64,000 nucleotides of DNA from assembly GCA_018449715.1 (NCBI GenBank), contig JAAVVA010000001.1:1-64000 (forward strand), given 5' to 3'. Of the stretch, positions 1 through 64,000 are shown piece by piece (positions within the stretch are counted from its first letter, which is position 1; the number at the start of each line of letters is the position of its first letter). The stretch comes from Acidobacteriaceae bacterium dw_441 (GTDB taxonomy: Bacteria; Acidobacteriota; Terriglobia; Terriglobales; Acidobacteriaceae). Made by a program: the position numbers and the translations under genes. The notes beneath the pieces are model-generated. The model saw only the letters and a program-made list of their open reading frames with translations, did not search any database and was not told where the DNA came from.

Positions 1-6
1 ATGAAG

Positions 7-36
7 CGCCGCCCGCTTCTACGGAAGCGGGCGGCG
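7..36 (+). other. Intercistronic hairpin upstream of rpsJ
   Basis: A perfect 13-bp inverted repeat (7-19 with 24-36) closes a TACG tetraloop. No T-tract follows, so it is unlikely to terminate transcription. It lies about 40 nt before rpsJ and may be an RNA processing or stability element, or the pause between an upstream gene (tuf is usual there) and the S10 operon. Confidence 0.5.
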
Positions 37-76
37 ACTCAAACAAGTTCTTTGCGTAAAGAAAAGAGAGAAGACG

Positions 77-394
77 ATGGCAGGACAGAGAATCAGGATT
101 CGTTTGAAGGCTTATGACTACCGCGTACTCGACACCTCCACGGGAGAGATTGTTGAGACGGCCAAGCGCACGGGCGCTCAGGTTGCAGGGCCGATTCCGT
201 TGCCGACGATCAAGAACAAGTATTGCGTTCTGCGTTCGCCCCACGTTGACAAGAAGTCGCGCGAGGCCTTCGAGATCCGCACGCACAAGCGCCTGATCGA
301 CATTCTCGAGCCGACCCAGCAGACCGTGGACGCCCTGATGAAGCTCGACCTCCCGGCTGGTGTGGACGTAGAGATCAAGACCGTTCAGAAGTAA
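77..394 (+). CDS. rpsJ: 30S ribosomal protein S10
   Basis: S10 of the small subunit head, also the NusE partner of NusB in antitermination. The 105-residue length is typical. It starts [19 protein letters not shown] and contains the family stretches GPIPLPT and [20 protein letters not shown]. The ATG follows a purine-rich AAAGAGAGAAG Shine-Dalgarno. It opens the ribosomal supercluster of this window; rplC follows after 67 nt. Confidence 0.98.
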
Positions 395-461
395 GGATCG
401 AAGTTTTAGCAGTACCTACAGTGCCGGCGTGAAGCCAGCATGATGAGGAAAGGAAAAGAAG

Positions 462-1202
462 ATGTCAGTACAGGGAATTCTCGGTAAGAAAGTCGGTATG
501 ACCCAGATGTTCGATGAGAAGGGTGATGTTCACCCGATCACCGTTCTGAAGGCGGGTCCCTGCGTGATTACGCAACTCAAGACCCTGGCCAAGGACGGCT
601 ACGATGCCGCGCAGATCGGCTATGTCGACTTCGTCAAGGCTTCGAAGGTAAACAAGGCCATGACCGGCCACTTCGCCAAGTCGAATGTTCCTCCGGTTCG
701 TATCCTCAAGGAAGTTCCGCTTGAGGCTCCTGCGACTGGCGAGAACGGCGAGCAGGCAGAGGGTGTGAAGGCGGGCGATCGTATTCTGGTCGATATCTTC
801 GCCGACGACAAGTTCGTGGATATTATCGGAACCTCGAAGGGACGCGGCTTTGCCGGTGTCATTCGTCGTCACGGTTTCGGCGGCGGCCCCAAGTCGCACG
901 GCCACATGTTCCAGGTGCAGGGTTCGATCGGCGCATCGTCGTTCCCCTCGCGCGTTTTCCCTGGCCAGCGTATGCCCGGCCACATGGGACACGATCAGGT
1001 GACGGTTCGCAACCTGCGCATCCGTGGAATTGATCTGGACGATAACCTTCTGCTGGTCGAGGGCGCTGTTCCCGGACCGCGTGACGGATACGTTCTGATC
1101 TCGAAGGCCAAGGCTCCGCCGCGTGAGCGTCGTGGCTTCGGCGGATCGGGCACGATCGATCCTCTGAAGGCTTCGAAGAAGGCTTCGGCGAAGAAGAAGT
1201 AG
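462..1202 (+). CDS. rplC: 50S ribosomal protein L3
   Basis: L3, an early 23S rRNA assembly protein near the peptidyl transferase centre. At 246 residues it is longer than the usual ~210, owing to a small internal insertion and a basic tail (KASKKASAKKK). The N-terminus GILGKKVGMTQMF and the GFAGVIRRHGFGGGPKSHG loop that reaches the catalytic centre are clear. AGGAAAGGAA precedes the ATG. A large hairpin (1209-1250) separates it from rplD. Confidence 0.98.
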   Translation: MSVQGILGKKVGMTQMFDEKGDVHPITVLKAGPCVITQLKTLAKDGYDAAQIGYVDFVKASKVNKAMTGHFAKSNVPPVRILKEVPLEAPATGENGEQAEGVKAGDRILVDIFADDKFVDIIGTSKGRGFAGVIRRHGFGGGPKSHGHMFQVQGSIGASSFPSRVFPGQRMPGHMGHDQVTVRNLRIRGIDLDDNLLLVEGAVPGPRDGYVLISKAKAPPRERRGFGGSGTIDPLKASKKASAKKK

Positions 1203-1208
1203 TTTTGA

Positions 1209-1250
1209 GCGGCCCGCGCCTTCGGCGCAAGGATTGAAGGCGCGGGCCGC
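1209..1250 (+). other. rplC-rplD intercistronic hairpin
   Basis: A perfect 15-bp GC-rich stem (1209-1223 with 1236-1250) with a 12-nt loop starts 7 nt after the rplC stop. It lacks a U-tract, so read-through into rplD is expected. It could modulate relative expression, RNA decay, or bind a ribosomal protein. Confidence 0.5.
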
Positions 1251-1356
1251 GTAAACAAGCAACAACCCTCTGCTCGGGGAACAGACCGGGAAATGCAGAG
1301 TAACAACGTCAGGGCGCGCCGCAACGATGGCCGCACAGAAAGAGAACGGAAGCACG

Positions 1357-2031
1357 ATGGCAAACATCAACGTAGTGAATCTCGGAGGATCGAAGGTCGG
1401 CGAGTTTGAGCTGGCCGATGCGGTCTTCGCCGGAGAGATTAACGATGCACTTCTTTGGGAGGCGGTGAAGCACTATCGCGCCGCTCTGCGCCAGGGAACT
1501 GCCGCGACCAAGAACCGGAAGCTGGTCTCGGGAGCCGGCAAGAAGCTGTGGAAGCAGAAGGGCACCGGCCGCGCTCGCGTGGGCTCGATCCGCACCCCGC
1601 TCTGGCGTGGCGGCGGTACGGTCCACGGACCTCAGCCGCGCAGCTATGAGTATGCGTTCCCGCAGAAGAAGCTGATGGGCGCGCTGCGCTCGGCCATCAC
1701 GGCGAAGATCAGCGAAGGCAAGATCACCATCGTCGATTCGTTCTCGGTTCCCGAGGCCAAGACCAAGCTCTATCGCCAGGCACTCGACAAGCTCGAGGCG
1801 GGCAAGACCACTCTGCTGGTTGAGACGAGCAAGATGCTGGACGAGAAGCTTTATCTCGGTTCGCGCAACCTGCCGGGCGTCGAGCTGGTTCTCAGCTCCG
1901 AGGTTCACCCGTACGACCTGCTTCGTTACGAGCACGCCGTCTTCTCGAAGGACGCCATTGAGGCCCTTCAGGAGACGCTGAAGAAATATGTTTCGAAGCG
2001 TAAGACCGCTTCCGATAAGGAGGTCGCGTAA
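1357..2031 (+). CDS. rplD: 50S ribosomal protein L4
   Basis: L4 (about 224 residues from this start), a 23S-binding protein lining the exit tunnel; in E. coli it represses the S10 operon. The tunnel loop is recognisable (KLWKQKGTGRARVGS, then RGGGTVHGPQPRSY-like residues). An upstream in-frame ATG at 1327 would add ten residues, but MANINVVNLGG is the family-like N-terminus and GAACGGAAG lies just before 1357. Its stop abuts the rplW start (TAAATG). Confidence 0.95.
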   Translation: MANINVVNLGGSKVGEFELADAVFAGEINDALLWEAVKHYRAALRQGTAATKNRKLVSGAGKKLWKQKGTGRARVGSIRTPLWRGGGTVHGPQPRSYEYAFPQKKLMGALRSAITAKISEGKITIVDSFSVPEAKTKLYRQALDKLEAGKTTLLVETSKMLDEKLYLGSRNLPGVELVLSSEVHPYDLLRYEHAVFSKDAIEALQETLKKYVSKRKTASDKEVA

Positions 2032-2325
2032 ATGCCGACCCTGTATACCGTCATTCGCCGCCCGCTGATCACCGAGAAGGGCATGGGCGTCAAGGAGACT
2101 CAGAACACCCTGGTCTTCGAAGTCGCCGAGAAGGCTACCAAGACCGAGGTCAAGCAGGCGGTCGAGAGCCTCTTCAAGGTGAAGGTCGATGCCGTCCGCA
2201 CCGCAATCGTTGAAGGTAAGGAGCGCCGCCGCGGAAAGTTCGCCGGCTACCGCCCTGACTGGAAGAAGGCATACGTCAAGCTGAAGGCCGGCGAGAAGAT
2301 GCCGGAGTATCTCGACAGCCTGTAA
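2032..2325 (+). CDS. rplW: 50S ribosomal protein L23
   Basis: L23 (97 residues) sits at the exit-tunnel rim and docks SRP, trigger factor and SecYEG. The opening YTVIRRPLITEKGM and the motif VEGKERRRGKFAGYRPDWKKAYVKL (read in parts) are family-typical. It begins at the base after the rplD stop, with an AAGGAGG Shine-Dalgarno inside the end of rplD, indicating translational coupling. Confidence 0.97.
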   Translation: MPTLYTVIRRPLITEKGMGVKETQNTLVFEVAEKATKTEVKQAVESLFKVKVDAVRTAIVEGKERRRGKFAGYRPDWKKAYVKLKAGEKMPEYLDSL

Positions 2326-2388
2326 GGCGATGAGTCATTAGTCATCTCGCAATAAAGAGGATGGCTGGAACAGAGCACGAAGTTTCGA

Positions 2389-2437
2389 ACTAGCTGAAAA
2401 GCCGGTGCGAACCGGAAGCGAAAAGCTAGGAGCTAAG
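2389..2437 (+). repeat. AGCT-rich short motif upstream of rplB
   Basis: CTAGCTGAAAAGCC is followed about 20 nt later by AAAAGCTAGGAGCTAAG. Related words occur in other spacers of the ribosomal cluster (4931-4947, 5003-5020, 14464-14487, 14533-14566). The copy here provides the AGGAGCTAAG Shine-Dalgarno of rplB. Confidence 0.4.
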
Positions 2438-2443
2438 AAGAAG

Positions 2444-3268
2444 ATGCCGATCAAATCTTTTAGACCGATTACACCATCGCTGCGCTTTACCACGACGCTG
2501 CGCAACGACGATCTGACGACCGACAAGCCGCATAAGCCGCTTCTCGCCGTCAAGCAGCGCACGGGCGGACGCAACTCCACCGGCGCGCTGACGATCCGCC
2601 ATCACGGCGGCGGACACAAGAAGAAGCTGCGCCTGATTGACTTCAAGCGCGACAAGTTCGGAATTCCGGCGACCGTCAAGACGATCGAGTACGATCCGAA
2701 CCGCAGCTCGCGCATCGCCTTGGTGAGCTATGCCGACGGTGAGAAGCGCTACATCCTTCAGCCCATTGGCCTGAAGGTTGGCCAGTCCATCATGAGCGGC
2801 CCCGAGGCCGACATCCTGGTGGGCAACGCTCTGCCGCTCAAGAACATTCCGGCCGGTACGACGGTCCACAACATCGAGCTTCGTCCTGGCAAGGGCGCGC
2901 AGATGGCCCGTTCGGCGGGATCCTCGGCGCAGCTGATCGCCAAGGAAGGTGACTACGCTCTGCTGAAGCTGCCCTCCGGCGAGACCCGCCGGGTCCTGGT
3001 CGATTGCATGGCGACCGTCGGACAGGTGGGCAACACCGATCACGAGAACGTGACCATCGGTAAGGCGGGACGTAACCGCTGGAAGGGCATTCGCCCGGCC
3101 AACCGCGGTGTCTCGATGAACCCGGTCGACCACCCGCACGGTGGTGGTGAGGGTAAGACCTCGGGCGGACGTCACCCTGTGACGCCGTGGGGCCAGCCGA
3201 CTCGCGGATACAAGACGCGTAACAACAAGCGGACCGATGTGTTTATCGTGAACCGCCGCAGCAAGTAA
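2444..3268 (+). CDS. rplB: 50S ribosomal protein L2
   Basis: L2 (about 274 residues from this start), the conserved protein needed for subunit association and peptidyl transferase activity. [15 protein letters not shown] is the family N-terminus. The conserved [23 protein letters not shown] segment includes the essential histidine. A GTG at 2405 in the same frame would add 13 unconserved residues; AGGAGCTAAGAAG supports 2444. Confidence 0.97.
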
Positions 3269-3286
3269 AGGATTCGGAGCTAACAG

Positions 3287-3571
3287 ATGGCACGTTCTAC
3301 GAAAAAAGGTCCGTTTATTGATGACCACCTCATGACCAAGATTGAGGTCATGAACCAGACGAATGACAAGAAGGTCCTTCGTACCTGGTCGCGCCGCTCG
3401 ACGATCCATCCGGACTTCGTCGGCCACACGATTGCGGTTCACAACGGTCGCAAGTTCATTCCGGTCTACGTGACGGAGAACATGGTCGGCCACAAGCTCG
3501 GCGAGTTTGCCGCGACCCGCACCTTCAAGGGCCACTCCGCCAAGACTGAGTCGTCAGCGAAGCCCCGCTAA
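3287..3571 (+). CDS. rpsS: 30S ribosomal protein S19
   Basis: S19 of the 30S head, contacting S13 and the subunit bridge. The 94-residue length is normal. [16 protein letters not shown], the [22 protein letters not shown] core and the [16 protein letters not shown] segment are diagnostic. It follows rplB by 18 nt with a GGAGCTAAC ribosome-binding site. Confidence 0.98.
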
Positions 3572-3632
3572 GAAGCATCACGTCTGGCGGGAAGCAAGCA
3601 ATTTTCGTTTTTAGCTTTTCAAGGAAGAAGTC

Positions 3633-4151
3633 ATGGCTAAGGCAGCAGAGAAAACAAGAGAGTTCCGCGCGGAGGCAAAGTTCCAGCGCACCAGCCCGCA
3701 GAAGGCTAAGCTAGTCCTGGACCTGATCAAGGGGCTCCGTGTGGAGCAGGCGATCAATACGGTTCACTTCAACAACAAGCGCATCGCGCCGGTCGTCGAG
3801 AAGGTTCTGCGCTCGGCGGTCCAGAACGCCAACTACCTCTCGCAGGAGCAGGGGCTGGACGTCGATGTGGACAACCTGTACGTGAAGTCCGCGGTGGCCA
3901 ACGAGGGTCCGCGTATGAAGCGTATCCGGCCTGCCCCGATGGGCCGCGCCTTCCGCTACCAGCGTCGTCTCGCCCACATCATTGTGACCGTGGCCGAGAA
4001 GAACAAGCCTGCGACGGGGAAGGTGGTCGAAGAGACCCCGGCGGCTCCCGCGAAGAAGGCGGCAGCTAAGAAGACGGCCACCAAGACCGCGGCGAAGAAG
4101 GCTCCGGCCAAGAAGGCCGCAAAGAAGACGGCGACCAAGAAGGCCGAGTAA
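3633..4151 (+). CDS. rplV: 50S ribosomal protein L22 with basic C-terminal tail
   Basis: L22 lines the exit tunnel through its beta-hairpin. The core (about residues 8-122) has RTSPQKAKLVLDLIKG and RMKRIRPAPMGRAFR. After VTVAEK there is an extra tail of roughly 50 residues made of KKAAAKK/KKTATK/KKAPAKK units, resembling histone H1 or HU tails, so the protein is 172 residues instead of about 110. The tail is in frame, with no sign of a fusion scar. A basic tail could bind rRNA at the surface; that is inference. Confidence 0.96.
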   Translation: MAKAAEKTREFRAEAKFQRTSPQKAKLVLDLIKGLRVEQAINTVHFNNKRIAPVVEKVLRSAVQNANYLSQEQGLDVDVDNLYVKSAVANEGPRMKRIRPAPMGRAFRYQRRLAHIIVTVAEKNKPATGKVVEETPAAPAKKAAAKKTATKTAAKKAPAKKAAKKTATKKAE

Positions 4152-4247
4152 TTTCTCGAGCTTTTGAGGTCCGCCTGGACTAAAATAGAAGTTTTGGATC
4201 ACCGCCCGCCGGCTCAACCGGTCAGGAGCGCAGAGTAAAGGGAAGCT

Positions 4248-4922
<675 letters not shown>

Positions 4923-4930
4923 GTGCAGCC

Positions 4931-4947
4931 GCTAGCTTTCAGCTAGC
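4931..4947 (+). repeat. AGCT palindrome in rpsC-rplP spacer
   Basis: GCTAGCT-TTC-AGCTAGC is a perfect 7-bp inverted repeat just after rpsC. A further CAGCTAAACAGCTAGG lies at 5005-5020, next to the rplP ribosome-binding region. It belongs to the AGCT motif family seen in several gaps of this cluster. Confidence 0.4.
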
Positions 4948-5029
4948 TTGCCTGTGGAACGAGTTTTTTTGATTCAGCCATCTCCGGCGAGGAGTCGGGG
5001 ATGGCAGCTAAACAGCTAGGGGTTTCGTT

Positions 5030-5464
5030 ATGTTGATGCCTAAGAAGGTGAAGTATCGCAAGCAGCAGCGCGGCCGTATGACCGGCAAGGCGTGGCGCGG
5101 CTCCGATCTTTCGTTCGGCGACTACGGCCTGAAGGTCATGGAGTGCGGTTACATCACTGACCGCCAGATCGAGGCCAGCCGTATCGCAATGACGCGTTTC
5201 ATCAAGCGCGGTGGCAAGGTTTGGTTGCGTCTGTTCCCGGACAAGCCGATCACGAGGAAGCCGGCCGAAACCCGTATGGGTAAGGGTAAGGGCGCTCCGG
5301 ATCACTGGGTCTGTGTCGTTCGTCCCGGACGCATCCTGTTCGAGATGGAGGGTGTCAACCCTGAGATAGCCAAAGAGGCCATGCGCCTGGCTGCTCACAA
5401 GCTGCCGCTCAAGACCACGTTTGTACAGCGCCACGACGTCGTAAGCACCGCCGCGGCCAAGTAA
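5030..5464 (+). CDS. rplP: 50S ribosomal protein L16
   Basis: L16 (144 residues) organises the A-site tRNA region of the 50S subunit. It begins [16 protein letters not shown], the canonical L16 opening, so the first ATG is kept although a second ATG is two codons later. The segments [24 protein letters not shown]-like and [10 protein letters not shown] are present. It is followed by rpmC with only a short gap. Confidence 0.97.
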
Positions 5465-5483
5465 GAGTTTGAAGGAAAAGACA

Positions 5484-5699
5484 ATGGAACTCGATAAGAT
5501 CCGTAACCTCAGTGACGAAGAGCTCAAAAGCGAGCAGACGAAGGCTGCAGAGCAGCTTTTCCGCATCCGCTTTCAGCAGGGCCTCGGCAACACCGAGGGC
5601 GTCAAGAAGCTGCGGTCGCTGAAGCTCGATATCGCCCGCATCAAGACCGTCGCCCGTGAGCGCGAGCTGGCAGCAGCCGCGAGCAAGAAAGCAGAGTAA
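5484..5699 (+). CDS. rpmC: 50S ribosomal protein L29
   Basis: L29 (71 residues from this start), a small helical-hairpin protein near the tunnel exit beside L23. MELDKIRNLSDEELKSE and FRIRFQQGLGNTEGVKKLRSLKLDIARIKTV are family-typical. A TTG at 5469 would extend it by five residues, but GAAGGAAAAGACA positions a Shine-Dalgarno for the ATG at 5484. rpsQ starts 10 nt downstream. Confidence 0.96.
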   Translation: MELDKIRNLSDEELKSEQTKAAEQLFRIRFQQGLGNTEGVKKLRSLKLDIARIKTVARERELAAAASKKAE

Positions 5700-5709
5700 G
5701 GACTAAGCT

Positions 5710-6042
5710 ATGGCAGAGATCACCAACAACACCGAAGCCGCCGAGCAGACCGCCTCCCGCCGTAACGAGAAGGTCGGCCTGGTCGTCTCGACCAAGATGC
5801 AGAAGACCATCGTCGTCGAGATCGAGATGCGCAAGGCGCACCCCAAGTACAAGCGCGTCATGAAGTCGAACAAGAAGTTCTACGCGCACGACGAGCAGAA
5901 CTCGGCCCGCGTGGGCGATGTGGTTCGCATCCGCGAGGCCCGTCCCCTGTCGAAGCTGAAGCGCTGGTCGCTCGAGGAGATCGTCCGACGCAGCTCGCTG
6001 GCCCTGGCCGACGAGAAGGCTCCCGCGACCGAGGCCAAGTAA
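5710..6042 (+). CDS. rpsQ: 30S ribosomal protein S17
   Basis: S17, a primary 16S rRNA-binding OB-fold protein. The core starts at about residue 20 (RRNEKVGLVVSTKMQKTIVV) and includes RVGDVVRIREARPLSKLKRW. About 20 extra N-terminal residues and an Ala/Glu-rich C-terminal tail bring it to 110 residues, longer than the usual ~85. It is preceded by AAGGACTAAGCT. Confidence 0.96.
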   Translation: MAEITNNTEAAEQTASRRNEKVGLVVSTKMQKTIVVEIEMRKAHPKYKRVMKSNKKFYAHDEQNSARVGDVVRIREARPLSKLKRWSLEEIVRRSSLALADEKAPATEAK

Positions 6043-6139
6043 GCCTGTTTGCGTCGCGGAACCCTGCGGCGCAGTGAGGTTCTGAAGAATTTGAGCCAGG
6101 GGAGTTTGAAGCCCTGGCCGCACCACCAGGAGACGAACG

Positions 6140-6511
6140 ATGTCAGTACAGATGAGAACAATCCTTGACGTGGCCGACAACTCCGGCGCGCGCAAGCTGC
6201 AGGTGATCCTGCCCCTCGGTGGCGGTCTCGGCAAGAAGGCCGGCCTGGGCGACGTCGTCACCGCGGCGGTCAAAGAGGCTTCCCCGGACGGAACCGTCAA
6301 GAAGGGCAAGGTCGTCAAGGCCGTGATCGTGCGGACCCGCAAGGAGTACCGCCGCAAGGACGGAACCTATATCCGCTTCGACCAGAACGCCGCCGTCGTG
6401 ATCAACGATTCGATGGAGCCGGTCGGAACCCGCGTCTTCGGACCCGTGGCCCGCGAGCTGCGCGAGAAGAAGTTCCTCAAGATCGCTTCGCTGGCGCCTG
6501 AGGTCATCTAG
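6140..6511 (+). CDS. rplN: 50S ribosomal protein L14
   Basis: L14 (123 residues) forms intersubunit bridges with 16S rRNA helices. The sequence [20 protein letters not shown], the [21 protein letters not shown] segment and the [23 protein letters not shown] ending are diagnostic in parts. AGGAGACGAACG gives a strong Shine-Dalgarno. A short UUCG-type hairpin (6516-6531) follows the stop. Confidence 0.98.
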
Positions 6512-6584
6512 TTTTAGCCGCTTCGGCGGCTCATTAAGCGGGTTCCGGCTCCGACAGATCGCCGAGGGTAGGAGAGGTAAAGTT

Positions 6585-6917
6585 ATGGCAGGCATCAAGA
6601 TTAAGCGCAACGATACGGTTGAGGTGATCGCCGGTAAGGACAAGGGCAAGCGTGGCCGCGTTCTGCGCGTGATTACGGAGAAGAATCGCGTTCTGGTCGA
6701 GAACGTGATGCTCGTCAAGAAGCACGTGAAGCCGAACCCGCAGCGCAACATCAAGGGCGGCATCGCCGAGCAGGAAGCTCCGATCCACATCTCGAACGTG
6801 ATGCTGGTCGACGGCGAGGGCAAGAAGACCCGCGTTGGAGCCCGTGTCGAGGGCGACAAGAAGGTTCGTTTCTCCAAGGCGAGCGGAAGCCCGATCGCCG
6901 ACAAGGCGAAGAAGTAA
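6585..6917 (+). CDS. rplX: 50S ribosomal protein L24
   Basis: L24 (110 residues), an assembly initiator of the 50S subunit. The KOW motif lies at the start (KRNDTVEVIAGKDKGKRGRV) and KHVKPNPQRNIKGGI follows. An AGGAGAGGTAAAGTT ribosome-binding region precedes the ATG. Standard spc-operon position between L14 and L5. Confidence 0.97.
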   Translation: MAGIKIKRNDTVEVIAGKDKGKRGRVLRVITEKNRVLVENVMLVKKHVKPNPQRNIKGGIAEQEAPIHISNVMLVDGEGKKTRVGARVEGDKKVRFSKASGSPIADKAKK

Positions 6918-7029
6918 GCGGCAGTTTCCGTCAGAGTTGAGTCGTACGTAGTTCAATAAAAGGATCACCCCACGAAACGGTATACGGCCTCGGCCAACCC
7001 GGAACCGTGGAGAAAGCGAAGACAAGAAA

Positions 7030-7578
7030 ATGGCATCACGTTTCAGAGAGAAGTACGAAAAAGAGATCAAGGTCGCTCTGGGCAAAGAGCTTAACATCGA
7101 GAATGTGATGGCGATCCCGAAGCTTGAGAAGATCGTCGTCAACATGGGTCTCGGCGAAGCGACCCAGAACGTCAAGATCATGGACCCCCTGGTGGCCGAT
7201 CTTGGCGCCATCACCGGGCAGAAGCCGGTGACGACGAAGGCGAAGAAGTCCATCGCCGCATTCAAGGTGCGTGAGGGAATGCCCATCGGCGCGATGGTTA
7301 CGCTGCGTGGCGATGCGATGTACGAGTTCCTGGACCGCCTGATCTCGATCGCTCTTCCCCGTGTCCGCGACTTCCGCGGCGTCTCGTCGAAGAGCTTCGA
7401 TGGCCGCGGCAACTACACGCTCGGCCTGCGCGACCAGCTGATCTTCGCCGAAATCGATTATGCGAAGGTCGACAAGACCAAGGGTATGAACGTCACCATC
7501 GTGACCACCGCGCAGGACGACAATGGCGCCCGCGCACTGCTGAGGGCCTTTGGAATGCCCTTCCGGCAGGGAGCGTAA
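7030..7578 (+). CDS. rplE: 50S ribosomal protein L5
   Basis: L5 (182 residues) binds 5S rRNA and contacts P-site tRNA. Family signatures include [37 protein letters not shown] and [22 protein letters not shown] (read in parts). It follows a 112-nt spacer. rpsZ begins 54 nt downstream. Confidence 0.98.
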
Positions 7579-7632
7579 CAGCAGGGGTCTTCGCGACCGC
7601 AACCGTTTTGGAAGGATAGAGAGTAAAAGGTT

Positions 7633-7818
7633 ATGTCCACTACTGCAAAGCGCGTCAAAGACGCAAGAAAGCCGAAGTTCAAGTCCCGCCAGCACAACCG
7701 CTGCCAGCTCTGCGGTCGTCCTCGCGCCTTCCTTCGGAAGTTCGGCGTCTGCCGTCTCTGCTTCCGCTCGCTCGCTCTCAAGGGAGAGATTCCGGGCGTC
7801 GTGAAGTCGAGCTGGTAA
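7633..7818 (+). CDS. rpsZ: 30S ribosomal protein S14, zinc-binding (type Z)
   Basis: The short 61-residue S14 form. Four cysteines (C24, C27, C40, C43) in CQLC and CRLC make the zinc ribbon expected of the zinc-dependent type; the C-terminus [11 protein letters not shown] is canonical. The paralogue without cysteines is not in this window. AAGGTT precedes the ATG. A strong hairpin follows. Confidence 0.97.
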
Positions 7819-7826
7819 GTGATCTG

Positions 7827-7854
7827 CGAAGATCGGGAGGAATCCCGATCTTCG
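7827..7854 (+). other. Hairpin after rpsZ
   Basis: A perfect 12-bp stem (CGAAGATCGGGA with its complement) closes a GGAA loop. The next bases (ATCTCTTCAGG) are only weakly T-rich, so it may be a partial terminator or a processing site. It opens the 235-nt spacer before rpsH. Confidence 0.45.
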
Positions 7855-7876
7855 ATCTCTTCAGGTCCAAAGAACC

Positions 7877-7885
7877 TGATAGAAT
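7877..7885 (+). promoter_or_regulatory. Candidate internal promoter before rpsH (extended -10)
   Basis: TGATAGAAT matches an extended -10 element (TGn plus TAGAAT, one mismatch to TATAAT). No good -35 lies 17 nt upstream. It follows the rpsZ hairpin and precedes a 170-nt leader to rpsH, so a second transcription start here would make sense; this is inference. Confidence 0.3.
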
Positions 7886-8053
7886 TAAACGGTCAATCCG
7901 CGTGTGAGGATTTCCGCTCATACGCCCGCTCCAGAGACCTCATTCAAGCCACGGCTTAGGGTGCAGACGTCTGGAACGTAACACTCAGGCAACAAGACAT
8001 TTCCGCTGGTTCTCGCCGGACTGCGCGAGCGAACGGGGAATGAAGGAGAATGA

Positions 8054-8452
8054 ATGAACCTCACCGATCCAGTAGCAGATTTCCTGACCCGCATCCGTAA
8101 CTCCATCCGGGCCCGTCACCAGAAGCTCGACGTTCCCGCCTCCAAGCTCAAGGCTGAGATCGCCCGCATCCTCAAGGATGAGGGTTATATCGCCAACTAC
8201 AAGGCGACCGAGGAGAACGGCCAGAAGGTTATTCGCGTGTACCTGAAGTACGGCGTGAACAACGAGGCCGCAATCCGCGACCTGCAGCGCGTTTCGCGTC
8301 CCGGATGCCGCGTGTATGTTGGCCGTGACGAGATCCGTCGCGTTCAGGGCGGCCTTGGAATCTCGATCATGACCACCCCGAAGGGTGTGATGACCGGACG
8401 CCAGGCTCGTCGCGAAGGTGTTGGCGGCGAGATTCTCTGCGAAGTCTGGTAA
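8054..8452 (+). CDS. rpsH: 30S ribosomal protein S8
   Basis: S8 (132 residues), a primary 16S rRNA binder; the E. coli homologue is the translational repressor of the spc operon. DPVADFLTRIRNSIRARH and the C-terminal LGISIMTTPKGVMTGRQAR plus GGEILCEVW are diagnostic. AAGGAGAATGA lies just before the start. The 235-nt upstream spacer is among the longest in the cluster. Confidence 0.98.
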   Translation: MNLTDPVADFLTRIRNSIRARHQKLDVPASKLKAEIARILKDEGYIANYKATEENGQKVIRVYLKYGVNNEAAIRDLQRVSRPGCRVYVGRDEIRRVQGGLGISIMTTPKGVMTGRQARREGVGGEILCEVW

Positions 8453-8551
8453 TCAGGTTTTAGTTGTAACCGGTAGCTTGTCTGCCGTCGGCTGCAGTGG
8501 AACGAAGAGGAAAGCCGCTTCGCGACTCGCAAGCCACTCAAAGGATTTGAA

Positions 8552-9091
8552 ATGTCTCGTATTGGCAAAAAGCCGATTGTTCTGCCCGCAGGTGTGAAGT
8601 ACACCGTCAATGGCGACAGTGTTCTCGTCGAAGGCCCGAAGGGTAAGGTAACCGCGATGCTCCCGGGTGGCATCAAGCTCGTGGAGAAGGACGGCGCTCT
8701 TCTGGCGGAGCGTGAGAACGATAAGCAGGCTGCGTTCCACGGTCTCGCTCGCGCTCTGGTCTTCAATGCGGTGCAGGGTGTGACCGCTGGCTGGACCAAG
8801 GAGCTTGACATCGTCGGTATCGGATACCGCGTCGAGCTGAAGGGCAAGAACATGGTTGTGTTCACGCTCGGCTACTCGCACCCGATCGAGTTCCCGCTGC
8901 CTGCGGGCATCGAGGTCGCGATCGACCCGAAGCAGACGCACGTGACCATCTCCGGCATCGACCGGCAGAAGGTCGGCCAGGTTGCCGCCGATATGCGCTC
9001 CCTGCGTAAGCCCGATCCGTACAAGAACAAGGGCGTCCGCTATACCGGCGAGAAGCTGAAGAAGAAGGTTGGTAAGACGGGCGCCAAGTAA
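8552..9091 (+). CDS. rplF: 50S ribosomal protein L6
   Basis: L6 (179 residues) lies near the GTPase-associated centre. [17 protein letters not shown], the [18 protein letters not shown] segment and the C-terminal [14 protein letters not shown] are clear. Its last codons (AAGACGGGCGCCAAGTAA) recur almost exactly 53 nt further on, at 9127-9144, in the following 236-nt spacer. Confidence 0.98.
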
Positions 9092-9327
9092 TCGGGGAAC
9101 GTAGATCGACCCCCGCGCTTTGCGTCAAGACGGGCGCCAGGTAAGCGCCAGTCGGGTGCAAGGTATAGCGCCTGAGCCATAAGTTAGGAACTGGAGGCTG
9201 AGTTGGAAGGTGACTCGGCAAGTTTGAGGAAGCTCAAAGCTCCACCTCCAGTCCCTGTTCCAGATTTCGCAGTTCAACACCGAACGTCGCAGGTACTCCG
9301 GCGACGCTTTTAGGAAGGAAGCAAACT
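9092..9327 (+). other. rplF-rplR spacer with echo of rplF 3' end
   Basis: This 236-nt gap has no gene. AAGACGGGCGCCAGGTAA at 9127-9144 repeats the rplF end at 9074-9091 with one mismatch. ACTGGAGG near 9190 and CCTCCAGT near 9245 could pair over about 50 nt. It ends with TTTAGGAAGGAAGC, the rplR ribosome-binding site. Confidence 0.35.
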
Positions 9328-9693
9328 ATGATTACACCTCGTAAGCGTGACGTAATCCGCAAGCGTGTCCATACGCGTATCCGTGAGAAGCTTTCGGGAA
9401 CGGCAGAGCGTCCGCGCCTGAACGTCTACCGCTCGCTGGACCACATCTACACCCAGCTGATCGACGACCACGCCGGCGTCACCCTGGCCTCGGCTTCGAC
9501 CGTGGCCAAGAAGGGCGAAGAGAAGAAGGCCGGCGGCAACATCGCTGCGGCGGTTGAGGTTGGTAAGCAGATCGCTCAGCGCGCGCAGGAGAAGGGCATC
9601 AAGAAGGTGGTCTTCGACCGTGGCGGCTACCTCTATCACGGCCGCATCAAGGCTCTCGCCGACGCTGCCCGCGAAGCCGGGCTGGAGTTCTAG
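9328..9693 (+). CDS. rplR: 50S ribosomal protein L18
   Basis: L18 (121 residues) binds 5S rRNA with L5. [26 protein letters not shown] and the closing [30 protein letters not shown] are diagnostic in parts. AGGAAGGAAGC precedes the ATG. The middle contains a Lys/Glu-rich insertion ([10 protein letters not shown]) common in this lineage. Confidence 0.97.
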
Positions 9694-9755
9694 GTTCTAA
9701 GTTTCTGAAAGGCCTGTACCCGCAAACGGGCGGCCAGAAAGCTGGATAAGACACT

Positions 9756-10262
9756 ATGGCAACAAAGAAGAAGATCGACGCGAACAAGCTCAACCTGAAG
9801 GATCAGGTCGTCAGCATCAACCGCGTCACGAAGGTCGTCAAGGGTGGTAAGAATATGTCCTTTGCCGCGCTGGTTGTGATCGGCGACCCGGCTGAGGGCG
9901 TTGTGGGCTACGGCTCGGGCAAGGCCAAGGAGGTTCCGCAGGCCATCCGCAAGGGCATCGAGGCCGCGAAGAAGAATCTCGTGAAGGTGAACCTGACCGA
10001 GACCTCAATTCCTCACCAGGTTCTGGGCCACTACGGCGCGGGCCAGGTGATGCTGAAGCCCGCCCCCGAAGGTACCGGCGTCATCGCCGGCGGCACGGTT
10101 CGCGCCGTGATGACCTCGGCCGGCGTGCAGAACGTCCTGACGAAGTCCATCGGCACCAAGAACCCGCACAACGTCATCAAGGCCACCTTCGACGCTCTCA
10201 TCCAGCTTCGCAACAAGGCCGAGGTCGCCGCTCTGCGCGGTAAGGCTGAAGACGAGCTGTAA
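9756..10262 (+). CDS. rpsE: 30S ribosomal protein S5
   Basis: S5 (168 residues) is involved in mRNA helicase activity and accuracy. [42 protein letters not shown] and [20 protein letters not shown] are family-typical in parts. The N-terminal region before the double-stranded RNA-binding fold is short. rpmD follows 35 nt downstream. Confidence 0.98.
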
Positions 10263-10297
10263 GAACAAGTTTGAAGAAGTAAGAGGAGTTTTTAGCT

Positions 10298-10486
10298 ATG
10301 GCCGAAACCAAAGCCAAAATCAAGCTGCAGTACTTCCGTTCGAAGATCGCCACGCCGGAGAAGCACAAGCTCGTCGTCAAGGGCCTTGGCTTCACCCGTC
10401 TGAACCAGATCGTCGAGCGTGAGGACACGCCGTCTATCCGCGGCATGGTCGCCAAGGTTCCGCATCTCGTCCGCGTCGTCGAGTAA
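10298..10486 (+). CDS. rpmD: 50S ribosomal protein L30
   Basis: L30 (62 residues), a small 50S protein. KIKLQYFRSKIATPEKHK and the GFTRLNQIVEREDTPSIRGMV segment match the family. GTAAGAGGAG lies about 12 nt before the ATG. Standard position between S5 and L15. Confidence 0.95.
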   Translation: MAETKAKIKLQYFRSKIATPEKHKLVVKGLGFTRLNQIVEREDTPSIRGMVAKVPHLVRVVE

Positions 10487-10574
10487 CTGGAACCAAGGGA
10501 ATCATCGACCGGCCTCGTGCCGGTCCACAAATGCGAGTCGGGAGTAAGTCTCCCGGCGTTATAGCGAGGAAATC

Positions 10575-11036
10575 ATGGCAATTCGTAATCTCTCCAATCT
10601 GAAGGCCCCTGCAAAGGCCAATAGCAACAAGAAGCGTGTCGGACGCGGTATGGGTTCCGGCATGGGTAAGACCTCGACCCGCGGCCACAAGGGCCAGGGA
10701 TCGCGTTCGGGCTCGAGCCTGATGCGCGGCTTCGAGGGTGGCCAGATGCCGCTGCACCGTCGTCTTCCCAAGCGCGGCTTCACCAACATTTTCCGCACCG
10801 AGTACACCGTGCTTGGCCTCGACCGTATCGCCGAGATCAATGCTGCGACCTCGGAGTCCGAGTTCACCCTGGACAAGATCATCGCCCTCGGCCTGCTCCG
10901 CAAGCGCAACGGCCTGATCAAGGTTCTGAACAACGGTGAGATCACGGCGGCTGTGACCGTTTACGCCCACAAGTTCTCGAAGACCGCCCAGGAGGCGATC
11001 GAGAAGGCCGGCGGCAAGGCTGTCCTGATCGCCTAA
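10575..11036 (+). CDS. rplO: 50S ribosomal protein L15
   Basis: L15 (153 residues), a late assembly protein spanning the 23S core. The basic glycine-rich N-terminus (KKRVGRGMGSGMGKTSTRGHKGQGSR in parts), EGGQMPLHRRLPKRGF and the C-terminal KFSKTAQEAIEKAGG are diagnostic. The start is preceded by GCGAGGAAATC. Confidence 0.97.
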   Translation: MAIRNLSNLKAPAKANSNKKRVGRGMGSGMGKTSTRGHKGQGSRSGSSLMRGFEGGQMPLHRRLPKRGFTNIFRTEYTVLGLDRIAEINAATSESEFTLDKIIALGLLRKRNGLIKVLNNGEITAAVTVYAHKFSKTAQEAIEKAGGKAVLIA

Positions 11037-11067
11037 GCGGCAAGGGCTGCGAGCATGTAGAATCCAA

Positions 11068-11098
11068 GTCAGGCGGGGGAGTCGCTCCCTCGCCTGAC
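11068..11098 (+). other. rplO-secY intercistronic hairpin
   Basis: GTCAGGCGGGGGA (11068-11080) pairs with TCCCTCGCCTGAC (11086-11098) with one mismatch and a 5-nt loop. It is followed by GTTTCATC, too short a T-run for confident termination. It could attenuate expression of secY relative to ribosomal proteins. Confidence 0.4.
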
Positions 11099-11144
11099 GT
11101 TTCATCAGAATCCTTCTGCCCCACTTTCGAGGTTCCGCTCTCCG

Positions 11145-12557
11145 ATGTTCGACAAGTTCGCAAACATCTTCCGCATTCCAGACCTTCGCAAGCGCGTTCT
11201 GTTCACGCTGGGTCTGCTGGCGGTCTACCGTCTTGGGTCTCACATTCCCACCCCCGGCATCAACGGCACCATGCTGGCAGAGTTCTTCAATCAGAACTCC
11301 GGCTCGGCGCTCGGCCTGGTTGATCTGTTCTCGGGCGGAAACCTTCGCAAGCTGACGATCTTCGCCCTCGGCATCATGCCGTATATCACGGCGTCGATCA
11401 TCTTCCAGCTGCTCACCGTCATCTACGAGCCGCTGGCGAAGCTGCAGAAGGAAGGCGAGCTTGGCCGCCGGAAGATTACCCAGTGGACGCGCTATGTGAC
11501 GGTTCTGCTCGGTATCGTGCAGTCGTTCACGATTGCGCTGACCCTGACCAACACCTCGACCGGAGCGTCGATGGTCACGCTTCCGCGACTGGCCTTTATT
11601 CCGCTCTGCGTGATCACGCTGACCGCTGGAACCGCCTTCATCATGTGGCTGGGTGAGCAGATTACTGAGCGCGGTATCGGCAACGGTATGTCGCTGCTGA
11701 TCTTCGCCGGTATCGTGGTCGGAGTTCCCAAGGGCATCGCCGAGCTTTACGACAAGATCCAGACCAACGCGTGGGGAGCCTTTACTCCTGTGGCGGTCGT
11801 TATCCTTATCGCGGGCATGATCGCGGTCGTCGCCTTCATCGTCTACGTCGAGCGCGCCGAGCGCCGCATTCCGGTGCAGTACGCCAAGCGTATCGTCGGC
11901 CGCCGAATGATGGGCGGGCAGTCGACGCACCTTCCGCTGAAGGTGAACTCGGGCGGCGTGATGCCGGTCATCTTCGCCAGCTCGATCCTCTCGGCTCCGC
12001 TGCTGTTCTCCGGAATGAGCTTCTTCGGCTCGGCTCCGCTGCGCGACACCAAGCTGCTCGGACCGCTCTTCCAGTACATCTCGCCGGGCGAGCCGTTCTA
12101 CGAGCTGGTCTTCGTTGTGGCGATCGTCTTCTTCGCCTACTTCTACATCTCGATCGTCTTCCGTCCGGACGACATCGCGGACAACATGCGGAAGTACGGT
12201 GGCTTTATCCCCGGCATCCGTCCCGGCAAGCGCACGGCGGACTTCATCAACGACGTCCTGACGCGCATCACGCTGGCCGGTGCGATCTATCTGATCATCA
12301 TCGTTATGATTCCTCAGATGATCATCAGCGGAATCCACTTCAACCACCTCTGGCTGATCGGTCCTGTGTTCGACAGGCTTCCGACCTGGATGACCAACGG
12401 CCTGGGCGTGACCTTCTACTTCGGCGGAACCAGCCTCCTGATCGTGGTTGGCGTCGCGATGGATACGGTTCAGCAGATCGAATCGCAACTTATCATGCGT
12501 CACTATGACGGCTTCACTCCCAAGAGCGGCCGCATCCGTGGACGCAAGAGCTGGTAG
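11145..12557 (+). CDS. secY: Preprotein translocase subunit SecY
   Basis: SecY (470 residues), the channel subunit of the Sec translocon in the inner membrane, working with SecE/SecG and SecA. Ten hydrophobic segments can be traced. Conserved landmarks include the N-terminal IPDLRKRVLFTLGLLAVYR region, GIMPYITASIIFQLL of helix 2 and the cytosolic KRTADFINDVLTRITL loop. It is slightly longer than E. coli SecY (443), with the extra length in periplasmic loops. adk follows almost immediately. Confidence 0.98.
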   Translation: MFDKFANIFRIPDLRKRVLFTLGLLAVYRLGSHIPTPGINGTMLAEFFNQNSGSALGLVDLFSGGNLRKLTIFALGIMPYITASIIFQLLTVIYEPLAKLQKEGELGRRKITQWTRYVTVLLGIVQSFTIALTLTNTSTGASMVTLPRLAFIPLCVITLTAGTAFIMWLGEQITERGIGNGMSLLIFAGIVVGVPKGIAELYDKIQTNAWGAFTPVAVVILIAGMIAVVAFIVYVERAERRIPVQYAKRIVGRRMMGGQSTHLPLKVNSGGVMPVIFASSILSAPLLFSGMSFFGSAPLRDTKLLGPLFQYISPGEPFYELVFVVAIVFFAYFYISIVFRPDDIADNMRKYGGFIPGIRPGKRTADFINDVLTRITLAGAIYLIIIVMIPQMIISGIHFNHLWLIGPVFDRLPTWMTNGLGVTFYFGGTSLLIVVGVAMDTVQQIESQLIMRHYDGFTPKSGRIRGRKSW

Positions 12558-12570
12558 GGAATTGGAAACT

Positions 12571-13293
12571 TTGACCTCTGAATCTGCAGCGCATACTCCG
12601 GCCTCGGCAGCGAACTTCCTGCCCGGGCCGGTCCTTCTTTTGGGAGCCCCCGGCGGCGGAAAGGGAACGCAGGCCCAGCTCCTGATGGCCGATTTCGGCA
12701 TCCCCCAGATCTCGACCGGGGACATCCTTCGCGACAACATCGCCCGCGAGACGGAGCTTGGCAAGGCCGCCAAAGGACTGATGGACAAGGGCCAGCTTGT
12801 TCCCGATGAGCTGGTGAACGACATGGTCGGCTCGCGTTTGTCGCAGCCTGACGTCGAGCGCGGCTACATCCTCGACGGCTACCCCCGCACGCTGGGACAG
12901 GCCGAATGGCTGGATGCTTACCTCGCCTCGGAGAAGGCGGAGGTTGCGCCGCTGGTCGCGATCAACATTCGCGTGGACGAGCAGGAGCTGCTGCGCCGCA
13001 TCACCGGCCGCCGCATCTGCCCGGTCTGCAAGACGATCTACAACATTTACTCGAAGCCTCCGAAGCAGGAGGGCATCTGCGACAACGAGGGAAGTCCGCT
13101 GCAGCATCGCTCTGACGATACGGAAGAGGCCTTCGCCGAGCGCATGAAGGCGTACAACTCGCTGACCGCGCCGGTGATCGAGCATTACAGCAAGCAGGGG
13201 CGCTTCCGCGAGGTCGATGGCGGTCAGTCGATGGAACAGGTGACTGCGGCGATCGAGTCGTCGCTGAAGCAGCTTCGCGGAGCAGGGGAGTAA
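12571..13293 (+). CDS. adk: Adenylate kinase, zinc-LID type
   Basis: Converts ATP plus AMP to two ADP. The P-loop GAPGGGKG (about residues 25-32), the NMP-binding QISTGDILRDNIARET and the LID region RICPVCKTIYN...GICDNEG are present; the three cysteines and the following Asp suggest a structural zinc in the LID. No ATG exists between the secY stop and the P-loop. A TTG at 12571 is preferred because AGGGA lies about 10 nt upstream; the in-frame TTG at 12562 is an alternative. Around 18 unconserved residues precede the core. Confidence 0.93.
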   Translation: MTSESAAHTPASAANFLPGPVLLLGAPGGGKGTQAQLLMADFGIPQISTGDILRDNIARETELGKAAKGLMDKGQLVPDELVNDMVGSRLSQPDVERGYILDGYPRTLGQAEWLDAYLASEKAEVAPLVAINIRVDEQELLRRITGRRICPVCKTIYNIYSKPPKQEGICDNEGSPLQHRSDDTEEAFAERMKAYNSLTAPVIEHYSKQGRFREVDGGQSMEQVTAAIESSLKQLRGAGE

Positions 13294-13295
13294 GT

Positions 13296-14045
13296 ATGGC
13301 GATTATGATCAAGACCCCGCAGGAGATCGAGAAGATGCGGGTCTCGGGCATCGCCCTTCGTAAGGTGCACGACGCGATTGCCCCGCATGTGGTTCCGGGA
13401 GCCTCGACGATGGACCTCGAAGAGGTTGCCGTTGCGAAGATCGCGGAGCTGGGCGGCAAGGCGGCGTTCAAGGGCTATCACGGATACCCGTCGGCGCTCT
13501 GCACCTCGATCAACGAGGAGGTCGTTCACGGTATGCCGAACGCAAAGCGCGTGCTGAAAGAGGGCGATATCGTCTCGATCGATTGCGGCGTCATCATCGA
13601 CGGGTTTTATTCGGATGCAGCCGTGACCTACGCGGTGGGCAAGGTGACCCCGCAGGTCGAGAAGCTGCTTGCGGTGACGAAGAGGTCGCTTGAGGCGGCC
13701 ATCGAGCAGGCCCAGCCGGGCGGGCGCCTCTTCGATATCTCAGCGACGGTGCAGGAGATCTGTGAGGCCGAGGGCTTCGGCGTGGTCCGCGATTTTGTTG
13801 GCCACGGTATCGGTCGCAGCATGCACGAGGACCCGCAGGTTCCCAACTTCGGTACCAGGGGCAAGGGACCGCGCCTGAAGGCCGGAATGGTTCTGGCGAT
13901 TGAGCCGATGATTAATGTCGGCGGCCCCGAAGTAAAGGTTTTGAAGGACGGTTGGACGGCGGTAACGGTTGACGGCAGCTACAGCGCTCACTTCGAGCAC
14001 ACCGTCGCGATTACCAAGGACGGCCCGGTGGTTCTGACCCGCTAG
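13296..14045 (+). CDS. map: Type I methionine aminopeptidase
   Basis: Removes the initiator methionine from nascent proteins. The 249-residue single-domain form has the five metal ligands D96, D107, H170, E203 and E234 and the substrate-side H79 in family context (IDCGVIIDGFYSDAA, GHGIGRSMHEDP, AIEPMINVGG). It starts 2 nt after the adk stop, with GGAGCAGGGGAG as Shine-Dalgarno inside adk, so the two are translationally coupled. Confidence 0.97.
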   Translation: MAIMIKTPQEIEKMRVSGIALRKVHDAIAPHVVPGASTMDLEEVAVAKIAELGGKAAFKGYHGYPSALCTSINEEVVHGMPNAKRVLKEGDIVSIDCGVIIDGFYSDAAVTYAVGKVTPQVEKLLAVTKRSLEAAIEQAQPGGRLFDISATVQEICEAEGFGVVRDFVGHGIGRSMHEDPQVPNFGTRGKGPRLKAGMVLAIEPMINVGGPEVKVLKDGWTAVTVDGSYSAHFEHTVAITKDGPVVLTR

Positions 14046-14240
14046 TTTAGCGGGAAGGGGCAGAATATTCCTCATTTTGCGGGAAAAATCCGCCGAGGTG
14101 GGGTATCATAAGAGATGCTGCGTGTAGTAAGCGGCAGGTCCATGCTCGATTTTTGTGGGCGGACCAAAACTGTGGGCCAAGGCACTCAGAAAAGTTTGCG
14201 GAGAGATAAGGCTGATTCAGCCCCTCCCGAAGGAGATCGT

Positions 14241-14459
14241 TTGTCGAAGGAAGATGCAATTGAGGTAATGGCTACGGTCGTTGAGACCCTGCCGAACGCG
14301 ATGTTCCGGGTCGAGCTTGAGAACAAGCACCAGGCTCTGGCGCACGTGTCCGGACGTATGCGTAAGAACTTCATCCGCATCCTCCCCGGCGACCGTGTCG
14401 CGATTGAGCTCAGCCCTTATGATCTCAACCGCGGTCGCATCGTCTACCGCTACAAGTAG
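14241..14459 (+). CDS. infA: Translation initiation factor IF-1
   Basis: IF-1, the OB-fold factor that blocks the A site during initiation. Starting at TTG 14241 gives exactly 72 residues ([49 protein letters not shown]), the family length. AAGGAGA lies 5 nt upstream. A longer frame open from 14115 would add 42 unconserved residues and is rejected. TTG use may be an expression control. Confidence 0.95.
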
Positions 14460-14463
14460 AGAT

Positions 14464-14566
14464 GCAGCTTTTGGCTTTTAGCTGAAAGCAATCAAGGACA
14501 GGCAAACAGGCTTGTAGCGGCAGCGCTTGGCGAACAGCTGAGAGCTAGCAGCTAAAAGCTGCTTTT
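14464..14566 (+). repeat. AGCT-rich motif pair upstream of rpmJ
   Basis: CAGCTTTTGGCTTTTAGCTG (14464-14483) and CAGCTGAGAGCTAGCAGCT followed by AAAAGCTGCTTTTAGGAG (to 14570) flank a 50-nt segment. AGCAGCTAAAAGCTGCT forms a small hairpin right before the rpmJ ribosome-binding site. Same motif family as the gaps before rplB and rplP. Confidence 0.4.
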
Positions 14567-14576
14567 AGGAGAAGTA

Positions 14577-14690
14577 ATGAAGGTTCGTGCGTCAGTCAAG
14601 AAGATCTGTGACAAGTGCAAGGTGATTCACCGCCGCGGCGTCGTTCGCGTTATCTGCGAGAACGCCAAGCACAAGCAGCGTCAGGGATAA
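14577..14690 (+). CDS. rpmJ: 50S ribosomal protein L36, zinc-binding type
   Basis: L36 (37 residues), one of the smallest ribosomal proteins. It reads [16 protein letters not shown] and ends [10 protein letters not shown]. The zinc ligands C11, C14, C27 and H32 are all present. TTTAGGAGAAGTA provides the Shine-Dalgarno. It sits in its usual place between infA and rpsM. Confidence 0.97.
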
Positions 14691-14824
14691 GCAGTTCTCT
14701 CAAACCGGCCCCGCCGGGCTAGTTCGCCGAAGTCAAGGCGTGCGATGAACCCCGCGGATAACAGCCGAAACCTCTAACCCCGCTCCGTGGCGAAGCTTCC
14801 GGAGCTCAACGATAAGGACCCACC

Positions 14825-15205
14825 ATGGCACGTATTGCTGGAGTCGACGTACCGAACAACAAGCAGGTACGCATCGGACTCACCTACATCTACGGCATCG
14901 GCGATTCGCGTGCGGCGAAGATTCTTGCGAAGGCGGACATCGATCCGTTCGTCAAGATCGCGACGCTCGACGAAGACCAGCTAAACCGCATCCGTCAGGT
15001 TATCGAAGCGGAAGGCCAGATCGAAGGCGATCTCCGCAAGGATATCTCGCTCAACATCAAGCGCCTCATCGAGATCCAGTCTTACCGTGGTCTGCGCCAC
15101 CGCCGCTCGCTTCCTGTCCGCGGCCAGCGTACCCACACCAACGCTCGTACCCGCAAGGGCCCCCGCAAGGGCACCGTCGCCGGTAAGAAGAAAGCGACGA
15201 AGTAA
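14825..15205 (+). CDS. rpsM: 30S ribosomal protein S13
   Basis: S13 (126 residues) of the 30S head, contacting tRNAs and the B1 bridges. [26 protein letters not shown] and [27 protein letters not shown] are diagnostic in parts. AAGGACCCACC precedes the ATG. rpsK starts 3 nt after the stop, suggesting coupling. Confidence 0.98.
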
Positions 15206-15208
15206 GCC

Positions 15209-15631
15209 ATGGCGAAGACACAGCAGAAGTCTGCCGGAGCGAAGTCCGGTAAGGGTAAGAAGTTCAAGAAGCGCGAGCGGAAAAACGTTCCGTACGGTCT
15301 GGTGTTCATCCAGGCTTCGTTCAACAACACCATCGTCACCATCACCGACCAGACGGGCAACACGCTCAGCTGGAAGAGCTCGGGCTCGCTCGGCTTCCGC
15401 GGCTCCCGTAAGGGAACCCCGTTTGCGGCGCAGCAGGCTGCGGTGGGTGCTGCCAACGCAGCGCGTGAGCATGGTCTGCGCTCGGTCGATGTGCGCGTCT
15501 CAGGTCCCGGTTCGGGTCGTGAGTCGGCCATCCGTGCGCTCGCTTCGGTCGGCATCGAGGTTCGCTCGATCCGCGACGTTACGCCGATTCCGCACAACGG
15601 CTGCCGTCCTCCCAAGCGCCGCCGCGTGTAA
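15209..15631 (+). CDS. rpsK: 30S ribosomal protein S11
   Basis: S11 (140 residues) of the 30S platform. A lysine-rich N-terminal extension ([20 protein letters not shown]) precedes the core with [32 protein letters not shown] and [23 protein letters not shown]. Overlapping-type junction with rpsM. The 163-nt spacer to rpsD contains a strong hairpin. Confidence 0.98.
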
Positions 15632-15637
15632 CTCTCT

Positions 15638-15669
15638 GGCAGTCTCCCTGGTGATCCTGGGAGACTGCC
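15638..15669 (+). promoter_or_regulatory. Hairpin in rpsD leader
   Basis: A perfect 11-bp stem (GGCAGTCTCCC with its complement) and 10-nt loop lies 7 nt after rpsK. There is no T-tract. S4 is known to autoregulate its own operon through leader RNA in several bacteria, and this is one of the longer spacers, so an S4-responsive element is possible. Confidence 0.35.
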
Positions 15670-15794
15670 GCAACCTCATCCCGTCTTGCGAGGCGGACAA
15701 CAACATCTCGGTGGCTCAGCCGCTGATTGGATCGTGATTGAAGCGTGGCCAACGCGTAAAACGATCGACACTCGATGTAAGGAGATAAGAAGTT

Positions 15795-16427
15795 ATGGCA
15801 CGTTATACCGGACCCGTGTGCCGCCTTTGCCGGCGCGATGGTACAAAGCTGTTCCTTAAGGGAGCCAAGTGCTTCACAGAGAAGTGCCCCGTGGAGAAGC
15901 GCAACTTTCCTCCCGGACAGCATGGGCAGTCCAAGAAGCAGAAGAAGGTCGTAGGATACGGCCTGCAGCTGCGTGAGAAGCAGAAGGCGAAGCGTATTTA
16001 CTTCACCCTCGAGGGTCAGTTCCGCGCTTACTATGAGAAGGCCTCGAACAGGACGGGTGTCACTGGCGAACTGCTTCTGCAGCAGCTCGAGACGCGTCTC
16101 GACAACGTCGCCTACCGCCTTGGCTTCGCTCTCAGCCGCCGCCAGTCCCGCCAGTTCGTCCGTCACGGACACGTTCTGGTCAACGGCCGCAAGGTCAACA
16201 TTCCGTCCTTCCAGTGCAAGGTCGGAGACGAGATCACCGTTCGCGAGGGTTCGAAGAACCTTCCGATCCTCGAGGAGGCGAAGAACTTCGCCAGCGGTCA
16301 GCACTCCGCTACGTGGCTGGACATCAACCGCGACAATTTCTCGGGCAAGATTCTTTCGCTGCCGAAGCGCGAAGAGATCCAGCTGCCGGTCAACGAGCAG
16401 CTCATCGTCGAGCTTTACAGCAAGTAA
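15795..16427 (+). CDS. rpsD: 30S ribosomal protein S4, zinc-binding type
   Basis: S4 (210 residues) nucleates 30S assembly. The N-terminal C9, C12, C26 and C31 form the zinc site of the C+ type ([19 protein letters not shown]). The S4 RNA-binding domain follows ([37 protein letters not shown]). ATG preceded by AAGGAGATAAGAAGTT. Confidence 0.98.
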
Positions 16428-16593
16428 GACAGGCTTCGCCGCCGGGTTTTCCTCACGGATGTTTCGTGGGGAAGGCGCGGCGGCAACGCTGTTCTCCATC
16501 GGGAGACAGTGAACACCACAACCGAATACGCCAACCGCATCACCCGCCGGTCCGCAAAGTGCTTCGCGGCCAGGACGGCAAAGGAGAAAATAC

Positions 16594-17685
16594 ATGCTTT
16601 GGAGAGGATTCCAGAAGCCCAAGCGTCTTGCAGTCGATAGCGAGACTCTCACCGAGAAGTACGGCAAGTTCAGCGCGCAGCCCTTTGAGCGCGGCTTCGG
16701 CACCACCATCGGCAACGCCCTTCGTCGTACCTTGCTCTCGTCCATCGAGGGCGCGGCTGTTACGGCAGTCCGCATCGAGGGCGTGCTGCACGAGTTCCAG
16801 TCCATCGCCGGAGTCGTTGAAGACGCGACCGACATTATTTTGAACCTGAAACAGATCCCGTTCAAGCTGAACGGCGACGGCCCCAAGGCCCTCTATCTCC
16901 GCTCTGACGCTGCTGGTGTTGTGACCTCTGGCTCCATCGAGGCCGACAGCGACGTTGAGATCCTCGACAAGGACGTGTACATCTGCACGGTCTCCGAGGG
17001 CGGCAAGATCGACATGGAGATGCGCCTCAAGCGTGGCCGCGGCTACGTCTCTGCCGACAAGAACTTCGACGCCGACCTCGGCCTGGGCTTCATCCCGGTC
17101 GACAGCGTCCACTCGCCTGTCCGCAAGGTGAACTACCTCGTCGAGGCTGCTCGTCTCGGCCAGATCACCGACTATGACAAGCTGACGCTCGAGATCTGGA
17201 CCAACGGCTCCGTGACTCCCGCCGACGCGCTCGGCCTTTCGGCCAAGCTGCTGAAGGACCACATGACGATCTTCATCAACTTCGAGGAAGAGCTTGAAGT
17301 GGGTGCGGACGGCGGTCATGACGGCCCGGCGATTCGCAACGAGAACCTCAACCGTTCGGTCGAGGAGCTTGAGCTTTCGGTTCGCAGCTACAACTGCCTG
17401 AAGAACGCCAACATCGCGACCATCGGTGAGTTGATCCAGAAGACCGAGGCCGAGATGCTGAAGACGAAGAACTTCGGCCGCAAGTCCCTGAACGAGATCA
17501 AGGAAATCCTCGCGCAGATGGGCCTTTCGCTCGGCATGAAGATCGACGAGAACGGCAACCCGCAGCCCGGCCCGACCTCGGTGCTTCCGGCAGCGACGCT
17601 GGCCGCCAGCTATGGCCACTTCGACGACGAGGATGATGAGGACGAGGACGACCTCGACCTTCCGTCCGATGCGGATAGCTTCTAA
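16594..17685 (+). CDS. rpoA: RNA polymerase subunit alpha
   Basis: Alpha subunit (363 residues). The N-terminal dimerisation domain (about 1-235) has the [25 protein letters not shown] motif; the C-terminal domain (about 265-335) contains [20 protein letters not shown] and [15 protein letters not shown], which binds UP elements and activators. After the CTD comes an unusual run of Asp/Glu ([14 protein letters not shown]). Such a tail could limit non-specific DNA contact; that is inference. Confidence 0.98.
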
Positions 17686-17693
17686 CAACAACT

Positions 17694-17728
17694 GATGCGG
17701 GAGCAGGGAATCAACCTGCTCCCGCATC
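17694..17728 (+). other. rpoA-rplQ intercistronic hairpin
   Basis: A perfect 14-bp stem (17694-17707 with 17715-17728) with a 7-nt loop begins 9 nt after rpoA. It has no T-tract. It matches the style of the other stems in this cluster (rplC-rplD, rpsK-rpsD). Confidence 0.5.
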
Positions 17729-17786
17729 CCAACCCACGACAGGAAATGTCCGGTCCGGGCAGAAGCCAGGACCGAAGGAGACTACC

Positions 17787-18263
17787 ATGCGCCATCGCAA
17801 TGCAGGATTCAAGTTAGGACGTAACACCAGCCACCGCCGCGCCACGCTGCGCAACCTCGTCACCTCGATCATCCTCTCGGACCGTATCGAGACGACGATC
17901 ACCAAGGCCAAGGCCTCGAAGCCGCTCGTCGAGCGCATGGTGACCCTTGGCAAGCGCGGCGATGTTCACGCCCGCCGCCAGGCCGCTGCTTACCTGATGA
18001 CCCCCGAGTCGGTGGATCGCCTCTTCGCAGTCGTTGCCCCGCGCTACGGCTCGCGCAACGGCGGATACACCCGCATCACCCGCACGGGCGCCCGCAAGGG
18101 CGACGCCTCCGAGATGGCCTTCATTGAGCTGCTCGGAGCCGAGCAGGAGCTGAACGAGAAGGCGCAGAAGCGCGCTGAGGCCCGCGCGAAGAAGCGTGAG
18201 GAGCTTCAGAAGCAGCTTGAGGAGCAGAATCCTCCGGCTGCCGGAGAAGAGGGCCAGGAGTAA
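17787..18263 (+). CDS. rplQ: 50S ribosomal protein L17
   Basis: L17 lies near the tunnel exit. The core (about residues 1-118) has MRHRNAGFKLGRNTSHRRA, SIILSDRIETTITKAKA and RYGSRNGGYTRITRTG. An additional 40-residue charged tail rich in Glu/Lys/Gln, probably helical, brings it to 158 residues. Last gene of the cluster, followed by an intrinsic terminator. Confidence 0.97.
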   Translation: MRHRNAGFKLGRNTSHRRATLRNLVTSIILSDRIETTITKAKASKPLVERMVTLGKRGDVHARRQAAAYLMTPESVDRLFAVVAPRYGSRNGGYTRITRTGARKGDASEMAFIELLGAEQELNEKAQKRAEARAKKREELQKQLEEQNPPAAGEEGQE

Positions 18264-18286
18264 GGCTCTTTCTTCAGGAAAGACAG

Positions 18287-18321
18287 AATGGCGCATCCGC
18301 GATGGATGCGCCATTTTCTTT
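18287..18321 (+). terminator. Rho-independent terminator of the ribosomal cluster
   Basis: AATGGCGCATCC (18287-18298) pairs perfectly with GGATGCGCCATT (18304-18315) around a GCGAT loop, followed by TTCTTTG. It lies 24 nt after the rplQ stop and ends the operon. Confidence 0.85.
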
Positions 18322-18359
18322 GTCTACAAACTCGTTTCCCAATCCGTTACATTAATAGA

Positions 18360-18656
18360 GTGGCACCTGCCAAAGCTATCTCGCTCTCGGATCGTCAGTT
18401 CCATCTCATCGCTCGCGCCCTGGCTGATCCTCGACGTTACGAGATTCTCGAGAGGCTGGGGAAGGCCGGATGCAGTCACACTGCCTGCGGGGACATCCGT
18501 GGTTGTATCCCGGTCAGCGCGCCCACGCTCTCGCATCACATGAAAGAGCTGGAGAACGCTGGCCTCGTGGACTCGGAGCGTGAGGGAAAGTTCGTCAGCT
18601 ACACGCTGCGGCGCGATGTTCTGGCTGCGTACCTGGAGCGGCTGGCTAAGATTTAA
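18360..18656 (+). CDS. ArsR-family transcriptional regulator
   Basis: Small winged-helix repressor (98 residues from GTG 18360). The fold shows ARALADPRRYEILERLGK, a CSHTACGD segment and the recognition helix APTLSHHMKELENAGLVDSEREGKFVSYTL. The C-S-H-T-A-C pattern before the recognition helix could bind a metal or act as a redox switch, but the canonical ELCVC box is absent. A longer frame from 18288 runs through the rplQ terminator and is rejected. The target is unknown; no efflux gene is adjacent. Confidence 0.8.
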   Translation: MAPAKAISLSDRQFHLIARALADPRRYEILERLGKAGCSHTACGDIRGCIPVSAPTLSHHMKELENAGLVDSEREGKFVSYTLRRDVLAAYLERLAKI

Positions 18657-18690
18657 AGCTCTGCGGATCGATTGCTTCGTGAAGGAAGCG

Positions 18691-18867
18691 TCAGTGCTTG
18701 ATGAGCCACATCAGCCAGCTTGCCGCGATGGTTCCGCCGACAAACAGGGCGAAGCAGAAGGCTCCGAAGCGAATCATCAGCTTTGGCTCTGAGCGCTGGG
18801 TGATTCCGAAGACAATCGAGGTGAAGAAGGAGAAGAGCAGCACGGCTCCAAAGTGCGAGATCGTCAC
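18691..18867 (-). CDS. Small membrane protein coupled to DUF6677-like gene
   Basis: A 58-residue protein starting at GTG. Two hydrophobic stretches (HFGAVLLFSFFTSIVFGI and FCFALFVGGTIAASWLMWLI) are separated by a short charged loop (TQRSEPKLMIR), suggesting a two-helix inner-membrane protein. Its GTG overlaps the TGA of the preceding gene (GTGA), and GGAAGG lies 8 nt upstream, so translation is coupled. No function is recognised. Codon use and the overlap make it a credible gene despite its size. Confidence 0.7.
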   Translation of the reverse strand: MTISHFGAVLLFSFFTSIVFGITQRSEPKLMIRFGAFCFALFVGGTIAASWLMWLIKH

Positions 18868-19280
18868 GATGCCTTCCTTCCAATCGCCAGCGAGTGCGCG
18901 TCGACCGCCGAGATGATGTTCAGCAGACCGGCCACAACGATGAACTTGGTTCCGTAGTCAGCGATGGCGACCTGCACCGAGGCCTGGCCGAGGTCGAAGA
19001 CGCGGGCGGCCACGTAGAGAAGTCCCGTGCCGAGGTCTCCGGCGAAGTTGAGCATGTCGAGCAGCTCGGCGGTGTTGGGACCGTAGACCTTGCCCTTCAG
19101 CGCCAGTCCAATGCCGAACATGGAGATGATGGAGACAAAGAGCAGCAACCCGCGGACCGGCTTCTTCAGCAGGAAGTGGCCTGCGCCGGGGATGAGCCAG
19201 CCAGCGATGAGAATCAGCGCGGGGGGAAGAGTCGTAATCTTCTGCGCGGCACGGGCCTGCGCCTGAACGTTCGTCGTCAT
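18864..19280 (-). CDS. DUF6677-like membrane protein
   Basis: A 138-residue integral membrane protein with about four hydrophobic segments: PALILIAGWLIPGAGHFLL, a second at GLLLFVSIISMFGIGLAL, then GTGLLYVAARVF and FIVVAGLLNIISAVDAHSLA. The glycine/proline pattern GWLIPGAGHFLL is typical of the DUF6677-type family seen in Acidobacteriota, a resemblance made from memory. It is the first gene of a two-gene unit. Role unknown. Confidence 0.7.
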   Translation of the reverse strand: MTTNVQAQARAAQKITTLPPALILIAGWLIPGAGHFLLKKPVRGLLLFVSIISMFGIGLALKGKVYGPNTAELLDMLNFAGDLGTGLLYVAARVFDLGQASVQVAIADYGTKFIVVAGLLNIISAVDAHSLAIGRKAS

Positions 19281-19357
19281 CTCACCTCATCATATCAGGA
19301 CGTTTGTTTTTGTCTGCGGTGAGCATCGTGAGCCGCAGAACCTTCAACCTGTGACTG

Positions 19358-20554
19358 CTATATCCGCACCAGCTCGGTCTGGATGCGGCCAGTGACTTCG
19401 GCGTGGCCGGGGCGGGTGATCATATTGATCTCGCTGCGGATGCCGAACTCGCCGGGGAAGTAGAGGCCGGGCTCGACCGAGAAGCAGGTCTTCGGAAGGA
19501 TCAGGCGCTCGTCGTGGGTTTCGAGGTTGTCGAGGTTCGTCCCGTTGCCGTGCAGGACGGGGCCGATGTTGTGGCCGGTGCGGTGCGTGAACCAGTCGGC
19601 GAAGCCTGACTGCCGGATGACCTCGCGGGCCGCGTCGTCGGCCTGCCAGCCTGCGATGGGGGTTCCTGAGGCGAAGGCCTCCTTCACGGTGGCGATGGCG
19701 GCGTCGCGGGCGTTGCGGACGACCTCGAAGACCATCTGTTCGCGTGGGGTAGGCTCGCGTCCGACGACGCCGGTCCAGGTGATGTCGTAGTAGCAGGCGT
19801 CGGGGCGGTTGACCTTGCCCCAGATGTCGATGAGGACGAAGTCTCCCTTGCGGATGGGCTTCGAGGTGGCGGGAGTGGGCTCGTAGTGGGAGTCGGCGGC
19901 GTTGGCTCCCGCGCTGACGTTGGGGCCGTGTTCCCAGACGAGCCCCTCGCGCCCCATCGCCTCGGAGAGATATTCGACGATGGCAAACTCATGTGTGCCG
20001 CCGGAGCTTACGCGCTGGGCGATCTCCTTCCACGCGGAGGCGAGGATGGAGTCGATCTTCTCCTGCGAGATGAAGTGGGTGGCGATCTGGTCGTCGGTCA
20101 GGACAGCCTCGAAGATGCTGACGAGGTTGGCGGAGGTGACGATCTCCTTGCCGAGGGAGCGGATCAGCTCGACGGTTCCGGCGTCCACCATCGAGACATA
20201 CATGATGGCGTTGCGCGGGGAGTACTGCATGGCGATCCTGGTGGCTCCGTCGAGCAGGGTGGCGAGCTGCTCCTCCAGCTCCTGCCAGGAGGAGTACTCG
20301 GCTTTGGAGCCGGGAAGAGTATCGAGGCGGCCCGACTCGATGCGGTGGACCAGCTTCTTCGGCTCGCCCTGCGCGGGGATGAAGTAGAACCAGCGGCGAG
20401 TGACGTGCACGCCTTCCCCGAGCCCGAGGATGCGGTAGGCGATGGGGTCGCGGTGGTGATGATCGTAGAAGAGCCAGCCGTCGAGCTTTTGTTCGCGAAG
20501 AGCCTGCTGGATGGCGGCGAGATCCAGTCCGGTGATGTTTTCTGCGGCCTGCAT
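19358..20554 (-). CDS. M24-family Xaa-Pro peptidase
   Basis: A 398-residue metallopeptidase of the aminopeptidase P/prolidase clan. The N-terminal creatinase-like domain (YDHHHRDPIAYRILGL) is followed by the pita-bread catalytic domain with the two aspartates (LIDIWGK, YYDITW), the histidine of HRTGHNIGPVLHG and the glutamates of SVEPGLYFPGEFGIRSE. The start at 20554 has GGGGAGAGTCACC upstream; an earlier in-frame start at 20596 adds 14 unconserved residues. No signal peptide, so cytoplasmic dipeptide turnover is likely. Confidence 0.9.
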   Translation of the reverse strand: MQAAENITGLDLAAIQQALREQKLDGWLFYDHHHRDPIAYRILGLGEGVHVTRRWFYFIPAQGEPKKLVHRIESGRLDTLPGSKAEYSSWQELEEQLATLLDGATRIAMQYSPRNAIMYVSMVDAGTVELIRSLGKEIVTSANLVSIFEAVLTDDQIATHFISQEKIDSILASAWKEIAQRVSSGGTHEFAIVEYLSEAMGREGLVWEHGPNVSAGANAADSHYEPTPATSKPIRKGDFVLIDIWGKVNRPDACYYDITWTGVVGREPTPREQMVFEVVRNARDAAIATVKEAFASGTPIAGWQADDAAREVIRQSGFADWFTHRTGHNIGPVLHGNGTNLDNLETHDERLILPKTCFSVEPGLYFPGEFGIRSEINMITRPGHAEVTGRIQTELVRI

Positions 20555-20643
20555 GGTGACTCTCCCCGATAAGCGTGTACAAATCTTTTGCGACAAAGAA
20601 GATGGTTCGTGGCTTCCGTCTTCAAAGCTTCGATTTTAAACGC

Positions 20644-20669
20644 AAAGGCCCGACGCCAGCCGGGCTTTT
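20644..20669. terminator. Secondary bidirectional terminator-like hairpin
   Basis: AAAGGCCCG ... CGGGCTTTT forms a short GC stem with A- and T-rich flanks between the M24 peptidase promoter region and the BON gene. It may back up the stronger terminator at 20711-20751. Confidence 0.45.
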
Positions 20670-20710
20670 CTTGCAGAGGATGTTGTCAGGGAGGTCAAGG
20701 TCTTCAGACG

Positions 20711-20751
20711 AAAAAGCCCTTCGATAGCTAGCGAGGGCGCTATCGAAGGGC
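20711..20751 (-). terminator. Rho-independent terminator of BON gene
   Basis: On the - strand, a perfect 12-bp stem (GCCCTTCGATAG with its complement) and 12-nt loop is followed by TTTTTCGTC. It lies 22 nt beyond the stop of the BON-domain gene. Confidence 0.85.
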
Positions 20752-20773
20752 GCGGGCAGGCAGCTTAGAGGCC

Positions 20774-21331
20774 CTAAGCCGCCGCCGACTGGCTGCCATT
20801 TTTTTCAAGCACCAGGAGGGCGGTGCTCTGCGGTATTCTGCTCTGCGGCCAGTAAGACGGATCGGTTTCAACGGGTTGAATCTCGATGAGGTTGCGGACC
20901 TGACGCGCTCCGACGATTGCATCGGCGGCACGTTCGGCGCTGGAGCGCTGGAAGTTCCAGCGCAGCTTGCCCTTCAGGGTGACGACGCCGTCCTGCACGG
21001 AGACCAGCGGAATCTCCTCGAGCACGCAGGAGAGGGTGCGAAGGGCGGTGGCGACGTCGGCTGCGACCTCGCGGTCGGTGCGTGCGCACTTCGGGTCGAT
21101 GTTGATGTGGTTGGCGATGGAGGTGACTCCGTAAACTGCCTTGGCGGCGTTTTCGGCCTCCATTTTTTCGAGGCGGGTTTCGACGCAGCCCGAGAGGGTA
21201 ACGGAGGCGTCCTTGACCTCGACCTCGATCTCGCGGGACTGGATGTCGGTCTGCCACATGAGCTGGCGAAGGATGTCCTCGCGAATGCGTTCGTCATGTC
21301 TTGGTTGGAGATGGTGCCGGAGTGTAGTCAT
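20774..21331 (-). CDS. BON-domain protein
   Basis: A 185-residue protein with two BON domains (about residues 12-78 and 88-155); VEVKDASVTLSGCVETRLEKMEAENAAKAVYGV and VQDGVVTLKGKLRWNFQRSSAERAADAIVGARQV (in parts) show the usual alternation of Gly and hydrophobics. BON domains bind phospholipid or envelope components, and proteins such as OsmY respond to osmotic stress. No signal peptide is seen with this start, which has GAGGAGGACATC just upstream. An earlier in-frame start at 21493 lacks conservation. Confidence 0.85.
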   Translation of the reverse strand: MTTLRHHLQPRHDERIREDILRQLMWQTDIQSREIEVEVKDASVTLSGCVETRLEKMEAENAAKAVYGVTSIANHINIDPKCARTDREVAADVATALRTLSCVLEEIPLVSVQDGVVTLKGKLRWNFQRSSAERAADAIVGARQVRNLIEIQPVETDPSYWPQSRIPQSTALLVLEKNGSQSAAA

Positions 21332-21484
21332 GATGTCCTCCTCGACGGCCGCCTTGGGTTTCAGGCCTGTTCGCTGAGTACATTTCCGCATACCGGGAGG
21401 AGAAGGGATGTGACGGGCATCACGAAGAGCTATTTTCGTTGAAAATATTGTTTGCGCGGTATGCTGACCGAAGATACGAAGCCA

Positions 21485-22242
21485 ATGAGACATTCAGCTT
21501 TCCTCGCATTCGTCGTGTGTTGCACTGTTTGGGGTTCGATGGAGGTCATTCCCGCGAAAGCCCTGGCGTCTGACATTACTGTCCCCTTTGTCGGTTGCCC
21601 ATCCGACGGCAGGTAGGGCCACTGGATACTCCAAGGGGAACTCCGCGAGGTGTTCATTTGACTGCGGAAACGGCGCAGCGTCTTGCTTACTACAAGGCAG
21701 AGCACGGGCCGGGTGTTCTTGCACCACGTGGCTGGTATTGCTTTGGGACGTATGGTTCCAGCGGAAGTTCTCTTTTCGTCAGTCCGTCTCCTCTCGATTC
21801 CGCCCTACTGCTCTCAAGCAAAGGGAAGGGATTTACTTCGCCTGTTATTCAGCTCACCTCTGAATATGGCGACACGTCTGGAAGATTTGGCGTTGCCCGT
21901 GTGATCGCGCGGGTTTTTCCGAAGTACCGAGCTTTTGTAAAGAAGGTGATCGCGGAGGGAATCGTATCCTCCACGGAATTTCCTGCGGGACCTTATCCAA
22001 AGGACAGGCTTGTCTACCGAAGTAGCGAGATTGTGGAGTATCAAACTCCCGCGCAAATGGAAGGATTGGGAACTCATTCGAGATTGTTGCCAAGTACCCT
22101 TCCCATCAGCGGTGTTGCTGTTCTTGTCGGGCAGGAACCTGATCTTCTGTTTTTGACGTCGCGTCTACCGTCGAATATGGCGGACCTCACTGCAATCATT
22201 CTTCGTCAGGTGGAAGAGGATGCACTTGGTGAAATGCCATGA
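21485..22242 (+). pseudogene. Secreted protein gene with a single frameshift
   Basis: The first frame encodes a signal-peptide-like start (MRHSAFLAFVVCCTVWGS) and ITVPFVGCPSDGR, then stops at TAG 21614-21616. The next frame, read across GACGGCAGGTAGGG, continues as QVGPLD...GVHLTAETAQRLAYYKAEHG and APRGWYCFGTYGSSG to the stop at 22242. The join VGCPSDGQVGPLD is what I recall of an uncharacterised secreted family, so one base appears to be missing near 21608-21611. Otherwise the frame is intact, which fits a recent mutation, a sequencing error, or a recoded site. An in-frame ATG at 21461 is an alternative start. Confidence 0.75.
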
Positions 22243-22287
22243 CGGCTTATTCATCATCTGTATGAATAGATCGTGTATAGGTGCTTC

Positions 22288-25182
22288 ATGCGCCTGAACT
22301 CCTTTTTTGCGGGTCGCGTGGTCCGCTCGATCTCATATTGCCTTCTTGCTGGCTCCTCGCTGGCGTTTGCCCAGATACCCGCCCAGACGAATAGTCAGGG
22401 CTTCAATGTCAGTCCGGCAAAGGATGCGGCAGAGGGCGCGACAGCCGCAGGAAAGAATGCTGCGACCTCGCAGGTGGATAGTCCGAACCGCACGGTTGGT
22501 CCGCAGAAAGACGGCTCCATCGTTGTGTCGGACAACCAGACGCTGACCCCGGCGGGAAAGATCGTCGAACTCGGTTCGCCGGTGCGCGCCAAGGCGATTG
22601 CCCTGAATCCGAACCGCGACGCGCATACAGGAGCCGTGCTGTTGATGGGCTCGGCCCAGCCGGTGGTTGTGTTCGATACGGTGAGCGGAAAGGTGCTGCA
22701 ACGCTTCATCCCCACGGATGCCTCGGGGGCCTCCCCCAAGGGAATGAGCACGGGGTCGTTTACCGGGATTACCTACTCCCCGGACGGGAAGAAGCTGCTG
22801 TTCAGCCAGGACAATAACTTTGTCGTCGTTACGAATGTCGACCGGCAGACAGGACAGCTGACTCACGAGCAGAGGGTGAGCCTGCCGGAGCCTCCCGCGG
22901 ATGGGCGTCCGTATCACAATGCGAAGTCGATCAATCCGGGTGGCATCGCCTTCTCCGAAGACAACAAGCGAGCCTACGTGGCGCTGAACGTGACAAACAC
23001 TCTGGGCGTGATCGATCTGACGGCGTCTCCGGCGAAGCTGATCGGGCAGATTCCCGTTGGTAATGTCCCGAACAGCGTTCTGATTCGCGGCAAGTACGCT
23101 TATGTGAGCAACGAGGGCGGGCGTCCGGCGACGAGCGAGGACTTCACGAACTACTCCGATGGAACGCCGATTGTGGTGGACCGGAAGGACGCCTACACGA
23201 TCACCGGCACGGTGTCGGTCGTCGATCTTGCAGCGGGCAAAGAGGTGAAGACGATTCCCGTCGGACTGCACCCGGCGGGCATGGTGATCTCCGGCTCGAA
23301 TCTTTACGTCGCCAATGCGTATAGCGATAGCCTTTCGATCATCGACCTGAACACCGATAAGGTGGTTCGGACGGTCAGCCTCAGCGTGCCGATTGCCGGA
23401 GGCGTTTTCGGGGCGGGGCCGAATGGCGTTGCCGTCACCGAGGACGGGAAGGCGTATGTCACACTGGGGCAGGCGAATGCTCTCGCCGTCGTCAACCTGC
23501 AGGGCCGCGAGGCCAGGCCGGTGATCGGCTACATTCCTACGGCGTATTTTCCGACTGCCATCGTCTACGACAGGTCGAAGAAGCAGCTTGTGGTGGCCGA
23601 TGACAAGGGACTGGGCTCGCGTGGCGTTACGAGCCTGAAGGACGGTGTGGTCGGATATAACACCCATGCCGATACCGGGGTTGTGAACCTGATTCCAGAG
23701 CCGAACGCGAGCGAACTGGCGAAGTTCAGCAAACAGGTCTTCGATAACAACCACTGGAACCTGACGATGAATATCGAGGTCGGGCAGCAGTATGTCGATC
23801 CTCACGCTGCGCCGGTCGCGGTTCCGAAGCATATCGGCGAGCCATCGCTGATCAAGTATGTCTTCCTGATCATCAAGGAGAATCGCACCTACGACCAGAT
23901 GCTGGGTGACGTGGCGTGGGGCAATGGCGCTCCGGCGCTTGCGATCTTCGCGTCGGCGGTTCCGAATCAACATGAGCTGGTGAAGCGGTTTCCGCTGCTG
24001 GACAACGTCTATGCGCCGAGCAGGCAGTCGGCGGACGGTCATCCGTGGATCGGAATGTCGGGTTCGTTCTACTCCAACGACATTCTTTCGCCGGATTGGA
24101 TTCGGTCGTATCCCGGCGGCGGTGCGGAGGACCCTTTGACGTATACGCCCAAGGGGTTTCTATGGACGGCGGCGGAGGCGAAGGGACTGACCGCGAAGCT
24201 GTACGGCGAGTGGAGCAGTGGCACGACCATCGCCAAGAGGGCAAACGGCGGCGAGTACACCTGGAGCGACTTCTACAACACATCACTGTGCAAGGAAGGG
24301 AAGGCTCCGGCTTCGAGCTGCATCGTTCCGGACGATGCGGTCAAGGTGTCATCTGCGATTCCTTCGGCTGCGAAGATCATGGACCCGCATTTTCCTCCCT
24401 TCAACCTTACGATTCCCGACCAGTACCGCGTGGACTACTGGACCAAGGATTTTGCGCAGATGGATGCGGAGAACCGGGTTCCGAACCTGACGATCCTGTG
24501 GCTTCCGGACGACCACACGGCGGGAACCAAGGATGGTCTGCCGTATCCGGCGAACTACCAGGCGGACAACGACCTTGCGCTGGGCCGCATGGTGGAGGCG
24601 ATCAGCCACAGCAAGGTCTGGGGGCAATCGGCAATCTTCGTTGAGGAAGACGATTCGCAGGCGGGAGCCGACCATGTCGATGGCCACCGCCAGCCGGTCT
24701 TTGTGATCAGTCCCTACACGGCGGCTCCGCAGGCTCCCGGGCAGGGTAAGGCGATCCATACGACCTATACGGCGGAGAACATCAACCGCACGATTGAGAA
24801 CATCCTGGGGATGCGTCCGCTGACGCAGTTCGACCTGGTGGCTTCGCCGATGTTCGACGCGTTTCAGGATACTCCGGACCTGACTCCGTTCAATCATGTG
24901 GCTGCGGTGTTGCCGCTGGACCAGGGACCGGGGCTTCCGGCAGGCAAGACCGCGGCCGCGGCTCTCACCCTGATGCAGAAAGCATGGCTCAAGGCGACGG
25001 CTGAGGTGATGAAGGGCAAGTACGACAAGGCCGATGCGGTCGATCCGAACTTCCTGAACCACGTGACCTGGTATGAGACGACTGGCTGGAACCGCCCCTA
25101 TCCGGGCGAGGACAAGGTGATGATGCCGGGACCGTTCGTCCGAGCAGCCAAAAAGTATGTCGGGGATGATGACGACGACTAA
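22288..25182 (+). CDS. Secreted YVTN beta-propeller/phosphoesterase protein
   Basis: A 964-residue exported protein. After the signal peptide (CLLAGSSLAFAQ) a beta-propeller of YVTN/YncE type spans about residues 70-470 with repeats such as VNVTNTLGVIDLT, GKEVKTIPVGLHPAGMVISG and YVANAYSDSLSIIDLNTDKVVRTV (in parts). From about 525 a phosphoesterase (PF04185-like) domain follows: FLIIKENRTYDQMLGDV, then the FVEEDDSQAGADHVDGHR metal site. Similar proteins are common in Acidobacteriota; substrate unknown. GTG 22273 is a possible alternative start, but AGGTG precedes ATG 22288. The protein ends in five aspartates. Confidence 0.88.
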   Translation: MRLNSFFAGRVVRSISYCLLAGSSLAFAQIPAQTNSQGFNVSPAKDAAEGATAAGKNAATSQVDSPNRTVGPQKDGSIVVSDNQTLTPAGKIVELGSPVRAKAIALNPNRDAHTGAVLLMGSAQPVVVFDTVSGKVLQRFIPTDASGASPKGMSTGSFTGITYSPDGKKLLFSQDNNFVVVTNVDRQTGQLTHEQRVSLPEPPADGRPYHNAKSINPGGIAFSEDNKRAYVALNVTNTLGVIDLTASPAKLIGQIPVGNVPNSVLIRGKYAYVSNEGGRPATSEDFTNYSDGTPIVVDRKDAYTITGTVSVVDLAAGKEVKTIPVGLHPAGMVISGSNLYVANAYSDSLSIIDLNTDKVVRTVSLSVPIAGGVFGAGPNGVAVTEDGKAYVTLGQANALAVVNLQGREARPVIGYIPTAYFPTAIVYDRSKKQLVVADDKGLGSRGVTSLKDGVVGYNTHADTGVVNLIPEPNASELAKFSKQVFDNNHWNLTMNIEVGQQYVDPHAAPVAVPKHIGEPSLIKYVFLIIKENRTYDQMLGDVAWGNGAPALAIFASAVPNQHELVKRFPLLDNVYAPSRQSADGHPWIGMSGSFYSNDILSPDWIRSYPGGGAEDPLTYTPKGFLWTAAEAKGLTAKLYGEWSSGTTIAKRANGGEYTWSDFYNTSLCKEGKAPASSCIVPDDAVKVSSAIPSAAKIMDPHFPPFNLTIPDQYRVDYWTKDFAQMDAENRVPNLTILWLPDDHTAGTKDGLPYPANYQADNDLALGRMVEAISHSKVWGQSAIFVEEDDSQAGADHVDGHRQPVFVISPYTAAPQAPGQGKAIHTTYTAENINRTIENILGMRPLTQFDLVASPMFDAFQDTPDLTPFNHVAAVLPLDQGPGLPAGKTAAAALTLMQKAWLKATAEVMKGKYDKADAVDPNFLNHVTWYETTGWNRPYPGEDKVMMPGPFVRAAKKYVGDDDDD

Positions 25183-25206
25183 TGCGGAGTATCGCTGAAG
25201 ACAAAG

Positions 25207-25239
25207 AACAGGCCGGGAGCGATCCCGGCCTGTTTCTTT
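25207..25239 (+). terminator. Rho-independent terminator
   Basis: AACAGGCCGGGA (25207-25218) pairs perfectly with TCCCGGCCTGTT (25223-25234) around GCGA, followed by TCTTT. It closes the phosphoesterase gene. The core GGCCGGGA/TCCCGGCC recurs in the terminator at 26996-27024. Confidence 0.85.
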
Positions 25240-25277
25240 ATGCAGAAGAGTGAGGCAGGGTTCACTACACTATCGGC

Positions 25278-26237
25278 ATGCGAAAAGTTGTGATTGTCGG
25301 GCCTCCTCCGGTGCAGGTTCTGGATGTAACGGGGCCGATGGAGGTCTTTGCGAGTGCGCCGGGGTATGAGGTGCAGCTTGCGAATCCGGGGCCAGAGAGG
25401 ACGCTGCGGACGCATCGCGGCGTTGTGCTGGGAGAGGCTACGCCTATCGCGGAGATTACAGACGCGATCGACACGCTGGTGATTGCGGGAGGGCAGGGAG
25501 CCGAGAGTGGCGGCTTCGATCCCGCGTTTATCGCGTGGGTGAGGGAGGCGGCGGGGAGGTCGCGGAGGGTCGCCTCGATCTGCACGGGGGCCTTTGTGCT
25601 GGCGGAGGCGGGGCTGCTGAACGGCAGGAGAGCGGTGACGCACTGGAGCTTCTGCGAGCGGCTGGCGAAGGAGTATCCCGAGGTGAAGGTGATGCCGGAC
25701 CCGATCTATCTGCGCGATGGAAGTATCTACACCACGGCGGGGATTACAGCCGGGATCGATCTTTCGCTGGCGCTGGTGGAGGAGGACCACGGGCATCAGG
25801 TTGCTCTGAAGATTGCGCGGCAGCTGGTGATGTTTCTGGTGAGGCCGGGTGGGCAGGCACAGTACAGCCACATGCTTTCGCACCAGGCGGGGGACTCGCA
25901 GCCGCTGCGGGAGCTGCAGGTGTGGATGCTGGAGCATCTGCGGGAGAACCTGACGGTGGAGTCGCTGGCGGAGCGCGTGGGGATGAGCGCGCGGCACTTT
26001 ACGAGGGTATGCCTGCGAGAGACGGGGATGAATCCGGGGCAGTTTGTGGACAGGATGCGGGTGGAGGCGGCGCAGCAGAGGATCGACGGCTCGGCGCATG
26101 GGTTGAAGGAGATTGCCGATGCTGTGGGGTTCCGGTCGGACGATGCGATGCGGCGCGCGTTTGTGCGCGTGCTTGGGGTTACCGCAGCGGAGTATGCGAG
26201 CCGGTTCCGGAGGCAGGAGGGCGATGTCCTGAATTGA
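25278..26237 (+). CDS. GlxA-family AraC-type transcriptional regulator
   Basis: A 319-residue regulator. The N-terminal DJ-1/PfpI-like domain (about 1-190) carries the nucleophile-elbow-like ASICTGAFVLAEAGLLNGRRAVTHW (in parts) with a Cys at the usual position. The C-terminal AraC HTH pair (about 215-310) has LTVESLAERVGMSARHFTRVC and GLKEIADAVGFRSDDAMRRAFVR. Such proteins sense small amines or other metabolites. The HD-domain gene downstream, 76 nt away on the same strand, is a likely target or partner. Confidence 0.9.
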   Translation: MRKVVIVGPPPVQVLDVTGPMEVFASAPGYEVQLANPGPERTLRTHRGVVLGEATPIAEITDAIDTLVIAGGQGAESGGFDPAFIAWVREAAGRSRRVASICTGAFVLAEAGLLNGRRAVTHWSFCERLAKEYPEVKVMPDPIYLRDGSIYTTAGITAGIDLSLALVEEDHGHQVALKIARQLVMFLVRPGGQAQYSHMLSHQAGDSQPLRELQVWMLEHLRENLTVESLAERVGMSARHFTRVCLRETGMNPGQFVDRMRVEAAQQRIDGSAHGLKEIADAVGFRSDDAMRRAFVRVLGVTAAEYASRFRRQEGDVLN

Positions 26238-26313
26238 AGGAACGATGTCGTGGCGTGGGCGGCGGGAGGCTCCTAGTGTGAGGGAGTAAGGGCTTCACAC
26301 AAGGAGAAACGAC

Positions 26314-26976
26314 ATGACCACATCGGTTCAGACGACATCGATCATTACCTCGGGGGCAGGTATTCCCGACAGCCAGCTTGCGAAAGAGATCACGGAGTTT
26401 ATTCGGGATACGGAGTCGAGCCTGCTCTTCAATCACTCCAGCCGGGTGTATTGCTTCGGCGCGCTTGCGGGCCAGAGGCGCGGGCTGAGGTTCGACGCGG
26501 AGCTGTTGTATGCAGGGGCGATGTTTCACGACATAGGGCTGGTTCCGGCGTACAGCAGCAAGGCGGATCGTTTCGAAGTCGATGGAGCCAATGCGGCGCG
26601 CAGGTTTCTGGAGCAGCGCGGGCTGGCCGTGGAGGAGATCGACCAGGTGTGGACGGCGATTGCGCTCCACACGACTCCGGGGATTCCGCAGTACATGCAT
26701 CCGGTGGTCGCGCTGGTGACGGCGGGCGTGGAGATGGATGTGCTGGGCATCGACTACGAGGGGTTCAGCGAGGAGCAGCGCGAGGCGGTTGTGGCGAAGT
26801 ATCCGAGGCCGCAGCACTTCAAGGAGGAGATACTGCAGGCCTTCTACGACGGCATACGGCACAAACCGGAGACGACCTTCGGCAACGTGAAGGCCGATGT
26901 GCTCGCGGATAAAGACCCGGCGTTTGTGAGGGGGAACTTCTGTGAGGTGATTCGCGGGTCGCAGTGGAAGGGCTGA
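26314..26976 (+). CDS. HD-domain hydrolase, cyanamide-hydratase-like
   Basis: A 220-residue HD-superfamily protein. Metal-binding landmarks are NHSSRVYCFG, MFHDIGLVPAY (HD) and ALHTTPGIPQYMHPVVALVTAGVEMD. The overall layout resembles Ddi2/cyanamide-hydratase-type HD proteins, a resemblance and not a proof of substrate. AAGGAGAAACGAC lies directly before the ATG. It probably forms a unit with the GlxA-type regulator upstream. Confidence 0.82.
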   Translation: MTTSVQTTSIITSGAGIPDSQLAKEITEFIRDTESSLLFNHSSRVYCFGALAGQRRGLRFDAELLYAGAMFHDIGLVPAYSSKADRFEVDGANAARRFLEQRGLAVEEIDQVWTAIALHTTPGIPQYMHPVVALVTAGVEMDVLGIDYEGFSEEQREAVVAKYPRPQHFKEEILQAFYDGIRHKPETTFGNVKADVLADKDPAFVRGNFCEVIRGSQWKG

Positions 26977-26995
26977 GAGAGCGAGAAGGCAAAAG

Positions 26996-27024
26996 GAAAG
27001 GCCGGGAGATGATCCCGGCCTTTC
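26996..27024. terminator. Bidirectional terminator between HD gene and infB
   Basis: GAAAGGCCGGGA (26996-27007) and its perfect complement (27013-27024) close a 5-nt loop. T-rich sequence follows on the + strand (TGGTTTTG) and on the - strand (CCTTTTGCC). It serves two convergent genes. Confidence 0.8.
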
Positions 27025-27045
27025 TGGTTTTGAGGCGATGACTGG

Positions 27046-30000
27046 TTATGCGTTCACGGACTCGGTTGCGGCAGCCGCCTTGCGCTCCGCAGCGGTCTTG
27101 CCCAGCTCGGCGGCGAGACGCTCGGTGGTGAAGGCTTCGATGAAGTCGCCGACCTGGATGTCCTTGAAGTTGCCGAGATCGATACCGCACTCGACACCCT
27201 GACGGACTTCGGAAACGTCATCCTTGAAGCGCTTGAGCGAGGAAATCTTGCCCTTCCACACCTCGTCTCCGTTGCGCATCAGGCGGACCTGCGAGTCGCG
27301 CTTGATGATACCGTCGCGAACGATGGAACCAGCAATCTGGCCGACCTTGGTGATCTTGAAGACGTTGAGCACCTCGGCGCGGCCAAGGTAGTTCTCCTTG
27401 AAGACCGGCTCTAGAAGGCCGTACATCGCCTTGGTGATCTCGTCCTGCAGCTCGTAGATGATCGAGTGGAGACGAATCTCGACGTTCTCGCGCTCGGCGA
27501 TATCGGCGGCCTTGCGGTCGGGCCGCACGTTGAAGCCGATGACGACGGCGTTTGAGGCCGAGGCCAGAAGGACGTCGGACTCTGTGATGGCTCCGACTCC
27601 AGCGCGAAGGACACGGACGCGAACCTTCTCGGTGGACATCTTCTCGAGCGAGTCGGCCAGAACCTCGACCGAACCCTGCACGTCGCCCTTCAGGATCAGG
27701 TTGAGATCCTTCATGCCGGCCTGCTTGATCTGCTCGGCCAAGCCCTCGAGCGAGACGCGGGAGCTCTTGGCAAGCTGGGCTTCGCGCTCCTTCAGGGTGC
27801 GGTAACGGGCGATCTCCTTGGCACGGTCGCGGTCTGCCATGACGAGGAAGGTATCGCCCGCATCGGGCATGCTCTCAAGGCCGAGGATCTCGACCGGGGT
27901 CGAAGGACCAGCCTCGGAGATGGGACGACCGCGGTCGTCGAACATGGCGCGGATCTTGCCGAAGGTGTTGCCGACGATGTAGCTGTCGCCGGTGCGGAGC
28001 GTACCGTTCTGCACCAGGATGCTGGCGACGGCGCCGCGTCCGCGATCGAGCTTGGCTTCGATGACGGTTCCGACGGCGGGACGCTCGGGCTGGGCCTTCT
28101 GCTCGTTGACGTCGGCGACCAGGCAGATCATCTCTTCGAGCTTGTCGAGGTTGATGCGCTTCTTCGCGGAGACCTCGACGTACTCGACGTTGCCGCCCCA
28201 GCCCTGAAGCTGGAGGCCGCGCTCGGCGAGCTGCTGCTTGATGCGGTCGGGCTGCGCTTCGGGCTTGTCGATCTTGTTGATGGCAACGATGATCGGCACG
28301 TTGGCGGCCTTGGCATGGTCGATGGCCTCAAGCGTCTGGGGCATCACTCCGTCGTCGGCTGCGACCACGATGACGACGATGTCGGTCACCTTGGCTCCGC
28401 GAGCACGCATACGGGTGAAGGCCTCGTGGCCCGGGGTATCGAGGAAGACGATCTCGCGTCCGAAGGCGGGCGAGTCCGGCTTGTTGACGTGGACCTTGTA
28501 CGCGCCGATGTGCTGCGTGATGCCGCCGGCTTCGCCTGCTGCGACGTCGGTCTGACGGATCGCGTCGAGCAGGGAGGTCTTACCGTGATCGACGTGGCCC
28601 ATGACGGTGACGACGGGCGAACGCACGATCTCGGTCATGCCGGTGGTGTCTTCGAGGAAGCCCTCAATGGCCTCGTTCTCAAGCTGTTCTTCGACCGAGA
28701 TGACCTGTGCGTCGGCTCCGAACTGGCGCGCCACGTCCTTGACCAGCTCGCCGTCGAGCGACTGGTTGACGGTGACGAAGACGCCGCGCATGAGCAGGGT
28801 GGCGATAAGGTCCTTGCCACGGATGTCGAGCTTTTCGGCAAGATCCTTCACGCTGATGCCCTCGGTCACCGTGATGGTGCGGGTGATCGGGAGCGGCTGC
28901 TGCGGGATCTGGGCTCCGCCAAAACGCGGCGGCGGAGCAAAGCCCTTCATCGGGCCTTCCTTAGACTTCTCGTAACGCTGGTTATTGCCTCCGCGACGCT
29001 GCGGGGGACGGCCAGCCGGACGACCGGCTGCTGTCTCGCCCGGTCCGGGCAACAGGCTGCCGGGAGGTCCGCCGCCGGGGCGAGGACCGCCAAAGCCTGG
29101 GCGTCCACCGAATCCAGGGCGAGCGCCGCCGGGGCCGCCGAATCCAGGGCGTCCGCCGGGACCACCAGGGCCTCCTGGGCCGCCGGGGAAGGTGCGGGTG
29201 GGGTGCATTGGGCGACGAGCACCCGGAGGTAGCGGAGGACGTCCGCCGGGACCGCCGGGGCCTCCTGGGCCACCGCTGCCGGGACGAGGCCGCTCGAAGA
29301 TGGGACGGTTACGCGGCGGTGCTCCCGGAACTGGAGGGGGAGCAGTATAGATGGGGCGCGGGCCGGTCTGCGGCATGATGACGCGACGAGCCGGGACCGC
29401 CGGAGCTGTCGGTGCAGCAGGAGCCGCAACTGCGGGAGTCGCCGGGGCTGCGGAAGGTGCTGCCGTATCGGGAGCAGCAGTTGCGGCAGGTGTCGTAGGA
29501 GCCGCGACTGGAGCCGCAGGCTGAGCCACGGGAGCCGGTGCTGCCGCTACGGGAGTCGTCGCCGGGGTAGAAGGAGCCGCGGTGGCCGCAGACGCTACAG
29601 GAGCGACGGGTGCTGCCGCCGGTGCGGGCTTCGGAGGAACTGCGGCCACTGCAGGCGGAGTCGCCACGACAGGGCGCTGCTGCTGGACGGCACCCGAAGG
29701 CGGAGCCGCGACCACCGGACGGGCCGGGGGCCTGCTGGCGATGGCCGGTGCAGGAGGCGGAGCCACGATGTTCGCGGCCTGGCGCGGCTGGGGAACGATG
29801 ACGCGGCGCGCGGGAGCCGAGGTCGCAGGCGCGGACTGAGCGGGTGCGCTCGTCGATGCCGAGACGTTCGGAAGCGTCGTGGGTCGTGGCGCAGCAGGAG
29901 CAGCTGCGACCGGCGCGGAGGGTGGAGGAGCCACGACCGCGGGACGCGCGACGACAGGAGGAGCGGACTTTGCCGCTGCCTCGGCCTGCTTGCGCTCAAG

Positions 30001-30252
30001 GATCGCCTTCAGCGCGTCGCCGGGCTTCGAGACCTTCGACAGGTCGAACTTCGGTGGTTCCACAGTCTGCCTCGTCGTGCCACCCCGGTTGCTGCCCGAC
30101 AGATACGCACGTACCTTCTCTGCTTCGTCAGCTTCGATGGAGCTGGAATGTGTCTTCTTCTCGGTGACTCCGACCGCTGTCAGGGCATCCAGAATCGACT
30201 TGCTCTTCACTTCCAGTTCACGTGCCAAATCGTTGATTCGAACTTTGCTCAT
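27046..30252 (-). CDS. infB: Translation initiation factor IF-2
   Basis: IF-2 (1068 residues), the GTPase delivering initiator tRNA. The N-terminal IF2_N segment ([24 protein letters not shown]) is followed by a linker of about 400 residues: first Pro/Ala-rich, then Gly/Pro-rich with PGGPGGPGG repeats. The second IF2_N motif ([21 protein letters not shown]) and the GTPase domain follow, with [15 protein letters not shown] (G1), [15 protein letters not shown] (G3) and NKIDKPEAQ (G4). The linker is unusually long. It follows nusA with no ylxR between, an arrangement that differs from many bacteria. Confidence 0.97.
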
Positions 30253-30342
30253 CCGTTCCTTTTATCCGCTTCCCTAGCGCCCTAGCTGCTCATGTTGGCC
30301 TCTTCGAGGTAGGAATCGTTAATACTTCTATTATCTCTGATG

Positions 30343-30363
30343 TGCTGCATCCGCGATGCAGCA
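30343..30363. other. nusA-infB spacer palindrome
   Basis: TGCTGCATC-CGC-GATGCAGCA is a perfect 9-bp hairpin in the 129-nt gap between nusA and infB. It has no T-tract on the - strand. It might be a processing or pause site. Confidence 0.4.
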
Positions 30364-30381
30364 ATTCCATGCTGCCGCGGG

Positions 30382-31974
<1,593 letters not shown>

Positions 31975-32057
31975 CGTCATTTGTCCTTCATGCCCGGTAG
32001 AACGCGTCTCCGGGGCGTTAATCTTTCCTGTTTTCTTTCTGATGCAGCAGCGAGGCC

Positions 32058-32648
32058 TTAGAACTCAGCCACCAGCTGCGCTTTCTCCACATTCGCGAGC
32101 GGAATTTCAATTACCGTGGCCGTTGCTGCCTTCTTCGCTTTACCCTTCTGCTTCACCGCGGAAAGGTCCAGCGTCAGGGTTCCCTCGGCAAATGCCGTCA
32201 AACGGCCCTGCCAGTTCCGGTTATCGCTGACAGGGGTGAAGGTCTGCACCTTTACCAGGCTCCCCGTAAACCGGGTGTAGTCCTCGGGGCGCTGCAGCTT
32301 GCGTTCAAGACCGGGGCTGGAAACCTCAAGGGTGTACTCGGCTCCGGGGATAAGGTCTTCGACGTCGAGCACGGTGCCGAAGTCCTGGGCGAAGGTGGCG
32401 CAGTCCTCGTGGGTCACTCCGGAGAGAAATTCGACGGAAACCCCTTTTGGAAGCGTCTCGTCCTCTTCGGTTCCCTCGGCGGAGGCCCGTGCAGCCAGCT
32501 TTGCGCGCTCCTCGGCGTTCTTCTCGATGAAGATGCGGAGGGAGCGGAACTTTGCTCCGCCCTGGTACTCGAGGTCCACCACGTCGAGTTGGTGCGAGGC
32601 GGCCACGCGCTCTGCCGTTGCCCGTATTGTGTCCAGATTCAGCGCCAT
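32058..32648 (-). CDS. rimP: Ribosome maturation factor RimP
   Basis: RimP (196 residues) assists 30S maturation. The N-terminal segment (VVDLEYQGGAKFRSLRIFIEKN) and YTLEVSSPGLERKLQRPEDYTRFTG are diagnostic. An insert of about 20 residues rich in Glu/Ala (AERAKLAARASAEGTEEDE) interrupts the N-terminal domain. ATG 32648 is chosen because the upstream in-frame extension (to 32738) overlaps the hairpin leader. First gene of rimP-nusA-infB. Confidence 0.94.
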   Translation of the reverse strand: MALNLDTIRATAERVAASHQLDVVDLEYQGGAKFRSLRIFIEKNAEERAKLAARASAEGTEEDETLPKGVSVEFLSGVTHEDCATFAQDFGTVLDVEDLIPGAEYTLEVSSPGLERKLQRPEDYTRFTGSLVKVQTFTPVSDNRNWQGRLTAFAEGTLTLDLSAVKQKGKAKKAATATVIEIPLANVEKAQLVAEF

Positions 32649-32713
32649 ACCTGTTCTTCTTGCTGCCGGTGTCGTGCCCTGCGCCAGTCTCGGCGGAGAG
32701 CATATTTCAGAGC

Positions 32714-32739
32714 AAATAAAAAGTGGGCTCAAGCCCACT
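32714..32739 (-). promoter_or_regulatory. Candidate attenuator in rimP-nusA-infB leader
   Basis: On the - strand, AGTGGGCT and AGCCCACT form an 8-bp stem with a 2-nt loop, followed at once by TTTTTATTT. This terminator-like structure lies 66 nt before rimP and about 65 nt after the likely transcription start. In E. coli, NusA controls its own operon in the leader; the same logic may hold here. Confidence 0.55.
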
Positions 32740-32810
32740 CATCTCTTCCGTCCTTGTTGCCGGCCTGCTCACGGCTTCTTACGGACAACGGAAAAAACGC
32801 TGCAATCCAT

Positions 32811-32839
32811 ATGATACATCCACTCGGACCTCAATTCAA
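32811..32839 (-). promoter_or_regulatory. Candidate sigma70-type promoter of rimP operon
   Basis: On the - strand TTGAAT (32839-32834) and TATCAT (32816-32811) are separated by 17 bp. The -10 matches 5 of 6 consensus bases. It would start a leader of about 155 nt containing the hairpin at 32714-32739. Confidence 0.45.
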
Positions 32840-32969
32840 ACAACCGCCGGGGCGTCCATTGCCTCCCCGCTATTAATTGAGGGTGAATTTGCCGTCGGGG
32901 GAGGTGCTTTTGGAGGTGGATGCTCCGATGCTGTCCTTACGCCGGTCGCCTGAGTGGGAGGAGGGCGGG

Positions 32970-32999
32970 TTGCTGCATCCTTCGATACTCCCGTAGAAT
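32970..32999 (+). promoter_or_regulatory. Candidate guaB promoter
   Basis: TTGCTG (32970-32975) and TAGAAT (32994-32999) are spaced by 18 bp, 65 nt before the guaB start. The -10 has one mismatch. With the divergent rimP promoter it accounts for much of the 416-nt intergenic region, which holds no further gene. Confidence 0.35.
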
Positions 33000-33064
33000 C
33001 AAATATTAAATCTCCAACGGCCACCGCCTCTTCTGAGGCCCTTACCTTGGATAAAAAAAAGACC

Positions 33065-34582
33065 ATGATCAATCTCCCTGTACCCGAAGCACTGACCTTC
33101 GACGATGTCCTCCTCGTACCTGCCTACAGCGAGGTTATTCCGACGCAGGTGAGCACACAGACGCAGCTCACCCGGCGCATCACACTGAACACGCCCCTTC
33201 TTTCGGCGGCGATGGATACCGTCACCGAGTCCCGCCTGGCTATTGCAATGGCCCAGCAGGGCGGTATGGGAGTGGTCCACCGTAACCTGACCATCGAGCA
33301 GCAGGCCGGAGAGATCGACAAGGTCAAGCGCTCGGAGTCGGGCATGATCGTCGATCCGGTGACGATCTCGCCCGAAGAGCCGATCGCCGCCGCGCTCGAG
33401 GTCATGCGCCGCTTCAAGATCTCCGGGGTTCCGGTGACGAAGAACAAGAAGCTGGTCGGTATTCTGACCAACCGCGATCTTCGCTTCGTCTCGCGCACTG
33501 ATATTCCGATCTCGGATGTAATGACCAAAGAGAACCTGATTACGGTTCCCGTGGGCACTACGCTCGAGCAGGCGGAGGAGATTCTTCACAAGCATCGCGT
33601 GGAGAAGCTGCTGGTCGTCAACGATAACTATGAGTTGAAGGGCCTGATCACCGTCAAGGACATTCAGAAGAAGCTGAAGTATCCCAACGCCTCGAAGGAC
33701 TCGCAGGGGCGGCTTCGTGTTGCGGGCGCGATTGGAGCGACGGGAGACTTCCTCGAGCGCGCTGAAGAGCTGGTGCGCTATCGTGTGGATGCCCTGGCGA
33801 TCGACTCGGCGCACGGCCACTCGTCGCGTGTGCTCGAGGCGGTGCGCGAGGTGAAGCAGAAGTTCCCGGAGATCGATGTGCTGGCTGGAAACATCGCTAC
33901 CTATGATGGCGCGCTGGCGCTGATCAAGGCGGGAGCCGATGCGGTGAAGGTGGGCATCGGGCCTGGCTCGATCTGCACGACCCGCATGGTGACGGGCGCG
34001 GGTATGCCGCAGGTCACCGCGATTTCAGAGGCCTACCGCGCAGGACGCGAGAACAATATTCCGATCATCGCCGATGGTGGAATCAAGTACTCGGGCGACG
34101 TGACGAAGGCGATTGCCGCTGGAGCCTCGGTGGTGATGATGGGATCGCTCTTCGCCGGTGTGGATGAGTCGCCGGGCGAGACGATTCTTTACCAGGGCCG
34201 TTCGTTCAAGTCGTATCGCGGCATGGGTTCGCTTTCGGCGATGGCGCAGGGCTCGGGCGAGCGCTACTTCCAGGGCAAGGACGACCTCTCCGGGGGCGAG
34301 CGGCAGAACCTGACGGCTCGCGAAAACGCTTCCGCAAATCGTCTTGCAAAGTTCGTGCCGGAGGGCATCGAGGGCCGCGTTCCGCATCGCGGGCCGCTTG
34401 AGGGAGTGGTCTACCAGATGGTTGGCGGGCTGCGCTCGGGCATGGGCTATCTCGGATGCTCGACGATTGAAGAGCTACAGCAGAATGCGCGCTTTATCCG
34501 CATCTCGGGCGCGGGTCTTCGCGAGAGCCACGTGCATGACGTCATCATCACGCGTGAGGCTCCGAACTATCACGTCGAGTAA
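33065..34582 (+). CDS. guaB: Inosine-5'-monophosphate dehydrogenase
   Basis: IMPDH (505 residues), the first committed step of GMP synthesis (IMP to XMP with NAD+). The TIM-barrel core has [16 protein letters not shown], the catalytic Cys304 in GPGSICTTR, and the flap region with [14 protein letters not shown]. Two CBS domains (about residues 95-205, [14 protein letters not shown] and [14 protein letters not shown]) are inserted. The upstream open frame from 32954 is not conserved; ATG 33065 is the family-like start, although no strong Shine-Dalgarno is visible. Confidence 0.97.
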
Positions 34583-34602
34583 ATGACGCGTAAGTTGTGA
34601 CG

Positions 34603-34636
34603 AAGGAGGAGCAGGAATTTCTGCTCCTCCTTTTTG
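34603..34636 (+). terminator. Rho-independent terminator of guaB
   Basis: AAGGAGGAGCAG (34603-34614) pairs perfectly with CTGCTCCTCCTT (34621-34632) around GAATTT, with a T-tract running to 34635. Confidence 0.9.
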
Positions 34637-34639
34637 TTT

Positions 34640-35186
34640 CTCTACTTAGTTAGCGCTTCCGTTGTGCGACGCGATTCTGGTCGGCCGCAGGCGTTCTCGT
34701 CTTCTTGAGCAGGTGCTGAAATCCCTTTATTTATGCGGCGAAAACGCGCGCACAAATCTGTATAGACACTTCGACAACTGCAAAAAAAATCTTCCTGTTA
34801 GGACATTGAGCCTATACATCATTCTTATGAACGATGTTGAAATGGGACCACTCCTGAATACGTTTGTACGAACTTCATGAGGTTCTTTTCTGAAGTCTGC
34901 ACGAAGGATTGCAACTTACGCAGCAGTTTCAGAAAAGGATTAGGCTCTTCATTTTCCTGATTGACGCCGGATGCCTTGAAGGCACGGGATGCGTGAATCG
35001 GATGTTTGATTGCTTCTACGGGCCACGACGCCTGTAGCGCGGCTCCCCTCGTAAAAAGAAACAGCTTTGTTCACAAGAGATGTGACTGCACGCAACGATT
35101 GCGTGCCGGATGTTTATTGGTCCGGATCCTCGAGCGAGTCTGTCGCTTCGATCCGGCGTTGCGAGAATCCTTAGGAGTTTTGAAGT
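34640..35186. other. Gene-free intergenic region
   Basis: About 550 nt between guaB and the gamma-glutamyltransferase gene, more A/T-rich than its surroundings. Short open frames are present but show no family resemblance, good ribosome-binding sites or codon bias. No confident promoter or repeat is seen. A small RNA or degraded gene cannot be excluded. Confidence 0.5.
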
Positions 35187-36968
35187 ATGTCGTTCCGTCG
35201 TAGTTTCAGGGGCCGAGCCCTTTCGCTCGCCTGCCTCACCGTTTCATCTTTTGCGAATGCGCAGTTCAACGCTGCTCCGACAACAGGAGCGCCTGCGCCC
35301 AATGCGGCTGGAGGATATGTTCGTGACTCGCGCCAGCATCCGCATGAACCTTCGCGTGACAACGCGTTTTCCATGACGATCAACAAGTACGGCATTGCAG
35401 CGACGCTGCAGACGCTGGCTTCACAGGCAAGCGCCACAATTCTGGCGAAGGGCGGCAATGCCGTCGATGCGGCGATCGCTGCGAATGCAGCCGTGGGCGT
35501 GATCGAGCCAATGATGAATGGTATCGGCGGCGATCTCTTCGCGATTGTGTGGGACCCGAAGGAGAAGAAGGTGTACGCCATCAACGCCAGCGGATGGTCT
35601 CCGAAGGGAGAAACCATCGAGGCGATGAAGGCCAAGGGTGTCACAAAGATGAGCGGTAGGAGCATCTACTCGGTCACGGTGCCGGGTGCGGTCGCCGGGT
35701 GGGAGGCGCTGCATAAGAAGTTCGGGAAGCTGCCGCTCTCGGTGGATCTGGCTCCTGCGATTGCACTGGCGGAGAACGGATTTCCTGTGACCGAGACAGA
35801 CTCGGCCAACTGGAACCAGTATGGAATGCCGTTCAAGGATCGCCCCGCGTTTTCCTCGGTCTTTCTTCCGAATGGAACGTATCCGAAGGTCGGTGAGATG
35901 TTTCGCAATCCGGATGTTGCGAAGAGCCTTCGTCTGATTGGGCAGAAGGGCGCGGATGCCTTTTATCGCGGGCCGATTGCCGATGCGATCGTGAAGATCT
36001 CGAACGAGAACAACGGCTTCATGACGAAGGAAGATCTCGCCGAGTACAAGCCCGAGTGGGTGACGCCGGTCTCGACGACCTATCACGGATGGAAGGTGTA
36101 TGAGACGCCTCCCAACACGCAAGGCATCGCGGCGCTTTCGATGCTGAACGTGATGGAGCTGTATCCGCTGCGCGATTGGGGGCATGACTCGGCGAAGACG
36201 CTGCACATCGAGATGGAGGCCAAGGCGCTGGCGTACGCGGACATGCTGCACTATGTCGGCGACCCGCGCGTGGAGGATGTTCCGACGGCGAAGCTGGTCT
36301 CGAAGGAGCTTGCGAAGGAGCGTGCAAAGGGCATTACCGACAAGGCGAACTGCAAGGTGCTGCCTTCGGATCGCAAGGAGCAGCTCGACAAGTTGCAGAG
36401 CGATACGACGTACCTCGCGACGGTAGATCGTGACGGCATGGTGGTCTCGTTCATTCAGTCGAATGCGGGTAACTTCGGCGCGGGGCTGGTGCCGGAGCAC
36501 ACAGGATTCGTGTTGCAGAACCGCGGCAGCGGCTTCTACATGGAGCCAGGCCAGCCGAACTCGCTGGCTGGCCACAAGCGTCCGCTGCATACGATTATTC
36601 CCGCGATGATGCAGAAGGATGGAGTCACCATTGGCTTCGGCATCATGTCGGGCTTCAACCAGGCGCAGGCGCACGCGCAGTTCGTCGCCAACGTCGTGGA
36701 CTTCGATATGAATATTCAAGCTGCGATGGATGCGGCTCGCTTCAACAAGGGCAACTCCGGTTGCACGGTCAATATCGAAGACGGTTATCCGAAGGAAGTT
36801 CTTGAGCAGCTTGCGGCGCAGGGACACCAGATTAACCTGGTTCCTCGCTACTCGCTGGTGATGGGACGCGGCAATGTGACGATGCACGACGATGCGCTGG
36901 GCGTGAACTTCGGAGCCTCCGACCCGCGCGCCGACGGACAGGCCGTACCGGAGCAGCCGCCGTACTAA
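35187..36968 (+). CDS. ggt: Gamma-glutamyltransferase
   Basis: Exported N-terminal-nucleophile hydrolase (593 residues) that cleaves and transfers gamma-glutamyl groups, for example from glutathione. After a signal peptide (ACLTVSSFANAQ) the large subunit includes GGNAVDAAIAANAAVGVIEPMMNGIGGD in parts. The autocleavage site is TTYLATVDRDGMVVSFIQSN, where the second Thr of TT becomes the nucleophile of the small subunit. AGGAG lies 9 nt before the ATG. The next gene, a TonB receptor, follows after 97 nt. Confidence 0.93.
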   Translation: MSFRRSFRGRALSLACLTVSSFANAQFNAAPTTGAPAPNAAGGYVRDSRQHPHEPSRDNAFSMTINKYGIAATLQTLASQASATILAKGGNAVDAAIAANAAVGVIEPMMNGIGGDLFAIVWDPKEKKVYAINASGWSPKGETIEAMKAKGVTKMSGRSIYSVTVPGAVAGWEALHKKFGKLPLSVDLAPAIALAENGFPVTETDSANWNQYGMPFKDRPAFSSVFLPNGTYPKVGEMFRNPDVAKSLRLIGQKGADAFYRGPIADAIVKISNENNGFMTKEDLAEYKPEWVTPVSTTYHGWKVYETPPNTQGIAALSMLNVMELYPLRDWGHDSAKTLHIEMEAKALAYADMLHYVGDPRVEDVPTAKLVSKELAKERAKGITDKANCKVLPSDRKEQLDKLQSDTTYLATVDRDGMVVSFIQSNAGNFGAGLVPEHTGFVLQNRGSGFYMEPGQPNSLAGHKRPLHTIIPAMMQKDGVTIGFGIMSGFNQAQAHAQFVANVVDFDMNIQAAMDAARFNKGNSGCTVNIEDGYPKEVLEQLAAQGHQINLVPRYSLVMGRGNVTMHDDALGVNFGASDPRADGQAVPEQPPY

Positions 36969-37065
36969 AGAGTTTACGAAGTTCAAGGTAGAGCAGTTCT
37001 GTTGTGTCAAAAGACCCGTGGCTTCGGCCACCCATGCATCCCCCTGTGTTCTAAAGGAGAACCAC

Positions 37066-40000
37066 ATGCTTCACCGACTAGGTTGTGTTGTTCTGTTTTT
37101 TCTAGCGCTCTTTGGATGTTCCGCCATGCAGGCGCAGACGATTACCAGTAGTGTCAACGGAACCGTGACGGACCCCGGCGGGGCTGTGGTTGCTGGCGCG
37201 ACCATCACGATCACGAATGTCGACACCAACGTCGCGACCACGGTGCAGACCAATGAGTCGGGTGTTTACAACATTCGCTTTATCCAGGTTGGACGCTATG
37301 TCCTTACGGTGACGGCGCCCGGATTTGCGGAGCAGAAGTCGAATCCGTTTACCCTTGAGGCCGGCCAGATCGCGAAGCTGGACAGCAAGCTCGCGCTCGA
37401 AGGCGCGAAGACATCGATGGATGTCAGCTCAGAGCTGGTGCCGCTGCTGAACACCGAGAACGCGCAGCTGGCGACGACGCTGGACAGGACCGCGATTGAA
37501 GCGGTTCCGATGGTGGGACGCAACTTCGTGCAGCTGACGATGTTTGTTCCAGGCGCGGTCAGCACGACCCCGGGCGGCTTCGCAGGCAGCTCCGCCATTG
37601 GCGTAGGAGGCCAGCAGGTTTCGGTGAATGGTAACCGCGAACAGTCGAATAATTATCTTCTCGACGGTATCGAAATCAACGAGACGTTGAACAATGGCGT
37701 CGGCTACAACCCGAGCCCCGACGCTCTGGACCAGGTGCAGGTTGTTTCGGCCAACGCTCAGGCCGAGTACGGAAACGTCAATGGCGGCGCGGTGATTGCG
37801 CTGACGAAGAGCGGTACCAACAACTGGCACGGCAGCGCCTTCTACTTCCTGTCGGATGGTCTGCTCGACGCGAATACCTGGGCGAACAAGAACAACACGA
37901 CGATTACTCCGCGTCAGTCTTACACGCAGCCGATCTTCGGTGGAACGCTGGGCGGGCCGATCCTGAAGGACAAGCTATTCTTCTTCGTGAACTACGAGGG
38001 CGGACGCTATCACCAGGGAGGCGTGGGCACGGCTACTGTTGCGACGGCAAGGATGCGGCAGGGAGACTTCTCGGAACTTCTGAATCCATCGATCATGTGC
38101 GCTCCAGGAGCGCCTTGTACGGCGAAGAGTCTTATCCAGCTCTACGACGGCTCTTCCGCCGACTATAAGCCGTATGCTGGCAATCTGAATGTTCCGATTC
38201 TGAACCCGGTGGCGAAGTATCTTTATGCTCATCCGGAGCTGTATCCGTTGCCGAATACTGCTCCTCGTGCTGGATCGCCTGTGCTGAATAACTATGTTGC
38301 GTCGACGAAGAACGGACGACGGAACGATCAGGGTGATATCAAGATCGACTGGAAGGCGACGAACAAGGACAACCTTTCGGTTCGCTACTCGCAGAGCGAG
38401 AACGAGGTGACGACGACGCCGGTGCTTGCGATCGTCTTCCCCGTCTCTCCGAAGACTCCGGTCAAGGGCATTGCGATCAATGAGATCCATACGTTCAACT
38501 CTTCGATGGTGAACGAGCTGCGTATCGGTTTCACGCGGGTACACATGCTGGGTGGATTGACGACCGATTCGACGGGAGCCTTCGGCATGTCGGGTAACTC
38601 CATTGTCGGCATTGGCGCTCCGCAGACGATCAATGGATTCTCGGCGCAAGCCTTTGCCCCTCCCGGAACGACGGGACTGAGCACTCCGAACGGATCTGAG
38701 TTCACGACGTTCGGCAACGCGGGTACGGCGACGAACTATGCCGATAACACTTTCACGTACGCCGATAACCTGACGTATCTGCGCGGTCATCACAGCTTCA
38801 AGTTTGGCGTGCAGTTCATTCGGTACCAGCAGAACAGCCTGTATCCCGGCAACGACGGTCTGCTTGGACAGTTCGCCTATACCGGCAACTACACCTCGGA
38901 CCCCAATAGTGGTTCGGTGAATAACGCGCAGGGATATGCTCTTGCCGACTTCAACCTGGACCGCGTGGCATATTCGGGTACGGGAAATGCAGGCGGCCCG
39001 CTTGGTCCTACGGGACAGCGTCAGTGGCGCGATGCGTACTTCGCGCAGGACGACTGGAAGATTACCCCGAACTTTACTGCGAACATCGGTATTCGTTATG
39101 AGTATGACCAGCAGATGTACGAGGTGAACAACAAGCAGGCCAACGTCGACATGGACAAGAAGCAGCTTGTGTATGCAGGCGTCAATGGAGTGAGCAGGGC
39201 CACGGTCAGTCCTTACTACGGGAGCTTTATGCCTCGCATTGGATTCGCCTACTCGGCTTCGCCTCGCATGGTGGTTCGCGGAGGCTACGGCATCCAGAAC
39301 TACATGGAAGGCACGGGAGCGAATCGCCGCATTACGATCAATCCTCCTTTCCAGACGCCTTACTTCGCGCAGGGTTCGGTGCCGAGCGGGGCAAACACGG
39401 GGCAGTACTTCCGTGTAGAGGACGGATTCTCGAATCCGGCTTCGCCGACTCCTTCGCTGTCGCTCAATGCGTGGGCGATGAAGATTCGTCCCGCCTTCAT
39501 CTCGGAGTACAGCCTTACGACGGAGTATCAGTTCAGCAACACGACCTCGTTGACGGTTGGCTATGTTGGAGAGGCCGGGCAGCACCTGATCAATCACGGC
39601 TCGGCCAACCAGCTTCTTCGTCCGTGCGTGATCAACGGAGTTGTGTCGTCGCAGCCCAACAGCGCGGCCTGCACGGCTGCGAACCCCGCGCCGTTCAAGG
39701 ACCTGGTGGGTCAGGCTGGCTCGATCGTCATCACGACGTCGGACGCGATGATGAACTACAACGCACTGCAGATGACGCTGCGCCAGCGCGGATGGCATGG
39801 GCTGTCGGGAACGCTGAACTATGCCTACGGTCGCGCAATGACCAATGCGATTGGATTCTTCGGATCGAGCGGCATTGCCAACGCCAACAACTATAACCAG
39901 GACTACTACAACAACCATGCGGAGTATGGACCGACCAGCCAGGATGTTCGGCACAACCTGAACGGCGTTCTCAGCTACGATCTCCCGGTCGGGCGTGGCC

Positions 40001-40539
40001 GCATGTTCGGCGGCGGCATGAACCGTGCGCTCGACGAGGCGGTCGGCGGATGGAAGGTCGGGTTCACCGCGGTGGCGTACACCGGCTTCCCGGTGACGGT
40101 CAACAACAGTGTGAACAATGCTTACACCAATAACAAGATTCAGCGTGCGAACCACTTCCGCACGATGAAGATCAACAGCCGCAGCCTGAACGCATGGTTT
40201 GGTTCAGACGCTTCGGTAACGTCCTGCACTTCGCGTGTTAAGGGGCAGAACGACAATGGAACGTGCGCATACGGTTCTCCGGTCGATGGAGACTATGGAA
40301 CCGCTTCCGTCGGTTCGGAGCGTGCTCCTGGGTATCAGCAGTACGATGCCACGGCGTCGAAGGACTTCAGCCTGTGGGGCGAGCACAAGCTCGGATTCCG
40401 GGTGGATGCCTCGAACGTCCTCAACATGAGCTCGCTGAGCAACCCGAACATCACGGCGCAGAGCGCGAGCTTCGGTCGTATCACCGCGGTTCGGTCCGGC
40501 CCGAGAAAGCTGCAGCTTGCGTTGAAGTACCAGTTCTAA
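37066..40539 (+). CDS. TonB-dependent receptor, Oar-like, with carboxypeptidase-regulatory domain
   Basis: A 1157-residue outer-membrane receptor. Signal peptide (VLFFLALFGCSAMQAQ), then a CarboxypepD_reg-like beta-sandwich (about residues 25-105; SVNGTVTDPGGAVVAG, NESGVYNIRFIQVGRYVLTV), a plug region (DRTAIEAVPMVGRNFVQLT) and a large beta-barrel ending LQLALKYQF. This type is expanded in Acidobacteriota and is presumed to import plant polymers or other complex ligands; the ligand is unknown. AAAGGAGAACCAC precedes the ATG; the open frame from 37018 is longer but unconserved. A terminator follows. Confidence 0.92.
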   Translation: MLHRLGCVVLFFLALFGCSAMQAQTITSSVNGTVTDPGGAVVAGATITITNVDTNVATTVQTNESGVYNIRFIQVGRYVLTVTAPGFAEQKSNPFTLEAGQIAKLDSKLALEGAKTSMDVSSELVPLLNTENAQLATTLDRTAIEAVPMVGRNFVQLTMFVPGAVSTTPGGFAGSSAIGVGGQQVSVNGNREQSNNYLLDGIEINETLNNGVGYNPSPDALDQVQVVSANAQAEYGNVNGGAVIALTKSGTNNWHGSAFYFLSDGLLDANTWANKNNTTITPRQSYTQPIFGGTLGGPILKDKLFFFVNYEGGRYHQGGVGTATVATARMRQGDFSELLNPSIMCAPGAPCTAKSLIQLYDGSSADYKPYAGNLNVPILNPVAKYLYAHPELYPLPNTAPRAGSPVLNNYVASTKNGRRNDQGDIKIDWKATNKDNLSVRYSQSENEVTTTPVLAIVFPVSPKTPVKGIAINEIHTFNSSMVNELRIGFTRVHMLGGLTTDSTGAFGMSGNSIVGIGAPQTINGFSAQAFAPPGTTGLSTPNGSEFTTFGNAGTATNYADNTFTYADNLTYLRGHHSFKFGVQFIRYQQNSLYPGNDGLLGQFAYTGNYTSDPNSGSVNNAQGYALADFNLDRVAYSGTGNAGGPLGPTGQRQWRDAYFAQDDWKITPNFTANIGIRYEYDQQMYEVNNKQANVDMDKKQLVYAGVNGVSRATVSPYYGSFMPRIGFAYSASPRMVVRGGYGIQNYMEGTGANRRITINPPFQTPYFAQGSVPSGANTGQYFRVEDGFSNPASPTPSLSLNAWAMKIRPAFISEYSLTTEYQFSNTTSLTVGYVGEAGQHLINHGSANQLLRPCVINGVVSSQPNSAACTAANPAPFKDLVGQAGSIVITTSDAMMNYNALQMTLRQRGWHGLSGTLNYAYGRAMTNAIGFFGSSGIANANNYNQDYYNNHAEYGPTSQDVRHNLNGVLSYDLPVGRGRMFGGGMNRALDEAVGGWKVGFTAVAYTGFPVTVNNSVNNAYTNNKIQRANHFRTMKINSRSLNAWFGSDASVTSCTSRVKGQNDNGTCAYGSPVDGDYGTASVGSERAPGYQQYDATASKDFSLWGEHKLGFRVDASNVLNMSSLSNPNITAQSASFGRITAVRSGPRKLQLALKYQF

Positions 40540-40541
40540 CC

Positions 40542-40589
40542 AAGAAGCCGAAAGGGAAGAGGGTGCTCTTCCTCTTCGGCTTCTTTTTT
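40542..40589 (+). terminator. Rho-independent terminator of TonB receptor gene
   Basis: AAGAAGCCGAA and TTCGGCTTCTT form a long stem with an inner GGAAGAG/CTCTTCC stem, followed by TTTT. It begins 3 nt after the receptor stop. It separates the receptor from the cytochrome operon. Confidence 0.88.
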
Positions 40590-40635
40590 GTAAGTATTGG
40601 ATGGACTCTTTTCAGGTGTACGGGAGATAGAACGT

Positions 40636-41451
40636 TTGAACCGCCTTTTGATCTCGAGTGGTCTTGGCCTCTTTGCGGCTGCGACTTTTCTGTCGCTCAG
40701 CGCGCAGTCTCCGCAGGCGCCGCCGCTCTCGTCGCATGAGGCGGCGGGAGCGAAGACTTTTTCTACGAACTGCGCCGGGTGTCATGGAGCGGATGGCCGG
40801 GGCGGAGAGAGAGCCCCGAACATCGCCACCAGCCGCAACATCATCGCGCTGTCGGATGATGATCTCGAAGGAATCGTGAAGAAGGGAGTTCCCGGTACGG
40901 GGATGCCTTCTTTCAGCTACCTTGGTGATCAGCCGGTGAAGGATGTGCTCGCGTATCTTCGCAGGTTGCAGGGAAAGACCTCCATGGTGAAGGTGACGGG
41001 CGATGCTTCGGCGGGGCACGATCTCTTCTTCGGGCGCGCCGAGTGCTCGCAGTGCCACATGATCAAGGGCGAGGGTGGATACATAGGCTCGGACCTGACG
41101 GACTATGCCGCCGGTGCGGCTCCGGATGCGGTGAAGCTTGCGATTACGAATCCTGATGATTCGTTGACGCCGACCTCGACCGTGGTGGAGTTGCAGCTTT
41201 CCAATGGCGAGCACATCAGCGGCATGGCGAGGGCTGAGGACAACTTTCACATTACGGTGCAGACGAAGGACGGCCGCTGGAGGACGTTCGATAAGTCGAA
41301 GCTGGCGGACCTGAAGCACACGGGGCGCTCGCCGCATCCGCGCGACTATGAGACGAAGCTCTCTGCGAAAGAACTGGATGACCTGGTGAGCTACCTGACG
41401 GTATCGGCGGCCAACGCTCCTGCCAAGGGCGGGCGACGGAGGGGCCAGTGA
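40636..41451 (+). CDS. Periplasmic di-heme cytochrome c
   Basis: About 271 residues from TTG 40636 (GGGAGATAGAACG upstream). A signal peptide (LLISSGLGLFAAATFLSLSAQ) precedes two heme motifs: CAGCH (about residue 47) in a cytochrome c fold, and CSQCH (about residue 136). The C-terminal section (VVELQLSNGEHISGMARAEDNF, KSKLADLKHTGRSPHP) resembles the putative heme-binding domain of planctomycete/acidobacterial dehydrogenases. It is the probable electron acceptor of the PQQ dehydrogenase encoded two genes on. The start is uncertain; TTG 40597 also lies in frame. Confidence 0.85.
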   Translation: MNRLLISSGLGLFAAATFLSLSAQSPQAPPLSSHEAAGAKTFSTNCAGCHGADGRGGERAPNIATSRNIIALSDDDLEGIVKKGVPGTGMPSFSYLGDQPVKDVLAYLRRLQGKTSMVKVTGDASAGHDLFFGRAECSQCHMIKGEGGYIGSDLTDYAAGAAPDAVKLAITNPDDSLTPTSTVVELQLSNGEHISGMARAEDNFHITVQTKDGRWRTFDKSKLADLKHTGRSPHPRDYETKLSAKELDDLVSYLTVSAANAPAKGGRRRGQ

Positions 41452-42413
41452 GAAGATTGGTTTGTGTGGCGCTGCTGTTGGCCATGCCGCTTGCAGCGCA
41501 GCAACGGGCGCCGGAGCAGACGTTTGAGCTGAAGGCGGAGGACGCGGCGTTCTGGAAACTGTTCGACAAGGACGCGAAGCTAGGCACGATGGGCGACGGC
41601 TTCGGCTTTACCGAAGGGCCAGTGTGGGAACCCGCGGGCTCGCTGCTGGTGAGCGATGAGACGAAGAACTTCATCTACCGGCTCTTCCCCGATGGCCGCC
41701 GTGAGGAGTTGATTTCGCTGGGAGATCCGGACGGCAACACGTTTGACCGTGAGCATCGGCTGATTGTGACGGCGAGTGTGCTGCGCGCGATCATTCGCCT
41801 TTCGCCGGACATGAAGAGCTACGATGTGTTGGCCGACCACTACGAGGGGCAGAGACTGAACAGCCCGAACGACGTGACGATGGGGCCGGATGACGCGATC
41901 TACTTCACTGACCCGACGCTCGATCTTGTGAAGGGCGAGAAGCAGGAGATCCCTTTTCAGGGAGTCTACCGGTTGGACTCAAAGGGAACGGTGACGCTGC
42001 TGACGAAGGATTTGCAGCAGCCGAACGGGCTGGCGTTTTCTCCCGATGGGAAATTTCTTTATATCGACGATTCCGCGCAGAAGAACATTCGCCGCTATCG
42101 CTTCCACGAGGGAGCGCTGAGCGAAGGAGTGATCTTCGCGGATGAGAATGTTCCGGGCAAGCGCGGTGTTCCTGACGGCATGAAGACGGATAAGAAGGGG
42201 AATCTCTACGTGACCGGGCCGGGAGGCATCTGGGTCTGGAGCCCGGCGGGGAAGCACCTGGGAACGGTGCTGCTGCCGCATCAGCCGGCGAACCTTACGT
42301 GGGGCGGCAAGAAGAACTCGACCCTCTTTCTTACGGCGGGTCACTCCGTCTATACGCTGCCAACCAGGGCGAAGGGACATCTCTCCTATCCGGCAAAGGC
42401 GGTGCGTAAGTGA
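41448..42413 (+). CDS. SMP-30/gluconolactonase-family protein
   Basis: A 321-residue six-bladed beta-propeller, with a signal peptide (RLVCVALLLAMPLAAQ). Family landmarks are DGFGFTEGPVWEPAGSLLVSD, NSPNDVTMGPDDAIYFTDP and LQQPNGLAFSPDGKFLYIDD (read in parts), which include the metal-binding Glu, Asn and Asp. Likely a periplasmic lactonase. The GTG start overlaps the preceding stop (GTGA), so it is coupled to the cytochrome. It may hydrolyse the lactone produced by the PQQ enzyme. Confidence 0.88.
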   Translation: MRRLVCVALLLAMPLAAQQRAPEQTFELKAEDAAFWKLFDKDAKLGTMGDGFGFTEGPVWEPAGSLLVSDETKNFIYRLFPDGRREELISLGDPDGNTFDREHRLIVTASVLRAIIRLSPDMKSYDVLADHYEGQRLNSPNDVTMGPDDAIYFTDPTLDLVKGEKQEIPFQGVYRLDSKGTVTLLTKDLQQPNGLAFSPDGKFLYIDDSAQKNIRRYRFHEGALSEGVIFADENVPGKRGVPDGMKTDKKGNLYVTGPGGIWVWSPAGKHLGTVLLPHQPANLTWGGKKNSTLFLTAGHSVYTLPTRAKGHLSYPAKAVRK

Positions 42414-44062
42414 AGGTTATGTTGAAGCAGTTGACTCTCTTGATATGCCTTGCCTCTCCGCTGGTTGCGCAGACGAAGCAGGCGGCGGCAACGTCGTCGC
42501 GCGATGGCGTGATTGATGTGAAGAACTCCGACCTGTTGAAGAGTCCGGTTGGCGAGGATTGGCCTTCGTACAACGGCGACTACACGGGGCGACGTTACAG
42601 CAGCCTGAAGGAGATCACAGCGGAGAACGCGCATAGGCTGGCCCCGCAGTGGGTCTTTCACAGCCGCAATGCTGGCATTCTGCAGGTGACTCCGGTAGTG
42701 GTGGCCGGGGTGATGTTCGTGACCGGATCGAACGATGCGTATGCTCTCGATGCGAAGACGGGCCGGGTGCTGTGGCATCACGAGAGGCCGGTCTCGCAGG
42801 GGCTGATCGACGATGCCTCAGGACACATCAATCGCGGCGTGGCCGTGCTTGGCGACCGCATCTACATGGAGACCGACAACGCGCACCTGCTTTGCCTGGA
42901 TGCGCGAAGCGGCCACATGATCTGGGATGTGCCGTACGCCTTCGACAATCGCAACTACGGCGCGACGAGCGCTCCGCTGATCGTAAAGGACAAGGTGTTA
43001 GTGGGGACCTCGGGCGGCGACGACGGCGTGCGCGGATTTCTTGCGGCCTTCGATGCGAAGACGGGCAAGGAAGCGTGGCGCTTCTGGACGATCCCCACTC
43101 CGGGAGAGCCGGGCTCGGAGACGTGGCCGACTTCGGGCAAGTACAAGGACGCGTGGAAGAACGGAGGCGGTGCGGCGTGGCTTCCGGGGAGCTTTGACCC
43201 TGAGCTGAACCTGCTCTACTGGCCGACGGGCAATGTTTCGCCGGACTTCGACGGCTCCGTGCGCGAGGGCGACAACCTCTACACGAGTAGCGTGGTGGCG
43301 CTCGATCCAGATACGGGCAAGCTGAAGTGGCACTTCCAGTTCTCTCCGCACGACCTGAACGACTACGACGCGACGGAGACGCTGGTGCTGGTGGACACCG
43401 TCTACCAGGGCAAGCCGCGAAAGCTGATCGTCCAGGCGAACCGCAACGGGTTTCTCTACATTCTCGACCGCACGAACGGAAAGTATCTTGCGTCGAAGCA
43501 GTTTGCGGACAAGCAGAACTGGGCCAAGGGGATCGACGCGAACGGACGTCCCATCCGCACGGAGCTGGTTCCGACCCCCGAAGGCACGACGATGTGCCCG
43601 AGCTACGCGGGCGGGACGAACTGGTACTCGCCCACGTACAGCGAGACGACGCGGCTGTTCTACTTCTTCAAGCTGGATGCCTGCTCGGTCTTCAAGGTGA
43701 AGACCGAAGACTTTGCAGAGGGACACGCGTACTACTCGACGGGAGCATCGCATCCTCCGCATGAAGAGTCGAAGAAGGTGCTGATGGCCTACGACCCGGT
43801 GAAGGACAAGTTCGTGTGGACGTATCCGCAGGTGACCTCGGGGCGCTCGGCGAGCGGCGTAATGTCGACCGCGTCAGGACTGATCGCCTTCGGTGACGAT
43901 GCGCAGGAGTTCGAGGTCGCCGATGGACGCACGGGCAAGCCCCTGTACCATTTCAACGTGGGACAGCCGGTTCATGCCTCTCCGATGAGCTATGCGGTCA
44001 ATGGCAAGCAGTACTTTGCGATTGCGGCGGGCAACGATCTCTTCACCTTCGCGCTGCAGTAA
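42410..44062 (+). CDS. PQQ-dependent dehydrogenase, methanol/ethanol family
   Basis: A 550-residue quinoprotein (547 if ATG 42419 is used), exported (LTLLICLASPLVAQ). PQQ propeller blades show W-motifs such as YALDAKTGRVLWHHERPV, AFDAKTGKEAWRFWTIPTPG and ALDPDTGKLKWHFQFSPHDLND. There is no CXXCH motif, so electrons must leave via the separate cytochrome two genes upstream. Its GTG overlaps the upstream TGA (GTGA), indicating an operon cytochrome-lactonase-dehydrogenase. The substrate is unknown; an aldose or alcohol is plausible. Confidence 0.9.
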   Translation: MKVMLKQLTLLICLASPLVAQTKQAAATSSRDGVIDVKNSDLLKSPVGEDWPSYNGDYTGRRYSSLKEITAENAHRLAPQWVFHSRNAGILQVTPVVVAGVMFVTGSNDAYALDAKTGRVLWHHERPVSQGLIDDASGHINRGVAVLGDRIYMETDNAHLLCLDARSGHMIWDVPYAFDNRNYGATSAPLIVKDKVLVGTSGGDDGVRGFLAAFDAKTGKEAWRFWTIPTPGEPGSETWPTSGKYKDAWKNGGGAAWLPGSFDPELNLLYWPTGNVSPDFDGSVREGDNLYTSSVVALDPDTGKLKWHFQFSPHDLNDYDATETLVLVDTVYQGKPRKLIVQANRNGFLYILDRTNGKYLASKQFADKQNWAKGIDANGRPIRTELVPTPEGTTMCPSYAGGTNWYSPTYSETTRLFYFFKLDACSVFKVKTEDFAEGHAYYSTGASHPPHEESKKVLMAYDPVKDKFVWTYPQVTSGRSASGVMSTASGLIAFGDDAQEFEVADGRTGKPLYHFNVGQPVHASPMSYAVNGKQYFAIAAGNDLFTFALQ

Positions 44063-44074
44063 TCGCGTAGGTGA

Positions 44075-45055
44075 CTACCAGCGGTTCGGCGTTCTGCTCA
44101 TGACCATTGCGTCGAAGCGGCGCCGGACCCCGAAGCCAGTGGCCTCGTAGAGAGAGACGGCGGTACGGTTGGATTCGGTGACCGTGAGGGTGATGGCAGC
44201 GGTGCCGACGCGCCGCAGGCTCTGGATCGCCTGACCCAGCAGGAGTCGGCCCAGGCCGCGCCCGCGCTGCGAAGGCGCGATGCAGAGCTGGGTGATGTGA
44301 GCCACATCCGGAGCGACGCGGGAACAAAGAATCATGCCAGCCAGCTTGCCGCTGAGTCGCTCGCGCAGCAGCCAGGACTGGTACTCCTCGAAGACGCCGC
44401 AGCCGGGGAAGCGCACGATGTTGTGCAGGAAGCGCAGCGAGCCGTGCAGGGTGCAGTACTGGTCGTTGATCTCCGCATCGACGTGCCCGGCGTAGGCGGA
44501 GTGGATCAGCTCAGCGGCGGCCTGATAGTAGAACGAAGACCACGGGATCAGCTCGACGTCGGGAACCCACTCGATGCGGGGAGCCGTTGCGGCGACATGG
44601 GAGAGATCCAGTTCCATGAAAAGGCGGGGGTGCTGAACGAACCCGGCTTCAAGGAAACCGCCGTCGAGTGTCCCCGAGTCATAAAGCAGCAGCTGCGATT
44701 CGATGCGGCCAATGCCGGGGGTGTTCAGCAGAAGGTCGAGCAGGCGGCGCATCAGTGCGTCGGCGATCTGCAGGCCCTGCTCGGGGCTGGAGGAGATGGC
44801 GTAAGCGTCCCCGACAACGGCCTTATGGCCTTCGTAAACGCTGAAGGCGTAGCCGCAGGCCTTTCCGCGATCGAGAGCGACAAAGCCGGGAAGAATCCGT
44901 GAGTCGAGGTACTGGAGCAGAAGCTCGGTCGAGCCGCGGTAGTCCCAGCGCAGTTTTTCCTGCCACACCTCGGCCTCTGCCTCGAGGATGGGACGAAGCT
45001 GGCGCGCTGAAAACTGTTTCAGGTCGAGTAGTTCGAATTGGGTTGCGACAGGCAT
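44075..45055 (-). CDS. GNAT-family N-acetyltransferase with two GNAT folds
   Basis: A 326-residue protein. The N-terminal half (about 10-150) looks like a degenerate GNAT fold (YAFSVYEGHKAVVGDAYA). The C-terminal half has the acetyl-CoA motif QRGRGLGRLLLGQAIQSL with the conserved QxxGxG/A loop, followed by LTVTESNRTAVSLYEATGFGV. Substrate unknown. ATG 45055 is used; a GTG two codons earlier is possible. The end is close to the convergent PQQ gene. Confidence 0.8.
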   Translation of the reverse strand: MPVATQFELLDLKQFSARQLRPILEAEAEVWQEKLRWDYRGSTELLLQYLDSRILPGFVALDRGKACGYAFSVYEGHKAVVGDAYAISSSPEQGLQIADALMRRLLDLLLNTPGIGRIESQLLLYDSGTLDGGFLEAGFVQHPRLFMELDLSHVAATAPRIEWVPDVELIPWSSFYYQAAAELIHSAYAGHVDAEINDQYCTLHGSLRFLHNIVRFPGCGVFEEYQSWLLRERLSGKLAGMILCSRVAPDVAHITQLCIAPSQRGRGLGRLLLGQAIQSLRRVGTAAITLTVTESNRTAVSLYEATGFGVRRRFDAMVMSRTPNRW

Positions 45056-45155
45056 CTGCACAAAAAGCTACACGCGAAGGCGGGGAACTGTCTCCGTAGC
45101 TTACCGAATTTTTCGCGCGATGCCACGCAATCCTTCGCGGTGGGACTCACTCTTG

Positions 45156-46973
45156 TCAGGGGTGCAGGGCGGAGACGCGATAGACCTCAAGCCCCTGCGG
45201 GTCATAGAGAAACAGCGGCGTATAGACGCGCCCGGCGAGGTAGTGCTCGAGCGCCGGGGTGTCGCTGGAGCGGATCACCAGCAGGTGCTCCTCGGCGGGA
45301 ACGCCGTCCTGCGCGTAGTGCACGGTCGGTTTGTTGCGATAAAAGGCGATACCGTATTCGATATCGCGGCGAACCTCTTCGACGGCGACGATCTCCGTGC
45401 CGGGGGCCTGAAGCTCCATCTCCTGCGCGAGCGGGCGTGCAGAGTAGTTGAGATCGAGGTCATGTCCGTGGAAGCCGAGCAGGAAGATCAGCATGGCCAG
45501 CGTGGGAATCAGCGTGGCGTTGGCAACCTGCGGGATTCCCCAGCGGCGGATGATCCAGAAGACCAGCGCGGCGGAGCCGATGGCGGCGCTTCCGGCGATC
45601 AGGAGCCAGCCCGCGGAGGGAACGAGGGTCTCATACTTCATGTGCTGCGGAGCCAGAGTCAGCACGAAGACCAAAACCGCGCAGGTGGACACGTGTCCCC
45701 ATAGCAGCCAGCGGGGAAGTCCGCGATGGCGGATGCGGTTCATGTAATCGGCGGTGAGGATGGTGAGAGGAGCGATGGAGGGAAGGATGTAGCCGGGAAG
45801 CTTGGAGCCCGAGAAGGAGAAGAAGAGGATGGGGAAGAGGGCCCAGAGGACGAGGAACTCGGGGAAGGCATCTCCGGCGCGAGTGTGGCCGAGATAGCGT
45901 TTGGGGTTGTGGCGAACCTTCCACTCGGCGATGGAGACCTCGATGGAGTCGATGAGGGCTCGGATGGCGATGACCGTCCACGGCATCAGTCCAAGAATGA
46001 GCACCGCGATGTAGTACCAGAACGGCTGGTGGTGCTGGTAGCGGTTGGTCGCGAACCGTTCGAGGTTGTGTTCTTTGAAGAAGACGCGGAAGAAGGTGGG
46101 GTTGTGATGCTGCACTGCGATGAACCAGGGCAGCACCATCGCGAGGTAGAGAGCGATTCCGGGCAGCCAGATGGTACGGCGCAGCAGCGACCACTCGCGG
46201 CGAAGCCCGGCGAAGAGCAGGATGATGGCCAGCGCAAGGAAGGGAGCCACAGGCCCCTTGGCCAGAGTAGCGGCTGCACCGAAGAAGTAGAGGTCGAAGA
46301 GCCAGAATTTTTTGCCGGTCTCGTACCAGGCATACCAGCCAAGCATCCCGATACAGAAGGGCGCGGCGAGCTGCATATCGGTAGAGGCTCCGCGGGCGAA
46401 GCTGACGATGGCCACGCAGGAGGTGGTGATGAGCGCGGCGTAGAGATGTCCGCCTGGACGGAACCTTCGCATGTGCAGGAAGATCAGGGCGATGAGGGCA
46501 AAGGCTCCGGAGGCCGAGGGAAGCCGAGCCGCCCAGTCGGAGACTCCGAACTCCTTGAAGAAGCCCATCGTGCGCCAGTAGTAGAGGGCGGGTTTTTCAA
46601 GCCAGGGCTGTCCGTAGAGGATCGGGGTCACGGTGCCTCCGGCGAGGCACTGGTACGAGGCGCGCAGGTCGTTGAGCTTCAGGCTGCGGGGAAAGACCTT
46701 GGCCCCGACGGCATGGCAGGCTTCGGAATGCGCTTCGAGCATCTCGCGGGAGACCTGCGCGTAACGCGGCTCATCAGCTCCGACCAGGCCAAGCTGATCG
46801 CCTCCGAAGGAGGGGACCAGGCCGTAAAGAAGAAGAAATCCGCTGACGAGCACCAGCAGAACGATCTCGCGGGAGACGGCGGCTTCCGGATGATTCCAGA
46901 GACGAGAGAACCAGCTCTTCGAGGAGCGCTCTATGCCGATGGCGGAACCGGAAGTTTGTTGAAAATCGATCAT
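45156..46973 (-). CDS. GT39/ArnT-like membrane glycosyltransferase
   Basis: About 605 residues with 10 or more membrane helices and the DEPRYAQVSREML motif (first periplasmic loop), as in lipid-linked sugar transferases of the GT39/PMT-ArnT clan. It probably transfers a sugar from an undecaprenyl or dolichyl phosphate carrier to lipid A or protein in the periplasm. Start uncertain: ATG 46973 or TTG 46994, which lies 6 nt after the nrnA stop. Likely co-transcribed with nrnA. Confidence 0.85.
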   Translation of the reverse strand: MIDFQQTSGSAIGIERSSKSWFSRLWNHPEAAVSREIVLLVLVSGFLLLYGLVPSFGGDQLGLVGADEPRYAQVSREMLEAHSEACHAVGAKVFPRSLKLNDLRASYQCLAGGTVTPILYGQPWLEKPALYYWRTMGFFKEFGVSDWAARLPSASGAFALIALIFLHMRRFRPGGHLYAALITTSCVAIVSFARGASTDMQLAAPFCIGMLGWYAWYETGKKFWLFDLYFFGAAATLAKGPVAPFLALAIILLFAGLRREWSLLRRTIWLPGIALYLAMVLPWFIAVQHHNPTFFRVFFKEHNLERFATNRYQHHQPFWYYIAVLILGLMPWTVIAIRALIDSIEVSIAEWKVRHNPKRYLGHTRAGDAFPEFLVLWALFPILFFSFSGSKLPGYILPSIAPLTILTADYMNRIRHRGLPRWLLWGHVSTCAVLVFVLTLAPQHMKYETLVPSAGWLLIAGSAAIGSAALVFWIIRRWGIPQVANATLIPTLAMLIFLLGFHGHDLDLNYSARPLAQEMELQAPGTEIVAVEEVRRDIEYGIAFYRNKPTVHYAQDGVPAEEHLLVIRSSDTPALEHYLAGRVYTPLFLYDPQGLEVYRVSALHP

Positions 46974-46999
46974 TTCGGAGTAGGAACCAGACAAGGCTA

Positions 47000-47968
47000 T
47001 CAGAGCCCTGTTCTAAGTTGACTAAGGATTCGTTCCGTAGCCACATTCAGGGGACCGTCGAGCGTGCAGCCGCTTGCGCTGCGATGGCCTCCTCCTCCGA
47101 AGTGCTCGGCGATGCGGGCAACGTCGAGACGGCCTTTGCTGCGGATGCTCAGACGATACTGGTTGACCGAGGGAAGCTCGCGGAGAAAGACCGCGGACTC
47201 GACCCCGGCGATGCTGATGAGATAGTTTACGACTCCCTCGCAGTCCTCGGCTCCCGCCCCGAGGCGCTCCATGTCGCTGGTCGTGACCCAGCTCCAGGCC
47301 AGCGTGCCTTCGGTATGCATGTTGGAAAGCGCCGCCCCCAACATGCGGATTTTGCTCTCGGGATTGGAGAAGTAGATGTCGCGGGAGATCTTGCCGGGGT
47401 CTGCCCCGTGCAGGGCGAGATTCTGCGCGATGGCGAAGGTCTCAGCGGTGGTGCAGGGATAGGTGAACGATCCGGTATCGGAGGCGAGGGCGGTGAAAAG
47501 ACAGGTCGCCATCGAGGGAGTGATCTCAACCTCCGCGGCCTGTGCAATCCGGTAGACCATCTCGCCGACGGCGCAGGCCGTTTCGTCGATCCAGTTGATC
47601 GCTCCGAAGGTTTTGCCGCTGGCGTGGTGGTCAATATTGATGAGCGTGCGCCCCTCAAGACCTGCGAGCCCGGTGCGGGCAATGCCGTCGCATTCGAGCA
47701 GAATCGCCGGGGTGGAGGAGGGCTCCTCCAGCAGGCTCACGTCCGAGGTGACCTTGATGCGGTCGAGATTGGGAACCTTGCTGTAGATGTAAGGAGCAGG
47801 GTCCGCCATCACGACCAGAGCCTCGTGTCCCAGCTGATCGAGGATTTCAGCCATCGCCAGGACGGAGCCGACGGCGTCGCCGTCAGGCCGTGCGTGCGAG
47901 GTGATGAGAAAACGGGGATGCGAACGGAAGCATTCCAGCAGAGATGCGATGGAAGGATCAATCTTCAT
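47000..47968 (-). CDS. nrnA: Bifunctional oligoribonuclease/PAP phosphatase NrnA
   Basis: A DHH/DHHA1 protein (322 residues) that degrades nanoRNA and may dephosphorylate pAp. The catalytic motifs are HARPDGDAVGS, the DHH motif in INIDHHASGKTFG, and the DHHA1 glycine loop HFGGGGHRSASG. It overlaps the rbfA stop by 4 nt (ATGA). In many genomes the two follow infB; here they are far from it. Confidence 0.93.
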   Translation of the reverse strand: MKIDPSIASLLECFRSHPRFLITSHARPDGDAVGSVLAMAEILDQLGHEALVVMADPAPYIYSKVPNLDRIKVTSDVSLLEEPSSTPAILLECDGIARTGLAGLEGRTLINIDHHASGKTFGAINWIDETACAVGEMVYRIAQAAEVEITPSMATCLFTALASDTGSFTYPCTTAETFAIAQNLALHGADPGKISRDIYFSNPESKIRMLGAALSNMHTEGTLAWSWVTTSDMERLGAGAEDCEGVVNYLISIAGVESAVFLRELPSVNQYRLSIRSKGRLDVARIAEHFGGGGHRSASGCTLDGPLNVATERILSQLRTGL

Positions 47969-48375
47969 GGAGTGGTTGTCTGCGAGGATTCCGCATCCGA
48001 AGCGACATGCTTCCTTTCCCGCTTTTTCATTCGCGCAAGAAGCTCATCCATGCGTCCGGTCATCTTCTCCGAGCGGTCGATGGCAAAGGTGAGGTCGGGA
48101 ACGTGGCGGACTCCCATGCGATCGCGAAGCTGCGAACGGATGTAGGCGCGCGCCGTCATCAGACCGAGGAGCGTGGACTGCTCCTCCTCCTCGTTGCCGT
48201 GAACCGCAACGTAGATGCGGGCCGATTTTCCGCCGGGAGCCAGGACAACGTCGGTGACGTAGCTGGGGGCGATGCGGGGATCGGAAAGCTCGCCTTCCAG
48301 CATCGCTCCGATCTCCTCAGAGAAGGTATTTGCGACACGGTTGCGATGATGGGCTCGTGCTCGTTGTTCTGCCAT
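47965..48375 (-). CDS. rbfA: 30S ribosome-binding factor RbfA
   Basis: RbfA (136 residues) matures the 30S decoding centre. It shows RNRVANTFSEEIGAMLEGELSDPRI, then VTDVVLAPGGKSARIYVAV and LRDRMGVRHVPDLTFAID (in parts). The C-terminal tail is hydrophilic. It lies 99 nt after a DUF503 gene and overlaps nrnA by 4 nt. Confidence 0.94.
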   Translation of the reverse strand: MAEQRARAHHRNRVANTFSEEIGAMLEGELSDPRIAPSYVTDVVLAPGGKSARIYVAVHGNEEEEQSTLLGLMTARAYIRSQLRDRMGVRHVPDLTFAIDRSEKMTGRMDELLARMKKRERKHVASDAESSQTTTP

Positions 48376-48474
48376 AAATGATTCGCCTTCGTGAACAGCC
48401 TAGGTTATCAAAACTGGCGGTTTCCGCCTAACGGAGTGCTGTGTATATCCTGTGCATTTTTGTGGATATTGTGG

Positions 48475-48771
48475 TTACTCTGTCAGAAATTCTGCATAAG
48501 AATCAATCACTTCCGCTCCAAGCGTGTGGGCGATGCGGTTTGCCGCCTGATCAATCTCCTGAAGCTGTCCGGAGAGGTAGCTTCGGGAGCCGGAGATGAC
48601 GGCAATGCCGAGGGTTGCGCGGTTCCATAACTCTCCCCCGTCCAGCTCGGCGATGGCAAGGTTGAAGGCATTACGAAGCCTGTCCTTGAGCGAACGAACC
48701 ACCTGTCTGCGCTCTTTGATCGATTGAGCGTGAGGAATCTCGATCTCGAGGATGAGGCGGGCAACGGTCAC
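48475..48771 (-). CDS. DUF503 (YlxP-like) protein
   Basis: A 98-residue protein starting at GTG. The pattern SIKERRQVVRSLKDRLRNAFNLAIAELDG is diagnostic of the DUF503/YlxP family, usually encoded between infB and rbfA. Its role is probably in ribosome assembly or RNA metabolism. In this window infB is 18 kb away, so the trio DUF503-rbfA-nrnA forms its own operon. Confidence 0.88.
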   Translation of the reverse strand: MTVARLILEIEIPHAQSIKERRQVVRSLKDRLRNAFNLAIAELDGGELWNRATLGIAVISGSRSYLSGQLQEIDQAANRIAHTLGAEVIDSYAEFLTE

Positions 48772-48808
48772 GAGGTTATGGGGGACCGGGCGAACCCGGT
48801 CCGTCCGG

Positions 48809-49492
48809 TTAGAAGTGGATTACGAAGCCGACCGTGGGTTCGACGGTCCAGGTACGTTTCTGAAGCTCGAGATAGTTCACGCCGAAGTCCGGAGCCTTAT
48901 AGAAGGTCTGGCGGAACGAGGCGCGTAGACCGAAGTGATTGTTCAGATTCTTCTCGAGTCCAGCGCTGTAGTAGTAGGTCATGCGCGCGCGGCTGAAAAG
49001 GCTCTGACCGCCGCCGGGGGTCGGGCGGAACGCCGTTGTGCCGAGACCAGCCGAGAGGAAGGGCTTCGCTCCGAGAATCGCGTGGGGCGGATGAGCGACG
49101 TAGCCGAAGCTGTACTCGCTGGCATTCGCCTGAATGCCGCCGATGAGGTAGAGGTCCTGCCCGCTCGCGGAGTCCCTGAAATGCTGGGTGAAGCGCGCGT
49201 AGGAGTAGTTGAACTCGCCGCCCAGGTAGGGCGAGACGGTGTAGCGGATGGTGATAAGAGCACCGACCGTCTTGCTGGCCTCCTGCTTGATATCCGCATT
49301 GAGGTAGTTCGTTCCCTGGACATCCTTGGTAATGGTGCCCATCGCGCCGATCCCGAGATCAATGCGGGAGAGCTGTTTTTCGAGGGCGGGATTGCCGCTG
49401 GTGGCCTGCGCGTGAGCCGAAGAGGCGGACAGGGCTGCAAAGAAGCAAACAACGAGGCTCCACAGACGCAGTGGGCGAGACGCGATCGACAT
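48809..49492 (-). CDS. Outer-membrane beta-barrel protein
   Basis: A 227-residue exported protein: signal peptide (SLVVCFFAALSASSAHAQ), then alternating hydrophobic strands (ALITIRYTVSPYLGGEFNYSYARF, SEYSFGYVAHPP, TVEPTVGFVIHF) ending in phenylalanine, as for outer-membrane barrels. No ligand or function is apparent. ATG 49492 is used; a TTG two codons upstream is nearer to the GGGAG sequence. Confidence 0.75.
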   Translation of the reverse strand: MSIASRPLRLWSLVVCFFAALSASSAHAQATSGNPALEKQLSRIDLGIGAMGTITKDVQGTNYLNADIKQEASKTVGALITIRYTVSPYLGGEFNYSYARFTQHFRDSASGQDLYLIGGIQANASEYSFGYVAHPPHAILGAKPFLSAGLGTTAFRPTPGGGQSLFSRARMTYYYSAGLEKNLNNHFGLRASFRQTFYKAPDFGVNYLELQKRTWTVEPTVGFVIHF

Positions 49493-49536
49493 CAGCAAAG
49501 AACTCCCTTGGAGACGAAAAGTGTTGCCTTACCAGT

Positions 49537-50892
49537 CTACTCTGGATTGCCGGTTATCGCCTGTCGGAGTGGCTCGGGGGAGACGAGAAGCACAAGGCCA
49601 TCGACCGCCTGCACCTGGACGGTCTCCCCCGGCGCGGGAATGGAAGAGGCCTCGGGGGTGGTCCGCGCGTTCCATAGTTCTCCGCGAATCTCGACCTGAA
49701 ACTGGCCGGGCTCGGGGGAGGAGACGGTGGGGTGGCAGACGGTGGCGGTCGCCCCGACCATCGCCTGAGGGCCGGTGAGGACTTTGCTTCGGCGGGCGCG
49801 AAGGGCGATCCACGCCAGCCCGAAGGAGATGATTCCGAAGCCCAGACCGACTGCCACAGCGGTCGAGGTGTGAACGCGCTGCTCGGGGATGGGACCATCG
49901 ACCAGCGTGGCGAGCCCAAAGATCAGGGCTATGACTCCGGCGAAGGCAAGGGCTCCGTGGCTGGGAGAATGGGCTTCGAGCAGGAAGAGGGCGAGCCCCG
50001 CGACGAGCAGGAAGACGGCGGTGTGGTGGATGGGCAGCAGGTTGAGCCCGAAGAAGGCGAGCAGGACCAGGAGGGTGCCGACGGCTCCGGGGACGACTGT
50101 GCCGGGGATGTTGAACTCGAGGTAGATCAGCAGCGCCCCGAGGACGAGCACGGTAACGGCGAGGTCGGGATTGGCAAGACGGCTGAGGATGCGCTCGCGG
50201 GAAGAGGGAGGCACGACGACGATGGGGGCTCCGGCGAGGTGGAGCGTGTGAGAGGAGCCGTCGAAGCGGTGGATGGTGCGGCCATCGAGGGAGCGGAGCA
50301 GGCTCGCATCATCGGGCGAGGTCAGGTCGATGAGGTTGAGCTTGAGAGCCTCGTCGTCGCTGTAGGACTTCGAGTGCAGCACGGCGTCTTCCGCGGCCTG
50401 CGGGTTGCGGCCCCGGCGCGAGACGTAGGAGCGCAGGAAGGCGAGAGTGTCGTTTTCGATCTTCTCTTTAAGGATAGGATCGATTTTTCCGCCCTCAAGA
50501 ATGGGGTGAGCGGCCCCGGCGTTGGTTCCGGGGGCCATCACGGCGACGTCGGCGGCTTCGAGCAGGAAGAAACCTGCTGACCCGGCGCGGCTTCCTGCTG
50601 GAGAAATATAGAGGATGACCGGGACGGGGGAGCGCTCGATGGCCTGCACCATGACGCGGGTGGAGTCGAGCAAACCGCCGGGGGTTCCCAGCGAGATGAG
50701 GACCGCCGGGGCGTTGCGGCGGGCGGCCTCTACGAGTCCTCGCTCAAGATAGCCCGCCGAGATGGGCTGGATGGTGTCGTGCAGGGTGAGCTTGATGACG
50801 GGAGCGGGCTGCGCATAGGCGGAGAGGACGCAGAAGAGAAGGAGAGCGCAGAGCAGTGCGGGGAGGCGAACGGGTTGGCGGCGCGTGGTCAT
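49537..50892 (-). CDS. NfeD-family membrane serine protease
   Basis: A 451-residue NfeD long-form protein. After a signal peptide, a ClpP/SppA-like domain (about 30-235) shows LISLGTPGGLLDSTRVMVQAI, the nucleophile region ISPAGSRAGSAGF and the Lys-containing HSKSYSDDEAL; a Ser-Lys dyad is expected. Four or five membrane helices follow, then a C-terminal NfeD OB-fold (about 375-440; GQFQVEIRGELWNAR). Partner stomatin/prohibitin genes, usually adjacent, are not here. Likely membrane protein quality control. Confidence 0.88.
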   Translation of the reverse strand: MTTRRQPVRLPALLCALLLFCVLSAYAQPAPVIKLTLHDTIQPISAGYLERGLVEAARRNAPAVLISLGTPGGLLDSTRVMVQAIERSPVPVILYISPAGSRAGSAGFFLLEAADVAVMAPGTNAGAAHPILEGGKIDPILKEKIENDTLAFLRSYVSRRGRNPQAAEDAVLHSKSYSDDEALKLNLIDLTSPDDASLLRSLDGRTIHRFDGSSHTLHLAGAPIVVVPPSSRERILSRLANPDLAVTVLVLGALLIYLEFNIPGTVVPGAVGTLLVLLAFFGLNLLPIHHTAVFLLVAGLALFLLEAHSPSHGALAFAGVIALIFGLATLVDGPIPEQRVHTSTAVAVGLGFGIISFGLAWIALRARRSKVLTGPQAMVGATATVCHPTVSSPEPGQFQVEIRGELWNARTTPEASSIPAPGETVQVQAVDGLVLLVSPEPLRQAITGNPE

Positions 50893-50899
50893 GAGTGGC

Positions 50900-52543
50900 T
50901 CATGGCAGGGACTGTCCTCTTGCAGCGAGAGCCTGCTTCATACCGAGGGCGGCGGTGTTACGCGGCTCCAGCTTGAGAGCGCGGGCGACGTCGGCGGCGG
51001 AGGCGGCTACCTGGTTGTCATTCAGCTCCAGCCGGGCCAGCACGAGATAGGCGGCGGCATTGGGGCCTAGCTTGAGGGACTCCTGCGCCTCGTTGCGGGC
51101 GTCGACGGAGTCTCCGCTGCGCTCGCGGACCTGCGCCAGGCCAGCGCGTGCCTGCGCGCTCTTCGGGTTGGCGGCAAGGGCGGACTGGAACTCGCGCTCA
51201 GCCTCGGGGATGAGCCCCTGGGCGAGGTAGTCGCTGCCGAGCTGCACGTACTGGGTGGCCTGTTCGGCGGGAGGAAGCGTGGCAAGCCGCACGGCGCGCA
51301 TCTGATCGATCTGGAAGGCGGCCTGACGGAAAGATGCCTCGGAGTAGGTGCGGCGGATGCGCTCCAGCGGCTCGAAGGGGGTGTTGGTCGAGGTGCCGGA
51401 TGCTGTGGGACGAGGCAGGTTTGCAGCCTGCGGAGGAGCGGGGGTGCGTCCGCGCGAGATGAGAGCCTTCAGCTGCGGAGCTTCGGGGTCGTTGGGGCGA
51501 AGCTTGAGTGCCTGATCGACCTCGCGCTGCGCTCCGGCGAAGTCTCCTGCGCGGTAGAGCGAGACGGCGAGGTTGTAGTGGTAGTCCGCATCTTTGGGAT
51601 CTGCGGCGACGGCGCGCTGAAAGAGAGCGGAGGCGTTGTGTCCCTGGCGGCTGGAGGCGACGGCCTGATTGTTGACGACCTCGGGGAGGGGAAGGCTTCC
51701 GGCGACCGAGGTGAAGGCCTTCTCGGCTTCGGCGTAACGGGCGGAGTTGAAGCGCGCAAGTCCAAGGTAGAAGTTCGCCTCCTCCGAATGGCGGTCGGAG
51801 GAAGGGATGCGGGCGAGGGTCGCGGCGGCGTGATCGTAGTCGCGCTCGGAGTACTGGGTTTTGCCGAGAGCGAGCAGGGCGTCCGTATAGTTGGGCGATT
51901 CCTGCACGGCGAGTTGCAGGCGCTTGATGCGCTCCTGCGGCGTGGCGGCGCTGTTGCCGCGGATGTAGTTCTCAAACGAGCTCAGCTTGAGCTGGCCGGA
52001 GGCTCCGAGGAAGGTCTGCATGGCGACGTTAAAGTGCGGGTCGATCTGCTTGGCGACCTTCCATGCAACCGCGTTCTCCACGTCGAGCAGCCGGGGCATC
52101 TCGCTCGAATCTTCGAGCGGGGCGGACATGCGCAGGGTGTTGATCTCAAGCACCTGGGCCTGCACGGAGATGCGATTGTTCGCGACGTGGTAGCTGCCGA
52201 TGATGACGTAGTTCGCGTCGAGCGTCTGGGCGATGCGGATGGTGGTCGCGTGCGTGGGGCGGAAGTCCGCAGGGAAGCCGAGATGGTCGAGCGCGTACTG
52301 GCGGTCGTCGCGGGAGATGGTCAGGAAGCCCGAGGAAGAGAGCCGCTGGTTGAGCGTGTCGGGGAAGGACTCGCCGATCCAGCCGAGGTCGGGCTGACCG
52401 GAGCGGTTCTCAAACGGAAGAACGAGAACGACGTGGCCGACGGGCGTGGATGAGTCGAGGTTCTGGCCGAAGACCGGGAGCAGGAAGGCGAAGAAGACCG
52501 CGACAAGGACGCTGGCTTCGCGGAGGGCCGAACGGGGTGACAT
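50900..52543 (-). CDS. Exported TPR protein with TolB-N/FlgO-like domain
   Basis: About 547 residues from ATG 52543. After the signal peptide (VAVFFAFLLPVFGQ) the first domain (about 30-160; VVLVLPFENRSGQPDLGWIGESF, DANYVIIGSYHV) resembles FlgO/TolB N-terminal nucleotide-like folds. The rest is a string of tetratricopeptide repeats, for example DYHYNLAVSLYRAGDFAGAQREVDQALKLRPNDPEAP (in parts). Probably a periplasmic scaffold. GTG 52555 is a possible alternative start. Confidence 0.82.
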   Translation of the reverse strand: MSPRSALREASVLVAVFFAFLLPVFGQNLDSSTPVGHVVLVLPFENRSGQPDLGWIGESFPDTLNQRLSSSGFLTISRDDRQYALDHLGFPADFRPTHATTIRIAQTLDANYVIIGSYHVANNRISVQAQVLEINTLRMSAPLEDSSEMPRLLDVENAVAWKVAKQIDPHFNVAMQTFLGASGQLKLSSFENYIRGNSAATPQERIKRLQLAVQESPNYTDALLALGKTQYSERDYDHAAATLARIPSSDRHSEEANFYLGLARFNSARYAEAEKAFTSVAGSLPLPEVVNNQAVASSRQGHNASALFQRAVAADPKDADYHYNLAVSLYRAGDFAGAQREVDQALKLRPNDPEAPQLKALISRGRTPAPPQAANLPRPTASGTSTNTPFEPLERIRRTYSEASFRQAAFQIDQMRAVRLATLPPAEQATQYVQLGSDYLAQGLIPEAEREFQSALAANPKSAQARAGLAQVRERSGDSVDARNEAQESLKLGPNAAAYLVLARLELNDNQVAASAADVARALKLEPRNTAALGMKQALAARGQSLP

Positions 52544-52585
52544 GAACCTGAGCACAGGTTGAGTATAGAGCGTCGCGGGCTTCGC

Positions 52586-54178
52586 TTATCGTGCCGTTGC
52601 GTTTTGAATAAACGAGGCGTTCACGGCGCGGGGGAAGCGAAGGACGGCGGCCCATTCGCCGTTGCGCTGTGCCTGCCAGACGACCTCTCCGCGAAGAAGC
52701 AGGGCGGCCTCTTCGGGAGAGATGTCGTGGTGGAAGTCGAAGTACTTCTTATCGAAGTAGCGGCCCAACCTGCCAAGATCGAGATGGCCGGGTGGAGGAA
52801 CCCACTTGGTGGAGAAGAGAAGCGCTGTGTCGTAGGCTCCGGGGTCCTGCGCGGCCAGCGCGATCTGGTCGAAGGTGAAGTTCTGGATGGAGACGGTCTT
52901 GATGGGCTGGCGGATGTAGCCAAGCTCGGGGCGGCTCAGCTCGGCGCTGGCAGGCCATGCGGTCAGGACAGTCGCTTGCGGATAGCGGTTGGCGATCACC
53001 GAGACGGCTTGCTGGTGCAGCGCGATCATATCGCGATAGGTGAGGTTGTCCTCAGGAGAGAAGACGTAGGGTGGGTTGATCCAGATGCCTGCGAGAAACG
53101 CCGCGGCAGTAAGAAGCGCGAGAGCCCACCAGCGCGTCAGATGGCGCTGCCATGTCGTGATGCAGAGCAGCAGGACGAGCGGATACATCGGAAGAAGGTA
53201 GCGCGTGAGAAGGGCTCCTCCGAGGATGGAGAAGGCGAGCCAGTTCACAAACAGCACCATGAGGATGCCGTTGAGTGCGCGACGCGGAAGTATCGGAGGT
53301 TCACCCTTGAGCGGAATAAAGAGGACGGCGATCGTGCAGACCACGGGAACGTACAGGTTCATGTGCGTGGTCAGGTGCAGAAGACGATGCCACATCGAGA
53401 GCAGCACGCGCAGAGGATCGAGGTTCGCGGTGGCGTTGTAGCGGAGGAACTCCGGGTTGCCGAAGATGAACCCGGTGCGGTGGTGATGATAGGCGTACCA
53501 CGAGGCCAGAGGAATCAGGGGCGAGACGAGCGAGACGATCCAGAGCGCATGGGAGCGGCGTTGCGGCGGCGAGGTTCGGGAGCGGAGGTAGTAGAAAAAC
53601 TCAAGCGCGGCCAGGGCCAGCGGGGTGACGATGGCGGTCTCCTTGGAGAGAGCCGCGAAGGAAAAGAGCCCGGAGGCGAGGATCTGGTTGTCGGCGTCGG
53701 GTTCGAGATAGAGCGCAAGTGCCCACAGGGTGAAGGCGGCGGCGAAGATGTCGGCATGGGCCAGCGTGCTCTGAGCGAACCAGACGGGATAGAGCGCGGT
53801 GAGAAGAACCGCGACGATGGCTGTGGAAACGTTGCGAAGCGCCCGCGCAAGGTAGAAGACCGCGACCAGAGCCGTTGCCGTCACCATGACGACCAGCGTA
53901 CGGGTTCCGCTGACGACGTATCCCGAGAGATGCCACCACGCGGCCAGCAGGATGGAGGGCAGCGGAGGATGCGCGTTGGTGAGGGTGCTCTGGGGGATCA
54001 GCGAGCCGGTGCGGAAGAAGTCCCACGCTGCGGGAATGTAATAGCCTGCCTCATCCCAGAAGTAGGGAAGCCGAAGCAGGGTGACGTGCGTGAGATAGAC
54101 GGCTGCGAAGAAGAGAGGAAAGAGCAGTCCGGCGGAAAAGTCAGCTGGAGCGCGGCGATGGGCCGGGGTCGATCGCAA
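52586..54178 (-). CDS. GT39-like membrane glycosyltransferase
   Basis: About 530 residues, many membrane helices, with the first-loop motif PYFWDEAGYYIPAAWDFF typical of GT39/dolichyl-phosphate-mannose-type transferases. The TTG start at 54178 is inferred: AAAGGCGGG lies just upstream and the DUF3467 gene ends at 54190. An open frame reaching 54394 only mirrors DUF3467 out of frame. Substrate unknown. Confidence 0.82.
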   Translation of the reverse strand: MRSTPAHRRAPADFSAGLLFPLFFAAVYLTHVTLLRLPYFWDEAGYYIPAAWDFFRTGSLIPQSTLTNAHPPLPSILLAAWWHLSGYVVSGTRTLVVMVTATALVAVFYLARALRNVSTAIVAVLLTALYPVWFAQSTLAHADIFAAAFTLWALALYLEPDADNQILASGLFSFAALSKETAIVTPLALAALEFFYYLRSRTSPPQRRSHALWIVSLVSPLIPLASWYAYHHHRTGFIFGNPEFLRYNATANLDPLRVLLSMWHRLLHLTTHMNLYVPVVCTIAVLFIPLKGEPPILPRRALNGILMVLFVNWLAFSILGGALLTRYLLPMYPLVLLLCITTWQRHLTRWWALALLTAAAFLAGIWINPPYVFSPEDNLTYRDMIALHQQAVSVIANRYPQATVLTAWPASAELSRPELGYIRQPIKTVSIQNFTFDQIALAAQDPGAYDTALLFSTKWVPPPGHLDLGRLGRYFDKKYFDFHHDISPEEAALLLRGEVVWQAQRNGEWAAVLRFPRAVNASFIQNATAR

Positions 54179-54189
54179 CGCGCCCGCCT

Positions 54190-54495
54190 TTAGTGAACTG
54201 GTCCGCTTCCCTGGGGAACCTGCTCGAGGGCGATGGTTCCGAAGGTCTGCTCGTACTGTGCAAGGTTGTTGCCGAGGATGTTGAGAAGGGCCTTGGCCTG
54301 CTGCGGGCTGAGATAGATGCCCTGGAAGTTCTTGACGTTCAGCTCTCCGGCATTCTCCTGGCTCATGGTGCCGAAGACGAGCATGAAGTCCCACACGGAC
54401 ATGCGGACCTGAACGCTGTTGGCATAACCTTCGCGGTAGTCGGAGGTGGAGGAGATGTTGAGCTGCGGTTCAGCGTTCGGTTTCTGCTGATTCAT
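54190..54495 (-). CDS. DUF3467 protein
   Basis: A 101-residue protein. YANSVQVRMSVWDFMLVFG and the C-terminal LSPQQAKALLNILGNNLAQYEQTFG match DUF3467, whose role is unknown. Its start lies 23 nt from the 3' end of the tRNA-Leu fragment, so it is the last native gene before the island. It probably heads the transcription unit that continues into the glycosyltransferase. Confidence 0.85.
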   Translation of the reverse strand: MNQQKPNAEPQLNISSTSDYREGYANSVQVRMSVWDFMLVFGTMSQENAGELNVKNFQGIYLSPQQAKALLNILGNNLAQYEQTFGTIALEQVPQGSGPVH

Positions 54496-54517
54496 GCCAT
54501 CGCTTTCTATATAAGGT

Positions 54518-54577
54518 TGGTGCGAAAGGGGGGACTTGAACCCCCACGGGTTACCCCGCCAGATCCTAAGTCTGGTG
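54518..54577 (-). other. Truncated tRNA-Leu(TAG) 3' fragment (attR-like)
   Basis: Read on the - strand, the fragment contains the anticodon arm CCAGACTTAGGATCTGG (anticodon TAG), a class II variable arm (CGGGGTAACCCGT), a T-arm GGGGGTTCAAGTCCCCC and the acceptor 3' strand CTTTCGCACCA with encoded CCA. Upstream of CACCAGA the expected D-arm and 5' acceptor are replaced by unrelated AT-rich DNA. It thus matches the duplicated tRNA end left by an integrase that recombines in the anticodon arm. Confidence 0.8.
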
Positions 54578-54580
54578 GTT

Positions 54581-54676
54581 TGTTTCTCTATCTTCTCAAA
54601 AAAATCAATCACTTGAGAAAGTCGAGAAAGGCAGGTGGCAGTTTGGGTGGCACTTGCATTTCTCAAAACTGAGAAA
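54581..54676. repeat. GAGAAA/TTTCTC half-site cluster beside attR
   Basis: At least six copies of TTTCTC or GAGAAA occur in 95 nt: near 54583, 54592, 54614, 54623, 54659 and 54671. The last two form the palindrome TTTCTCAAAACTGAGAAA. Two are direct repeats about 10 bp apart (TTGAGAAAG, TCGAGAAAG). Integrases and excisionases bind such arm-type sites next to the core. Confidence 0.45.
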
Positions 54677-54889
54677 CTTCGTTCCACCACTTTCTAAGAC
54701 GGGAACCCCCTATTCAATGTGCTTAGTTTACATCGTGGTCGTTATCTGCACTCGTCCAGCGCTATCCGTCTCCCTCCAGCGCCAGAGTCGCCGCAGGAAA
54801 AAGGCCTCTTCTGGCATTGCGATAAGTGAACAGCCGGGACAACAGCACTCAACGGGTGGCATCCTGAATGAAGCATTTCTTTACAGCCT
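54677..54889. other. Gene-free start of the island
   Basis: Continues the 312-nt gene-free stretch to the right of the tRNA fragment. It contains no recognisable gene, only short frames without conserved features. Confidence 0.5.
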
Positions 54890-55431
54890 ATGCCCACACT
54901 GACAGATGTAATCGATGTTCTATCGTCGCGCCGCCGTCTCCAGGAAGCGGCACGTGCAGAGTTCACCGCACACGGACCGGACGGTACGACAATGGCGGGA
55001 CCGCAGCGCTCGCGGGAATTAACAAGGAGCGGCTCTACAACTACTTCGGGGATAAACGACTTCTCTTCGAGACCGTGCTCACAGAAGAGTTGGAAAAGCT
55101 CGCTGTTTCCTTGGGAGCAAATGCTCCCGGTCTGGAGGATGTCGGCGAATATACGGGATGCATCTTCGACTATCACGCGAGGCATCCGCAGCTGGTCCGA
55201 CTTTTGCTCTGGGAGGGGCTCTCAGATGGTCTGGTTGTGAACGAGGCAACCCGTACCGCTCACTACCAGCGCACTGTGGCGATGTTCGCCGCCGCACAAC
55301 GAGACGGCGTACTCAATGACGATCTGGATCCGGCAAAGCTGGTCTTCCCCCCGTCCCTGAGAAGCGTCAGCTTGAATGGCCGGCAGGTGCCCTCTACCGC
55401 TTGGACGCTCTGCGTGTCGTTGCGATGCTGA
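54890..55431 (+). pseudogene. TetR-family regulator, frameshifted and C-terminally broken
   Basis: The first frame gives MPTLTDVIDVLSSRRRLQEA and AEFTAHGPDGTTMAG, the start of a TetR DNA-binding domain. After 54996-55001 the reading continues in another frame as AALAGINKERLYNYFGDKRLLF and LVRLLLWEGLSDGLVVNEATR. One base appears lost in ATGGCGGGACC. Beyond the C6 run at 55347 the sequence no longer resembles a TetR C-terminus. The regulator is therefore probably inactive. Confidence 0.75.
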
Positions 55432-55587
55432 TGGCTCCCTCAGCCTTAACCGTCTGAAGGAAGCTTGTCCAATTGACGAACGGGGGCATCTCCGAACTGA
55501 TGAAAACGAGCGATGTTGACGGTATCCGGCACGTGTGTCTCTCTGTGAGTCCCATGATGTGGTTGAAAACGGTAGCGACTTCGTTCC

Positions 55588-56547
55588 TCAGTCATGGTTC
55601 GGATGGAAGTGACGGACGACTGCATCCCAGAACTCCCGTTGGCATCGCCGGGCGATTTCTGTCTGCGCGCCCCAGGCAGTGAAGCCATGGGAAGCTCCGG
55701 GATAGATGTGCAGCTCTGTAGGGACACCATCGCGAATGAGTCGTTGAGCGAATCGAAGGTTTTCTCCAATGAACAGGTCTACGTCGCCTACGCTGATGAA
55801 CGTTGCAGGAACTCCTGCGAGAACCTCGACTCTTCCTGGCGATGCGTAGACCGGAACATCCGCTCCAACAGGCCTCTCGCCTAACACGGCATTCCAACAG
55901 AAGCCGTTGCTCGCGCGATCCCACACGAATTCGCCGGAGAAAGGCATCGGTGTAGGTTCCCCTGACGTTCCGGTCCGGTCGTCCAGCATCGGGAACATCA
56001 GGAACTGTGCCGAAAGCGGAGTTTTCCCACGATCACGAGTAAGCAGACAAAGCCCTGCGGAGAGAGCGCCTCCTCCGCTTTCTCCAGCAACGGCAATACG
56101 TTCCCTCGGCACACCCAGAGTGTCCGCCTCGGCATGTATCCATCTGAGAGCTGCGTAACAATCCTCCAATCCGGCAGGATATGGCTCCTCCGGGGCCAGA
56201 CGATATGCAACAGCAACGACGACGCAGCTTGCCTGTTGCGCTATATAACGGTTGGGCGCATCGTTCATCTCTGGCACCCCCATCACCATCCCACCGCCAT
56301 GAATCCATAACAGAGCCCCTGTGGGGGCCTTGTTCTCCGGGCGATACACGATCACGCGTACCTGCCGTCCATCGCCAGCGTCAATAAAGTGTTCCTCAGA
56401 CCGGATCTCAGGAGCGTCCGGAGCACTTAGCTTCCAGCCGATCATGGCCTCTCGCATCTCGGTCAGGGTTGCTGCGGATGTTTCAAGGGAAGGCATCTGC
56501 TTGAGGATCTCCAGCAGTTGCGGGTCAATCAGTTGTTCACTTTTCAC
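55588..56547 (-). CDS. Alpha/beta hydrolase, HSL-type esterase
   Basis: A 319-residue carboxylesterase. The oxyanion-hole HGGGMVMG, the nucleophile elbow GESGGGALSAGL, the acidic residue in SVGDVDLFIGENL and the histidine in YPGASHGFTAWG form the HSL-family layout. GTG start with GGAAGAAG upstream. It is divergent from a TetR gene, which probably represses it through the inverted repeat in between. Confidence 0.9.
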   Translation of the reverse strand: MKSEQLIDPQLLEILKQMPSLETSAATLTEMREAMIGWKLSAPDAPEIRSEEHFIDAGDGRQVRVIVYRPENKAPTGALLWIHGGGMVMGVPEMNDAPNRYIAQQASCVVVAVAYRLAPEEPYPAGLEDCYAALRWIHAEADTLGVPRERIAVAGESGGGALSAGLCLLTRDRGKTPLSAQFLMFPMLDDRTGTSGEPTPMPFSGEFVWDRASNGFCWNAVLGERPVGADVPVYASPGRVEVLAGVPATFISVGDVDLFIGENLRFAQRLIRDGVPTELHIYPGASHGFTAWGAQTEIARRCQREFWDAVVRHFHPNHD

Positions 56548-56585
56548 GGGGGCTTCTTCCTTCGAGGAAAATCAGGGGCGTGCAT

Positions 56586-56610
56586 TATTTGGAGCGTTCT
56601 CTCCTAAATA
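56586..56610. promoter_or_regulatory. Candidate TetR operator between esterase and TetR genes
   Basis: TATTTGGAG and CTCCTAAATA are inverted around CGTTCT with a single one-base offset. The element lies in the 141-nt divergent region, about 40 nt from the esterase start. Size and symmetry suit a TetR dimer. Confidence 0.45.
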
Positions 56611-56688
56611 GATGAGAGCCAGATTCTATGGATTCACAAGTCGGCATCTTTTTTGGGTGCGATCGCTCTAATAATGAGGAGCAAGTGA

Positions 56689-57303
56689 ATGGCGACACGA
56701 GGAAGACCTAGATCCTTCAACGAAGACGATGCGCTTGACCTTGCGATGCGGGTCTTCTGGGAGCGCGGCTACGAGGCGGCGGGGGTCGACGACCTTGCGC
56801 AAGCGATGGGCATCAGCATGTCGAGTTTCTACTCCACCTTCGGCGATAAAGAGGCTTTGTTTCTTGCCTCCCTCAAGAAGTACGAGACTGAGAAACGTGG
56901 TTATGCGAGTACGATTCTTGAGCGCAGCGAGCCTGCCGCTGTCACATTTCAAAACCTGTTTAATGAGGCTGCCCATCAACTCACGCGTGCGGACCAGCCA
57001 CGGGGCTGCATGCTCACTCTCGCTCTTCATAACTGCTCGCCGGAGTTGGAACCTCTTCGGAACCATCTCAACGAAAGGCGTGCGGCAACAGTTGATGCCT
57101 TTGAGGTGCGTCTGAAAGCGGCTCGAAAATCCCGTGAACTCGATGACGGAACTGATGTACGTGGACTCGCGTGTTTTTTTGCGAACACATTGCAAGGAAT
57201 GTCGCTCCAAGCGCGCGCAGGGGCCACCCGCAAGGATTTGATCAAAATTGGTCGATGGGCAATGAAGGCATGGCCATGCAGGAGCAATGGTTACGATCAT
57301 TAA
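56689..57303 (+). CDS. TetR-family transcriptional regulator
   Basis: A 204-residue TetR/AcrR repressor. The HTH (about 10-57) reads FNEDDALDLAMRVFWERGYE, then VDDLAQAMGISMSSFYSTFGDKEALF. The C-terminal ligand domain has GCMLTLALHNCSPELEPLRNHL and two cysteines at about residues 105 and 112. GAGGAGCAAGTGA precedes the ATG. It is divergent from the esterase gene and is its likely local repressor. Confidence 0.92.
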   Translation: MATRGRPRSFNEDDALDLAMRVFWERGYEAAGVDDLAQAMGISMSSFYSTFGDKEALFLASLKKYETEKRGYASTILERSEPAAVTFQNLFNEAAHQLTRADQPRGCMLTLALHNCSPELEPLRNHLNERRAATVDAFEVRLKAARKSRELDDGTDVRGLACFFANTLQGMSLQARAGATRKDLIKIGRWAMKAWPCRSNGYDH

Positions 57304-57562
57304 TCACTATCCGTCATTCATACCTTCACCGTCCCGGGTGTCCTAAACGGGCCGCAAACAGGCCAGACGAAAACTCGGTTATCCGAACGGACGGAAAAGG
57401 CACCGCTTCCTCGTTCTGGCTTTGTATGACTCTGAAATTAGCTCGGACGTTTTTGCCTCGACGGGGAAAAACGTCCGAGCTGTATATGTGCATTGCCCTG
57501 TTGGCGACAAATGGAGAAAGGGTGGCACGGAATTTGATAGCGTAGGGACAAAGACCTGCGCC
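57304..57562. other. Intergenic region with a 15-bp perfect inverted repeat
   Basis: No gene is seen. AGCTCGGACGTTTTT (57440-57454) and AAAAACGTCCGAGCT (57467-57481) are exact complements around GCCTCGACGGGG. No T-tract follows on either side outside the stem, so its role is open: operator, transposon remnant or RNA hairpin. Confidence 0.5.
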
Positions 57563-57863
57563 TCACCCGGCGGTTTCCACCTTCCGCGTCCGCATAATAG
57601 ACGGCGCACCTACCAGGAACCACACAGCGATCAGCGAGTCGAAGATCATGCAGCCGAGGGAAGAGGTTCGCATAAACGGCCAGATGGGATGACCTATGAG
57701 TTGATGGGGCAAGTCCCATCCTGCATGCATCAGCCAGGCAACGCCTATGAATCGGTACGACCGCAGGCCAAGGTAGACCACCGGAATCGCCAGCACTGGA
57801 TAGATCAGCTCCCAAACGCCAAAGCCTCCGCCAATATAGGCGAAGACCGCGCCTGCTGCTCAT
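57563..57863 (-). pseudogene. DUF6010-like membrane protein, N-terminally truncated
   Basis: On the - strand an open frame reads AGAVFAYIGGGFGVWELIYP, then FIGVAWLMHAGWDLPHQLIG and FMRTSSLGCMIFDSLIAVWFL, resembling the C-terminal two thirds of a DUF6010-type membrane protein. Two stop codons (TGA TGA) interrupt it upstream of 57863, where the first helices should be. The fragment lacks a ribosome-binding site at its first ATG (57796). Confidence 0.5.
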
Positions 57864-57866
57864 CAG

Positions 57867-58056
57867 ATGGTGAAGCAATATCTGGAACAAGCCTGATTTT
57901 TGACAATCCCTAACAGATGCTCACCTCACGTCACCCACTCAGACTGTCTTTGATCAACTCCCTTTAGCTAGAAGACACTTGCTGGAAGCCGGATGGCTAG
58001 ATCGTATATCCATCAAGGCCAAGACTTGCTTGATGAATCCGCATGTACGGTTCGCA
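57867..58056. other. Gene-free spacer; possible group II intron fragment
   Basis: No gene is visible. CCGCATGTACGGTTCG (58039-58054) resembles the 3' half of a group II intron domain V. AAGCCGGATGGC around 57989-58001 recalls the 5' half, but the two do not form a canonical domain V. The match is weak. Confidence 0.25.
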
Positions 58057-58959
58057 TCACCTTATAAAAAACTCGATCGGCAGAGACAACTCCATCACAT
58101 CAGGCAGGTTAGATGGGATGGAGGGAAGCGGCTGCGCCCTCAAGACAGTAGCCTGAGCTTCCTTATCGAGTAGGGAGAATCCAGAGGCGCGTTCAATCGC
58201 GGACGACAATACATGCCCCGTCCGATCCAGACGGAACCGGACGTAGACGACGCCTTCTTCACGCCGCATTCGAGAAGCGGCCGGATAGCGTCGGAATTGA
58301 CCGAGACGAGCAAGCACCTCTCCCTCCCACGTAGCCTTCGCGCCCGAAGACGCGCCTTCGGGCGCAGGAGTTGAAGGTGGGGATGCTGCCTCTGAGGCGT
58401 TCTGAGATGAAGACGGATGCCTATCTTGCTCTGATGCTGCAGGCCTTCCTCTTGGGCCTGCTAGGGCGACCCGTGCTGCCGGGGCGTTTAAAAAGGAAGG
58501 CAGCGCGGAGGTCGCCTGAGGCATTGGAGGCGCACCGATGGGCAGAAGCAGGGAAGGCTCCTGAGTTACTCTCCGAGGGAGACGTCTTTGCTGACGATTA
58601 CGCTCCGGCGATGGCTTGGGTGCAGTCTTTTCCGCGACCGCCATCGCTGGAGCTGCCGGCGCGGCCAGTGTGATCGCATTGATCGCCACACTGGCCGTTG
58701 GTGGTCTCACCTGCTGATGTAGGTGGATTGCAAATGTCATAAGGACGAGCAGATGCAGAGCAATGGCAACGATGTAGGTTGCGGAACGGCGCCGTGGTGG
58801 ACGGAGCGCGTCGAAGGCCAGCAACGCCGGGCAATACGTTGAGCCGGTGAGGCCTGCCGTCAGTTCACAACTCCTCTCAGCCCTGCTGCCACGAACTTCG
58901 TCAATGCTTCGATCCAGTAACTCAGCCACACCCTTATCCTTTTTGGGCTCCATCGACAT
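58057..58959 (-). CDS. tonB: TonB-family energy-transducing protein
   Basis: About 300 residues (ATG 58959, or 58953). A membrane anchor (YIVAIALHLLVLMTFAIHL) near residue 65 is followed by a Pro/Ala/Ser-rich periplasmic spacer and a TonB C-terminal domain (RYPAASRMRREEGVVYVRFRLD, IERASGFSLLDKEA). It overlaps the 3' end of the heme oxygenase gene by about 26 nt, so it is translated with it. A dedicated TonB for the adjacent receptor is the obvious reading. No exbB or exbD is adjacent. Confidence 0.88.
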   Translation of the reverse strand: MSMEPKKDKGVAELLDRSIDEVRGSRAERSCELTAGLTGSTYCPALLAFDALRPPRRRSATYIVAIALHLLVLMTFAIHLHQQVRPPTASVAINAITLAAPAAPAMAVAEKTAPKPSPERNRQQRRLPRRVTQEPSLLLPIGAPPMPQATSALPSFLNAPAARVALAGPRGRPAASEQDRHPSSSQNASEAASPPSTPAPEGASSGAKATWEGEVLARLGQFRRYPAASRMRREEGVVYVRFRLDRTGHVLSSAIERASGFSLLDKEAQATVLRAQPLPSIPSNLPDVMELSLPIEFFIR

Positions 58960-59545
58960 ATTGCCGTGTGAGAGCGGCAGCGTGGTCGAATGCCGCCAAC
59001 GCTCCAACGGTTGCACGAGCCTTTTCCTCATCGTTGAAAGGCTGCGTAGAGATTGTCTGCGCGAAGATACGCCAGGCAGTTCCCGGGCCTTCAGCGGGGC
59101 CTGCGAGATGGCGGGCGCCGAAGCAGTCGCTCAGCCCAAACGCGGAGGCGCGACGAAACAGGCTGGCAGCGCCCAATCGCGAGCCCTCTAAAACAAAGAG
59201 CCATCCGACGTTGGACGCCAGGTCGGGAAGCGGAAGAGCGGGAGTGTCCTCTTCGCTCTGCGGAAGCGTAAGACCGAGATCAGCCATATCCTGCTCGACG
59301 AGATGGAGGCGAGAGCGGGACTCCAGATCAGGTAGGAGCTCTTTCAGCGAGGCATCATGATAGAGCGGTTCGAGATCCCGCTGCAGGCAATACTGCATTA
59401 TGAGGAGACGGCTATAGCTCTCGCGGTCCGAGAAAAGATCGCTGGCCATGATTAAGTTGTCCAACTTCTCGTGTGCGGGCAGGGTCGCCGTCCGCATCTG
59501 AGAGATGATATCTATGGTTTGTGTGGCATCGAGTGCGGTGGTCAT
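58934..59545 (-). CDS. Biliverdin-producing heme oxygenase
   Basis: A 203-residue heme oxygenase, which opens heme to biliverdin, CO and Fe2+. The proximal His is in ATLPAHEKLDNLIM. The distal helix region has LFVLEGSRLGAASLFRRA with its conserved Gly, and the fold length is normal. ATG 59545 has TGGAGATCTA upstream; a longer frame to 59596 overlaps the receptor end and is not preferred. It lies 31 nt after the receptor stop. Confidence 0.9.
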   Translation of the reverse strand: MTTALDATQTIDIISQMRTATLPAHEKLDNLIMASDLFSDRESYSRLLIMQYCLQRDLEPLYHDASLKELLPDLESRSRLHLVEQDMADLGLTLPQSEEDTPALPLPDLASNVGWLFVLEGSRLGAASLFRRASAFGLSDCFGARHLAGPAEGPGTAWRIFAQTISTQPFNDEEKARATVGALAAFDHAAALTRQYVDGAQKG

Positions 59546-59576
59546 TAGATCTCCATTCAAAAGGGTTTGCAAAGAG

Positions 59577-62210
59577 TTAAAACTTGAACGTCGCATTCAG
59601 GCGAACAATGCGTCCCGGCGAGGGCAAAAAGGCGATGGAAAGAGGGTCGAGATAATAGCGGTTGCCAAGGTTTTCGGCGCTTGCACCAAGATCGAAGTGA
59701 TTCACCACTTTGTACGAGGCATAAGCATTCATGATGATGGCCTTGGGCCACGAGGCCGGGGGAACGTAGGGATGATTCGGATCGGCATTCGATGCGGCCT
59801 GGATGGGCGCGCGGTCGCTCCAGTAATTGATGGTGAACCCTGCCGTCAGCGCATCGTGCAGCAGGCTTGTACCGATGGTTCCGTTGCCTGCGTAGGAGGG
59901 AGGCACGTAGCCGCCGCCGTAGTCGTTACTCAGCGCGGCCCCTGAGCAGGGTTGGCCCTTCATGCAGTAGGTGATGTAGGTGTACTTGGTGTAGCCGCCC
60001 TGCACGAACAGTTGCGGAATTCCATACGTGCCCTGTAATTCAACTCCTCGATATTCCGCCTTGTCCAGGTTGATCCAACTGTACGGAAGTGTCCCGTTTC
60101 CTTGAAGACTCTCTCGTCCGATGTAGTTACCGTACCGGTTCGAAAAGTATGCAACCTTCAACTGCGCACGGTCTTTCACGGTCAGGAGATTGGAGCGGTT
60201 CACGTTCCCGCCCACTTCAAAGTTGTCGGAGGTCTCCGGCTTCAAGTCGGGATTGGGGAGAACGAGCGTGGTGAACTGCCAGTATGCTTCGCGCAAGGCA
60301 GGGGGACGCCAGCCGCGCGCATACGTGCCAAAGAACTGGATGCCTTGCCACGGCTCTGCGGTGAGGGCGACAGTGGGATTCACGCGATTGCCGCTTTTCT
60401 CGGGAAGAGAAGCATAGTAGGCATGTCCGTTCTCGTGATAGCGGTCGACGCGGAAACTTCCGTCGAAGATGAGCCACGGCCTGATCCGGTAGTTGGCCTG
60501 GGCAAACAGACTTCCGACGTAGCGCTTTCCTGAAGGGTCGCCAATCGGATACGAAGTATTCGATTGAGTCACGATCGGAACCTGTCCGGTTGCGTTCTCC
60601 TGCGAGAAGGAGGCACCGTACTTCAGATTGAGTTGCCCGAACTTTGTTCGCAGGTCTGAAGTGTTCCATATCTCGGTTCCCACCGAGACGACCGGGTAGT
60701 TCAGGTTGTAGTCGACCGTCGATCCGGTACTTTGATACTGCGGGCTGTGATGGGTCTGCAGGCGTGTACTCCAAAGATTGGTACGGAGATGGATGAGATG
60801 GCTGTTCTCCGGGAAGTACCCGTACCGGATAGAACCGGTATGCGTTCTGGTGACGGCAAGATCTCCCTGTACTGTCGGCAAAAGGCCGCTGTAGATCAGG
60901 AAGTAGTCATTCAACTCACCATGCTTGTCGTAGTAGTTCATGTAGCCCAGTTCAAGCGAATGTCCGTTGCCGAACTGCGTCCTCACCTTCGCCATCGCGG
61001 AGAGCTCATCCTGTGACGTATTGAAGGTTTCGGTATTGGGAGGGATTGAGGAGTAGATAGTTCCCATGCCCGTGCCGGCAGGGCCAGGAGAGGTTCCTAT
61101 CCAGGACTGGGGCAGCCGATCTCCAGCGAAGTAGTTTCCTGTTTTCCGCCGGGCCACACCTATGATGATGTTGTAGCGGTCCAGGATCGCTCCAGCCGTC
61201 CCGCTCCAGCGAAATCCATCGCCATTGAATGCAGAAGGATTGCCAATGCGGGGGAACTGCGCCTCCAACTGTGGTTCCTTCGAGCCGTTTGCGATTCCTC
61301 CGTGTAGCTGGATTCCGTACTTGCGCCCCTCTGAAACAACGTCGGTCGCATCAAGCGTTCGCATGTTGACCACACCACCCATCGCTCCTGCGCCGAACTG
61401 TCCGCCGCTCGGCCCCTTGGAGATGTCCACGCCGCTGATGAAGTCCGGGTCGATATACACGCTGCTGGTGTTGCCGTGATAGCCGATGTACTGCGAGTTC
61501 GTCTGTTGCGTCCCGTCCACCAGAACATTGACGCGGTTCATTCCCTGCAGGCCACGGATGTTGATATTGAGTCCCGAGCTGTTGCGGTTGCCCGCCGAGA
61601 CAACTCCGGTTGCATTCTTGAAGATGTCACCAATCGTAGTCGGTGGGACGCGGTTGATCTGTTCTTGCGAGACCTCTCCAGTTGAGCCCGGAGTCGTGTA
61701 CACCTTGTGTTCCGCCGCGCGATTCAAGCTCCGATTGCCATATTGATCCACGTCTCCAAAGAACCCGCCGGCCCCAGAACCTTCGCCTTCCCCAACGCCC
61801 TGCACGCGCAAGGGGCCGAGTTGCGTGACTCCGGCTGCTGTTTGGGGGGCTTCTTCCAACCGTGCAGTGTGGGGGCCGGTGAACCGGAAGGTCAAACCGG
61901 TACCTGCAAGCAGCTTACTCAACGCCTGGGATACGGACATAGAGCCGTCGATGGCTGAGGAAGACGCGCCCGAAGGAAACGGCTTCCCATACAGCAGGTC
62001 CACGCCGCTCTTCCGCGTATAGGCGGTGAGCGCCAAACCTAGCGGCTGCGCCGGAATATGAAACTCCTCGATCTGCGGAGAGGCAAGATTCTGGGAGTGG
62101 CAGATCGCCGCCCCGCAAATCAGCAGTAACACCACGGCGCATTTCAATATCGCCAGCCAAATGAAGATCTTCTTGTATCGCTGCACAGCACCCCTCGGGT
62201 CCTTGATCAT
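59577..62210 (-). CDS. TonB-dependent heme/hemoglobin-type receptor with STN domain
   Basis: An 877-residue outer-membrane receptor. After the signal segment an STN (secretin/TonB N-terminal) domain (about 38-115; EFHIPAQPLGLALTAYTRKSG, SMSVSQALSKLLAGTG) indicates cell-surface signalling to a FecR. The plug has DIFKNATGVVSAGNRNSSG and GQFGAGAMGGVVNMRTL. The barrel contains the NPDL motif of heme receptors (LPNPDLKPETSDNFEVGG) and ends NATFKF. Promoter P1 lies just upstream. No strong Shine-Dalgarno is seen before ATG 62210. Confidence 0.93.
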   Translation of the reverse strand: MIKDPRGAVQRYKKIFIWLAILKCAVVLLLICGAAICHSQNLASPQIEEFHIPAQPLGLALTAYTRKSGVDLLYGKPFPSGASSSAIDGSMSVSQALSKLLAGTGLTFRFTGPHTARLEEAPQTAAGVTQLGPLRVQGVGEGEGSGAGGFFGDVDQYGNRSLNRAAEHKVYTTPGSTGEVSQEQINRVPPTTIGDIFKNATGVVSAGNRNSSGLNINIRGLQGMNRVNVLVDGTQQTNSQYIGYHGNTSSVYIDPDFISGVDISKGPSGGQFGAGAMGGVVNMRTLDATDVVSEGRKYGIQLHGGIANGSKEPQLEAQFPRIGNPSAFNGDGFRWSGTAGAILDRYNIIIGVARRKTGNYFAGDRLPQSWIGTSPGPAGTGMGTIYSSIPPNTETFNTSQDELSAMAKVRTQFGNGHSLELGYMNYYDKHGELNDYFLIYSGLLPTVQGDLAVTRTHTGSIRYGYFPENSHLIHLRTNLWSTRLQTHHSPQYQSTGSTVDYNLNYPVVSVGTEIWNTSDLRTKFGQLNLKYGASFSQENATGQVPIVTQSNTSYPIGDPSGKRYVGSLFAQANYRIRPWLIFDGSFRVDRYHENGHAYYASLPEKSGNRVNPTVALTAEPWQGIQFFGTYARGWRPPALREAYWQFTTLVLPNPDLKPETSDNFEVGGNVNRSNLLTVKDRAQLKVAYFSNRYGNYIGRESLQGNGTLPYSWINLDKAEYRGVELQGTYGIPQLFVQGGYTKYTYITYCMKGQPCSGAALSNDYGGGYVPPSYAGNGTIGTSLLHDALTAGFTINYWSDRAPIQAASNADPNHPYVPPASWPKAIIMNAYASYKVVNHFDLGASAENLGNRYYLDPLSIAFLPSPGRIVRLNATFKF

Positions 62211-62226
62211 GAGGGAGTCGTTTGTG

Positions 62227-62299
62227 CGAATGCCCTCTGCTGGTGAAGACAGAGGGCAAGTCGATTTGTCAGGGTGAGTCCGGAATTTTTTTAAGAATG
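62227..62299 (-). promoter_or_regulatory. ECF-type promoter P1 of the heme receptor
   Basis: On the - strand CACCCTGACAAA (62276-62265), 13 nt, then TGTCTTC (62251-62245). The flanking block, from an A7 tract upstream to CAGAGGGCATTCG downstream, is shared with P2. The -10-like GTC and spacing of about 17 nt from CCTGAC are typical of extracytoplasmic-function sigma promoters. Confidence 0.65.
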
Positions 62300-62304
62300 C
62301 CGAT

Positions 62305-63327
62305 CTAGGCCGGATAGATGACTGTCAGTAGGGGAGTGATCTCGACCGTCTTGACGGGGAGGATAGAGGGCAAGTCCTGTAATCCCTCCGATATATGAGC
62401 AAGGTTGATCAGCATCGTGAGAGGCAGAGGCGCGAGCTTTGCATCTGCTAGAAGAGTCTTTCCAGTTCTCCACTGGTTGAGAGTATGGAGAGCCTCGCTT
62501 AGTGGGACGGAGATAAACTCGAGCCGTCCGGAGCGCCAGGCCAGCAATGGCGCGGCAAGAGGTTCGATCTTTCCTTGTCCCCACTTGTCATAATGAACGA
62601 CCTGCCCAGCTTCTATCTCCAACTGCGAATGGCCCGACACAACGCGGACCGCGTGTTCCGTGACAGCCAGCCGGGCCGCATCCTTCATGGTCGCCACACT
62701 GAACTCCGTACCCAGTGCGGTCGCCTCTCCCGCTTTTGACTCGACGATGAAGGGACGGGCCAGGCTATCCCTCGCAACCTTGAAATATGCCTCACCTTCA
62801 TATAAGTGAACTCTGCGTTCGTGTCCGTTGAAAGTCGGAGAGAGGGCCGTCTTTGTTGACAGCTCTACGCTGGAGCCATCCGGCAGATTGACGGTCCGTC
62901 GCTCTCCAATGCCTGTCCGATATTGAGCGGTTGGAAACCGGTCCACGAAATACATCAAGCCACTCGTGGCAGTTAGCCCTGCTGCCCCGGCTATCGCAGC
63001 CTTACGAACGAACTGGCGCCGCGTATAGCGACGATATACCTGCTGCGTTGCTGGCGCCTCAAGACTGACTTCCCAGAGACGCTTCACTTCGGCATAAGTC
63101 TCCTGATGACGCACGTCGCTCCGGAGCCAATCATCGAACCTTGCATGAAGCTCCTGGGCGTCAGGCTCACCCTTTAATTGGACGAACCACTGCATCGCTT
63201 CCGCCTGGAGCGGATCCATTTGCTCAAGAAGCTCTTCCGTCGTCGGCAATGTCTTGCCGGGCCGTTGTTCCATCGTCCGTTGCTCGTTCTCTCTCAATTC
63301 TTCTCGCCTTTGCGCAGGAAAATCCAA
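62305..63327 (-). CDS. fecR: FecR-family anti-sigma/signal transducer
   Basis: A 340-residue FecR. The N-terminal DUF4880 segment (about 40-90; AMQWFVQLKGEPDAQELHARF, DWLRSDVRHQETYAEVKRLW) faces the cytoplasm and binds the sigma factor. A membrane helix (KAAIAGAAGLTATSGLMYFV) follows, then the periplasmic FecR domain (GERRTVNLPDGSSVELSTKT, LYEGEAYFKVARDS). AGGAGG lies 10 nt before TTG 63327; ATG 63273 would shorten it by 18 residues. A sigma gene is usually upstream of fecR; none is found here. Confidence 0.9.
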   Translation of the reverse strand: MDFPAQRREELRENEQRTMEQRPGKTLPTTEELLEQMDPLQAEAMQWFVQLKGEPDAQELHARFDDWLRSDVRHQETYAEVKRLWEVSLEAPATQQVYRRYTRRQFVRKAAIAGAAGLTATSGLMYFVDRFPTAQYRTGIGERRTVNLPDGSSVELSTKTALSPTFNGHERRVHLYEGEAYFKVARDSLARPFIVESKAGEATALGTEFSVATMKDAARLAVTEHAVRVVSGHSQLEIEAGQVVHYDKWGQGKIEPLAAPLLAWRSGRLEFISVPLSEALHTLNQWRTGKTLLADAKLAPLPLTMLINLAHISEGLQDLPSILPVKTVEITPLLTVIYPA

Positions 63328-63349
63328 TGCTGGACGACCTCCTATATGA

Positions 63350-63381
63350 GAAGACTGCCCGTCATCGACTTTGTCAGGGTG
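63350..63381 (-). promoter_or_regulatory. ECF-type promoter P3 of fecR
   Basis: On the - strand CACCCTGACAAA (63381-63370), 13 nt, then AGTCTTC (63356-63350). Transcription would start about 15 nt before the fecR TTG. It is divergent from P2, with 34 nt between the two -35 boxes. Confidence 0.65.
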
Positions 63382-63391
63382 CCTCCAAAAA

Positions 63392-63465
63392 CACTCTCAA
63401 AAAAATCTCGATGTTCACCCTGACAAACCCCGCAAAACCCTGTCTTCCCCATCAGAGGGCATTCG
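63392..63465 (+). promoter_or_regulatory. ECF-type promoter P2 of the NHL-repeat gene
   Basis: On the + strand CACCCTGACAAA (63416-63427), 13 nt, then TGTCTTC (63441-63447). From CACTCTCAAAAAAA upstream to CAGAGGGCATTCG downstream (63453-63465) it matches P1 at about two thirds or more of positions. It lies 66 nt before the NHL gene start. Confidence 0.65.
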
Positions 63466-63513
63466 TGATCGAACTGCCCACTCCAAGAAATACCACCTGA
63501 AGGGGCACGCCGG

Positions 63514-64000
63514 ATGTTTCAACTCAATTTCGTTATGCGCCACATGCGCAGTGTATTGCTGATCTGCCTGCTCAGCGGTTTTGCTCATGCACAGGGCACT
63601 CAACCTGTGGCAACGCTGACTCCTGGCATCATCTCCACATACGCCGGCAGTGGAGACGCATCCAATTCCGGCGACGGTGGCCCCGCCACAAGCGCAGGTA
63701 TTGGCGGCCTCTTAAATCTCGCTGTCGACAAACAGAACAATCTCTACCTCGCCATCAATAGCAATTCCGCAGCCGGCGTCGCCTATGTGAGCAAAATCGA
63801 CCCGAAGACGGGCGTTATTACCACCATCGCAGGGAATGCTACCCCTGATCTATCGGGCGATGGTGGCCCGGCGATCGACGCAGGCCTCGGTAGCCTCGGT
63901 GCGATGACGACCGATGCTGCGGGTAACCTTTACCTCACCAGCTACGATACTGTTACGCAAGCTAACGAGATTCGTAAGATCGATCACGTAACGGGCATTA
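63514..64000 (+). CDS. Exported NHL-repeat protein (truncated by window end)
   Basis: The first 162 residues of a gene that runs past the window. It has a signal peptide (RSVLLICLLSGFAHAQ, from the third Met) and NHL/beta-propeller-type repeats: IISTYAGSGDASNSGDGGPA, LNLAVDKQNNLYLAI, KIDPKTGVITTIAGN and LSGDGGPAIDAG. GAAGGGGCACGCC precedes the ATG. Promoter P2 places it in the same regulon as fecR and the heme receptor. Such propellers may bind ligands or other surface proteins; the function is unknown. Confidence 0.82.
   Translation, partial: MFQLNFVMRHMRSVLLICLLSGFAHAQGTQPVATLTPGIISTYAGSGDASNSGDGGPATSAGIGGLLNLAVDKQNNLYLAINSNSAAGVAYVSKIDPKTGVITTIAGNATPDLSGDGGPAIDAGLGSLGAMTTDAAGNLYLTSYDTVTQANEIRKIDHVTGI

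Follow-up and report, generated by a model that had tools for sequence, protein, structure and literature searches.

Classical islands at tRNA sites rebuild the tRNA, usually its 3' part. A different logic, termed tRNA-dependent lysogeny, has been described in actinobacteriophages (Guerrero-Bustamante and Hatfull 2024, PMC10865867): the passages of that paper on integration concern a tyrosine integrase, an attB site inside a host tRNA gene and a short core by which the tRNA is not restored, and they add that related phages with longer cores rebuild their tRNA and that the tRNA of phage Gaia lies downstream of Int. For the Rhizobium phage vTRX32-1 group, the corresponding passages (PMC8631192) give a 12-bp motif in tRNA-Leu as attB and a phage tRNA-Leu without this motif, which its authors read as a replacement and as protection from re-integration. 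Phage-related sequences with tRNA genes are treated in the relevant part of a study on Sinorhizobium meliloti (PMC11476347), where the host tRNA is said to be substituted by an element-borne one and a table includes a Leu(UAG) case. Searches of open-licence PMC papers listed none that describes this element in Acidobacteria.

Here we examine a locus of the soil-dwelling Acidobacteriaceae bacterium dw_441 in which, as the overall best explanation and with high confidence, an island has split the native tRNA-Leu(UAG) gene without rebuilding it and carries a substitute. In what follows, N stands for the native type of tRNA-Leu(UAG) and R for the type that replaces it.

The split gene and its two junctions

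The window comprises bases 1-64000 of contig C1 of the dw_441 genome (4.92 Mb, 10 contigs). On its minus strand stands the 3' part of a tRNA-Leu(UAG) whose 5' half is absent there; the 60 nt run from the anticodon stem (CCAGA-CTTAGGA-TCTGG, anticodon TAG) through the variable arm, the T arm and the acceptor 3' strand to the encoded CCA. Neither ARAGORN nor Rfam (gathering score) called a tRNA in the 64-kb window, as expected because only half a gene stands there. The 60 nt are a real tRNA remnant rather than a chance resemblance, since in 40 of the 61 genus relatives the corresponding site, near the same DUF3467 gene, is occupied by a complete N-type tRNA-Leu(TAG). The features of the window are as follows.

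54190-54495, minus strand: host DUF3467 gene (PF11950), left flank, marker of the native locus
54518-54577, minus strand: 3' part of N at the left island junction, from sequence and relatives
54560-54577, minus strand: 18-bp core, an exact repeat also present at the right junction beyond the window (C1:130319-130336)
54578-64000, no strand: left part of the island, continuing to C1:130318, delimited by the junctions
54635-54656, minus strand: pair of GTGGCA-type repeats beside the core, seen in the sequence, with a similar pair at C1:130181-130202
58057-63327, minus strand: cargo genes for FecR, a TonB-dependent receptor, heme oxygenase and TonB

The initial annotation had taken the fragment for an island boundary with the crossover in the anticodon arm of a tRNA gene and had placed the rest of the island past position 64000, and the junctions bear this out. 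The exact 18-bp core, which is the anticodon arm, is present at the two junctions only, the far one starting at C1:130319; there is no third copy in the dw_441 genome, and simple arithmetic gives about 1e-4 chance occurrences of an 18-mer at this genome size. Outward of the right core the 5' half of N survives in degraded form (C1:130319 to about 130361, minus strand), displaced and oriented as expected of one opened gene. Between the halves the island measures 75.7 kb (C1:54578-130318); its GC content varies along its length, being below that of the left flank and near that of the right. The GTGGCA-type repeat pairs resemble integrase arm sites and are possible candidates for this role. Just inside the left end, at 54868-55431, a remnant-looking TetR-like ORF was noticed by eye.

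Neither junction rebuilds a tRNA: none is called in the window, and R is the sole tRNA called in C1:120001-140000. The joined halves of N (85 nt) were considered as a working gene in dw_441 and rejected, as the sequence is not read as a tRNA. It might also be proposed that the two halves, both of which survive in the chromosome, cooperate as a split tRNA, but with a decayed 5' half, a joined sequence that is not read as a tRNA and an intact R at hand this is hardly conceivable.

The replacement tRNA, the integrase and the cargo

Near the other end the initial annotation had expected a tyrosine integrase and an intact tRNA-Leu(TAG), and both are present, in the company of two further small genes.

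C1:128066-128149, minus strand: R, tRNA-Leu(UAG) (ARAGORN TAG; Rfam tRNA, 52.4 bits)
C1:128185 to about 129344, minus strand: tyrosine integrase in two frames (PF00589, 98.6 bits against a cut-off of 27.1)
C1:129250-129561, minus strand: excisionase-like HTH_17 ORF (26.1 bits, just below the cut-off of 27)
C1:129671-130258, minus strand: ORF of a small 195-aa protein, no Pfam match

It had further been predicted that the functional tRNA would stand at the far end, end in the same 60 nt and so restore the target, and on these points the prediction failed. R lies inside the island, 2.2 kb from the right junction, and does not end in the same 60 nt (best match 84% over 43 nt). The genome holds neither a second copy of the 60 nt nor an intact N; the annotation had regarded the lack of a second copy as fatal to its reading, and this lack is literally what was found, but the island is nevertheless real. 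R differs from N in the acceptor stem, the D loop and the anticodon arm, with 5 of 14 positions deviating from the core, and was for these differences rejected as a restored target. The classical model, in which attP restores the target and the intact far-end tRNA bears the identical 3' part, can point to the integrase and the intact tRNA-Leu(TAG) near the far end; it is refuted by an R without the 60 nt and by a separate decayed 5' half beyond R, and we give it almost no credence. N was destroyed and replaced by a different, island-borne isoacceptor.

Can dw_441 do without its island? Rfam found 48 tRNA genes in the genome, all 48 of which were read by ARAGORN, and the one Leu(TAG) among them is R. 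As a general rule, CUA codons should depend on tRNA-Leu(UAG). Because R is the only tRNA-Leu(UAG) found in the genome, the bacterium probably cannot dispense with the island. Two other observations were made in the course of this census. The genome has two near-identical unusual tRNA genes of 74-75 nt (C1:788383-788454 and C1:214405-214475; L074 and L077), one with anticodon UCA, which ARAGORN names SeC although it is short, and the other with a damaged anticodon loop. No tRNA-Trp was read among the 48 genes and a loose tRNA-Trp pattern found nothing in dw_441; this gene may lie in an assembly gap or have been missed.

The integrase frame ends 35 bp ahead of R. It is frameshifted, and therefore activity cannot be claimed for the dw_441 copy. 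A promoter scan returned no promoter-like site ahead of R in dw_441 or in Acidicapsa (see below). Of about 50 ORFs in the island, 30 cargo proteins were scanned against Pfam, and they comprise iron and heme uptake, sigma factors, two-component and other regulators, oxidoreductases, OMP_b-brl_4 receptors and phosphoesterases; conjugation or phage structural families were absent from these 30.

In the favoured explanation, a mobile island would have inserted itself into N, within the anticodon arm, by means of the tyrosine integrase that it encodes. Because the shared core is only 18 bp, no tRNA would have been rebuilt at either junction, and the halves of N would have been left 75.7 kb apart. 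The island would bring its own R directly behind the integrase gene, and R should escape the integrase because its anticodon arm differs. Initially, precise excision could return N, and Acidicapsa still looks so; once the fragments and the integrase had decayed, loss of the island would mean loss of the tRNA. The split of N and its replacement are established by the sequence. We infer that the integrase was responsible for the insertion, that R is expressed, cannot be dispensed with and is immune to the integrase, and that there is now no way back.

Empty sites, recurrence and decay in other genomes

The joined flanks were searched in 62 genus genomes, dw_441 included, and 59 of the 61 relatives gave the DUF3467 locus. 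The empty site for which the initial annotation had suggested a search in relatives is there, as an intact N between the same flanks. The 17-nt anticodon arm is identical in 36 of the 40 relatives with complete N (the exceptions are G028, G043, G049 and G055), and a further 14 of the 61 have R near DUF3467 at the native locus with no island. At this locus Edaphobacter aggregans DSM 19364 (G002) shows a broken N plus R, and Acidobacteriaceae bacterium TAA 166 (G023) and G005 a broken N; in G033 and G050 no tRNA stands near DUF3467 and N lies elsewhere, and G042 and G045 gave no DUF3467 match. The tRNA is usually at most 0.3 kb from DUF3467, with larger distances in G061 (0.9 kb) and G034 (3.9 kb). 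As a separate observation, the native-locus tRNA-Leu(TAG) of G049 (L116) has the body of the tRNA-Leu(GAG) of G026 (L126), as if the anticodon had been switched.

On the right flank, the amine oxidase (C1:135615) was matched in 47 of the 62 genomes, dw_441 included. N is separated from it by 1.2, 0.64 and 3.1 kb in G017, G036 and G024, respectively (83-89% identity), and by 3.6 and 3.9 kb in G047 and G049 (67-73% identity); in E. aggregans its distance to the displaced 5' half is 2.8 kb. In the remaining genomes, TAA 166 among them, it is farther away or elsewhere. Both flanks are near an intact N in relatives, and therefore the flanks once met at an intact N.

An integrase or its remnant directly precedes R in six genomes, namely dw_441, E. 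aggregans, TAA 166, Acidicapsa dinghuensis 4GSKX (G062/G229, L181), the MAG JOPF046 (G063/G335, L204) and G005. Both halves of N are present in dw_441, in Acidicapsa, where they lie about 267 kb apart on one 967-kb contig (near 568.2 and 835.4 kb), and in E. aggregans, there on two contigs of an assembly with 350 contigs and 8% contamination. TAA 166 retains the 3' half only, a search of the 10 kb upstream of R having found no 5' half. The native locus of G005 has a decayed 3' half behind what looks by eye like the left end of an element, with R on another contig; in JOPF046 neither half was found. The right end of the element aligns among dw_441, Acidicapsa and E. aggregans, and the left end among dw_441, TAA 166 and Acidicapsa by BLAST, E. 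aggregans joining only in the MAFFT alignment.

These data bear on two other accounts of the locus. A chromosomal rearrangement could have separated the halves of N with no integrase involved, R being an unrelated second gene, and the disturbed surroundings in TAA 166 and G005 would suit it; however, the 18-bp core at both ends, ends that align across genera, the integrase directly before R in six genomes and both flanks near N in G017, G036 and G024 make it very improbable. The second account is a composite origin: N would have been split by a small element made up of the integrase and R, and the bulk of the 73.5 kb that now separates R from the 3' half would have arrived later by other means; the replacement of the tRNA would be unchanged and the moved unit smaller. 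It fits E. aggregans, where only about 230 bp separate R and the 3' half, and it fits the DNA similarity of the dw_441 island to the others, which in the stretches compared is confined to the ends, the small gene, the integrase and R, as well as the uneven GC content and the large Acidicapsa span. Against it, the left end, the right end and the integrase-R part recur together in Acidicapsa, where a large stretch likewise separates R from the 3' half, and dw_441 has no additional core copy; we consider such an origin unlikely.

Returning to insertion of the island as a whole, the copies can be arranged by their state of preservation. Acidicapsa has a stop-free integrase frame and joined halves that are called tRNA-Leu(TAG), and from its sequence the insertion looks reversible. 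In E. aggregans the 5' half is intact (40 nt), the 3' half is one base short and the integrase frame is broken near its end; its joined halves are still called tRNA-Leu(TAG) by ARAGORN, and lock-in is therefore not general. TAA 166 and G005 have decayed 3' halves and integrase remnants. The gradient from Acidicapsa through E. aggregans and dw_441 to TAA 166 and G005 is read as ageing, in which single frameshifts could be sequencing errors. The insertions of dw_441 and TAA 166 may be a single event, as the two are sisters in the locus tree.

This tree was built by FastTree from DUF3467 and its neighbour (59 sequences, midpoint root), with G130 and G203 dropped for low coverage and G033, G042, G045, G050 and G061 not entered. 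It places 13 of the 14 genomes with resident R in one clade, which also holds G037 with N, and G040 apart. R is not purely an island gene, because these 14 relatives have it at the native locus with no island. Across the 398 family genomes searched, an R-like match (E 1e-20 or better) was found in 37; matches of at least 96% fall in six genera, the remaining ones being at 86-89%, and outside the genus R is near a DUF3467 gene in G203, G130, G174 and G085. Integrase remnants beside the resident R were sought in all 14 relatives, with one weak match, in G040 (E 0.002 to 0.006). It is a tentative and rather doubtful proposal that islands permanently replaced an essential universal tRNA in whole lineages, so that R at the DUF3467 locus (the 14 relatives and at least three other genera) would be a domesticated remnant of past insertions. 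On the one hand, the tree fits one old replacement; on the other hand, it fits equally an old native allele that was picked up by islands. If domestication is true, horizontal takeover of a core translation gene would proceed through a cut in the native copy, the provision of a substitute and decay.

Related integrases and comparison with known systems

The integrase of Granulicella aggregans M8UP14 (G035, hereafter G. aggregans) is 51% identical to that of dw_441 and belongs to an element of 15.7 kb that includes a phage capsid gene (PF05065). A complete N with a promoter-like site in front lies beside this integrase and a spare 39-nt 5' half at the far end, and in this arrangement the element restores the tRNA from the 5' side. 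Within the element (L145, C1:863119-878924 of G. aggregans) portal, protease and small terminase genes were recognised by eye, with no obvious tail genes; we presume by comparison that it may be a capsid-coding satellite. Among 29 relatives of the integrase in named genomes, 24 are followed by a tRNA on the same strand (Leu(TAG) 10, Ser(CGA) 8, Arg(CCT) 4, Leu(TAA) 1, Thr(CGT) 1), the gap being 41-225 nt in 23 of the 24 measured. For one of these 23, L196, the fetched stretch also held another 5' half of that tRNA, many of the stretches being short. Integrase remnants also stand ahead of N in G006, G053, G024 and G049. Viral contigs gave one integrase match, at 25%, and no exact match to 25 nt of R, and the best listed phage integrases are 29% identical to that of G. 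aggregans.

In dw_441 itself, tyrosine recombinase genes were noticed close to tRNA-Val(CAC), Ala(GGC), Asp(GTC) and Leu(CAA) (C4:118130, C7:434920, C8:317262 and C1:885635, respectively), and because these genes adjoin tRNAs, other tRNA-site elements are likely in this genome.

The replacement logic has been published for phages; what appears to be new is its use by a large Acidobacteriota island in which no phage genes were found among the 30 cargo proteins scanned, together with an apparent lock-in. A mechanism tested in phages would extend to chromosomal islands of large size whose cargo is ordinary metabolism. If an island holds the sole copy of an essential tRNA, it is not easily lost and would retain its cargo with no need of a toxin-antitoxin pair. 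The aftermath may pass through stages that are apparently reversible (Acidicapsa), decayed (dw_441, TAA 166, G005) and perhaps end in complete takeover (R at the native locus), which would offer a concrete route for the horizontal replacement of a core tRNA gene. A search for islands that relies on a matching tRNA end at the opposite side would overlook elements of this kind.

With classical islands the dw_441 island has in common the tRNA target, the tyrosine integrase and a tRNA fragment at one end, but classical islands rebuild the tRNA and this one rebuilds nothing. The vTRX32-1 group differs in that it consists of podovirus-type Rhizobium phages of 42-45 kb, and the passages concerned (PMC8631192) describe no long-term decay; the S. 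meliloti sequences, as presented in the relevant part of PMC11476347, are phage-related and belong to another phylum. The closest likeness is to the actinobacteriophages as the integration passages of PMC10865867 portray them: an element-encoded integrase, insertion inside a host tRNA gene and a short core, and the same logic by which the element carries the tRNA, here R, of which no other host Leu(UAG) copy was found. In contrast to those phages, whose function was tested, we deal with a 75.7-kb Acidobacteriota island known from its sequence, without phage genes among the 30 cargo proteins searched, with a core of 18 bp, with target fragments and an integrase that have decayed, and with related integrases that, as in G. 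aggregans, rebuild from the 5' side.
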